Part shown: one piece after another, positions 1-33,979 of the stretch
Layout: each line of letters opens with the position of its first letter
Numbering within the stretch: the first letter of the stretch is position 1
Source of the DNA: a virus
Virus record (IMG/VR): IMGVR_UViG_3300032213_000907
Span: 1-33,979 of that record
Strand: one strand, 5' to 3'
Length of the DNA stretch: 33,979 bases
Translations under genes and position numbers: made by a program
Notes under the pieces: model-generated
Database searches by the model: none
The model's input: only the letters and a program-made list of their open reading frames with translations
Told to the model about the DNA's origin: nothing

Positions 1-798
1 CAACTCATAGCCGGGGTCACCCAGTTCTACGTCAGCATAGAACCCAGCATTCTGCAATCGCAACACTTCGTTCTTCGTCTTACGCATCACGTGCGTAACC
101 CGCTCTGCTGTCTCTAAACTCGTGGCTCCGTACGGCACAACGATGTCTTCAGCGGGGATAAATACCGCGGCTTGACGACCTTTACTTGGGTCGTAATACA
201 CCTTCTTGAACGCTGAACCAGCCAAGGGCAAGTTCCACAGCATCTTCTCATGCTCTGGCCGGTACTCGACCATCACCTCAGTGAGCTGATAGTTCATGTC
301 CTCCTGCACGCGCGCGGCTGCGTCTTCAGCTTCTGGTGAGTCTTTGCCAATGATCTTTGTCTTCACAGGCCCCATTGCAGGGAACGTCTCAGTTATGCCC
401 TCTGACTGAAAGCGCACAACTGACTCTGTGAGCATGGGGTGAAACACGCCACACGCCCCTTGCCAAGGCTCTGTTCTGTCTTCATACTTCAGGCCCAACA
501 ACTTCAGACCTTCTACATATGTTTTGATCCAGTCCTTGCGGTCCATCGTGTCTTTATCGAAGTCATCAATCAGATCAGAACTGAGCATGGCCAACTCTTT
601 GTCGTCCATGTACTCGGCAAGATTGGCATCAAACGTATCGGCTGTTTCTTTCTGCGGTTTGAGATCAATCTCTATGTCACCCAGACCAATGTTGACTGAC
701 TCGGGGTCTTCGATCTCAATCTCGATGTCAGGTGCGCCTTCCGGGATGAGTTCTTCAAGCCCTTGTGGTGCTGCGTATAAGCCTTTACTGATTGCCAT
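1..798 (-). CDS. Portal protein, N-terminal part (runs off left edge)
   Basis: The minus-strand frame is open from ATG at 798 to the window edge (266 codons), so the C-terminal part is missing. The portal ring forms the DNA entry channel at the capsid vertex and docks terminase. The translation carries a block I know from podovirus-like portal proteins: DRTEPWQGACGVFHPMLTE near residue 107, then VVRFQSEGITETFPAMGPVK, DMNYQLTEVMVEYR, LPLAGSAFKKVYYDP and IPAEDIVVPYGAT. The first 60 residues are acidic and poorly conserved. The start follows AAGGA a few bases upstream and lies just after the stop of the 57-aa gene. It is the fourth gene of the leftward late block TerS-TerL-small-portal, the usual packaging-module order. 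Family recognition is from memory of conserved blocks. Confidence 0.9.
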   Translation of the reverse strand, partial: MAISKGLYAAPQGLEELIPEGAPDIEIEIEDPESVNIGLGDIEIDLKPQKETADTFDANLAEYMDDKELAMLSSDLIDDFDKDTMDRKDWIKTYVEGLKLLGLKYEDRTEPWQGACGVFHPMLTESVVRFQSEGITETFPAMGPVKTKIIGKDSPEAEDAAARVQEDMNYQLTEVMVEYRPEHEKMLWNLPLAGSAFKKVYYDPSKGRQAAVFIPAEDIVVPYGATSLETAERVTHVMRKTKNEVLRLQNAGFYADVELGDPGYEL

Positions 799-800
799 TT

Positions 801-974
801 TTAATCCTTGTTTCTTTCTACGAGGTACGCCAGCACGCCCCCGTAGAGTTGATTTTGTACAACGCGGGCGATGTGATATTGAGTTGGGTCTTCAAGAGAA
901 GCCCAAAAGATTTGAGCATCTGTCAGTGTTAAAAACCCAACCCGTTCTTCTGTTACTGAACTTTGTGTCCCCAT
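801..974 (-). CDS. Small hypothetical protein between large terminase and portal (57 aa)
   Basis: This short leftward gene sits between the terminase stop (983-985) and the portal start (798) with almost no spacing. The translation begins MGTQSSVTEERVGFLTL and ends GGVLAYLVERNKD. It has a hydrophobic C-terminal half but no clear membrane segment. An ATG at 980 in the same frame would add two residues, but AAGGA at 984-980 fits the ATG at 974 better. I do not recognise the family. Short genes at this position are common in podovirus-like packaging modules, and tight coupling suggests co-translation with the portal. The gene call rests on the open frame, the SD and the perfect fit between two real genes. 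Confidence 0.7.
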   Translation of the reverse strand: MGTQSSVTEERVGFLTLTDAQIFWASLEDPTQYHIARVVQNQLYGGVLAYLVERNKD

Positions 975-982
975 ATCCATCC

Positions 983-2500
983 TTAAACTGTGTAGTACCG
1001 CTCTGAGCGGCGACTTTTAAAATACTGAACTTCATCAGGCTCATCGTTTGGCAGCCTGATGAAACCCCCTTGACGGAATCGCGCCAGAGCTTGTGTGGTT
1101 GAGTCAACCAAGTCATCGTTCGTACCGCTTGGAAAGTCGTTACACTCCTCGATGACTTCTCTGGCCCATCTGCGGTCCGGTGCCCACACCATCCCCGAAG
1201 AAAACAAGTCAGAGACAGCATTCACGCGGGCAATCTTATCCTGTCCTTTACCCGGCGTAAACTCCCCAACAGGCACTCCCATGCGCCTAAACTCTTGGTA
1301 CAGAGCCGCCCCGTTGGATTTCTTCTCCACCACAAACGCGTCCGGCTGCCACTCTTTGTACTCCTCCAGCACCATCTTCTTCAAGTCCGGAAACTCCATG
1401 CGTTTCTTGATGGCGTTGAGCAGGATGATGTTGTAGTTGTTCGTGTTCTCGTTGTAGAACACACCCCACGTTGTGAGTGCGTTGTAGTCAGCCCGAGTGT
1501 TGGCCTCCTGCGCAGCATCCAAGCTCATGATGATGAACTCACATTGGGGCGGTGGGGCATCGTCGTCCCATATCTGCCACCACTCCCTCTTTATCAGCGC
1601 GCCTTCTTCTGATACGGGGTTCTGCATGTACTGGGCCTGCCAGTACCGGGGGTCCATACCTGCCTTCTTGGACAGCAACTCCTCCAGTGTCCAGAACTCA
1701 CCCCACAAGGGCTTATCGTTCAGTATGGCCGGGAACTCTACGATCTCCCAATCATCTACGTCCTCTTCTTTGGCCATCTGGCTCACGATCTGACCCGTCA
1801 AATCGAGCTTAGACCACCGTGTCATCACAATGATGATTGCACCGCCAGGCATAAGACGCTGGAGAGGGCCAGACTGAAACCACTCCCAAGCAGGCAGAAA
1901 AACATCAGGTCGCCCAGTTTTTGCCTCTTGTTCGGAATGAGGATCATCAATGATAAAGAGATCAGCGCCACGACCAGCCAAAGCACCACCAACACCGATT
2001 GCAAAGTACTCACCTTGAGCATTTGTCCCCCACCTTGAAGCTGATTTACTGTCAGATTGCAGTTCTACGTCCGAAAAAATGTCTTTATAGTTATCTGAAC
2101 CCACAAGATTACGAACGCGGCGACCAAAATTAACAGCCAAATCTGCTGTGTGAGACGCCATAATGACCTTCTTATGGGGGAATTTGCCCAAAAACCATGC
2201 TGGCGCAAGATAGGAAATGAGTTCAGACTTGCCATGTCGAGGTGCAATATTAACAATGACACGCTTTTTCTTTCCGTTGGCGATGTCTTCAAAGATTTTA
2301 GCGAGTCTACGATGATGCGGACCAACTTTATAGCCCGGGTATACATGATCTGCGAACTCCAATAGGTTATCTTTGCCCAAATTCTGCACGGACTGGGCGT
2401 CCCAGACCTTTATAAGCTCAAGAATCTTGCGTTTTTCGTCATTTGACGCTGTTGGCAACAGGTTTTTCAGGGTTTCTATCTGTTCTCGACTGACTTTCAC
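983..2500 (-). CDS. Terminase large subunit (packaging ATPase-nuclease)
   Basis: This is the motor that cuts concatemeric DNA and pumps it into the prohead. The N-terminal ATPase shows a Walker-A-like APRHGKSE near residue 86, Walker B LFIIDDPHS near residue 181, and the coupling motif VMTRWSKLDLTG near residue 225. The C-terminal RuvC-like nuclease shows three acidic positions: SLDAA near 329, VVEKKSNG near 393 and NDDLVDS near 464. The length of about 505 aa is normal for the family. The start is GTG at 2500, overlapping the TGA of the small-subunit gene as GTGA, with GAGG seven bases upstream, so translation is probably coupled. The order TerS-TerL-portal supports the call. Confidence 0.95.
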   Translation of the reverse strand: MKVSREQIETLKNLLPTASNDEKRKILELIKVWDAQSVQNLGKDNLLEFADHVYPGYKVGPHHRRLAKIFEDIANGKKKRVIVNIAPRHGKSELISYLAPAWFLGKFPHKKVIMASHTADLAVNFGRRVRNLVGSDNYKDIFSDVELQSDSKSASRWGTNAQGEYFAIGVGGALAGRGADLFIIDDPHSEQEAKTGRPDVFLPAWEWFQSGPLQRLMPGGAIIIVMTRWSKLDLTGQIVSQMAKEEDVDDWEIVEFPAILNDKPLWGEFWTLEELLSKKAGMDPRYWQAQYMQNPVSEEGALIKREWWQIWDDDAPPPQCEFIIMSLDAAQEANTRADYNALTTWGVFYNENTNNYNIILLNAIKKRMEFPDLKKMVLEEYKEWQPDAFVVEKKSNGAALYQEFRRMGVPVGEFTPGKGQDKIARVNAVSDLFSSGMVWAPDRRWAREVIEECNDFPSGTNDDLVDSTTQALARFRQGGFIRLPNDEPDEVQYFKSRRSERYYTV

Positions 2501-3045
2501 CGTACAACCTCGACCGCTTGTACGTCAACTGTGCGTTTTTCGAGTTTGGCAAGCGTTTCGAGCAGTTCTTTCTCGACTTCTTCAATAGATTGCTGTTTAT
2601 GAGTGACTTCAGAGCGGCGTTTGAAGGCGTCGACCCCGTCAACTTCCCCTAAAGCACGCAGTGCCGTGAGCCGAATCTTGGCATCGGGGTGATCTGTCTC
2701 GGCCACCAGCTTGTTCACGACAAACTTCTTCAAATCAGCCAGCTCTTTGACCACCATCGTGTCATGCTGCGCGACCATCCCGGCCAAATATGCAATTGTG
2801 GCGTTGGGATACGTGGATAAAGTGGGAACTTGCTTTTGGTCGCCCATCATGCTCTGGGCAATCTCGACCGCCTGCTGGCGTTCTTCATCGTTTGGGTCAA
2901 TCGGTGTGCCTGTCAGGTCTGCTATGAGCTTGACAGTCCTTGCCCGCATATCTAATTCTTCGCGCGGAGACAGCTCGGGCATAGCGTCAGTGGCAGACGC
3001 TGGGAGCGGGACATGAGAGTCTATCTCTGGAATCAAATCTTGCAT
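2497..3045 (-). CDS. Probable terminase small subunit (182 aa)
   Basis: The gene lies directly upstream of the large terminase and overlaps it by three bases. The C-terminal half contains a block that recurs beside phage terminases: KIRLTALRALGEVDGVDAFK, then RRSEVTH, followed by a charged helix of about 30 residues that is probably a coiled coil. A small terminase binds the packaging site and delivers DNA to the large subunit. No DNA-binding motif is obvious to me, so the role rests mainly on position and the remembered block. The start is uncertain: ATG 3045 has GGAG only about 16 bases upstream, and in-frame ATGs near residues 23 and 32 are possible. It is the first gene after the leftward leader and terminator at 3151-3285. 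Confidence 0.7.
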   Translation of the reverse strand: MQDLIPEIDSHVPLPASATDAMPELSPREELDMRARTVKLIADLTGTPIDPNDEERQQAVEIAQSMMGDQKQVPTLSTYPNATIAYLAGMVAQHDTMVVKELADLKKFVVNKLVAETDHPDAKIRLTALRALGEVDGVDAFKRRSEVTHKQQSIEEVEKELLETLAKLEKRTVDVQAVEVVR

Positions 3046-3076
3046 TGGGAGGAAGGTGGCACTCCAAAGTTGACGG

Positions 3077-3085
3077 AATATACCA
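3077..3085 (-). promoter_or_regulatory. Candidate second leftward promoter (TGG-TATATT)
   Basis: On the minus strand TGG precedes TATATT, an extended -10 with one mismatch to TATAAT. It would start transcription about 25 bases before the small-terminase ATG and beyond the leader terminator. I see no -35 match at 16-18 bases. It may be a chance match. If real, the late genes would not depend on read-through of the upstream terminator. Confidence 0.3.
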
Positions 3086-3101
3086 CGTATTTTGCCGAGG
3101 A

Positions 3102-3116
3102 GGTAGGATTCCTACC
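3102..3116. repeat. Perfect dyad GGTAGG-att-CCTACC
   Basis: A 6-bp perfect inverted repeat with a 3-base centre lies between the leader terminator and the small-terminase gene. It shares the TAGGAT core with the neighbouring dyad at 3124-3143, which suggests a pair of related operator sites or RNA hairpins. Function is unknown. Confidence 0.4.
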
Positions 3117-3123
3117 CGGGGGG

Positions 3124-3143
3124 TATTAGGATAAACCCTAATA
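3124..3143. repeat. Perfect dyad TATTAGG-ataaac-CCTAATA
   Basis: A 7-bp perfect inverted repeat with a 6-base centre lies just downstream (leftward) of the leader terminator. It shares TTAGGAT/GTAGGAT-type half-sites with the dyad at 3102-3116, eight bases away. It could be a protein-binding operator or a second hairpin in a read-through transcript. Confidence 0.4.
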
Positions 3144-3150
3144 GACAAAG

Positions 3151-3270
3151 AGACGAGCAAAAAAAGACCCCCGGGGAGGGGGGTCAAAGGAGAGGCAACG
3201 AGAAGGGAATTGGTGTCCTGCCTTGAACATTAACGCAGGTTATCAGTCTCAGGCTTTCGCCACACCAACT
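3151..3270 (-). ncRNA. Predicted leftward leader/small RNA with three-way-junction fold
   Basis: A start about 7 bases after the -10 at 3277-3282 falls on 3270, exactly the 5' base of the outer helix. The outer helix pairs 3262-3270 with 3208-3216 (7 Watson-Crick pairs plus G-U and A-U). Directly stacked inside are a GGC-GAAA-GCC tetraloop hairpin (3252-3261) and a CCTGC/GCAGG hairpin (3217-3239), joined by a 12-base linker. About 20 unpaired bases follow, then a strong terminator ending at about 3159. There is no open frame. The product would be an RNA of about 120 nt, or the attenuated leader of the late operon. I do not recognise a known RNA family. The fold is by hand, but every helix is exact. 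Confidence 0.55.
3159..3185 (-). terminator. Intrinsic terminator of the leftward leader
   Basis: On the minus strand GACCCCC and GGGGGTC form a perfect 7-bp stem around a 6-base loop, followed at once by seven T. It lies about 85 bases downstream of the predicted late start site and about 115 bases before the small-terminase ATG, so late transcription from 3270 must read through it or start again. Confidence 0.85.
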
Positions 3271-3276
3271 TTGGAA

Positions 3277-3285
3277 ATTATATCA
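3277..3285 (-). promoter_or_regulatory. Leftward extended -10 promoter TGATATAAT
   Basis: The minus strand carries TG-A-TATAAT, a perfect extended -10 for sigma70. The -35 region is poor (CATGAC at 16 bases), as is common for extended -10 promoters. Three plus-strand promoters in this window share the same TG-n-TATAAT style, so host sigma70 polymerase is the likely reader. The start site coincides with the 5' end of the folded leader RNA. Confidence 0.6.
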
Positions 3286-3409
3286 GTTATTTGTGTGAGT
3301 CATGGTGTAGTGGGCGGGAGGGGGACCCATTTGGGAATCTGGGGGGTAGGGGTCTGCCTACACCATGCCCTAGAAAAGTCATAGGCGATACCCGTATATG
3401 TCAAGTTTG

Positions 3410-3418
3410 TGTTATACT
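3410..3418 (+). promoter_or_regulatory. Rightward extended -10 promoter TGTTATACT
   Basis: TG-T-TATACT lies 47 bases before the first early gene. The upstream sequence ATGTCAAGT recurs before the promoter at 7609-7617, which suggests a shared element rather than chance. No good -35 hexamer is visible. Confidence 0.6.
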
Positions 3419-3464
3419 AATTCCAATGCGATGCAATAGTGCAAAGCAGAAACGGAGAATGCAA

Positions 3465-3677
3465 ATGGACGGAATGCTCACAATCAAGATGGCAGTAGCA
3501 CTGCCCACCACCAAGCCCCGCATGAAGCGTGTCACACTAGCTAAGTCTTGGTGCAGTCGTGACGAATGCAATGAGGTGTTTGGTAAATTCCTAAGTGTGA
3601 ATGAACATATCAATCCCACACTATTGCGCGCCGAATGGATAGCACAAGACTTGGTATTCATGGGCGACGAATCTTAA
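3465..3677 (+). CDS. Hypothetical early protein (70 aa)
   Basis: This is the first rightward gene. I chose ATG 3465 because GGAGAATGCAA precedes it, the same ribosome-binding context used by most genes of this block; longer in-frame versions would begin upstream of the promoter. The translation is MDGMLTIKMAVALPTTKPRM onward, basic in its first half, with one SWCSRDECNEVFG segment holding two Cys but no full zinc site. No family is recognised. Its position behind an early promoter fits a small host-takeover or regulatory protein, which is inference only. Confidence 0.6.
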   Translation: MDGMLTIKMAVALPTTKPRMKRVTLAKSWCSRDECNEVFGKFLSVNEHINPTLLRAEWIAQDLVFMGDES

Positions 3678-3684
3678 TTAACCC

Positions 3685-3702
3685 GCGGGGCGAAAGCCCC
3701 GC
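3685..3702 (+). repeat. GC-rich hairpin GCGGGGC-gaaa-GCCCCGC
   Basis: A perfect 7-bp stem with a GAAA tetraloop lies between two small genes and just before the SD of the second. There is no T-run, so it is probably an mRNA-stability or processing hairpin rather than a terminator. Confidence 0.5.
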
Positions 3703-3720
3703 ATTTCTGGAGAATGCAAA

Positions 3721-3957
3721 ATGTGGACACAATTAAATCTTTTTGATGAACAAACGGATATTGACTTTGCGATGAGCCTGACATCAGCGCAATTCGTTGA
3801 CCTGAAATATCGTGACGAATACGCGTACGGTTGGGTCAAGCAAATCAGGGAAGTGGTTCAGCGTTATCGGCACATGAAAAAACACTTGGAAGCTACTTTC
3901 CAACGTGACTTAGAGATAGCTAGCACACCACCGCACTTGCGTGGTAAGCGCTACTGA
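3721..3957 (+). CDS. Hypothetical early protein (78 aa)
   Basis: ATG 3721 follows GGAGAATGCAAA with good spacing, and the gene ends directly before a terminator. The translation begins MWTQLNLFDEQTDIDFAMSL and has a central charged segment WVKQIREVVQRYRHMKKHLE that is likely helical. No family is recognised. The DLFDE-like start resembles short linear motifs in replication partners, but nothing more can be claimed. Confidence 0.6.
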   Translation: MWTQLNLFDEQTDIDFAMSLTSAQFVDLKYRDEYAYGWVKQIREVVQRYRHMKKHLEATFQRDLEIASTPPHLRGKRY

Positions 3958-3959
3958 AC

Positions 3960-3987
3960 AAGGGGACTTCGGTCCCCTTTTTATTTT
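3960..3987 (+). terminator. Intrinsic terminator with TTCG loop
   Basis: AAGGGGAC and GTCCCCTT pair in an 8-bp stem with a TTCG tetraloop, followed by a T-rich tract. It starts three bases after the stop codon at 3957 and closes the first early transcript. Confidence 0.9.
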
Positions 3988-3999
3988 CGCCTGCGCTTT

Positions 4000-4079
4000 T
4001 GATACCAGTTATTCGTCGTCGCGCGTAAGCTGGGCGCGTATGGCAAGCGCGTGTTTAAGCGTTCATAGTACGCTGAAAC
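4000..4079 (+). repeat. Upstream control cassette, copy 1
   Basis: This is the first of three related intergenic blocks (others at 4882-4962 and 5681-5750). Shared parts in order are TGATRCCAGTT, GTCGTCGCGCG, GGCAAGCGC and then GTTCA-tagtacgc-TGAAAC (4061-4079), the TTCA-N8-TGAA element. It ends just upstream of the -35 zone of the promoter at 4103-4108, so a repressor or activator site is plausible. Confidence 0.7.
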
Positions 4080-4102
4080 TATATCTAAGCGCTAGGATGG
4101 TA

Positions 4103-4108
4103 TATAAT
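4103..4108 (+). promoter_or_regulatory. Promoter -10 TATAAT before the 216-aa gene
   Basis: TATAAT sits within GGTATATAATTC about 57 bases before the start codon at 4165. The -35 region is weak, and the TTCA-N8-TGAA element (4061-4079) abuts it. The paralogous gene at 5049 has the same order of parts. Confidence 0.55.
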
Positions 4109-4113
4109 TCAAT

Positions 4114-4139
4114 CACCGCAAGCAATTCGGTTTGCGGTG
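4114..4139 (+). promoter_or_regulatory. 5'-leader hairpin of the 216-aa gene
   Basis: CACCGCAA (4114-4121) pairs with TTGCGGTG (4132-4139) around a 10-base loop at the very start of the predicted transcript. A TTTCTTAAC stretch and the SD TTGGAG follow. The same arrangement occurs at 4989-5016. Confidence 0.55.
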
Positions 4140-4164
4140 TTTCTTAACTTTTTTGGAGTTTGCA

Positions 4165-4815
4165 ATGAACGCAAAGACAAAAACCGCGATGGCCGTAGAT
4201 GCCATCATGCCCACATCTGTAAAAGATGCGGCCTACAAATTCGCCCGTGCTGGTGAAACCTCCGCAAGTATCGCCCGATACATTATGGACAATGACTCAT
4301 CATTTCCCGATGAGGTGAGCAAAGAATTGAAGGCCGATTTAAATGCGGGTTTCATGTTGCGTGCTACTGAATTGTGGGGCGACCAATTCTACAAATTGGG
4401 CGATGGCGGCACATACATTCCAATGGGTAACTCTATTGAATTGAAAAATGTCGCGCCAGAAAAATCAATCCGCATCGGGTTATCGTATTGCTTTGCAATG
4501 TCACAGCAAGAGTTTGGTCAATTAAAAAACAAAGACCCGCAATTGCACAGCATTGTGAAACCGATGCGCGACAAATTCAGCAAGTATTCCCACAATAATA
4601 TTGTGGCGCTGAAACTCGCGGCCCGTACTCTTATGAATGATGGTAAGAGCAAAGCGCGCACGGGGAATAAGAATTTTGTCGATGCGTTGATAGAGATGTT
4701 CGCCACATACGACAAACGGGTTTTAAATGCTGAAGCTAGGTTAGACGCCACAGCATCGCCAATCAATTACCGCATGGCGAAAGATGCGTTCTGGACTGCC
4801 TACAACAAAAAATAA
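4165..4815 (+). CDS. Unknown early protein, paralogue of the 5049 gene (216 aa)
   Basis: ATG 4165 follows TTGGAG at proper distance. The translation begins MNAKTKTAMAVDAIMP. The conserved core shared with the 192-aa protein at 5049 is SQQEFGQLKNKDPQLHSIVK followed by RDKFSKYSHN and a basic helix, then a conserved EARLDATASPINYRMAKDAF-like end (EDATANELKTRMAIQAF in the paralogue). The shared charged helical core could bind nucleic acid, but no known fold is visible. Each paralogue has its own promoter, leader hairpin and terminator, which suggests high, independent early expression. No family is recognised. The paralogy is clear by eye. Confidence 0.75.
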   Translation: MNAKTKTAMAVDAIMPTSVKDAAYKFARAGETSASIARYIMDNDSSFPDEVSKELKADLNAGFMLRATELWGDQFYKLGDGGTYIPMGNSIELKNVAPEKSIRIGLSYCFAMSQQEFGQLKNKDPQLHSIVKPMRDKFSKYSHNNIVALKLAARTLMNDGKSKARTGNKNFVDALIEMFATYDKRVLNAEARLDATASPINYRMAKDAFWTAYNKK

Positions 4816-4833
4816 TTAGCTAATAGTTTTATG

Positions 4834-4857
4834 CCCCGCTTCGGCGGGGTTTTTTTT
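4834..4857 (+). terminator. Intrinsic terminator with TTCG loop
   Basis: CCCCGC-TTCG-GCGGGG is followed by eight T. It ends the single-gene transcript of the 216-aa protein. Confidence 0.92.
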
Positions 4858-4881
4858 GGCCCAAAATATCTGCCTCCCCCC

Positions 4882-4962
4882 TGATGCCAGTTATATGTCG
4901 TCGCGCGTGTGCAAGCTCGTGCATGGCAAGCGCCTGTATAGCGTTTCAGGGTAGCGTGAAAC
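4882..4962 (+). repeat. Upstream control cassette, copy 2
   Basis: The block contains TGATGCCAGTT, GTCGTCGCGCG, TGGCAAGCGC and GTTTCA-gggtagcg-TGAAAC (4943-4962), the best-conserved copy of the dyad. The dyad overlaps the -35 position of the promoter at 4978-4983, where a bound protein would compete with RNA polymerase. Confidence 0.7.
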
Positions 4963-4977
4963 ATTAAATAGTTGTTA

Positions 4978-4983
4978 TATAAT
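4978..4983 (+). promoter_or_regulatory. Promoter -10 TATAAT before the 192-aa gene
   Basis: TATAAT sits in GTTGTTATATAATTC about 66 bases before the start at 5049. The -35 zone is occupied by the TGAAAC half of the control dyad. The layout matches the promoter at 4103-4108. Confidence 0.55.
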
Positions 4984-4988
4984 TCTCT

Positions 4989-5016
4989 TACCGCATGACA
5001 ATCAGGTCAAGCGGTA
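4989..5016 (+). promoter_or_regulatory. 5'-leader hairpin of the 192-aa gene
   Basis: TACCGC-a-TGAC pairs with GTCA-a-GCGGTA, a long stem with one A-A mismatch and a six-base loop. TTCTTTAAC follows it, as TTTCTTAAC follows the hairpin of the paralogue at 4114-4139. The ACCGC/GCGGT part is common to both leaders. Confidence 0.55.
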
Positions 5017-5048
5017 TGTTCTTTAACACTTCTATCGGAGATATGCAT

Positions 5049-5627
5049 ATGAATGCAAAGCAAAACTTTGTGGTCAAGTCCTTCAAGGACGCAGCCATCA
5101 TTTCGGCAACCCTCAGCGAGCGCATGGCAACAGTGGCGCAGTTCATAGTCACCCAGTGCCCGAACTTCTTGGACGATGTTCCAAAAGAAGTCAAGGCGGA
5201 ACTGACCGAAGGTTGGGCGGTTCGTTGGCAGGAACTCAATCCTGCTACTGAATACTCGACCGAATGGGTTCCAAAAAAGGGTGGCGGTTTTGTTGCAACC
5301 CTTGCCTTTGCCTTGTCATATAGTCAACAGGCTTTTGGTCAGTTGAAGAATGAAGACCCAGTTAAACATGGCGTCATCAAGGGAGTTCGGGACAAGTTCA
5401 ACAAGTACACTTCTAATCGAATGAAGGACTTGAAAAAGGCGGTTCGGGACTTGAACCCTGAAACAAGAACTAGGACACAGTCCGACAACTTCGCAACCTT
5501 CATCGAAAAGACGATGGATAACATCAAAACACGATGCAAGAATGCGGTTGCAAGGGAAGACGCAACAGCCAACGAACTGAAAACAAGAATGGCAATACAA
5601 GCCTTCATGGATACTCTGAACAAGTAA
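5049..5627 (+). CDS. Unknown early protein, paralogue of the 4165 gene (192 aa)
   Basis: I chose ATG 5049 over ATG 5043 because CGGAG ends at 5040, giving an eight-base spacer; the start MNAK then matches the paralogue exactly. The core SQQAFGQLKNEDPVKHGVIK followed by RDKFNKYTSNRMKDLKKAVR matches the 216-aa protein. The rest is charged and helical, with WQELNPATEYSTEWVPKKGG as a divergent middle. No known family is recognised. The gene and its leader look like a tandem duplication with the preceding module, now well diverged at protein level. Confidence 0.75.
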   Translation: MNAKQNFVVKSFKDAAIISATLSERMATVAQFIVTQCPNFLDDVPKEVKAELTEGWAVRWQELNPATEYSTEWVPKKGGGFVATLAFALSYSQQAFGQLKNEDPVKHGVIKGVRDKFNKYTSNRMKDLKKAVRDLNPETRTRTQSDNFATFIEKTMDNIKTRCKNAVAREDATANELKTRMAIQAFMDTLNK

Positions 5628-5634
5628 CCACCAA

Positions 5635-5667
5635 GCCCAGTCCGAGAAATCGGGCTGGGTTTTTTTT
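5635..5667 (+). terminator. Intrinsic terminator with GAAA loop
   Basis: An 11-bp stem, GCCCAGTCCGA with TCGGGCTGGGT, closes a GAAA tetraloop and is followed by eight T. It ends the transcript of the 192-aa gene. Confidence 0.9.
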
Positions 5668-5680
5668 CGCCCAGACCCCC

Positions 5681-5750
5681 TGATGCCAGTTCTTTGTCTT
5701 CGCGCGCGTGTGGGCAAGCGCTTATTTAGCGTTTCACGGTACAGTGAAAT
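5681..5750 (+). repeat. Upstream control cassette, copy 3 (no promoter behind it)
   Basis: TGATGCCAGTT, GTCTTCGCGCGCG, GGGCAAGCGC and GTTTCA-cggtacag-TGAAAT (5731-5750) match copies 1 and 2. Unlike them it is not followed by a TATAAT box or a gene; the ATTCCA array begins at its last base. It may be the left border of an origin or the scar of a lost third module. Confidence 0.65.
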
Positions 5751-6256
5751 TCCAATATTCCAAAAAGCGATTCCAAAATTCCAACGCGATTCCAATTTTC
5801 TGGAACAAATCTAGCCTTGCAATAACCAAGATATTTTAAGCAAACCTTAAAGTATCGTCAGGCGTGTTTTTGTTCCAAGATTCCAATTTATCAAATTTAT
5901 CTGGAACCGACTTTTCCCTTTAAAATCATATAGTTACGCCAATTTATTCCAATATTCCAATATTCCAGAAAGTTTTTTGGCTTCCAGAGAGTTTGACATC
6001 GTTCGTCTCTTTCAGCTAGTGCAAAATCACGCATCGCAAAACTCCACACATATCTCCCAACTTCCCACAAAATGCACTGGAATTCTGGAATACTGGAATA
6101 AATATATTTATTCTTCTTCTACTACTATATATATGTTATATATAGGTTTAGTTTTTTCTCCGTTTTCAACCCCAGTAGTACTTTTCCTTACAAATAAAAA
6201 TTCCAGCCCGATTCCAATTTCACCCAATTTATTCCAATTTCAACCCAACAATTCCA
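5749..6256. repeat. ATTCCA repeat array in AT-rich DNA (candidate replication origin)
   Basis: About 13 copies of ATTCCA lie on the plus strand (for example 5749, 5757, 5770, 5778, 5789, 5880, three at 5946-5965, and several at 6200-6256). At least five TGGAAT or TGGAAC copies lie on the other strand, concentrated around 5801, 5902 and 6078-6096. Spacing is irregular, often 8-11 bases. The DNA is strongly AT-rich, has no gene and lies among the early genes. Iteron-like arrays beside AT-rich DNA are typical of initiator-binding origins, so an origin is my best guess. Binding by a regulator is the alternative. Confidence 0.5.
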
Positions 6257-6377
6257 ATTCCGAACCAATCGCACCAAATTAAGAACCGTATAGTATTATT
6301 TCCAAATTTATCATTCAGCCCACCCTGAACACTTGTATAAAAAAGTAATACAAAGTACTTGTGTTATCAGCATATTG

Positions 6378-6386
6378 TGTTATAAT
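6378..6386 (+). promoter_or_regulatory. Extended -10 promoter TGTTATAAT
   Basis: TG-T-TATAAT is a perfect extended -10, with TTGTGT 16 bases upstream as a weak -35. It would start a transcript about 80 bases before the gene at 6473; the TTCA-N8-TGAA element at 6429-6448 lies inside the 5' leader. Confidence 0.65.
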
Positions 6387-6428
6387 AGAAACAGGTCGAG
6401 GCATATGCTTTGACCGCGCTTGTTTACC

Positions 6429-6448
6429 GTTTCACGGTGACATGAAAT
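6429..6448 (+). promoter_or_regulatory. TTCA-N8-TGAA element, copy 4 (5' leader)
   Basis: GTTTCA-cggtgaca-TGAAAT lies in the predicted leader between the promoter and the SD of the 93-aa gene. The eight central bases keep GT at positions 3-4, as in the other copies. In RNA it forms a short hairpin about 16 bases before the SD. Confidence 0.65.
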
Positions 6449-6472
6449 TCAATCAACCAAATGGAGAATGCA

Positions 6473-6754
6473 ATGAAAGTTGGCTTTGTTCTGAACCGCC
6501 CCATGCGCAAGACTTTGCGCCTTACGACCGTCCGTCCTGCGTACAACACTGCGCACACGGACTTGACCGAGACACTGCGAAGAGATGCGTGTCTGACTGA
6601 CGATGTTCTGTTACAGAATTTAGAGTTCCTTGACCGAGGCTACGACCACGACGAGTTCATGGACATCGACGACGAGCATGAGGGCTTGACCATAACCGAG
6701 CCGATGGACGAGGTAGAGCTGTTCAGGTTCTGCACTGGCTACGATGTCATCTAA
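6473..6754 (+). CDS. Hypothetical acidic protein (93 aa)
   Basis: ATG 6473 follows TGGAGAATGCA. The translation begins MKVGFVLNRPMRKTLRL; the second half is strongly acidic (DHDEFMDIDDEHE near residues 59-71). It opens a small operon with the genes at 6778 and 7019, spaced by 23 and 1 bases. No family is recognised; small acidic early proteins are often DNA mimics or inhibitors, but nothing here shows that. Confidence 0.65.
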   Translation: MKVGFVLNRPMRKTLRLTTVRPAYNTAHTDLTETLRRDACLTDDVLLQNLEFLDRGYDHDEFMDIDDEHEGLTITEPMDEVELFRFCTGYDVI

Positions 6755-6777
6755 TTAATCATTCACAGGAGGCTGAC

Positions 6778-7017
6778 ATGAAAGTTCGAGCAATTCGCCA
6801 AAGGGCGAAAACAAAATTTGTTTCTATCGGGGGGTTCTCGTTTATCCGAGACTGCGCTGTCAAACGCTGTCGCACCTACGAGATGGGTTGCGTATCGTGT
6901 GCCTTTTGGCGCTTTCGGGATGAGCATGGGCGGTTCGTCTACAACGAGGACGAGATGCGTACCTTTTACAACAAGGTTGAAGACGAGAGAGTCGAAGCTC
7001 TCCTGAAGGGAGAGTGA
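6778..7017 (+). CDS. Hypothetical Cys-containing protein (79 aa)
   Basis: ATG 6778 follows CAGGAGGCTGAC, a strong SD. The translation has RDCAVKRCRTYEMGCVSCAF near residues 24-43, with four Cys that could bind zinc, then a charged C-terminus. It is coupled to the next gene, whose ATG lies one base after this stop. No family is recognised. Confidence 0.65.
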   Translation: MKVRAIRQRAKTKFVSIGGFSFIRDCAVKRCRTYEMGCVSCAFWRFRDEHGRFVYNEDEMRTFYNKVEDERVEALLKGE

Positions 7018-7018
7018 C

Positions 7019-7570
7019 ATGGGATATCGTTCAGACGTTTCTTATGTGATAGTGTTCCCTGACGCCGCGCAGTACCACATGTTCTTGACCACTGCCCGAA
7101 CATTATCGAATCAGCCCATCGTGAATGATGAGATAGAAAACATCAACGGACAAAAGGTTTGGGGTGACATGGTACGCGCGTTAGACCAGACGACGCATGG
7201 TGTAGACATATATAAGAACGGATACCTGTCTGTCGACGGAGATTGCTACATCTTTCCAGCGATTGCGTTCAAGGTGCAGTCTGTAAAGTGGTACGAGAAC
7301 TACGAGGAAGTGCATGACCATGAGTCGTTACTTACTCTGGCGTACTTGTTCTCCAAGGGTGAGCTGACTGAGTACAAAGTAGGTCTGAACGCCACCGCGA
7401 GGATGAACCCATGCACATACAACTTCTTGCGTGTGGGCGAGGACGATGACGACATTGAGAGACGCGATGGCGGTCGGCATGTTGCGATGACCACGCACCC
7501 GATGATGGTGCATAGACGCATCACATTCGATGAACCGATGCGCAATATCTTTGGCGAGGAGTATGTATAA
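7019..7570 (+). CDS. Conserved phage hypothetical protein, MGYRSDV family (183 aa)
   Basis: The start MGYRSDVSYVIVFPDAAQYH is a pattern I have seen at the N-terminus of many phage hypothetical proteins. The middle has VDGDCYIFPAIAFKVQSVKW and YENYEEVHDHESLLTLAYLF. An acidic DDDD stretch near residue 143 is followed by a basic tail. Function is unknown. It ends the three-gene operon that starts at 6473; a new promoter follows at 7609. Confidence 0.7.
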   Translation: MGYRSDVSYVIVFPDAAQYHMFLTTARTLSNQPIVNDEIENINGQKVWGDMVRALDQTTHGVDIYKNGYLSVDGDCYIFPAIAFKVQSVKWYENYEEVHDHESLLTLAYLFSKGELTEYKVGLNATARMNPCTYNFLRVGEDDDDIERRDGGRHVAMTTHPMMVHRRITFDEPMRNIFGEEYV

Positions 7571-7608
7571 AAAAGTCAATCAAACAGCTTTGTTTATATG
7601 TCAAGTTA

Positions 7609-7617
7609 TGTTATAAT
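7609..7617 (+). promoter_or_regulatory. Extended -10 promoter TGTTATAAT
   Basis: TG-T-TATAAT is preceded by ATGTCAAGT, the same upstream sequence as at the 3410 promoter. It starts a transcript about 85 bases before the 7701 gene, again with a TTCA-N8-TGAA element in the leader. Confidence 0.65.
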
Positions 7618-7661
7618 CATATCTGAGTCGGGGAGTAATTGCAAAGGGCGGTTACTTACTG

Positions 7662-7679
7662 ATTCATGGTGTCCTGAAA
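7662..7679 (+). promoter_or_regulatory. TTCA-N8-TGAA element, copy 5 (5' leader)
   Basis: ATTCA-tggtgtcc-TGAAAT lies between the promoter at 7609 and the SD of the 82-aa gene, with GT at spacer positions 3-4. Its placement relative to the -10 (about 45 bases downstream) matches copy 4. Confidence 0.65.
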
Positions 7680-7700
7680 TTCAACTACATGGAGTATGCA

Positions 7701-7949
7701 ATGGGAAAGATGAAACAAATTTCAATTCTGATTGACGAGCTGATAGCGGATGGCTTACTGCCTGACCCCGCGCCTGTTCAGCCTGTCGTGTTCGTGATGG
7801 TGTGCGATGGTGCGCCTGTCGGTGTGTATGTGGACAAGCAGACAGCCGAGTACGAGATGCACCTGTGCATCCAAGGCGACTACGAGGAGATGGGTGTCGT
7901 GTCTCACTACGAGTTACGCCCGATGCCGTTGGTCACGCATCGCCTATAA
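7701..7949 (+). CDS. Hypothetical protein (82 aa)
   Basis: ATG 7701 follows TGGAGTATGCA, so the longer in-frame start at 7689 is not needed. The translation begins MGKMKQISILIDELIADGLL and contains VVFVMVCDGAPVGVYVDKQT followed by AEYEMHLCIQGDYEE. This pattern of a short strand carrying a query about a value and a modified index is seen in small phage proteins, but I cannot name the family. It is acidic and soluble, and starts the operon that runs into the zinc-ribbon protein at 7968. Confidence 0.6.
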   Translation: MGKMKQISILIDELIADGLLPDPAPVQPVVFVMVCDGAPVGVYVDKQTAEYEMHLCIQGDYEEMGVVSHYELRPMPLVTHRL

Positions 7950-7967
7950 CAATTCACGGAGAACTGA

Positions 7968-8183
7968 ATGCCTAACCGAATGAAACCATTGTGTGTTCGC
8001 TGTGGCGATACATACTCAGCCAAGCGTGCGAACGCTGGCTATCAGCTATGTTTGTTTTGTGGAGAGAAGGACGCACAGACGCGTAGGCACACCATCGCGC
8101 CAATGCACAAGTCCAACTACATGCTCATCACAAACATGGAAGACCTCAAGGGTCTGAACAACAAGGGCGGGATGTTCCGCTGA
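7968..8183 (+). CDS. Small zinc-ribbon-like protein (71 aa)
   Basis: ATG 7968 follows CACGGAGAACTGA. Two CxxC pairs are visible: CVRC at residues 9-12 and CLFC at 28-31, a typical zinc-ribbon spacing. A basic segment DAQTRRHTIAPMHKSNY follows. Such mini-ribbons in phages often bind DNA or RNA polymerase; the role here is unknown. The gene stop at 8183 touches the TTCA-N8-TGAA element before the next gene. Confidence 0.65.
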   Translation: MPNRMKPLCVRCGDTYSAKRANAGYQLCLFCGEKDAQTRRHTIAPMHKSNYMLITNMEDLKGLNNKGGMFR

Positions 8184-8201
8184 TTCACCGTCACCTGAAA
8201 C
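8183..8201 (+). promoter_or_regulatory. TTCA-N8-TGAA element, copy 6 (before the DUF3150-like gene)
   Basis: ATTCA-ccgtcacc-TGAAAC fills the short gap between the stop at 8183 and the SD of the 8219 gene. No promoter lies here, so in this copy an RNA-level action (translation or processing) is easier to imagine than repression of initiation. Confidence 0.6.
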
Positions 8202-8218
8202 TTTAACTGGAGAAACCT

Positions 8219-9133
8219 ATGAACTTTGAACTTGAAAAACCCAAGCATCTCATCAGCTTGGCATCATCCGCTGTGATTGTTACAGTGGAGGTGAATGTCT
8301 GGACAGCGACCAAGCAAGACCGCGCCATCTCAAACGAGGTGACGACTGCCAAGCGAGCAAGCGCAGACGCAGGCAAATTCACGCAGAACCTGCTCGCCAA
8401 CTCACCAGAACATAAGGCGCTGTTGAACTATCGGCAGACCGTGTATAACTGGCTTCAGCGATGCACATACGACTGGGCTGGTTCGGCTCGGTTGTTGCCC
8501 ACCTTCCACATCGAGAAGTTTATGAAAGAGCTGAACGAGCACAAGGTTGCGTTTCAGGCTCTGCTGAACAACTTCATAACCAAGTACCCTGACATCGTGT
8601 CGGATGCGGCGTTCAAGCAAGGGGATATGTTCGACCGTTCATCCTACCCTGAACCCAAAGATATTCTCAGACGGTTCCAAATCAAGGAGTTCATCTCTGA
8701 TGTACCCAAGAACGACTTCCGCACAGGTGGTATCGCGTCTGCGATTGCTGACGACTTGCAGAGTCACTTCACCAACCAGACCAAGGACATCGTGAACAAT
8801 GTCATGGCAGACGCAAGCGAGAGACTGCTGGCTATTGCGGAACGCATAAGTTCAGCCTGTGCTGAACCTGAGTTCAACGACGATGGCAAGACCAAGCGCA
8901 AGAAGATTTACGACACAACTGTGAGTCAAGCCAAAGAGCTTTGCGAGACCCTGAAGCACTTTAACTTAACAAATAACAGCGCATTGGAGGACGCGCGGTT
9001 GCAACTGGAAGAGGCGTTGCGCGGTGTGACCACCGAGGAGTTGCGTGAGAGCGCATACGAGAGACGCAAGGTCAAGGACAGCGTGGACGACATGCTGAGT
9101 AAATTCAAACCACTGAGGACTTTCAATGACTGA
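8219..9133 (+). CDS. DUF3150-like protein, partner of MoxR/VWA genes (304 aa)
   Basis: ATG 8219 follows CTGGAGAAACCT. The N-terminus has IVTVEVNVWTATKQDRAIS near residue 20, like the opening strand of DUF3150 proteins. A WLQRCTYDW...SARLLPTFHIEKF segment and FITKYPDIV follow, and the C-terminal half is long, helical and charged. DUF3150 genes usually neighbour a CobS/MoxR-like ATPase and a CobT/VWA-like gene, and exactly that pair follows here at 9380 and 10731. In chelatase-like systems the third protein links ATPase and VWA subunits; the phage role is unknown. The assignment rests on context plus partial sequence resemblance. Confidence 0.55.
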   Translation: MNFELEKPKHLISLASSAVIVTVEVNVWTATKQDRAISNEVTTAKRASADAGKFTQNLLANSPEHKALLNYRQTVYNWLQRCTYDWAGSARLLPTFHIEKFMKELNEHKVAFQALLNNFITKYPDIVSDAAFKQGDMFDRSSYPEPKDILRRFQIKEFISDVPKNDFRTGGIASAIADDLQSHFTNQTKDIVNNVMADASERLLAIAERISSACAEPEFNDDGKTKRKKIYDTTVSQAKELCETLKHFNLTNNSALEDARLQLEEALRGVTTEELRESAYERRKVKDSVDDMLSKFKPLRTFND

Positions 9134-9359
9134 CTTAGAACTTTTCCTGTCGATAGCGAACGGTGTACTGCTGTTCCTCTGGTACAGAGAACACGAGAAG
9201 CGCACGGAGTTAAGCCGTGTGCTGAGTTTGTTACACATGTTGATGAAGCGCATCGGCATGGGTCACGCGACTGTTGTACGAATCGGCGACGACGGATACA
9301 GCATCAAACCAACGGAGGCTGGCATCAAGGCGGCTTTCGAAGAAATCACCTTACCCTGA
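9126..9359 (+). CDS. Small membrane-anchored protein (77 aa)
   Basis: ATG 9126 overlaps the end of the DUF3150-like gene (ATGACTGA), which couples translation. Residues 5-19 (ELFLSIANGVLLFLWY) form one short hydrophobic segment, followed by a charged helix and a soluble tail GDDGYSIKPTEAGIKAAFEE. A single-pass inner-membrane protein with a cytoplasmic tail is likely. It lies between the DUF3150-like gene and the ATPase. No family is recognised. Confidence 0.6.
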   Translation: MTDLELFLSIANGVLLFLWYREHEKRTELSRVLSLLHMLMKRIGMGHATVVRIGDDGYSIKPTEAGIKAAFEEITLP

Positions 9360-9379
9360 ACAACTAACTGGAGAATGCA

Positions 9380-10486
9380 ATGAGCAAAATCAATTTCACC
9401 CCAATGGTTTCCATCGACGAAGCCAAGTCCATCATCAGCGCAATCGGTGATGAAGTTACATGTATCTTGGTGTCAGAGCCTGGTGTTGGCAAGTCGTCTG
9501 TTCTTTCAGGCATTGCTGAAATGAACGGTGACCAATGGCGCAAGGTCGGGGATGACTATGCCACAGACAAGTATGACTACATCTACGTGGACTGCCCTGT
9601 GAAAGACATGATGGATGTCGCGGCATCAATCCCCAACCACCAGACCAAGGCGCTTGAATACTATGTGTCGTCACTGTTCAAGCTCGACAACGACAAGCCC
9701 AAGGTCATCATGCTCGACGAGGCGTTCAAAGCCCCGAAGCTCATGCAGATTATCTACACACGGATGATGCTTGAGAGAACAGCGGGTGACAAGCCACTGC
9801 CCAAGGGTTCGTTCTTGTTCGGTACAAGTAACAACGCATCGGATGGTGTGGGTGACAGCTTGCTTGGTCATGTGGGCAATCGCATCTGTTTGTTGAATGT
9901 GAGCAAGCCAAGCCATGAGGAATGGTTGCGTTGGGCAAACAAGAACAACATCTCCCGCCTGACTCGTGCATGGGCGGCTATGAATCCCCGCGCGTTCAAG
10001 TCATACCTTGACCCAGACCAGCAAGACAATCCATACATCTTCAAGCCATCGTCAACGAACAAGCAGTTCGTGTCCCCTCGGTCATTGGCGAAATCATCTG
10101 TGGTCATTGAGCGCAAGCACAAGTACACGGAGAACAGCATGATGGTGGCGTTGTCAGGCATCGTTGGTGAAGCGGCGGCTAAGAGTATGGCGGCGTTCAT
10201 TGCGGTCGAGGACAAGCTCATCAAGTATGAGGATGTACTGAAAGACCCATCCAAGATTAAAGTTCCTGATGAGGTGGCTGTCCTTGTTCAGATGTTGTTC
10301 GAAGCCATCGACAACATAGAGACTCAGGATGCCCTGAACAGCTACATGGAGTTCGTCAACCGTATCAAGCACAGCGAGATTCAGTCCATCTTCTTCACCA
10401 TGATGATGCGCAGTAAGCCTCGCGTTGCGCGATACAACCAACAGCTGAGTGAGTGGGCGGCGGCTAACCACATCTACATGGGGTGA
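9380..10486 (+). CDS. MoxR/CobS-like AAA+ ATPase (368 aa)
   Basis: ATG 9380 follows CTGGAGAATGCA. Walker A is EPGVGKSS near residues 32-39, Walker B is VIMLDEA near 110-116, and a sensor-1-like GTSNNASDGVGDSLLGHVGN lies near 150. LNVSKPSHEEWLRWANKN follows, as in the MoxR/CobS lid region. MoxR-type ATPases form hexamers that remodel a VWA-domain partner, and the partner gene lies 245 bases downstream. A degenerate TCA-N8-TGA precedes the SD. Target and role in the phage cycle are unknown. Confidence 0.85.
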   Translation: MSKINFTPMVSIDEAKSIISAIGDEVTCILVSEPGVGKSSVLSGIAEMNGDQWRKVGDDYATDKYDYIYVDCPVKDMMDVAASIPNHQTKALEYYVSSLFKLDNDKPKVIMLDEAFKAPKLMQIIYTRMMLERTAGDKPLPKGSFLFGTSNNASDGVGDSLLGHVGNRICLLNVSKPSHEEWLRWANKNNISRLTRAWAAMNPRAFKSYLDPDQQDNPYIFKPSSTNKQFVSPRSLAKSSVVIERKHKYTENSMMVALSGIVGEAAAKSMAAFIAVEDKLIKYEDVLKDPSKIKVPDEVAVLVQMLFEAIDNIETQDALNSYMEFVNRIKHSEIQSIFFTMMMRSKPRVARYNQQLSEWAAANHIYMG

Positions 10487-10489
10487 TGT

Positions 10490-10648
10490 ATGAAAACATG
10501 GAGAGGCGTAGTTGTGTTCAGGTACTACCAAACAGTTGTAGTTGAAGCTGAATCACGAGACGAAGCTGAACGACTCATGTGTGCCGAGTTCGATTTCAGC
10601 AAGGCAGACGGAGAGAGTGAAGTCTTGGACATTGAGGAAGTCGAATGA
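10490..10648 (+). CDS. Hypothetical small acidic protein (52 aa)
   Basis: The ORF starts two bases after the ATPase stop and overlaps the next start by four bases (ATGA), as expected in this operon. The translation begins MKTWRGVVVFRYYQTVVVEA and continues ESRDEAERLM, a beta-strand plus helix pattern common in tiny phage proteins that carry a VEAESxDEA motif. The SD is weak. No function is known. Confidence 0.55.
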   Translation: MKTWRGVVVFRYYQTVVVEAESRDEAERLMCAEFDFSKADGESEVLDIEEVE

Positions 10649-10731
10649 GTAGAGAAAGCATTGCGTTGACCATCGTCTACATCGTAGCGATGGTTGTTTT
10701 GTGTATGGATATATTTGTTTGGAGGATGTAA
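10645..10731 (+). CDS. Tiny single-pass membrane peptide (28 aa)
   Basis: The frame MSRESIALTIVYIVAMVVLC-MDIFVWRM consists almost entirely of one membrane span. Its stop overlaps the VWA start as TAATG, and its start overlaps the previous stop as ATGA, so it is stitched into the operon. With the 77-aa protein it gives the ATPase-VWA cluster two membrane peptides. At this size the call is tentative. Confidence 0.45.
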   Translation: MSRESIALTIVYIVAMVVLCMDIFVWRM

Positions 10732-11933
10732 TGGAAATCACACAGGAAGTCCGCATCAAGCGCGGACACATCGCCATGATGAAGCACCCTGAGACTGCAC
10801 TGTACTCAGGCGTGATGATGATGGGTGAAACATCGGTGGAGGACAAGCCCATCACTGCGTATACGGATGGGGTGAACAAGCGTTATGGCAGAGCCTTTCT
10901 CACAGCAATGTGCAAAGAGGACTCAGAGATTAACGGTCTCATCTTGCACGAGAACTTACACATCGTGTTGCGTCACATGCTGTATGGCAGAGACATGTTC
11001 ATGGAGAACAAGGACAGAGCCAACCGAGCCGCTGACTATGTCGTCAATGGCATCATCATGGCAATCAAAGACAAGAAGCTGGTCAAGCTCCCTGATGGTG
11101 GCTTGTATGACCCACGCTTTGAAAACATGAACATGCGTCAGGTCTATAACATTCTCAAGGATGAGGAAGGCGGTGGTGGCGGAGGCAACGGTAACCCTGA
11201 CCCGAATGGGAAACCGTCCAATGGTTCAGGGGGTGGTGAATACCAATTCGACGAGCATGACTTTGAAAGCGACATGACTGACGAAGACATGAAAGAGATG
11301 GATGCCAAGATTGACCGAGCCATCCGAGAAGGCGCAATCCTTGCGGGTCGATTGGGCGTTGACTTGCCACGAGCCATCACAGAGATGCTTGAGCCACATG
11401 TCGATTGGCGCAGAGAGTTTGCTGACTTTGTGTCGTCCTCATGCAAGGGTAAGGACGAGTACACATGGCGCAGATTCAACCGTCGCATGTTGCCCAATGA
11501 TGTGTTTCTACCAACAGTGGAGAACGAGACTATCGGAGAGATTGTTGTCAATATCGACACATCGGGTTCGATTGACCAAGAGCAACTTAACGTATTCGCC
11601 ACAGAACTGGTCTCAATCGCAGAGGCTGTTCAGCCCGAAGCCATCCGCGTTTTGTGGTGGGACACCAAGGTGCATGGTGAGCAACTGTTCACAGAGAACT
11701 ATGAGCAGATTGGTTCTTTGCTCAAGCCACTGGGTGGGGGCGGAACTAGGGTTTCATGTGTCTCTGAATACATAAACAAGAAGAAGATAAAGGCAGAGTG
11801 TGTGGTGGTGTTCACCGATGGCTACTTGGAGAACGATGTGCAGTGGCAGGTCGATGCGCCAACGCTGTGGCTTGTTACACACAACAAACACTGGACGCCC
11901 CCTGCTGGCAAGATGGTTTTCGTTAACAACTGA
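10731..11933 (+). CDS. VWA-like protein with N-terminal HExxH metallopeptidase domain (400 aa)
   Basis: ATG 10731 follows GGAGGATGTA, so longer in-frame starts are rejected. The N-terminal part has ILHENLHIVLRH near residues 71-82, an intact HExxH zinc motif, as in putative metallopeptidase (DUF2201-type) domains. A Gly-rich acidic linker (near 144-175) follows. The C-terminal VWA fold has a complete MIDAS: DTSGS at about 276-280, Thr in GGGGTR near 338, and Asp in FTDG near 362. With the upstream MoxR-like ATPase it forms the usual ATPase-VWA pair. A metal-dependent protease or remodelling complex acting on a host or phage target is plausible; the target is unknown. Confidence 0.8.
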   Translation: MEITQEVRIKRGHIAMMKHPETALYSGVMMMGETSVEDKPITAYTDGVNKRYGRAFLTAMCKEDSEINGLILHENLHIVLRHMLYGRDMFMENKDRANRAADYVVNGIIMAIKDKKLVKLPDGGLYDPRFENMNMRQVYNILKDEEGGGGGGNGNPDPNGKPSNGSGGGEYQFDEHDFESDMTDEDMKEMDAKIDRAIREGAILAGRLGVDLPRAITEMLEPHVDWRREFADFVSSSCKGKDEYTWRRFNRRMLPNDVFLPTVENETIGEIVVNIDTSGSIDQEQLNVFATELVSIAEAVQPEAIRVLWWDTKVHGEQLFTENYEQIGSLLKPLGGGGTRVSCVSEYINKKKIKAECVVVFTDGYLENDVQWQVDAPTLWLVTHNKHWTPPAGKMVFVNN

Positions 11934-11945
11934 TGGAGGAATGCA

Positions 11946-12854
11946 ATGACTTTCTATGATGTAAAACACAGACAGTACAAAGACTACATGAAAGATGTGG
12001 AGAAGGTAAAACCCTATCGTGGCAAGATAGCAAAAGCCTACCCGCTTGGTAGCAGAAAATATTCTGCAAGACACTTCACTGTGAGTGAGGACGGAGTTGT
12101 TTCTATATGGAACTGTTCATTCACTTACATAGAAGGCACAAGGGATGGGGAAACTCAATCTCGTCGTGAATCAATCATGCCCCATGCGTATGTGTATCCA
12201 GACAACACCGTACAAATCTTGAAGTCTTGGGATGTGGCGATGCTTTCTAGAATCGTTGGACAACACGTGTGCCATAGCAAAAAATATGGTGGCACTATCG
12301 TCAGAGATAACAAAGGCAGATTGCATCCGCTGTTCAAAGACGCGCGTATATCTCTTGTAGATGGCAAGGTGATAACGCCTTATGAATGGTATCACCCCAC
12401 CGTGAATCGCAAAAGAGCAAGAGAACATTTGAAGAAGTACGATGACTTCAAGACATTACATCCGATGTTCTTGAATGCGATGAACGGCGAAGGGTTCAAA
12501 GGGATGTTTGATGACTTTGACCAAGAGCTGGGGGACATCTGGCAGAACAGTAGACATTTTAACTTTAACAAGTTTGAAGAAATGGTGGATACCAAACGGT
12601 ACGCAGATGCCGCTGTGTATATCACAACGCTAGGGAGAAGTTGGTGGTGGGCAAGCTATCAAGTTGACTCAAGTGTTAATAGATTTACAGAACATGTAGA
12701 GAAATTCATAGCAACAGAGTTTGATAAACATGTCTACAAGAGAGCAGGTACGCAAGTGTTTGACTACAACCTGATACCCGCAGATGAAAACATCAGAAGT
12801 ACGAAGTGGACTCCCATCGTGAAGTCCAACGGGCAAGTGGTAGAACGTCTTTAA
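11946..12854 (+). CDS. Hypothetical protein (302 aa)
   Basis: ATG 11946 follows ATGGAGGAATGCA. The protein is basic in its N-terminal quarter (YDVKHRQYKDYMKDVEKVKP). It contains GGTIVRDNKGRLHPLFKDAR near residue 115 and a late FVDTKRYADAAVYI-like region with two Trp runs (RSWWWAS). I recognise no domain. It directly follows the VWA gene in the same operon, so it may belong to that system, but its base composition is slightly more AT-rich than the triad. Confidence 0.65.
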   Translation: MTFYDVKHRQYKDYMKDVEKVKPYRGKIAKAYPLGSRKYSARHFTVSEDGVVSIWNCSFTYIEGTRDGETQSRRESIMPHAYVYPDNTVQILKSWDVAMLSRIVGQHVCHSKKYGGTIVRDNKGRLHPLFKDARISLVDGKVITPYEWYHPTVNRKRAREHLKKYDDFKTLHPMFLNAMNGEGFKGMFDDFDQELGDIWQNSRHFNFNKFEEMVDTKRYADAAVYITTLGRSWWWASYQVDSSVNRFTEHVEKFIATEFDKHVYKRAGTQVFDYNLIPADENIRSTKWTPIVKSNGQVVERL

Positions 12855-12875
12855 TTTAATCAACAGGAGAATGCA

Positions 12876-13799
12876 ATGAGTAATATGTCAGCAATCATTT
12901 CACCCTATGGTGATGTCCAAAAAACAATCGACGAGCTGAACAAAGATACTCCCATTGTGAAGTTTGCGTATGAGTTCTGTAGGGAATTCGGTGTGCAAGT
13001 AAACGCAATCGTGAGTGGAAATATCGTCTCATCACGTCTTAGAGTTCTTTCTCTTGATGGAATTCAACTCGGTTTTATTTATACGGAGATGCACTGCAAC
13101 TCAAGTGGCGCAAGCGAGCCAGTTTATTTCTTTGAATCCCCAAACATCATCAAGAAAGCCAAAGGCACAGCGCGAGCCAACTCGAACACGAGGGACTCAA
13201 ACAAAATTAAAACTCTTATAACAAACCTCAAGAAGAACAGAGAGATTCCCGAAGTTAAGTCCATGCACGAAGCGCTTAAGCACGGCATCAGATATGCTTT
13301 TATAAATGTCTCTAAGGATAGAGTACCATCAATTTCTATCACTGATAGGCTGACGATAGATTTAATTGAGCACGTATTACTTGACAAATGTATTTCGCAT
13401 GAACAAAATGAAATACTCAGCGCAGTGTACAAAACATATCAGTCCGAAATGAAACAGTTTGAATCAAGTAATGAAAATGCAAAACGCTTTAAAAATGGCG
13501 CAAGAATCATTGGTATCACAAGTGGTGATAAGCCTTGCTACCTTGTTGGTGAAGCAACATACCATGATGGGAAGGTTGATATTCAGGGTAGCCTGAAACG
13601 CTATGACAGTCTGAAAGATGTTCCTGAATTCACAGCTGACGTGTTGATGATAAACACATACATGCAGTCGCAGTCACAAAACGACATGCGCAATGAATTA
13701 GGTTTACCGCGCAGAGACACATACTATCCAGACATTGATGTGTCAACAGGCTACGCAGGTGATGAGCTGTGGGTTGCTTTACCTAAGACAGCCCCATGA
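12876..13799 (+). CDS. Hypothetical protein (307 aa)
   Basis: ATG 12876 follows CAGGAGAATGCA. The first 120 residues look like a mixed alpha/beta domain (VNAIVSGNIVSSRLRVLSLD, GIQLGFIYTEMHCNSSG), the middle is helical and the end has a Pro/Tyr-rich stretch RRDTYYPDIDVSTGYAG. No family is recognised. The coding sequence contains copy 7 of TTCA-N8-TGAA at 13581-13598. The stop overlaps the next start as ATGA. Confidence 0.65.
   Translation: MSNMSAIISPYGDVQKTIDELNKDTPIVKFAYEFCREFGVQVNAIVSGNIVSSRLRVLSLDGIQLGFIYTEMHCNSSGASEPVYFFESPNIIKKAKGTARANSNTRDSNKIKTLITNLKKNREIPEVKSMHEALKHGIRYAFINVSKDRVPSISITDRLTIDLIEHVLLDKCISHEQNEILSAVYKTYQSEMKQFESSNENAKRFKNGARIIGITSGDKPCYLVGEATYHDGKVDIQGSLKRYDSLKDVPEFTADVLMINTYMQSQSQNDMRNELGLPRRDTYYPDIDVSTGYAGDELWVALPKTAP
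13581..13598 (+). promoter_or_regulatory. TTCA-N8-TGAA element, copy 7 (inside a gene)
   Basis: ATTCA-gggtagcc-TGAAAC matches copy 2 in seven of eight spacer bases, including GT at positions 3-4, but lies in the coding sequence of the 307-aa protein about 215 bases before the 13796 gene. It may be chance, or an internal operator for the downstream genes. Confidence 0.4.
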
Positions 13800-14173
13800 G
13801 AAAAGGCTATCACCCGATAACACATAGCATGTTGGATTACAGCTATCGTGTACCGATGTGGACGGCTGAAGATGAATACGAGATAAGTGTGGGTGAAAAC
13901 CATTCAAGGATGTTCACCAATGAAACACTTCCTGACCGTGTCAAGACAGCCATATCCATGATTAACGCATACCCGACGAGGGACTATGTGGATTGGGAAA
14001 TCAACCCCATCAATGTATATATCAATCATCAAGACCCATCACTTGACGATATTGGTTGGCGCATCAACCGCGGTATGTACATGCTTGTTTTAACGAATGA
14101 ATTCTTGGAGGACATAGCCAATGGCAGACACACCAGAAGCCAAAGTAAAGAAGAAAGTAAAAGCAGTGCTTGA
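13796..14173 (+). CDS. Hypothetical protein (125 aa)
   Basis: The gene overlaps the previous one by four bases (ATGA) and the next one by 53 bases in another frame. The translation begins MRKGYHPITHSMLDYSYRVP and is rich in aromatic and acidic residues (DYVDWEINPINVYINHQDPS). The last 20 residues, encoded in the overlap, are low-complexity and Ser/Lys-rich, as expected when one frame is constrained by the other. No family is recognised. Confidence 0.6.
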   Translation: MRKGYHPITHSMLDYSYRVPMWTAEDEYEISVGENHSRMFTNETLPDRVKTAISMINAYPTRDYVDWEINPINVYINHQDPSLDDIGWRINRGMYMLVLTNEFLEDIANGRHTRSQSKEESKSSA

Positions 14174-14423
14174 ATCATTGGGCGCGTACTACACCATGCC
14201 CGTGGCTGGCGTATTCGGACGTTCAGGTGTCCCTGACATCCTATGTTGCATCAACGGACGGTTCGTTGGTATTGAGTGCAAAGCGAACGGTGGTAAGACC
14301 ACACGGTTGCAGGACTCCAACTTGGATGCGATATGCAAAGCAGGGGGCGTTGCAATTGTTGTCAATGAAACAAACATTGGTTCACTGGGAGCTGACTTAT
14401 TAAAACTGGTATCAGGGGGCTGA
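14121..14423 (+). CDS. VRR-NUC domain nuclease (100 aa)
   Basis: ATG 14121 follows TTGGAGGACATAGCC. The protein is a stand-alone VRR-NUC, a PD-(D/E)xK-type fold. GRSGVPDIL places Asp at residue 39, and VGIECKANGG gives Glu 52 and Lys 54; Gln 64 in TRLQ completes the signature. Such stand-alone nucleases are frequent in phages and may resolve branched DNA or Holliday junctions. The length is normal. It begins inside the previous gene, so the two frames share 53 bases. Confidence 0.88.
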   Translation: MADTPEAKVKKKVKAVLESLGAYYTMPVAGVFGRSGVPDILCCINGRFVGIECKANGGKTTRLQDSNLDAICKAGGVAIVVNETNIGSLGADLLKLVSGG

Positions 14424-14424
14424 C

Positions 14425-14544
14425 ATGTGGGATGTACTTGTGACTGTAATTTTGATGGGCTTTGGCGCGTTCATGGTTGTGGTTGTGGGCGCTGTGTTCA
14501 TTGCGGCAATTTTCTATATGCAAAACGGAGGTAAAGATGATTGA
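14425..14544 (+). CDS. Small membrane protein (39 aa)
   Basis: ATG 14425 lies one base after the nuclease stop. The translation MWDVLVTVILMGFGAFMVVV-VGAVFIAAIFYMQNGGKDD is one long hydrophobic span with a short polar tail. Its 3' end carries the GGAGG that serves the next gene, whose ATG (14537) overlaps this stop. Phages carry many such peptides; a holin is not indicated because the gene is in the early block and has only one span. Confidence 0.5.
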   Translation: MWDVLVTVILMGFGAFMVVVVGAVFIAAIFYMQNGGKDD

Positions 14545-14761
14545 ACCAACGACACCTGACGAAAACGAAGCGTTCAACGAGTTGGAACGCATGAGTAAGG
14601 TGAAGCAGGAAACGGTGAGGGCTGCATTTGAAGCGATGTACCCAATCGTGGTACGCAACTTGGTGATTGAAGAAGTGGCACAGCACGTCGAGAAGCTGAC
14701 AGGTTTTGGACAAGACACCATCAGTTCGTTTGCAATCTATATCAGGGGGATGAAGCGATGA
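14537..14761 (+). CDS. Hypothetical protein (74 aa)
   Basis: ATG 14537 follows CGGAGGTAAAG, so the longer in-frame start at 14462 is rejected. The translation begins MIEPTTPDENEAFNELERMS and is acidic and helical. It is linked by ATGA overlap with the gene at 14758. No family is recognised. Confidence 0.6.
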   Translation: MIEPTTPDENEAFNELERMSKVKQETVRAAFEAMYPIVVRNLVIEEVAQHVEKLTGFGQDTISSFAIYIRGMKR

Positions 14762-14979
14762 GCTTCAGAGAATCAACAATCAAATACATCAAAGATGTAA
14801 TGCGAGCAAGAACCATCCATGAGGTGATTGCCAAAGAGTTGCACGAAGCACACCTACGCAAGCTGGAAGCAGAGACTGCGGCTGAGTATGCAGATGCGGC
14901 AATTAAATATAACGAGAGACGCATTGCTCGGTTGACTGCACGACTGACTGAACATACGGAGGAGGGGGACTACGCATGA
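14758..14979 (+). CDS. Hypothetical helical protein (73 aa)
   Basis: Start and stop both overlap their neighbours by ATGA. The whole protein is predicted helical and highly charged (HEVIAKELHEAHLRKLEAET), and a coiled coil over residues 20-60 is likely. No family is recognised. Confidence 0.6.
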   Translation: MSFRESTIKYIKDVMRARTIHEVIAKELHEAHLRKLEAETAAEYADAAIKYNERRIARLTARLTEHTEEGDYA

Positions 14980-15200
14980 CACAAGATGAAATCTATGAGA
15001 TGGCTCATCAAGCAGGGGTTAAAAATGAATTTAATTATGATTTTCGATTAAGTATTGAAGCCTTTGCCAAACTGGTAGCCGCCAAAGAGCGTGAAGCAAT
15101 TGCCAATGTTTTTCAAGAAATGACAAAGAATGGGCATCCATACATGATTAGGATGACAAATGCTATTGCCACAATCATCAGAGCCAGAGGTGAAGCATGA
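14976..15200 (+). CDS. Hypothetical protein (74 aa)
   Basis: The gene is part of the ATGA-linked chain. The translation begins MTQDEIYEMAHQAGVKNEFN and contains FAKLVAAKEREAIANVFQEM, a pattern repeated in many small phage proteins that end in a helix beginning FAxLVAAKEREA. No function is known. The region around 15015-15060 is more AT-rich than its surroundings. Confidence 0.65.
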   Translation: MTQDEIYEMAHQAGVKNEFNYDFRLSIEAFAKLVAAKEREAIANVFQEMTKNGHPYMIRMTNAIATIIRARGEA

Positions 15201-15448
15201 GACAAGAACCTATTGCATACATCAATGTGGAACAACGCAAGTTGGAATTTGCAAAGCCAATCATGTGGCATACGCCGACTGTCGTTAATTTAGAGCGTAT
15301 TCCACTTTTTACACATCAGCGCACATGGGTAGGTCTGACAAACAATGAACTTCAGCCAATTGCCGATGAGTACCGCATTCTTTTTGGTGGTTGGGTTGAA
15401 GACTTTGCTAGAGCCATTGAAGCCAAACTCAAGGAGAAGAACACATGA
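15197..15448 (+). CDS. Hypothetical phage protein ending FARAIEAKLKEKN (83 aa)
   Basis: The translation has RTWVGLTNNELQPIADEY followed by a C-terminal helix FARAIEAKLKEKN, a combination common in short phage proteins of unknown function. The helix region encodes GGAGAAGAACAC, which is the SD of the next gene. A diverged copy of just this end occurs at 15582-15656. Confidence 0.65.
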   Translation: MRQEPIAYINVEQRKLEFAKPIMWHTPTVVNLERIPLFTHQRTWVGLTNNELQPIADEYRILFGGWVEDFARAIEAKLKEKNT

Positions 15449-15585
15449 TTGAAGTATTGAAACAGGGTTACCACTGCGTAATTTGCGGTCGGTTTTTACT
15501 GGCAGATGAGTATGGTGTCATTGTCCATGACGATGTACCGCACCCTGCTGATATGGACTTTGAAGATGAGGAGAAACCACAATGA
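15445..15585 (+). CDS. Small CxxC protein (46 aa)
   Basis: This gene, ATGA-linked on both sides, encodes MIEVLKQGYHCVICGRFLLA followed by an acidic end. CVIC (residues 11-14) plus His residues near 28 and 33 could make one zinc site. No family is recognised. SD and coupling support it as a real gene. Confidence 0.55.
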   Translation: MIEVLKQGYHCVICGRFLLADEYGVIVHDDVPHPADMDFEDEEKPQ

Positions 15586-15656
15586 TTCTGAAATCACAAT
15601 CTATGCGGTTTGCCCATGCCATAGAAGCCAAGATCAAGGAGAAGAACAGTGCTTGA
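15582..15656 (+). pseudogene. Duplicated C-terminal fragment of the 15197 gene (24 codons)
   Basis: The frame MILKSQSMRFAHAIEAKIKE-KNSA matches the last 13 residues of the 83-aa protein at 15197 (FAHAIEAKIKEKN against FARAIEAKLKEKN). The DNA is about 80 percent identical over 40 bases. The 5' two-thirds of the parent gene are missing. It may still be translated through the ATGA overlap, but it looks like a deletion remnant. Its GGAGAAGAACA is kept and serves as the SD for the GTG start at 15649. Confidence 0.5.
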
Positions 15657-15861
15657 CCGACTCATTCTCAGTGCTGTGTTGACCACAGTGGGGTTCAATG
15701 GTTTATTCCCTGACCCACCACCGCCACCCGCACCGCTGACGCTGAAACAAAAAGCAAAGATGAAATCAATCAGTGGCGTATGCGAACGCAAGCGTGGGCA
15801 GAAACAAAGTGAAAACGTGAAACGTATGTGTAAACGATGGAAGGAACAACAAAATGCTTGA
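15649..15861 (+). CDS. Hypothetical Pro-rich/basic protein, GTG start (70 aa)
   Basis: GTG 15649 follows GGAGAAGAACA. The protein has a hydrophobic start (LDRLILSAVLTTVGF), a Pro run (DPPPPPAPL near residues 22-30) and a strongly basic C-terminal half with two Cys (GVCERKRGQ, MCKRWKEQQ). It could be an anchored basic peptide. The 3' end overlaps the next gene by eight bases. No family is recognised. Confidence 0.55.
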   Translation: MLDRLILSAVLTTVGFNGLFPDPPPPPAPLTLKQKAKMKSISGVCERKRGQKQSENVKRMCKRWKEQQNA

Positions 15862-16039
15862 AGTACACAACATCAACGGCAGACTAACGACACGCGATGT
15901 TTGGTACACGACCGATGACTACGGCACGTTATGGCGATTCGTTGTAACAGAAGGAGGCGTTAGGTTTTGGTGGGATGCCATACATGAAACAGCGATGATG
16001 AAGATTCTTGGATACACAGATTGGAGTAGACATGCTTGA
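15854..16039 (+). CDS. Hypothetical protein (61 aa)
   Basis: The ATG at 15854 follows AAGGAACAACAAA. The translation begins MLEVHNINGRLTTRDVWYTT and has an aromatic middle (TLWRFVVTEGGVRFWWDAIH). Its 3' end overlaps the start of the next gene by eight bases. No family is recognised. Confidence 0.55.
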   Translation: MLEVHNINGRLTTRDVWYTTDDYGTLWRFVVTEGGVRFWWDAIHETAMMKILGYTDWSRHA

Positions 16040-16199
16040 AGCAATCAGAACATTCTTTGGTAAAGTGCGCGGCTCACATGGTGAGCGCAAGACAATCGTT
16101 GAGCAGGGGTTGGTGTACAGATGCACTAGCTGCAATTTAATTTTCTTAACAAGAACCGCAGGGGAACAACACCAATGCCAAGACCCAAGACTGAACTGA
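16032..16199 (+). CDS. Small C2HC zinc-finger-like protein (55 aa)
   Basis: ATG 16032 with GGAGTAGAC is preferred over the in-frame TTG at 16008. The C-terminal half shows YRCTSC, then HQC after 13 residues (Cys, Cys, His, Cys), a likely single zinc site. The protein may bind nucleic acid; no family is recognised. Its end overlaps the next gene by 25 bases. Confidence 0.6.
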   Translation: MLEAIRTFFGKVRGSHGERKTIVEQGLVYRCTSCNLIFLTRTAGEQHQCQDPRLN

Positions 16200-16342
16200 C
16201 GACCAATCCAAAGATTGTTGGGGCGCGGTTAACACAAGAGCTGTTCAAAGAATGGCGAAAACTAGGAGGAGCTGTATGGCTAAGGAATTATTTAATCGAA
16301 AGTCAGAAAAAAAGAATCAATGTTCAGAACCAAAAATCTTGA
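16175..16342 (+). CDS. Small ribbon-helix-helix-like protein (55 aa)
   Basis: ATG 16175 follows GGGGAACAACACCA. The translation begins MPRPKTELTTNPKIVGARLT and continues QELFKEWRKLGGAVWLRNYL with a basic tail. A short basic beta segment (KIVGARL) followed by two helices fits a ribbon-helix-helix DNA-binding protein, and similar MPRPK-type small proteins are common in phages. Direct identification is not possible by eye. The last 67 bases overlap the next gene in a different frame. Confidence 0.55.
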   Translation: MPRPKTELTTNPKIVGARLTQELFKEWRKLGGAVWLRNYLIESQKKRINVQNQKS

Positions 16343-16452
16343 ACCAAGAGCAGTTGCTTAAATGGTGGCCGTTCCATAGAGTAGATGGGCGTTCGCTAGA
16401 AAAGTTACAAAAGCAAGAAGTGCTTAAGCACTCAGAGGAATCATTGTTTTAA
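16276..16452 (+). CDS. Hypothetical protein overlapping the previous gene (58 aa)
   Basis: ATG 16276 follows AGGAGGAGCTGT, the strongest SD in this area, which lies inside the 16175 gene. The translation begins MAKELFNRKSEKKNQ and has LKWWPFHRVDGRSLEKLQKQ in the middle. No family is recognised. Both overlapping frames have good starts, so I keep both. Confidence 0.55.
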   Translation: MAKELFNRKSEKKNQCSEPKILNQEQLLKWWPFHRVDGRSLEKLQKQEVLKHSEESLF

Positions 16453-16470
16453 TCAACCAAGGAGAGAGAA

Positions 16471-16926
16471 ATGGCTACAGCCAAAAAACAACGTGACACA
16501 GTGAAATCAAAAAAGGTTTTGTCGTACATGACATACCATCCAAACGCAACCACAGAAACTATTGCAACGAAATTTAATATCTCTAAGCAGTATGTGTATG
16601 TGATGCGCCATAAGATACGCAAGATGGCAAACACTCTGACACCGAAGACTGCGATAACACCGATTGTTAAACCTACAATTGTGGAGAAACATTTTGGTGT
16701 TGACATCGACAAACCACACGACCCAGTGAATGAGCCGTCGCATTACAAAGTGGGTGGGTTAGAGACGATTGACTTTATTGAAGCCAAGAAGTTAAATTAC
16801 AACTTGGGCAACGCCATAAAGTACATCACACGAGCCGACCACAAGGGAAGCAAAGCGCAAGACTTGGCGAAAGCTATTTGGTATCTACGAAGAGAAATAA
16901 CAAACAATGTCCCTAATAACTCTTGA
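16471..16926 (+). CDS. HTH plus DUF3310 protein (151 aa)
   Basis: ATG 16471 follows AAGGAGAGAGAA. Residues 15-50 (HPNATTETIATKFNISKQYV) look like a winged or simple helix-turn-helix. Residues 83-145 carry the DUF3310 signature: DPVNEPSHYKVGGLETIDFI, then NLGNAIKYITRADHKG and LAKAIWYLRREI. DUF3310 proteins are widespread phage proteins of unknown function, sometimes annotated as nucleotide kinases. A DNA-binding front end suggests regulation or replication. It overlaps the DNA polymerase start by 20 bases. Confidence 0.75.
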   Translation: MATAKKQRDTVKSKKVLSYMTYHPNATTETIATKFNISKQYVYVMRHKIRKMANTLTPKTAITPIVKPTIVEKHFGVDIDKPHDPVNEPSHYKVGGLETIDFIEAKKLNYNLGNAIKYITRADHKGSKAQDLAKAIWYLRREITNNVPNNS

Positions 16927-18778
16927 CTTTGAGACGTACTACACCGACACAGACCTTGGGTTCAAAAAGCAGACGACTGAAGAGTACGTGCGAGACCCTC
17001 GGTTTGAGGTCATAGGTGTAAGTGTTCAGGTGGATGCTGGAGAGCCAGTTTGGTTTTCAGGGACACATGAACAGATACGTAAGTTCTTCAAGCAGTTTGA
17101 CTGGAAGGGTAGTGCTGTCTTGGCGCACAACACGCTGTTCGATGGCGCTATCCTCAGTTGGATATTTAACATCAAACCAATGGCATTGTTGGATACATTG
17201 TCAATGGCGAGAGCATTGCATGGGGTGGACGCAGGTGGTTCACTTGCCGCCCTTGCAAAGCGCTATGGTATCGGGGAGAAGGGCGACGAGGTTGTCAAAG
17301 CAATCAACAAGACACGCCTAGACTTCACAGAAGAAGAGCTTGCACTGTACGGTGTGTATTGTAAAAACGATGTAGACCTGACATACAAGCTTTTCTTACT
17401 GATGATGCCGAGCTTTGACCCTGACGAGTTGAAGTTAATAGACATGACGTTGCGCATGTTCACCGACCCGATGCTGTATGTGAATCAGGATACCCTGAAA
17501 GAGCGATTTGATGACTTGGCGAAAGAGAAGTCAGATTTGCTTGCTTCACTGATGACTGACCTTGAATGCGCCACAGAGGAGGAGGTGCGCGAGAAGCTGT
17601 CGAGCAATGCCAAGTTTGCCAAGGTGTTGGAGAAGCTGGGCGTACCTGTGCCGATGAAGATGAGCGTGAAGCAGAAGAAGGAAGTGCCAGCACTTGCCAA
17701 GAAGGATGAAGGATTCATCGCACTGACTGAGAGCGAAGATACTTTTATTCAACACCTGTGCGCTGTGCGCTTGGGGACGAAGTCAACGCTTGAAACCAAA
17801 CGACTTGAACGGTTCATGGGCATAGGGTTACGCAACAAGGGTAGGTTACCTATCCCGTTGAAGTATTACGGCGCACACACTGGGCGGTGGTCAGGTACTG
17901 ACAAGGTGAACTTCCAGAACTTGCCGAGCAGGGATGCGAAGAAGAAAGCTTTGAAGAAAGCCATCGTGCCACCAGAGGGCTACATGGTGATTAACTCTGA
18001 CTCGTCGCAGATTGAGGCGCGGATACTTGCGTGGTTGGCAGGGCAAGAGGACGTCGTCAAGCAGTTTGCTGACGGTGAAGATGTCTACTCTATATTTTCA
18101 TCATCGGTCTACAACAGGACGATTACCAAAGCTGATGAGGTGGAACGATTCGTGGGCAAAACATGTATCTTGGGATTGGGTTTTGGTACAGGCGCATTCA
18201 AGCTACAACACACATTAGCTACGGCTCAACCAGTAAGCGTGAAGCTCCCCGAAGAACAGTGCAAGACCATCGTGGGTATTTATCGGGAAAAGAATTACAA
18301 GATACCTGAACTATGGGGCGACGCTGACAGGATGCTTGACACCATGATGAATGGCAACATCAAGAAGCCAATACAGCTTGGTGAACACGGTTGTTTGTTC
18401 TATGACAACGAGGGCGTCATCCTGCCAAATGGTCTGCGCATACGCTACCCCAACTTGAGGCGCATGGACAAGGATGGTAAGTCACAGATTGTTTACGATT
18501 CACGCAGGGGTGAAGTCTCAACTTGGGGCGGTAGTATCACAGAGAACGTGGTGCAAGCCTTGGCGCGAATCGTCGTAGGTAAACAGATGCTCGCCATATC
18601 CGAGAGATACCGTATTGCTTTAACAGTGCATGATGCGGCAGTTGTTGTTGTGCAAGAGGACGATGTACCCGAAGCGATAGCGTACATCAACCAAGTAATG
18701 TCTACCCCACCCGACTGGGCGACAGGCTTGCCAGTGGCATGTGAAACAAAAGTCGGTGCAACCTATGGAGACTGCTGA
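16907..18778 (+). CDS. DNA polymerase, family A with 3'-5' exonuclease (623 aa)
   Basis: This is the replicative polymerase. The DEDDy exonuclease has LDFETYY near residues 6-12, LAHNTLFD near 72 and YCKNDVDL near 150. The polymerase has motif A NSDSSQIEARIL (Asp near 365, Glu 370), motif B RFVGKTCILGLGFG near 414-427 with Phe in place of the usual Tyr, and motif C LTVHDAAVVVV (Asp near 576). Motif C has Ala where Pol I and T7 have Glu, as in several phage Pol A lineages. The length is typical for a phage Pol A without a 5' nuclease domain. It is linked to the next gene by TGATG. Confidence 0.95.
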   Translation: MSLITLDFETYYTDTDLGFKKQTTEEYVRDPRFEVIGVSVQVDAGEPVWFSGTHEQIRKFFKQFDWKGSAVLAHNTLFDGAILSWIFNIKPMALLDTLSMARALHGVDAGGSLAALAKRYGIGEKGDEVVKAINKTRLDFTEEELALYGVYCKNDVDLTYKLFLLMMPSFDPDELKLIDMTLRMFTDPMLYVNQDTLKERFDDLAKEKSDLLASLMTDLECATEEEVREKLSSNAKFAKVLEKLGVPVPMKMSVKQKKEVPALAKKDEGFIALTESEDTFIQHLCAVRLGTKSTLETKRLERFMGIGLRNKGRLPIPLKYYGAHTGRWSGTDKVNFQNLPSRDAKKKALKKAIVPPEGYMVINSDSSQIEARILAWLAGQEDVVKQFADGEDVYSIFSSSVYNRTITKADEVERFVGKTCILGLGFGTGAFKLQHTLATAQPVSVKLPEEQCKTIVGIYREKNYKIPELWGDADRMLDTMMNGNIKKPIQLGEHGCLFYDNEGVILPNGLRIRYPNLRRMDKDGKSQIVYDSRRGEVSTWGGSITENVVQALARIVVGKQMLAISERYRIALTVHDAAVVVVQEDDVPEAIAYINQVMSTPPDWATGLPVACETKVGATYGDC

Positions 18779-19782
18779 TGACACAAACGATTCCTGATAA
18801 AACGCTGAAAATAATTTCGTTCGGTAGGATTGCTGAAAACAAAACCTATCCATCAATACGAGAAGCTTTTAAGTCTGACCCAAAGATAGTGCTGGGTATG
18901 AGGTATGTGCTTGGAAGAATATCAACAGTAATAAAAGATAAAAATGTTATATGCTCAGAAGGCGCAGGTGAAGAAGTTGTTCAGGCGTTCTTAAAGTTTC
19001 CTAAGATAATTATTGAACGTAATTTTCAGCCGTCAGATTTTTATCATGGTACAGGGGACTGGACTGATGTATTTGTAGAAGAAGGCAGAATAAATTTACC
19101 CTTCCCCAAGATATGCGTGGTGACAGGTCAGCTTGAAGAAGAACGCACAGTATTAGGAAAAACATACGTTACTGTTAACGGCGAAAACAACGAACATAGT
19201 AGCGTCAATAGATTTGCTTTTCACATAGCTACTCAAGATGGCGACGGTATCCTCGTTCATTCGTTCCTTGCAGTTGATGCCGAGTCCTCTCAGCTACACA
19301 TAGCCACAACAAGATTAGCGATTACACAGACGTCAAACGGTACTCTAAAAGTATTTCCGCATGTGCATTCAGAGCAAGTAGGTTGGTTAAATATAGATTC
19401 GGTAGCGCAGATTGCGCGTGATGTATTGCGAGCAATCTACATGATGACTTACCACACAGGTGAGGCGTACATATCCATACCCACTCCCAGAGACATAGAA
19501 GTAAATCAGAAGAAGTTGCGCAAAGGCAAAACTCCGTTGATTGAATTTCGATTGATTTCAATTACAGGTAAAAAGCCACCTGAGCCATCAACACCTCACG
19601 GTACACACGCATCGCCTCGGCAGCATTGGAGGCGCGGTCACTGGAGAACATATAAATCTGGAAAGCGTTCGTGGGTCGAGCCTATGCTGGTGGGCGACGA
19701 GGCTAATGGCAAGATCATTAAGGATTATGCTGTTGGTCATTACAAGGAAAAACGATATGATTGGGCTTCCCAAACACAGTGA
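18778..19782 (+). CDS. Conserved phage hypothetical protein (334 aa)
   Basis: ATG 18778 overlaps the polymerase stop. The N-terminal two-thirds is unfamiliar (IISFGRIAENKTYPSIREAF, FPKIIIERNFQPSDFYHGTG). The C-terminal 70 residues carry SPRQHWRRGHWRTYKSGKRS followed by WVEPMLVGDEANGKIIKDYAV, a Trp/His/Arg module I have seen at the end of several phage proteins next to replication genes, without a function. Base composition is more AT-rich than the flanking polymerase and nuclease, hinting at separate acquisition. Confidence 0.7.
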   Translation: MTQTIPDKTLKIISFGRIAENKTYPSIREAFKSDPKIVLGMRYVLGRISTVIKDKNVICSEGAGEEVVQAFLKFPKIIIERNFQPSDFYHGTGDWTDVFVEEGRINLPFPKICVVTGQLEEERTVLGKTYVTVNGENNEHSSVNRFAFHIATQDGDGILVHSFLAVDAESSQLHIATTRLAITQTSNGTLKVFPHVHSEQVGWLNIDSVAQIARDVLRAIYMMTYHTGEAYISIPTPRDIEVNQKKLRKGKTPLIEFRLISITGKKPPEPSTPHGTHASPRQHWRRGHWRTYKSGKRSWVEPMLVGDEANGKIIKDYAVGHYKEKRYDWASQTQ

Positions 19783-19791
19783 AAATCAGTC

Positions 19792-20451
19792 ATGGAAGCA
19801 CACGAAGTCAAATGGTCTTATTCCAGTCTTAAAGATTACCAAAACTGCCCACGGCAGTATCAAGAAATCAAAGTACTGAAGAACTACACCAAGTTCCCCA
19901 CCGCAGAGATGCGTTACGGGACAGAGGTACACAAGGCAGTCGAGGATTATGTGGGTGAGGGCAAGCCCCTTGCACCTGACTACCAAAGATTCGCCAATCA
20001 ACTCCAACCCCTGATTGAAATGGATGGCATCAAGCATCCCGAACTGCGCATGGCGCTGGGGTTTGACCGCAAGCCGTCGAAGTGGAATGACTACTGGGTG
20101 CGTGGTATCGCTGACTTGGTCGTCTTGAACGGTGACACTGCGTTCATCGTGGACTACAAGACAGGCAGTAGTAAATACCCTGACCCCAAACAGTTACAGC
20201 TGATGGCCTTAATGGTCTTTTCACACTACCCTGAAATCGTACATGTGAAGGCAGGTCTTCTGTTTGTCATGCACGAACACTTCTTCCCCTCTGAGTACCG
20301 TAGGGAGGATGAGGAAAAACTTTGGGGCGACTTCTACCCCCACCTTGAGCGCCTACGCCTCTCGTATGAGAACGGTGTCTGGCAAGAAAACCCCACACCA
20401 TTGTGCGGATGGTGTCCCGTAAAACGATGCCAGTTCCATAAGGAAAGATAA
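19792..20451 (+). CDS. RecB/Cas4-like PD-(D/E)xK nuclease with Fe-S cysteines (219 aa)
   Basis: The protein fits the PDDEXK_1/RecB-like nuclease family. The N-terminus has WSYSSLKDYQNCPRQY with Cys 18, then YGTEVHKAVEDYV, the active-site segment GIADLVVLNGDTAFIVDYKT (Asp near 108, Asp 121, Lys 123) and QLQLMALMV. The C-terminus has CGWCPVKRC (near 204-212). One N-terminal and three C-terminal Cys match the 4Fe-4S pattern of Cas4/AddB nucleases. It probably processes ends during recombination or replication. No clear SD precedes ATG 19792. The next ATG follows its TAA directly. Confidence 0.88.
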   Translation: MEAHEVKWSYSSLKDYQNCPRQYQEIKVLKNYTKFPTAEMRYGTEVHKAVEDYVGEGKPLAPDYQRFANQLQPLIEMDGIKHPELRMALGFDRKPSKWNDYWVRGIADLVVLNGDTAFIVDYKTGSSKYPDPKQLQLMALMVFSHYPEIVHVKAGLLFVMHEHFFPSEYRREDEEKLWGDFYPHLERLRLSYENGVWQENPTPLCGWCPVKRCQFHKER

Positions 20452-20655
20452 ATGAAGGACGACGTATTGATAGATTACGCCTATCACGCGATGATGGCTG
20501 AAACAGCATTGAAAAAACTGCACAATAAGCTACTGGACAATGACTTTGACGAGGCAGTCGAAGCTGGCATTCAGGCGCTTGCGGATGTGAAGCTCACCAT
20601 CAACGCAATCAAGCACATGAAGGAGAAACACTATGCCCTACGTGAACAAGCCTAG
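20452..20655 (+). CDS. Hypothetical helical protein (67 aa)
   Basis: The ATG follows the nuclease stop directly and GGAAAG lies just upstream. The translation begins MKDDVLIDYAYHAMMAETAL and is entirely helical; a small dimeric helical protein is likely. It overlaps the next gene by 23 bases. No family is recognised. Confidence 0.6.
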   Translation: MKDDVLIDYAYHAMMAETALKKLHNKLLDNDFDEAVEAGIQALADVKLTINAIKHMKEKHYALREQA

Positions 20656-20950
20656 GCCATACAAAAAAGAATACCAACAGCAGAAAGCCCGTGGCGAATT
20701 GGCTAACCGCATGGAGCGTCAACGCGCGCGTCGTGCGATGGACAAGAAGGGCAGAGACGCAGATGGTGACGGCACTGCTGATGCTCGTGAAGGTAAAGAC
20801 ATTGCGCATCGCAAGGCGCTGTCAAGAGGTGGTTCAAACGGTGACGGTGTGCGTGTAGAGAGCGCGTCTGTAAACCGTTCATTCAAACGCAACTCTGCTG
20901 GGGCGCTTATATCGGAAACCAGCAAGCGTGAAAAAAAGTTGAAAAAATAA
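20633..20950 (+). CDS. Degenerate HNH-like basic protein (105 aa)
   Basis: ATG 20633 follows AAGGAGAAACACT. The first 45 residues are very basic. DIAHRKALSRGGSNGDGVRV and then VNRSFKRN align in my reading with the VDHxxPLSxGGSN...NLRV...NRSF core of phage HNH endonucleases. The His and the last Asn positions are present, but there is no second His or zinc Cys pair, so activity is doubtful. It closes this transcript section; a new promoter lies two bases downstream. Confidence 0.6.
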   Translation: MPYVNKPRPYKKEYQQQKARGELANRMERQRARRAMDKKGRDADGDGTADAREGKDIAHRKALSRGGSNGDGVRVESASVNRSFKRNSAGALISETSKREKKLKK

Positions 20951-20951
20951 C

Positions 20952-20979
20952 TTGACAAATAAAAAACCGACTCCATAAT
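20952..20979 (+). promoter_or_regulatory. Sigma70 promoter TTGACA-16-CATAAT
   Basis: A perfect -35 TTGACA (20952-20957) lies 16 bases before CATAAT (20974-20979). It is the only canonical -35 promoter I see in the window. It would start the helicase-primase transcript near 20986, giving a 200-base leader. Confidence 0.75.
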
Positions 20980-20985
20980 TGGAAT

Positions 20986-21186
20986 CATTGAGAGGGGTTT
21001 CGTTTGATTTGGACTCTCAATCGGGCGTAAGGCATGAGTGGCTCGTTAGATTGATTGCATAGTCAAAACCATTGTCAGTTGACCGACAGACCATGAGCGT
21101 TAGTCCTCATGCTCCACTGTGACAGGGTCAATCGTGCGGGGCGTTCCCCGCACGTAAAGCAGTTTCAATTCAGTCAAGGGGAATAA
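20986..21186 (+). ncRNA. Structured 5' leader before the SNF2 helicase
   Basis: The 200 bases between the predicted start site and the GTG at 21187 contain no gene. They form several exact hairpins: ATTGAGAG/CTCTCAAT (20987-20994 with 21014-21021), CATGAG/CTCATG (21092-21097 with 21106-21111), and GTGCGGGG-cgtt-CCCCGCAC (21134-21153). CTCATG at 21106-21111 can pair instead with a second CATGAG at 21033-21038, with flanking bases extending that pairing to eight. GATTGA (21049-21054) can also pair with TCAATC near 21128. No T-run follows. A cis-regulatory RNA or a separate small RNA is possible; no known family is recognised. Confidence 0.45.
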
Positions 21187-22764
21187 GTGGAAATCGTGAA
21201 CAACATAGCTGTGCGTTTTGAATGTCCGTCCGACATTGCACAGACAATAAAAAGCTACATCGAACGTAGCGAAGTGTTAGAAGACAAAGGCGGCATCGCT
21301 GATGTCGTAGTGCATTGGGGGCTTGATGAGATGCAACGTCTCACCTACCTCACCCCACCCACCATAAAAGTTCCATCACCTATTGAGCGCGACTACGAGT
21401 GGCCGGGAATGTTTCAGCCATTCGATCATCAAAGAGATACTTCACGGTTCTTGACTCTGAACAAACGTGCGTTCTGTTTCAACGAGGCAGGTACAGGTAA
21501 AACATCTGCGGCTATATGGGCGGCTGACTATTTAATGAATCAGGGTATCGTGAAACGTGTGTTAGTCGTTTGCCCTCTGTCAATCATGCAGTCCGCATGG
21601 CAAGCAGATTTGTTCAAGACAGCGATGCACAGGACATGTGGCATTGCACACGGCGCAACATCAAAGCGTAAAAAGATCATCAATGGACTCTATGACTTTG
21701 TCATCATCAACTACGATGGTGTTGGTGTCATGGAGAAAGAGATCGCTGGCAAGTTTGATTTAATCATCATTGACGAGGCCAACGCATACAAGACAACATC
21801 GACAAAGCGCTGGCGCACCCTCGCTAGGATACTGACCAAGGACACGTACCTTTGGATGATGACAGGCACACCTGCATCACAGTCACCAGAGGATGCGTTC
21901 GGGCTTGCCAAGCTCATAAATCCCAACGGAGTGCCACGCTACGCTACGGCTTGGAAAGACGCTGTAATGCGTCAAATAACCAAGTTCAAGTGGGTTCCGA
22001 AACCCAACGCACAGGACACAGTGTTCAAGGCGCTTCAACCTGCCATCAGATACGAGAAGGCACAGTGTCTTGATCTACCAGAAGTTACTTACCAGACACG
22101 CCTCGTACCGCTCACGCCGCAAGCGATGAAGTATTACCGAGAACTTTTAAAAGAGATGCAGATACAAGCGGCTGGCGAGACGATCAGCACAGTCAATGCC
22201 GCCGCCGCACTGAGCCGCTTGCTTCAATTGTCAGGCGGGGCTGTGTATACAGATGACGGCAACGTGGTTGAGTTTGATGTTCAGCCTAGATTGTCAGTGT
22301 TGCATGAGGTGCTTGATGAGTCGCCCCATAAAGTGATTGTGTTTGTACCGTACAAGCATACCCTGCATCTTGTAAAAAATTATCTGGAGAAGAATGACAT
22401 CACCAATGAAATTATTTCTGGAGATGTCAGCGCAAGCAAACGGTCAGCCATATTTAATTCATTCCAAACCATAGCGCATCCACGAGTGTTATTGATTCAA
22501 CCCCAAGCCGCATCGCACGGAGTTACATTGACTGCCGCAGACACTGTGGTCTTCTGGTCTCCAGTAATGTCTGTAGAGACATATTTACAGTGTATTGCTC
22601 GGATCGACCGCGTGGGACAGAAAAACAAAATGACAGTAATCCACCTTCAAGGGTCTGAGGTGGAACGGCGCATGTACACAATGCTTCAGAACAAAGTAGA
22701 CATGCACGAACAATTAGTAGACCTGTACAGAGTAGAAATCGAAGAAGGAGAAATCAATGAGTGA
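21187..22764 (+). CDS. SNF2-family DEAD/DEAH-type helicase (525 aa)
   Basis: GTG 21187 follows AAGGGGAATAA. Walker A/motif I is EAGTGKTS near 101-108, motif Ia LVVCPLSIMQSAW near 128, motif II IIIDEANAYKT near 194-204 (DEAN instead of DEAH), and motif III MMTGTPAS near 221. The second RecA domain has VIVFVPYKHT, LLIQPQAASHGVTLTAADTV and motif VI QCIARIDRVGQK near 468. This order is typical of phage SNF2-like DNA translocases placed next to primase genes. The protein probably remodels forks or assists recombination. It overlaps the next gene by eight bases. Confidence 0.9.
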   Translation: MEIVNNIAVRFECPSDIAQTIKSYIERSEVLEDKGGIADVVVHWGLDEMQRLTYLTPPTIKVPSPIERDYEWPGMFQPFDHQRDTSRFLTLNKRAFCFNEAGTGKTSAAIWAADYLMNQGIVKRVLVVCPLSIMQSAWQADLFKTAMHRTCGIAHGATSKRKKIINGLYDFVIINYDGVGVMEKEIAGKFDLIIIDEANAYKTTSTKRWRTLARILTKDTYLWMMTGTPASQSPEDAFGLAKLINPNGVPRYATAWKDAVMRQITKFKWVPKPNAQDTVFKALQPAIRYEKAQCLDLPEVTYQTRLVPLTPQAMKYYRELLKEMQIQAAGETISTVNAAAALSRLLQLSGGAVYTDDGNVVEFDVQPRLSVLHEVLDESPHKVIVFVPYKHTLHLVKNYLEKNDITNEIISGDVSASKRSAIFNSFQTIAHPRVLLIQPQAASHGVTLTAADTVVFWSPVMSVETYLQCIARIDRVGQKNKMTVIHLQGSEVERRMYTMLQNKVDMHEQLVDLYRVEIEEGEINE

Positions 22765-23170
22765 CACAGATGTGTTAGTAGAAACCTATTTGACAATCAG
22801 ACGCAAACGTGAGAACCTAAAAGCCGAGTACGAATCGGCAGATGCGGAACTCAAAGAAGATATGACGCGCTTGGAACAAGCGTTGCTTGCAGTTTGCAAT
22901 GAGGCGAATCTAAATGGATTTAAAACAGTACATGGCACTGTCACGAGGACAGTCAAGGAAAGATACTTTTGCACTGATTGGGATCACTTCAGGAAGTTTG
23001 TCGAGACAGAAGGCTCGATTGATTTACTTGAACGCCGCATCCATCAACGCAATTTCAAAGAATTCATGAACGGGCGCGACTCTAAAGGGTTACCTCCCGG
23101 CGTGAATGCCTTGCGCGAGTTTGATATCACCGTGCGTAAGGCCAGTTCAACCAGTGAAGTTTCAGTTTAA
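22757..23170 (+). CDS. Hypothetical coiled-coil protein (137 aa)
   Basis: ATG 22757 follows GAAGGAGAAATCA. The first 60 residues are charged and helical (YLTIRRKRENLKAEYESADA, ELKEDMTRLEQALLAVCNEA), a probable coiled coil. The rest has FKTVHGTVTRTVKERYFCTD and LLERRIHQRNFKEF. It resembles helicase-adjacent proteins of unknown function in many phages. A Gam-like function is conceivable from the coiled coil but unproven. Confidence 0.65.
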   Translation: MSDTDVLVETYLTIRRKRENLKAEYESADAELKEDMTRLEQALLAVCNEANLNGFKTVHGTVTRTVKERYFCTDWDHFRKFVETEGSIDLLERRIHQRNFKEFMNGRDSKGLPPGVNALREFDITVRKASSTSEVSV

Positions 23171-23183
23171 GGAAAACGAAAAA

Positions 23184-24023
23184 ATGAGTAATGATCTCGC
23201 AACCATCATGCAGTCGTCCGACCTCGTAGAGCTTGGACTTGATGAAGATACTCTTGCAGTTGCAGGGGGAGCAACGAAGGGTAACAAACGCATTTCGATT
23301 GAAGGGCGTGTGTTCCGCAAAATCGTTGGCGGTAAAGAGCAAAGTGTCAACACTGACATTTCAATGAACGTCATCTTTGTGAAGATGGCTCACGATGCGT
23401 CTCGCACCTACTACAGCCAGACATACAAGAAGGGCGTGAAGATCGCTCCCTCTTGCTGGTCAAGCGATTCCAAAACACCTGACGCAGATGTGAAAGAACC
23501 ACCTGCTTCAGCTTGTGCTGACTGCCCCAACTCTGTAAAGGGTTCAGGTCAAGGCGGTACAGGTACAGCTTGCCGCTTGTCTTGGCGCACTGCTGTTGTG
23601 TTACCGAATGACCCAGCTGGTGATGTATATCAGTTGGTGTTACCCGCTACATCAGCGTTCGGTAAAGAGGAGAATGGTCGTTGGCCTTTCCGTCCATACA
23701 TCCAGATGCTTGCCAACAACAACGTGTCTGCTGGGCGCATCGTGACCAAGATGGAGTTTGATACCAACTCTTCTACACCGAAGTTGTTGTTCTCGCCACA
23801 GGCCGCAGTATCCGCTGATGCACGTGAAATCATCGCGCGTCAGAGTAAGTCAACCGCCGCTGAGAACGCAGTGAAGTTGACTGTGTTCAAGATGGATGAG
23901 ACTGCTGAAGCTGAAGCGCCTGCGCAGGCTGTTCCTGAGCCGACCAAGCGCGAGACCGCGAAAGCCGCCCCTGCCAAGGTAGAGGAAGTCAACGACGTCT
24001 TGAAGAAATGGTCTAAGAAGTAA
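23184..24023 (+). CDS. Cys-containing protein, possibly ssDNA-binding (279 aa)
   Basis: ATG 23184 (MSNDLATIMQ) follows AAGGAAAACG. The middle has KIAPSCWSSDSKTPDADVKE then SACADCPNS and TACRLSWR, four Cys likely to bind zinc, followed by strands (VVLPNDPAGDVYQLVLPATS). The last 50 residues are Ala/Pro/Glu-rich and end in a basic KKWSKK. Placement between the SNF2 helicase and the HTH/primase genes suggests a replication accessory or single-strand-binding protein. I cannot confirm an OB fold by eye. Confidence 0.6.
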   Translation: MSNDLATIMQSSDLVELGLDEDTLAVAGGATKGNKRISIEGRVFRKIVGGKEQSVNTDISMNVIFVKMAHDASRTYYSQTYKKGVKIAPSCWSSDSKTPDADVKEPPASACADCPNSVKGSGQGGTGTACRLSWRTAVVLPNDPAGDVYQLVLPATSAFGKEENGRWPFRPYIQMLANNNVSAGRIVTKMEFDTNSSTPKLLFSPQAAVSADAREIIARQSKSTAAENAVKLTVFKMDETAEAEAPAQAVPEPTKRETAKAAPAKVEEVNDVLKKWSKK

Positions 24024-24361
24024 TGAGCAGAGGATATAGCCCCGAGTTGTTGGACTTGATCGACAACACAAATGTCTATCGGTTAGGAATTGATCTTGCG
24101 AAGGTTTGCATCAAAGCGAATCTTCCGTCTGCCTACATAGCGCAAGTGTTTGAAGTCACCAGAGCAACCACCCACACGTGGTTCAGAGGCGGGGCTATAC
24201 GTTTCAAGAAACGTCAGCGCATAGAAACATTCATCGCCTTAGTGGAGGAGGATTTGAAAAAAGGTATCTTGCCGTGCAAGAACCTACGCGATGCAAAAGC
24301 ATACTTGAGGGACATGATTGGACGTCCCATCAAACCTGCTTCTGATAGCAAAACGGGCTGA
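24023..24361 (+). CDS. HTH protein upstream of the primase (112 aa)
   Basis: The ATG overlaps the previous stop (TAATG). Residues 33-60 (LPSAYIAQVFEVTRATTHTW, FRGG) form a helix-turn-helix followed by a basic segment RFKKRQRIETFI. It is probably a DNA-binding regulator or initiator-type protein. The gene is followed by a terminator-like hairpin at 24381-24405. No family is recognised. Confidence 0.65.
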   Translation: MSRGYSPELLDLIDNTNVYRLGIDLAKVCIKANLPSAYIAQVFEVTRATTHTWFRGGAIRFKKRQRIETFIALVEEDLKKGILPCKNLRDAKAYLRDMIGRPIKPASDSKTG

Positions 24362-24380
24362 ATAAGCTATTTCATTTGTT

Positions 24381-24405
24381 GGCGGGGTAACTCCCGCCGT
24401 TTTTG
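24381..24405 (+). terminator. Intrinsic terminator just before the primase-helicase start
   Basis: GGCGGG-gtaact-CCCGCC is followed by GTTTTTGT. The U-run ends 12 bases before ATG 24417, leaving no room for another promoter. Read-through would be needed for the primase gene. Confidence 0.7.
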
Positions 24406-24416
24406 TCTCTGCGATC

Positions 24417-27266
24417 ATGAATAAACAATTTTTTGAGAAAGTATTGCCAACGCAGGGCAACATTTGTGTAGTAGGTATCAAAGATAAGAGCGTAAAGCCA
24501 CGGTTTGTTGATGACATTGACAGCGCCATTGAACAGATGGTTGCTTTCGACAAAGAGAACTACAACACATTCTTTGCACTGGGGACATTTGAGGGGTACG
24601 AACGTAAGGCGGCAGGTTGTATTTTCATGCGCGCCTTCTTCGTTGACCTAGACTGCGGCGAAGGGAAGCCGTATGCGGAGTGGGCGGACGGGTTAATTGC
24701 GATACACAAGTTTGTACAGACCACTGACCTACCACCACCGATTATTGTCAACTCTGGGCGCGGTATACACGCATACTGGCCTTTTGATGATGAAGTACCT
24801 GCCGAGGATTGGAAGCCATACGCTGAAAAGTTCAAGTCATTCTGCCTCGACAACGACCTGCACATTGATGAGACAGTCACAGCAGACTTGGCACGAGTCC
24901 TTAGAGTGCCGGGGTCTCGTAATCTGAAGGGTGAGGCGTTACCTGTTGCAGTAATTCAGGACGCTGAACCAACATCGTTTGAGTACTGGACTGAGCGTCT
25001 TGGCGCAGTTGAACTGCCATTCGATCTGAAGAAGGTTGAAAAGGGTCTTGACCCTGATACCAAAGCTATCTACGAAAAGCGTAACGACAATTTTGAATAT
25101 GACTTCATGCGCATAGCGCAGATGAGTGTAGAAGGGAACGGTTGTGGACAAATTAAATACATCCTCGAAAACGCCGCTAGTTGTCCAGAGCCGATCTGGT
25201 ACGCTGGAATATCTGTCGCCGCTCGGTGTCGTGATGGCAGTACTGCCATACATCTCATGTCAGAAGACCACCCAAAATATTCTTGGGAAGAGACTGAGCG
25301 AAAAGCCGCCCAGTCCCTTGAAGTCGACTGGTCATTCAGTTGTGACGCCTTCGAAAAAACCAACGCAGGAGGATGCAAAGGATGCGCCTATGCAGGAAAG
25401 TTTGGAAAACGTGGGCCTATCGAACTTGGCAAAGTCCTTAGAACCGCACAACAGTCTACTGACAGAGAGCCTGATGACAGTCAAACAGATACGCAGGAAT
25501 CAGTTCGGGTCGAAGAGAATACCGAAAAAATTCCTTTCTTCCCCGACGCCCTCTTCCCCTTCTCCAGAGGAGTCAACGGCGGAATCTATTTCCAGCCAGC
25601 TCCCAGAGCAACAAAAAAAGGAATGGTTCAAGACCCCCCAGAAATGATTTCTGCTGTGGACTTCTTCCCAACACAACGGGTATTCAGTCCACATGACGGG
25701 GAATGTTTGGTGATGCGGGCGGTACTGCCAATAGACCCAACCCGTGAATTTTTACTCCCACTCAAAGATGTTGGCGCAGTGGACAGGCTGAAGTCAGCAC
25801 TACTGTTTCAAGGCATCAACTTTGACCAGCGCCACGCTCCGATGGTGTCAAGCTACATCACGAAGTGGATGGATTTTTTAATGCAAACACAAAGGGCAAG
25901 TATTATGAGAATACAACAAGGATGGACAGAGAACAACGAATCATTTGTATTGGGTACAACAGAGCACATGGCAGATGGAGAAGAGCGGTACTGCCCACCT
26001 TCCCCGATGGCGAAGAACGTAGTGAAGAATATTCACGAGAAAGGTTCGTTTGATGAATGGAAGAAAGCCATTCAGATGTTCAATGACCCCGGCTATGAAT
26101 ACCATGCTTTCGCTGTGCTGTGTGGTTTGGCTTCCCCGTTGATGCAATTCACAAACGTCAACGGCGCTATTTACTCTCTGTTTGGTGAAGCTGGCAACGG
26201 TAAGACCGGCGCATTGAATGGCGCATTGAGTGTGTGGGGTAACTGCGAGAACTTGGCGGTCTTTGATGCAACACAGAACGCTCTCATGCAGCGGATGATT
26301 ACCTGCAAAAACATTTTGTTTGGTATGGACGAGCAGTCAAACACAGATGGCAAGGTTGTTTCACATGTGGCATACAACGTCTCATCTGGCGCACCCAAGT
26401 TACGACTTCAGGCCTCCGTGAATCAAGAACGAGAGATGTCGTTTGTTACAAACCTGTTGGCAATCATCACTACAAACACCCCACTCAAGGACATCATTGC
26501 GCTATACAAAGCAAACACCAACCCAGAAGATGTACGGATTATTGAACCAGAAGTCCCACGCCCATCAGAGCCGGGCTACGAGTTGAACATGGCGCGGGGT
26601 CTGTTGATGTTTGAACCATTGAAGTTTAATTACGGCTTTGCTGGCCCCGTATACGTCAAGGACTTGTATAAACAAACTCTACCTGAAATTAAAAAGCGCA
26701 TCCGTAACGAGTACCTTGATTACAGCCGCGCCTATACAGACAATGCTGAGTACCGATTCATTGCCAACGTGTTGGCTGTGACAAGGGTGGCGGGAGAGGA
26801 CGGCAACAGACTCGGCCTGTTTAACTTTGATCTAGACCGCATCATCGGCGTGGTGGGGCAGGGCATCATGGACACAATCAACGGCAAGTCTAAGGACAAG
26901 ACCAGCGCATACGAAGACATCCTTGGTGACTTCATCAATAAGTACATTCAATCTGCGTTGGTCATCAAAGACGGTCGTACATCAACCGAACCGAAGCAAG
27001 CGCTATACATCCGTGCCGAAGTCGATGAGGGCAAGATATACATCTCTACCTCTGCCATGAAAACATATCTCAAAGATATCAAGTTGGGGGTGAGAGAGTT
27101 TGAATCCAATCTGACACGGCGCGGTACGCTCAAGAGCAAAATACGCAAGCAGATGGCTTCAGGGTGGAAGGATGCGTTCGGCACAACAAACATCCAAGCC
27201 TACGAGTTCGAAATGGACATGACTCACCTCTTTCCCGTAAATGAAGAAGCTGTCGTCAGCGAGTAA
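24417..27266 (+). CDS. Primase-helicase (prim-pol-like plus DUF927-like ATPase, 949 aa)
   Basis: The N-terminal domain looks like an archaeo-eukaryotic-type primase-polymerase: FVDLDCGEG near residue 75 gives the acidic pair, SGRGIHAYW near 112-120 the His, and VLRVPGSRNLK near 161 the basic end. A CDAFEKTNAGGCKGCAYAGK segment near 309 may bind zinc. The C-terminal helicase has Walker A FGEAGNGKTG near 589-598 and Walker-B-like ILFGMDEQSN near 633. This architecture primes and unwinds DNA in phage replication. There is no SD before ATG 24417; it lies 12 bases after a terminator U-run. The region around residues 360-400 is an acidic linker. Confidence 0.85.
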   Translation: MNKQFFEKVLPTQGNICVVGIKDKSVKPRFVDDIDSAIEQMVAFDKENYNTFFALGTFEGYERKAAGCIFMRAFFVDLDCGEGKPYAEWADGLIAIHKFVQTTDLPPPIIVNSGRGIHAYWPFDDEVPAEDWKPYAEKFKSFCLDNDLHIDETVTADLARVLRVPGSRNLKGEALPVAVIQDAEPTSFEYWTERLGAVELPFDLKKVEKGLDPDTKAIYEKRNDNFEYDFMRIAQMSVEGNGCGQIKYILENAASCPEPIWYAGISVAARCRDGSTAIHLMSEDHPKYSWEETERKAAQSLEVDWSFSCDAFEKTNAGGCKGCAYAGKFGKRGPIELGKVLRTAQQSTDREPDDSQTDTQESVRVEENTEKIPFFPDALFPFSRGVNGGIYFQPAPRATKKGMVQDPPEMISAVDFFPTQRVFSPHDGECLVMRAVLPIDPTREFLLPLKDVGAVDRLKSALLFQGINFDQRHAPMVSSYITKWMDFLMQTQRASIMRIQQGWTENNESFVLGTTEHMADGEERYCPPSPMAKNVVKNIHEKGSFDEWKKAIQMFNDPGYEYHAFAVLCGLASPLMQFTNVNGAIYSLFGEAGNGKTGALNGALSVWGNCENLAVFDATQNALMQRMITCKNILFGMDEQSNTDGKVVSHVAYNVSSGAPKLRLQASVNQEREMSFVTNLLAIITTNTPLKDIIALYKANTNPEDVRIIEPEVPRPSEPGYELNMARGLLMFEPLKFNYGFAGPVYVKDLYKQTLPEIKKRIRNEYLDYSRAYTDNAEYRFIANVLAVTRVAGEDGNRLGLFNFDLDRIIGVVGQGIMDTINGKSKDKTSAYEDILGDFINKYIQSALVIKDGRTSTEPKQALYIRAEVDEGKIYISTSAMKTYLKDIKLGVREFESNLTRRGTLKSKIRKQMASGWKDAFGTTNIQAYEFEMDMTHLFPVNEEAVVSE

Positions 27267-27462
27267 GCCCTACGATGAACCCGTCTGGTTGTTCCCCTAT
27301 CCAGCCATGCTGGTGGGGGACAGCTTCTTTATACCGACTATGAAGCCTGCATACTTAACGTATGCGGCGGATAATGCGGCAAAGAAAAGCGATGTAAAAG
27401 TAAAAATACACACCGTCACTGAAGACGGTGTTCTTGGCATACGTGTTTGGCGTGTTGCTTAA
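27241..27462 (+). CDS. Hypothetical protein at the end of the early operon (73 aa)
   Basis: The ATG lies inside the last codons of the primase gene (26-base overlap). The translation begins MKKLSSASKPYDEPVWLFPY and has a basic middle (NAAKKSDVKVKIHTVTEDG). It ends at the TTAA that is also the stop of the leftward giant gene. No family is recognised. Confidence 0.6.
   Translation: MKKLSSASKPYDEPVWLFPYPAMLVGDSFFIPTMKPAYLTYAADNAAKKSDVKVKIHTVTEDGVLGIRVWRVA
27395..27431 (-). terminator. Leftward terminator of the giant late gene
   Basis: ACACCGTC (27410-27417) and GACGGTGT (27424-27431) form a perfect 8-bp stem with a 6-base loop. On the minus strand it is followed by GTATTTTTACTTTT, an adequate T-rich tail. 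It lies 28 bases past the stop of the giant gene, inside the 27241 coding sequence, and would end late transcripts. Confidence 0.6.
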
Positions 27463-30400
27463 GGTTTGACATCAAGCATGTCGAAGGCTTCGACCAACCT
27501 GTGCTTGACCAAGCTTGACATGTCGTTGAGCTGTTTGAGCTGCTCTTTGCGTTCCATGATGGTTAAATCTTTGTTTGCGCGAACTTGATTTGCGGCGGCA
27601 CGGATTTGACGCAATGTTCCATTCACTTGCGCATTGTAGAACTCCACAGCAGGATAGGCAGTGGGGTTGTCCTCCATGAATCTTTCCAACTGTTCGGGGC
27701 GGTCTTTAAGCGCATTGATGCGCTTCTCCATTTCCTTGACCTGCTTTTCAATGCTACTGAATTCACGGGCATCAATATTTGATTTAGACCCAATAAAGCT
27801 ACTGAGGAACACCATATCGTTCTTAGGATCAAACTCTTTTGACCCAGCCACAGTCAGTCCAACATTCGTTGCGCTTGAGGCCATCTTCGCCATACCGTCA
27901 AAATAGTTGTTGGCAAAGAAGTACATGGTGTTTGGACTCCAGTCCCATGCCCCATTTGTTGCATCAAACAATTCTCTCGCGGCTTTTTTGTACATCTCTG
28001 GGATGTTGTCGCCACCTGTGTAGGCGTCGCCAAACCGTGATTGACGGTTGTTGTATATCTCACGACCCAGACCGTCTAAGTTCATCACATACTCAAAGAA
28101 CGGACGGAACATAGAGGGCGTTACTGAGTCCATCGCAAACGCTGGGAAGTTTTCTATTGGACTGATACGCGATATTGGAAGCGGCATGAATGAGTCAAGT
28201 CCTGTGACTATAATGTTTCCAAACGCATCAAGCAGGGATGTCCTACCGGATGCAATAGACGCTATCTGTGCGCCAGCAGATGCAAACGCGCCAAGACCAA
28301 AGCCCCAAGGAATTTGAATAATTACATCTGTGCCGGGGATGTGAAAGCGCGCGTAGCGAGTCCAGCGCGCCATGTCATCTGTAACAACCTTGTTACGACC
28401 TTGATCGTCGTCTTCGGCCATCATCAGCGCCATGTAATACATAGCCACGCCTACACCAATCAGTCCTGTGGACATGTACCTTGCGTTGGTTTGCCGCTGT
28501 TTAAGCTCTTTCACCGCACGTTCAATTTGCTCTTCGGTACGGCCCTGTGCGGCAGCCTCTTCTCTAAAACTTGCTTCATCGAAACCAAACGCTGGGGCCA
28601 AAGCTTCAATAGCCCTGACTGCACCTGTAGCAGCTGGGCGGAAGAACATAAACGCAGCACCAGCACCTTTACCCCAACGACCAACCTGTTCAAAGTTGGC
28701 TAGGTTTTTGGCATATTCAACTGCTTGAGACTTAGCGTCAGCCAACGCATCAGCATCGTTTTTGAACTTGCCACTTGACTTGTTTTCAGCAAAAAACTGA
28801 TCCTTCAACAGGCGGTATGTAGCGGCGCGGCTAGACAATTCAAACATGTCGTTATAGATGTCAATGAACTTGTCTACCTGATCTTTCTTTTGCAAGATGC
28901 CACTGCGACCAATCTCTTTCATCAGTCCATCAAGCGCGCCCTTGGCAGCAAGCCCTTGGAGGTACGACACGCGGCCACCCAGCTGTACGTACTCAAGCAG
29001 GTCAGCATAGTATTGGTCTTTGGTCGCAAGCTCTCTCAGCTTGTCAAACTTACCGTTTGCGTAGAGGTTTGAGAACCGCACAGACTTAGCCATGCCACCA
29101 CCAGCCACATCCGCAGCAACAGCAGTCAGCAATTGACCTGCTTTAGTCGGGCCAAGTTCAGCACCAAGTGTAAAGGCGTTAGTCAGCGCATCACGTACAA
29201 AGTTCATTGGTGCAAACGCTGGGTTGTACCGTGTGTGCATCTGCCCAATACCACTTGTAATGGAGTTAGCGATATCAATCAACGGCTGCGTTGTTCTGTA
29301 TGAACGGCGAATGGCTTCGCGTTGTTTAGGGTCATTGAGTTCAATGATGTCTACTGTTCCATCGGCGTTGTAATGGAATATTTTGTTGTCTCCGCCAATG
29401 TCTTTCTTTTCAACATTGTTTAGGAAACGATCTTCAAACTTAATAGGGTCTTTGCTGACTTTACCAATAAGTAATTTGTCTCTTACAGCATTCTTAATTG
29501 ACAGAGTCAAGTCTTTACGTCCAGCACGCATAGCAGCAGACGCACCATCCGCAAGGGATTGGAGTAATGGATTCTCAGACTCTGACTCTCGTCCACCAAA
29601 AGGGTTCTGGCCTTCTTGCAAGTCACCGCCGATACGACGTGAGTCGATGTTGAACTCTTCATCAATCTGCCTGAAACCCGGACGTCCTTTGAACGGTACA
29701 TAGTCTTTAAAGTTATAAAAGTCAATCACGTTTGACGCAGGTTGTGAATGGTAGTTAGCCATCTTGTTCAGTGTCTGTGTCAGTTGATTGACTTTGCGCA
29801 GGGATTCCACCACTGCTTCAACTTCTTTTTCTGTCTCAGGTGTTATGCGCTCTTTGAGGATCGCAGCGATCTGGCGCGGTGTACGGTTTGCAATCACGTT
29901 GTACGCTGCATTGTTTTGGCTAAACATTTCAGGCGTAGTTGGCTTACCGTTTATTTGTTTTGCCCAGAACGACTTGTCATCAACAACTTTATCTAGCATG
30001 GCACGCAAGTCAAGCGCGCGCTCTTTGCGCTTTTCATCTAGAGCGTTGATCTGCTCCTGCGTCATGTCATCTGTGACTGCATAAGACGGTTGCGCTAACT
30101 CACGCATCACTGCTTCTCTGAACCCCTCGGCAGAGTATTCCTTACCTTCAAACTTAATGCGCTTGCTGTCATTCTCAAGCGGCACTGTCTTTATGTATTT
30201 GACACGGCGACGCTCAGGCTCGTGGCGTGCTTCCAAAATAATGTGAAGACGACCTAGTGCTTCATTGATAGTCAATCCAGCTTTCTTTGCGTATGCTTCT
30301 ACGGCTGCATGAGTCTCCTCAGTTGCACCACGTAAATATTCGTCATACAAATTAACAGCCATACCAGCAGAACGCGTAATTTGCCCATACACATTGTTTA

Positions 30401-33359
30401 ACTCAGGCCCAATACGTTTGAGTATCCCAAACAACCGCGCGCGGTCTTCTACCACTTTGATTGGGTAGCGTTCGTTCTGGAACATAGTGGCTGCCCAATG
30501 GCCGCCCTTCTTGGTAAACAAATTACGCAGGAATGATTTGGCAGTTCGTTCTTTAAGTTGGACTTCAGACTCAGCCTGCGCTGCAAGCTGCTCATCCGTC
30601 ATCTTTGACTCGTCGTATGTCTCTGCCTGTTTGGTTTCAGTAGGCAGCGGGGCCATTTGGATAGCGCCCTTTGGCGCAGCCATGACATATTCAAACGCGC
30701 CAAAGGTTTCAATCAGCGCATTACGTGCCTCGATGGTGTCAGGAATGCCAAGTACTTGGGCAACTGCTTTTACAAAATTAGACCATGCGTCTTTAACTTG
30801 CCCCCACAATGAATTACTAGCTGGGATTTGTATGCGTTGCAATTCTTTTTGGAACGCGCGGTCAGTGACGGCATACGACACAAACTCATAGATGTTCTTA
30901 TACGCAGCAGGGTACTTTTCTCCAAGCTCCTTGCGGGTCTTATTCATCAAGTAGTCAAGATGCACTGCGCCGTCTTCTTGTTTCTGAGACAGCCTGCCTT
31001 CGCTTTCTTCAAACGCGTGCAACACGCGTAGGGTCCCGGCGTGCGCGAACTCATGTAGTAAGACAGTCTCTGTCTGTCCTTCTTTGGTCATCCGAATCGT
31101 ATCGGTCTTGGGGTCGTACTCAGCGGGGCGGTTGTTTGGCAAACCTTGTACGACTTCAACTTTTGTTTTGAGCTTGAGTTTGTAAAGCGCTTGCGCAATC
31201 ACTCTATGCACGGGGTCTTGTGCAGAAGTACGCAGGTAATTTAGAAACGCGTTTCCGTTATTGTTGTCAAGCTGTTCTTCAACAAACTTAGGCAACGGCT
31301 TGGTCTTAGGTACGTTTTCAGGTTCAACGCCTTGCTTCTCAGCCAAATACGCTGACAGTCTTTCAGCAGCTATATCGTGTTCAGGCTGATTATTAGTCGC
31401 TAAACCTTCAAAGTAAACCTGTTTTTCTTCAGGCGACAACGCGCCAAACTCAGGCAGGTGTAGCCGCGCATCGGGTTCAATACCGTTGTGGTATTCCCGT
31501 GTGTCTTCGTACATCTCCTGTTGTTCAGGAGCTATCTCTACTGCGGGTTCGGCAGCGGGTGCTTCTTGTTCTTGCGTTTCTGTTTCGACGGCTTCAGGGG
31601 TTTCAGTGCCACTAGGTATCTCCTCTTCTACGGGCGTTTCTTCAACAGGCGCTCCAGATTCTATTTTTTCCCCTGTAATAGGGTGTATGAGAGCAAAATC
31701 TTCTTCATCCGCATCAATTGGAAGGGATTTATCTACTGGAGTTTCTGTTATAGGCGCTTCAAAACTTGGTACGTCTTCAAACTCTTCTACTGGAGTTTGC
31801 TGCGTTCCTTCTCCTGCAACAGGCTGTGCAACATCTTGTCCAGTAGAAACCACTCTAGATCGGTCAGATTCTCCAAGTCCTTTGGCGGGTACGACTGTAT
31901 CGGGCTGTTGAGCCACTGGAACGCTTGTTCCACCTGCTGTGGTGTCAGTTGGTCCAACATCTGGCGCTCCTTTCTGAGCTGCTTGTAGGTTCGCAATTTC
32001 TTTTTGGAGTCTGTTATTTTTTCTAATTCTTGCATCTAGTATTAACTGTTCGTTTGGAGTGATAGTGCCGCTTTGTTGTTTTTGTTTGGCTGCGTTTATA
32101 TCTTCTTCACGTTTTTTGTACTCGGCAATCTTTCTATCAAGTGCAGTCGCTGGCGCTCCAGTAGGCGCAACAGTAGGGACCGGGGCAACGGCTTCACCTT
32201 CAGGTGTAATTTCAAAACCGGATACAGTACGCCCCGCTGTAGTATGTGCAAGTTCTGGTTCTGGACCTAGGTCAGCATCAGCAGGCACTTCAATATCTCT
32301 CAACCCCTTGGTCTGAATTTTCTGCGCTGCGGCTTCAGGCCCCTTGCCAAGCGCTACGTCTGCAACGCCAGTAATACCAGCACCGCCAAGGCCACCTTTG
32401 AGTCCGGCATTGATGAACCGTTCAAAATTCTGCGGCGTGAAGAACCCACGGTTCTCGTCAACAAAACTTTCAGCGGCTGCGCTTGATGCTTCCTGCAACG
32501 CTTCAGTGCCGCCTTCAGTCACAAAGCCTTTGGCTACGCCCGTGCCTGCACGTTTGTACCAAGCCGCGCCTAATTCTTCGGGGCCAATTCCAGACAGCTT
32601 TGCTTTGCGTAATAGACTTATAGGTAACGCAGCGTCCAACACCGCGTTGAAGCTACCAAACGCAATCGCTGTACCAAGGTCTTGTTGCCCCGTGGCCTCA
32701 TAAATGTTTTGGTAAACGTCAGGTATGTTCTGCGCCGCAGAGCCAGCCAACGCACCACCTGCCTCATACTTGAGCGCAGTCTGCCGTGCAGCTTGAATCC
32801 CCGCTTGCGTCGCGGCTTGTTTTAATTCTTCACCAGCCAAGCCCTTGGCAGCTTGGGCAAGGACTGCTTTTTCTGCCGCAGACTGCGCAGCAGCTACCGC
32901 ACCGCGCCCTAGGATGGACGCCGCGCCGCCAGTAAATAAACTTGGTACGAGAGAAGGCAGAGCTTCACCAACTGCTTCCTTGGCGTACACCAGCGCATCG
33001 CCAACACCTTTAATGTTGGTGTATGACGGTACTTCAGCTGGATATTTCTTTGCTATTTCCTCTTGAGACTGCGCAGCTTCTCGCATCTGCTGCGCGGCGT
33101 ACTCATCTGCACCAACTGCTCTACCTGCCATAGCAGGCAAGATGTCTCCCAACAACACACCGGTTTGCGCAGCGCCACGTTTGATGGATGGAATGAAGCC
33201 AGTTTCCGGTTTCTTCTCCACTGGGGCAGGCATTACTTGTGGCTCTTCAAGCCCAAAATAATTTTTACCAAACAAATCCACGTCGCTCTGAGTCAGGCCC
33301 GACGGGCCTTTAAACAGATACGTTTTGCCGTCAGGGGCTTTAAACTCGTATCGAGCCAC
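27459..33359 (-). CDS. Giant internal virion / large polyvalent protein (1966 aa)
   Basis: One uninterrupted frame of 5.9 kb. The N-terminal 240 residues are Ala/Gly-rich with several hydrophobic stretches (VGEALPSLVPSLFTGGAASI), as in membrane-piercing ejection proteins. An acidic Pro/Glu-rich linker covers about 480-640. VLLHEFAHAGTLRVLHAF near 767-784 has an intact HExxH zinc-protease motif. Residues about 1370-1590 (FAPMNFVRDALTNAFTLGAE, then a helical region ending FMFFRPAATGAVRA) match the large polyvalent protein region often labelled LPD38. A single membrane segment lies near 1630. It is the largest late gene and probably travels inside the virion and enters the host with the DNA. Exact domain names are from memory. 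Confidence 0.85.
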   Translation of the reverse strand: MARYEFKAPDGKTYLFKGPSGLTQSDVDLFGKNYFGLEEPQVMPAPVEKKPETGFIPSIKRGAAQTGVLLGDILPAMAGRAVGADEYAAQQMREAAQSQEEIAKKYPAEVPSYTNIKGVGDALVYAKEAVGEALPSLVPSLFTGGAASILGRGAVAAAQSAAEKAVLAQAAKGLAGEELKQAATQAGIQAARQTALKYEAGGALAGSAAQNIPDVYQNIYEATGQQDLGTAIAFGSFNAVLDAALPISLLRKAKLSGIGPEELGAAWYKRAGTGVAKGFVTEGGTEALQEASSAAAESFVDENRGFFTPQNFERFINAGLKGGLGGAGITGVADVALGKGPEAAAQKIQTKGLRDIEVPADADLGPEPELAHTTAGRTVSGFEITPEGEAVAPVPTVAPTGAPATALDRKIAEYKKREEDINAAKQKQQSGTITPNEQLILDARIRKNNRLQKEIANLQAAQKGAPDVGPTDTTAGGTSVPVAQQPDTVVPAKGLGESDRSRVVSTGQDVAQPVAGEGTQQTPVEEFEDVPSFEAPITETPVDKSLPIDADEEDFALIHPITGEKIESGAPVEETPVEEEIPSGTETPEAVETETQEQEAPAAEPAVEIAPEQQEMYEDTREYHNGIEPDARLHLPEFGALSPEEKQVYFEGLATNNQPEHDIAAERLSAYLAEKQGVEPENVPKTKPLPKFVEEQLDNNNGNAFLNYLRTSAQDPVHRVIAQALYKLKLKTKVEVVQGLPNNRPAEYDPKTDTIRMTKEGQTETVLLHEFAHAGTLRVLHAFEESEGRLSQKQEDGAVHLDYLMNKTRKELGEKYPAAYKNIYEFVSYAVTDRAFQKELQRIQIPASNSLWGQVKDAWSNFVKAVAQVLGIPDTIEARNALIETFGAFEYVMAAPKGAIQMAPLPTETKQAETYDESKMTDEQLAAQAESEVQLKERTAKSFLRNLFTKKGGHWAATMFQNERYPIKVVEDRARLFGILKRIGPELNNVYGQITRSAGMAVNLYDEYLRGATEETHAAVEAYAKKAGLTINEALGRLHIILEARHEPERRRVKYIKTVPLENDSKRIKFEGKEYSAEGFREAVMRELAQPSYAVTDDMTQEQINALDEKRKERALDLRAMLDKVVDDKSFWAKQINGKPTTPEMFSQNNAAYNVIANRTPRQIAAILKERITPETEKEVEAVVESLRKVNQLTQTLNKMANYHSQPASNVIDFYNFKDYVPFKGRPGFRQIDEEFNIDSRRIGGDLQEGQNPFGGRESESENPLLQSLADGASAAMRAGRKDLTLSIKNAVRDKLLIGKVSKDPIKFEDRFLNNVEKKDIGGDNKIFHYNADGTVDIIELNDPKQREAIRRSYRTTQPLIDIANSITSGIGQMHTRYNPAFAPMNFVRDALTNAFTLGAELGPTKAGQLLTAVAADVAGGGMAKSVRFSNLYANGKFDKLRELATKDQYYADLLEYVQLGGRVSYLQGLAAKGALDGLMKEIGRSGILQKKDQVDKFIDIYNDMFELSSRAATYRLLKDQFFAENKSSGKFKNDADALADAKSQAVEYAKNLANFEQVGRWGKGAGAAFMFFRPAATGAVRAIEALAPAFGFDEASFREEAAAQGRTEEQIERAVKELKQRQTNARYMSTGLIGVGVAMYYMALMMAEDDDQGRNKVVTDDMARWTRYARFHIPGTDVIIQIPWGFGLGAFASAGAQIASIASGRTSLLDAFGNIIVTGLDSFMPLPISRISPIENFPAFAMDSVTPSMFRPFFEYVMNLDGLGREIYNNRQSRFGDAYTGGDNIPEMYKKAARELFDATNGAWDWSPNTMYFFANNYFDGMAKMASSATNVGLTVAGSKEFDPKNDMVFLSSFIGSKSNIDAREFSSIEKQVKEMEKRINALKDRPEQLERFMEDNPTAYPAVEFYNAQVNGTLRQIRAAANQVRANKDLTIMERKEQLKQLNDMSSLVKHRLVEAFDMLDVKP

Positions 33360-33361
33360 GT

Positions 33362-33979
33362 TTACTCCTCGGCGGATTTAGTGCCAATCAATTCCAATTG
33401 AGGCATCGCTTGCGACCACATATCGTTGTACAACGATTGCGCATACGACTTTTGCGATGGGTATTGTTTCTTCAACTCCATTCCTTTGAACGGGTCAGCC
33501 CAATCTTTTGCAGCCTGCTTTTGTGCGTTGATTGCTATGTTACTCTTGGTTCTCATGACCGCTGTGTTGTATGCATTTCCAGAAGAAGCAATACGCGCGC
33601 CAGTCAAACCTTCAACCGCCCTATTGTGACGTGATGTTTCAGCAAGTTGTGCTTGCTGCTGTTGAATCATTGCTTGGCTTTGCTGTAACTGACGCATGTT
33701 TGTAGCAGCCTGCATTGCAGCCGTGGAGTCATTCTTACGTGTGGCGATGTTGAATTTACGCATCTCAATTTGCAGTTTCATGTCGTTATCATCTGCGGCA
33801 GCAGCAAGTTTTTCGCTTTCGGCAAAAGAAGCAGCCAGCGTAGGCGCAGCTGCTGAAGCGCTTCCGAGTAAACCAGCAATACCTTGACCTTTACTTTCTC
33901 TACCGGTCTTAGAGGCTTGAGCAGCCATGTTGAAACCAAATTCAGCCAAGGCTTTACCCAAGGCTTTTTCTTTGATCTC
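33362..33979 (-). CDS. Internal virion protein, N-terminus off the right edge
   Basis: The frame is open from the window edge to the stop at 33362-33364 and has no ATG near the edge (it reads EIKEKALGKALAEFGFNMAA). A start outside the window is therefore likely; at least 205 codons are present. The protein is Ala/Gln-rich and helical (ATNMRQLQQSQAMIQQQQAQ), with LTGARIASSGNAYNTAVMRT and NIAINAQKQAAKDWADPFKG, like small inner-core or ejection proteins beside giant virion proteins in podovirus-like phages. Its stop lies three bases before the start of the 1966-aa gene. The family is inferred from context. Confidence 0.65.
   Translation of the reverse strand, partial: EIKEKALGKALAEFGFNMAAQASKTGRESKGQGIAGLLGSASAAAPTLAASFAESEKLAAAADDNDMKLQIEMRKFNIATRKNDSTAAMQAATNMRQLQQSQAMIQQQQAQLAETSRHNRAVEGLTGARIASSGNAYNTAVMRTKSNIAINAQKQAAKDWADPFKGMELKKQYPSQKSYAQSLYNDMWSQAMPQLELIGTKSAEE

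What the first reader, a model, noticed from the sequence alone, without database searches (positions are those of the whole stretch)
3151..3285. Promoter-folded RNA-terminator cassette before the late genes, like lambda pR'-6S-tR'
A perfect extended -10 (TGATATAAT, minus strand) is followed at the expected start base by a compact three-way-junction RNA whose outer helix begins at that base, and then by a strong intrinsic terminator before the terminase genes. In lambda the late promoter pR' makes a short terminated 6S RNA until antiterminator Q acts. The same order here suggests late-gene control by antitermination or an RNA switch, and a phage-encoded RNA of about 120 nt. The RNA matches no family I know.
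Basis: partly seen in the sequence, partly recalled or inferred. Interest (0 to 1): 0.75.

Follow-up and report, generated by a model that had tools for sequence, protein, structure and literature searches.

The report
Swappable folded RNA modules in phages
The short folded RNA in front of this phage's packaging genes is one of at least dozens of interchangeable RNA modules that uncultured phages carry singly or in chains inside constant helical frames, a system I found in no RNA-family library and in no named phage.

Summary
On the minus strand, a perfect extended -10 (3285-3277) is followed at +1 by a three-way-junction RNA (3269-3209, z -3.1) and a strong terminator (3185-3159). The lambda pR'-6S-tR' reading is mostly not supported. 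A second promoter (3085-3077) lies downstream of the terminator and recurs across the relatives that could be read. Near-identical phages carry this site empty or with a different RNA.

The RNA is one allele of a modular system. Thirty loci carry the same core (15 distinct sequences), nearly all as links in chains. In L101 the module is 100% identical although the genomes are about 65-70% alike. Chains alternate two frames: Y (GTTGG..CCAAC, a tRNA acceptor stem in some members) and X (ACGCATGGGGATTG..CAGTCCCCAGCCGTGTTGG). I counted 137 distinct X cores (86 sequence families) and 152 distinct Y modules (96 families). The frames and one family (Y3) covary strongly. Some modules are tRNAs or tRNA-derived, and tRNAs cluster at the chains. 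Chains most often precede a terminase small-subunit gene. No Rfam family other than tRNA matches the modules.

Best explanation: an independently transcribed, swappable accessory RNA that acts in trans. That function is inferred, not shown.

The parts
3277..3285 (-). P1, perfect extended -10 TGATATAAT of the RNA unit
   Evidence: Sequence; TGNTATAAT occurs 3 times in the window; same 8-nt spacing to the module start in the 8 distinct close-relative sequences, including empty sites
3209..3269 (-). Y5 RNA module (window allele): three-way junction; 8-bp outer helix GTTGGTGT/ACACCAAT, GNRA mini-hairpin, 12-nt junction TGAGACtgatAA, CCTGC hairpin with a 13-nt loop
   Evidence: Fold z -3.06; 30 loci carry the core; 15 distinct sequences, 95% mean column identity; 100% identical in L101
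3252..3261 (-). GGC-GAAA-GCC hairpin of the module, invariant in all 15 distinct sequences
3217..3239 (-). CCTGC..GCAGG hairpin of the module; stem invariant, three loop positions vary
3159..3185 (-). Intrinsic terminator closing the RNA unit (7-bp stem with 6 GC pairs, then T7)
   Evidence: retained in relatives whose RNA is absent or replaced
3102..3116 (-). Palindrome GGTAGGAATCCTACC just upstream of P2, possible activator or repressor site
   Evidence: Sequence; same or closely similar block in most close relatives
3077..3085 (-). P2, extended -10 TGGTATATT: second promoter, between the terminator and TerS; in a sister clade the variable RNA starts 5-7 nt after this -10
2497..3045 (-). Gene directly downstream, terminase small-subunit position (TerS-like, weak HEAT_2 match)
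983..2500 (-). Terminase large subunit

Best explanation
This is a small non-coding RNA gene (promoter P1, RNA, terminator) in a fixed slot before the late genes. The slot holds exchangeable folded RNA modules. Each module is a variable structured core inside a constant helical frame; modules occur singly, as here, or are chained alternately in Y and X frames. In some members the Y frame is a tRNA acceptor stem, and several modules are tRNAs or tRNA derivatives. Shown computationally: the architecture, the constant frames, module swapping between near-identical phages, sharing of one identical module between divergent phages, RNA-level covariation in the frames and in one family, the absence of matches in Rfam (other than tRNA) and in named phages, and the independent second promoter for the late genes. 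Inferred: the RNA is made early or at the switch to late expression, the frame protects the RNA or marks it for processing, and the module acts in trans as an accessory RNA. A target in the host (for example a defence, RNA-modifying or translation factor) would explain why cores differ between otherwise near-identical phages. The target of the window's module is not known.
For: P1-RNA-terminator is a complete unit. L084 (=L002) and L093 carry P1 and the terminator with nothing between; L082 (=L003), L091, L006, L086 and L098 carry other modules or chains at exactly the same point. Flanks of L002 are 98% identical to the window and its 62-nt module is precisely absent. The Y5 module is 100% identical over 60 nt in L101, where the only other matches are blocks at 65-70%. 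The Y5 core was found in 30 loci and, outside the window, always in a chain frame where the flank is held, next to many different neighbours. The X-frame 18-mer hits at least 120 stretches of viral contigs against one convincing hit, plus 8 consistent with chance, in 257 Gb of genomes. 137 distinct X cores in 86 families; 152 distinct Y modules in 96 families. X-frame pairs covary (GC or AT with GT; 2 AC mismatches among 298 cells). Family Y3: helix A 88.6% paired against 50.2% in shuffles, with many pair types. 19 of 27 tRNA calls fall in the 5% of bases that are chain regions, 13 of them tRNA-Met. Y modules in L160, L170, L192 and L234 match RF00005, in L192 with the frame as acceptor stem. 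The same module families occur both in terminated units and in unterminated leaders. Downstream genes are diverse, TerS the most common (21 of 90).
Against: No expression data. Y5 itself has no compensatory changes: its inner stems are invariant, so its own fold rests on thermodynamics, frame homology and G-U-tolerant changes in the outer helix. Individual X cores have only modestly low folding energies (mean z -0.78 against -0.38 for controls). The position next to late genes could still mean a cis role. No target or mechanism of action is shown, and an empty slot in close relatives shows the RNA is not essential.
Confidence: 0.6

Rival explanations
1. Late-gene attenuator like lambda pR'-6S-tR': transcripts from P1 end at the terminator until an antiterminator or an RNA switch lets polymerase read into the terminase genes.
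For: The order promoter-RNA-terminator-late genes is exact, including in relatives.
Against: P2 lies between the terminator and TerS and recurs in relatives without P1 and terminator; the RNA can be absent or replaced; no antiterminator family among the window proteins scanned; elsewhere the chains precede non-late genes (DUF5856-like, repressors).
Confidence: 0.15
2. A cis-acting 5' structure that protects leader RNAs from 5'-end-dependent decay: the helix begins at +1 of either promoter and any stable fold would do.
For: Both P1 and P2 place the first helix base at +1 (5-8 nt after the -10); many unrelated folds occupy the slot.
Against: In the window a terminator separates the RNA from the mRNA; near-perfect sequence conservation of Y5 in 30 loci and of loops in Y3 is far more than a generic stem needs; chains of several modules and tRNAs are superfluous for this.
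Confidence: 0.12
3. Selfish or recombinational cassettes: the frames are recombination sites (integron- or retroelement-like) and the cores have no benefit for the phage.
For: Inverted frames CAAC..GTTGG flank the modules, insertions are precise, and swapping is pervasive.
Against: The frame does not fit the integron core GTTRRRY (GTTGGTG); X and Y cores fold and covary; tRNAs occur as modules; the units have promoters and terminators.
Confidence: 0.08
4. A chance fold downstream of a promoter-like sequence.
For: z is only -3.06 and extended -10 sites occur 3 times in the window.
Against: 30 loci with the same module in the same frames, 15 distinct sequences with 95% identity.
Confidence: 0.01

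Closest known systems
Lambda pR'-6S RNA-tR' late control region
   Same: Order of promoter, short RNA, terminator, late genes
   Different: A separate late promoter after the terminator; RNA dispensable and swapped; no antiterminator found; chains of modules elsewhere
Phage tRNA gene clusters (with non-tRNA stable RNAs such as T4 RNA C and D; from memory)
   Same: Short structured RNAs in tandem; tRNA-Met and other tRNAs occur as chain members
   Different: Most modules are not tRNAs, they share constant frames and have hypervariable cores
tRNA family RF00005
   Same: Some Y modules score above the gathering threshold; in L192 GUUGGUG/CACCAAC is the acceptor stem and a long insert replaces the anticodon arm
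   Different: The window module does not match; only the acceptor-like stem and a T-arm-like hairpin are reminiscent
Type III toxin-antitoxin RNA arrays (ToxIN; from memory)
   Same: Promoter, RNA repeats, terminator, then a gene
   Different: Units are not repeats of one RNA; the downstream gene is most often TerS, not a toxin
Solitary CRISPR-repeat RNA anti-CRISPRs (Racr; from memory)
   Same: Phage RNAs proposed here to act in trans on host defence
   Different: No CRISPR-repeat likeness tested or seen; many folds in one frame
Candidate phage and freshwater RNA motifs of Weinberg et al. 2010 (PMC2864571), e.g. Polynucleobacter-1 RF01718, c4 RF01695
   Same: Structured RNAs of aquatic bacteria and phages
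   Different: No match at the gathering score in the window or the module loci scanned

Membership tests
Lambda-type pR'-6S-tR' late antitermination | Promoter, short RNA and intrinsic terminator upstream of late genes | tested here: met
Lambda-type pR'-6S-tR' late antitermination | Late genes depend on read-through of that terminator (no other late promoter after it) | tested here: not met
   P2 TGGTATATT with palindrome at 3116-3077, recurring in relatives that lack P1 and terminator; promoter activity itself untested
Lambda-type pR'-6S-tR' late antitermination | Phage antiterminator (Q-like) encoded | tested here: inconclusive
   No antiterminator among PHROG matches of the proteins scanned, but most small early proteins match nothing and the contig may be incomplete
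tRNA (RF00005) | Covariance-model score above gathering | tested here: not met
   Window module: no tRNA match at gathering or at E up to 10. Other Y modules do meet it
Known Rfam riboswitch or ribozyme | Match to any of 4227 families at its gathering score | tested here: not met
Constant-frame modular RNA system (defined here) | GTTGG..CCAAC frame starting at +1 or directly after an X-frame end | tested here: met
Constant-frame modular RNA system (defined here) | Same core found as a chain link in other phages | tested here: met
   30 Y5 loci, in chains where the flank is held
Constant-frame modular RNA system (defined here) | Compensatory base changes in the RNA helices | tested here: inconclusive
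   None in Y5; strong in the X frame and family Y3
Integron attC array | GTTRRRY/RYYYAAC core sites | tested here: not met
   Frame reads GTTGGTG..CACCAAC, which does not fit; attC consensus from memory
Type III toxin-antitoxin | Tandem repeats of one RNA followed by a ToxN-like gene | tested here: not met
   Downstream genes are TerS, DUF5856-like, repressors; modules differ from each other

The most novel reading that the evidence does not exclude
Uncultured phages share a combinatorial RNA arsenal: a large pool of trans-acting, tRNA-framed RNA modules, exchanged between phages at fixed promoter-proximal slots and chained like beads, each module neutralising or reprogramming a different host factor or defence.
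Probability: 0.3. Interest if true: 0.95.

Novelty: categorically new. Interest (0 to 1): 0.85.

Why it matters
Phage accessory genes for host conflict are known as proteins at genomic hotspots. This would be an RNA counterpart: one slot filled with any of dozens to hundreds of different folded RNAs in constant frames, some of them tRNA-derived. It would open a large set of natural structured RNAs with unknown targets, and the clean natural alleles (empty, one module, another module, chain) in nearly identical phages make function directly testable by swapping cassettes. The claim 'categorically new' rests on Rfam, on 50,697 named phage records (queried with two chains and two single modules) and on an open-access text library; a description in a paper not held here cannot be excluded.

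Tried and rejected
Rfam at permissive E-values on the RNA region: only chance matches. BLAST of the RNA region, of two chains and of single modules against named phages: no module hit, only tRNA-Met similarity and chance; one module against plasmids: none. TPP-riboswitch likeness (CUGAGA) considered because of the junction TGAGAC; no Rfam support. Hammerhead likeness of CTGATAA: cores do not fit, no Rfam support. Hits of the X-frame 18-mer in bacterial genomes: 8 of 9 are consistent with chance (no constant 5' frame), one is a short Burkholderiales MAG contig that looks like phage. Of five hits to the first RNA-core pattern, four were unrelated. Covariation in Y5: none, stems invariant. Literature searches for phage structured-RNA arrays, the frame sequence and late antitermination found nothing matching; a paper on structured RNAs in viruses that I know of was not held.

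Full report
OBSERVATION. The described features are present. On the minus strand TGATATAAT lies at 3285-3277. Eight nucleotides later begins GTTGGTGT (3269-3262), which pairs with ACACCAAT (3216-3209) and encloses a GGC-GAAA-GCC hairpin, a 12-nt junction strand and a CCTGC/GCAGG hairpin. The fold is the same in the MFE and centroid structures, z = -3.06 for the module and -2.09 with the terminator; most pair probabilities are 0.95 or higher. A GC-rich terminator with T7 lies at 3185-3159. No Rfam family matches. The genome is a 33,979-base virus record with a divergent layout: late genes to the left (TerS-like, TerL), replication genes to the right.

THE SLOT IS VARIABLE. I collected 80 TerL relatives and 19 close relatives by a block next to P2. 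In these the stretch between '..ATAACTGATATAAT..CAAAG' and 'TTCTCGTTGCC..terminator' is a cassette slot. L084 and L093 are empty. L082 carries another RNA in the same outer helix (GTTGGTGACAGC..GGGCCACCAAT). L091 and L006 carry a third RNA. L086, L085 and L098 carry chains of several. The flanks of L002 are 98% identical to the window and the 62-nt module is exactly absent. The alleles that keep P1 keep it at the same spacing.

THE LATE GENES HAVE THEIR OWN PROMOTER. Between the terminator and TerS lies a palindrome, GGTAGGAATCCTACC (3116-3102), and a second extended -10, TGGTATATT (3085-3077). A -10 at this place recurs in relatives, including those with no P1, RNA or terminator. In a sister clade (33 loci) structured RNAs begin 5-7 nt after this P2 -10. 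So both promoters are used in evolution as launch points for such RNAs, with the first helix base at +1. This, the empty alleles and the lack of an antiterminator match argue against the lambda-type reading.

A MODULAR RNA SYSTEM. Nearly every one is preceded by ACGCATGGRGATTG at 30-110 nt, with a different core in between. I call this the X frame. The following GTTGG opens a Y frame that closes with CCAAC, often followed by the next X frame. Simple sequence clustering gives 137 distinct X cores in 86 families and 152 distinct Y modules in 96 families; these counts are lower bounds from capped scans. The X-frame helix covaries: G-C or A-T with G-T intermediates and 2 A-C mismatches in 298 cells, over 149 distinct sequences. 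In another group the whole frame has changed to AAGTATGAGGATTG..CAGTCCTCATACTTGTTGG and is still complementary.

THE WINDOW MODULE IN THIS SYSTEM. A pattern for its core found 29 loci besides the window. All carry the same 61-nt module with 95% mean column identity (15 distinct sequences), and wherever the upstream flank is held they stand directly after an X-type end, next to many different neighbours and in front of different genes. Its stems are invariant; the only helix changes are in the outer helix and mostly G-U compatible. So Y5 itself offers no compensatory covariation. Variation is concentrated in four junction bases (TGAGAC-NNNN-AACC) and three loop positions. L101 is otherwise only 65-70% alike in the blocks that align, yet carries the window's exact 60 nt: the module moves between phages or is under very strong constraint.

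RNA-LEVEL EVIDENCE FROM RELATED MODULES. Family Y3 (GGGTTAGCGCC..CACTGCTTTATGTGAGC) is found in at least 120 stretches. Among 81 distinct sequences its 4-bp helix is 88.6% paired (shuffled 50.2%, maximum 58.3%) with several pair types at each position, and its second 3-bp helix is 100% paired (shuffled 92.4%), including exchanges between AT, CG, GC and TA. Other families show compensatory changes too. Y modules in L160, L170, L192 and L234 match the tRNA model; in L192 the alignment shows the Y frame as the acceptor stem (GUUGGUG..CACCAAC-A) and a long insert instead of the anticodon arm. X-frame cores of L162 and L223 give sub-threshold tmRNA matches. 19 of 27 tRNA calls in 3.34 Mb of loci lie in the 0.18 Mb of chain regions, and 13 are tRNA-Met with CAT. 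As a class, X cores fold only modestly better than controls (mean z -0.78 against -0.38, p 0.003), as expected for junction-rich folds.

WHERE THE CHAINS SIT. The first gene after the chain is a terminase small subunit in up to 21 of 90 cases (17 matches to phrog_1482 and 4 to phrog_309), a starvation-inducible (DUF5856-like) protein in 7, and small repressors, ParB-like proteins and others in the rest. Some chains end in an intrinsic terminator before the gene (L147, L167, L169), others run into the leader. The same module families occur in both settings, which speaks against a role tied to regulating one particular gene by termination.

MECHANISM. Shown: architecture, swapping, frames, covariation in frames and in Y3, tRNA kinship of some modules, and an independent second promoter sequence for the late genes. 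Inferred: the RNA acts in trans; the frame stabilises or directs processing; diversity reflects conflict or adaptation to hosts. My estimate is 0.6 for the overall statement including trans action; the architectural part alone I would put near 0.95.

NOVELTY. No Rfam family other than tRNA matched the modules in any locus scanned. Named phages gave no module hit to two chains and two single modules. Open-access papers gave no description. One bacterial contig (L264, Burkholderiales MAG) carries a genuine chain and is probably phage DNA. Likenesses to lambda 6S, type III antitoxins, integrons, T4 stable RNAs and CRISPR-repeat RNAs are from memory; those that could be tested are in the membership table.

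Noticed in passing
window 810-979 (minus strand): A ~170-nt insertion between TerL and the next gene, absent in L002, L003, L086, L091 and L098; it encodes a ~55-aa ORF and also a very stable hairpin closed by GTTGGG..CCCAAC (z -4.9), possibly another RNA module or a small accessory gene.
   Followed up: partly
window 3357-3286 (minus strand): A C-rich block (CCCCTACCCCCCAGATTCCCAAATGGGTCCCCCTCCCGCC..CTACACCATGACTCACACAAATAAC) upstream of P1 recurs in nearly all TerL relatives whatever the RNA; function unknown (operator, origin or rightward promoter region).
   Followed up: no
window 3065-3046 (minus strand): GGAGTGCC..TTCCTCC just before the TerS start recurs in relatives and can pair GGAG with CTCC; possible translational control or packaging site.
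   Followed up: no
window 3116-3102: Palindrome GGTAGGAATCCTACC directly upstream of P2 in close relatives; candidate binding site of a phage late regulator.
   Followed up: no
L098:614-686 and L209: tRNA-like module in the X frame that ARAGORN reads with a four-base anticodon call (CAAG), possible non-canonical or decoy tRNA.
   Followed up: no
L144, L168, L174, L215, L219, L224, L230, L233, L239, L241, L242, L247, L252 in chain regions: tRNA-Met (CAT) recurs as a link or neighbour of the chains, far above the density elsewhere in the same loci.
   Followed up: partly
L162 and L223, X-frame cores: Cores with GGGGGTTCGACTCCCCCC T-arm-like hairpins give sub-threshold tmRNA matches.
   Followed up: no
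L101:1079-1203: Match to Rfam Betaproteobacteria-1 RNA (RF02932), a hint at the host of that phage.
   Followed up: no
Y5 module, junction columns 25-28 (window 3245-3242): Four junction bases vary (TGAT, TGGT, TGGC, CGTC, CGGC, TCTC, TTTC) between otherwise invariant TGAGAC and AACC; could be a specificity element.
   Followed up: no
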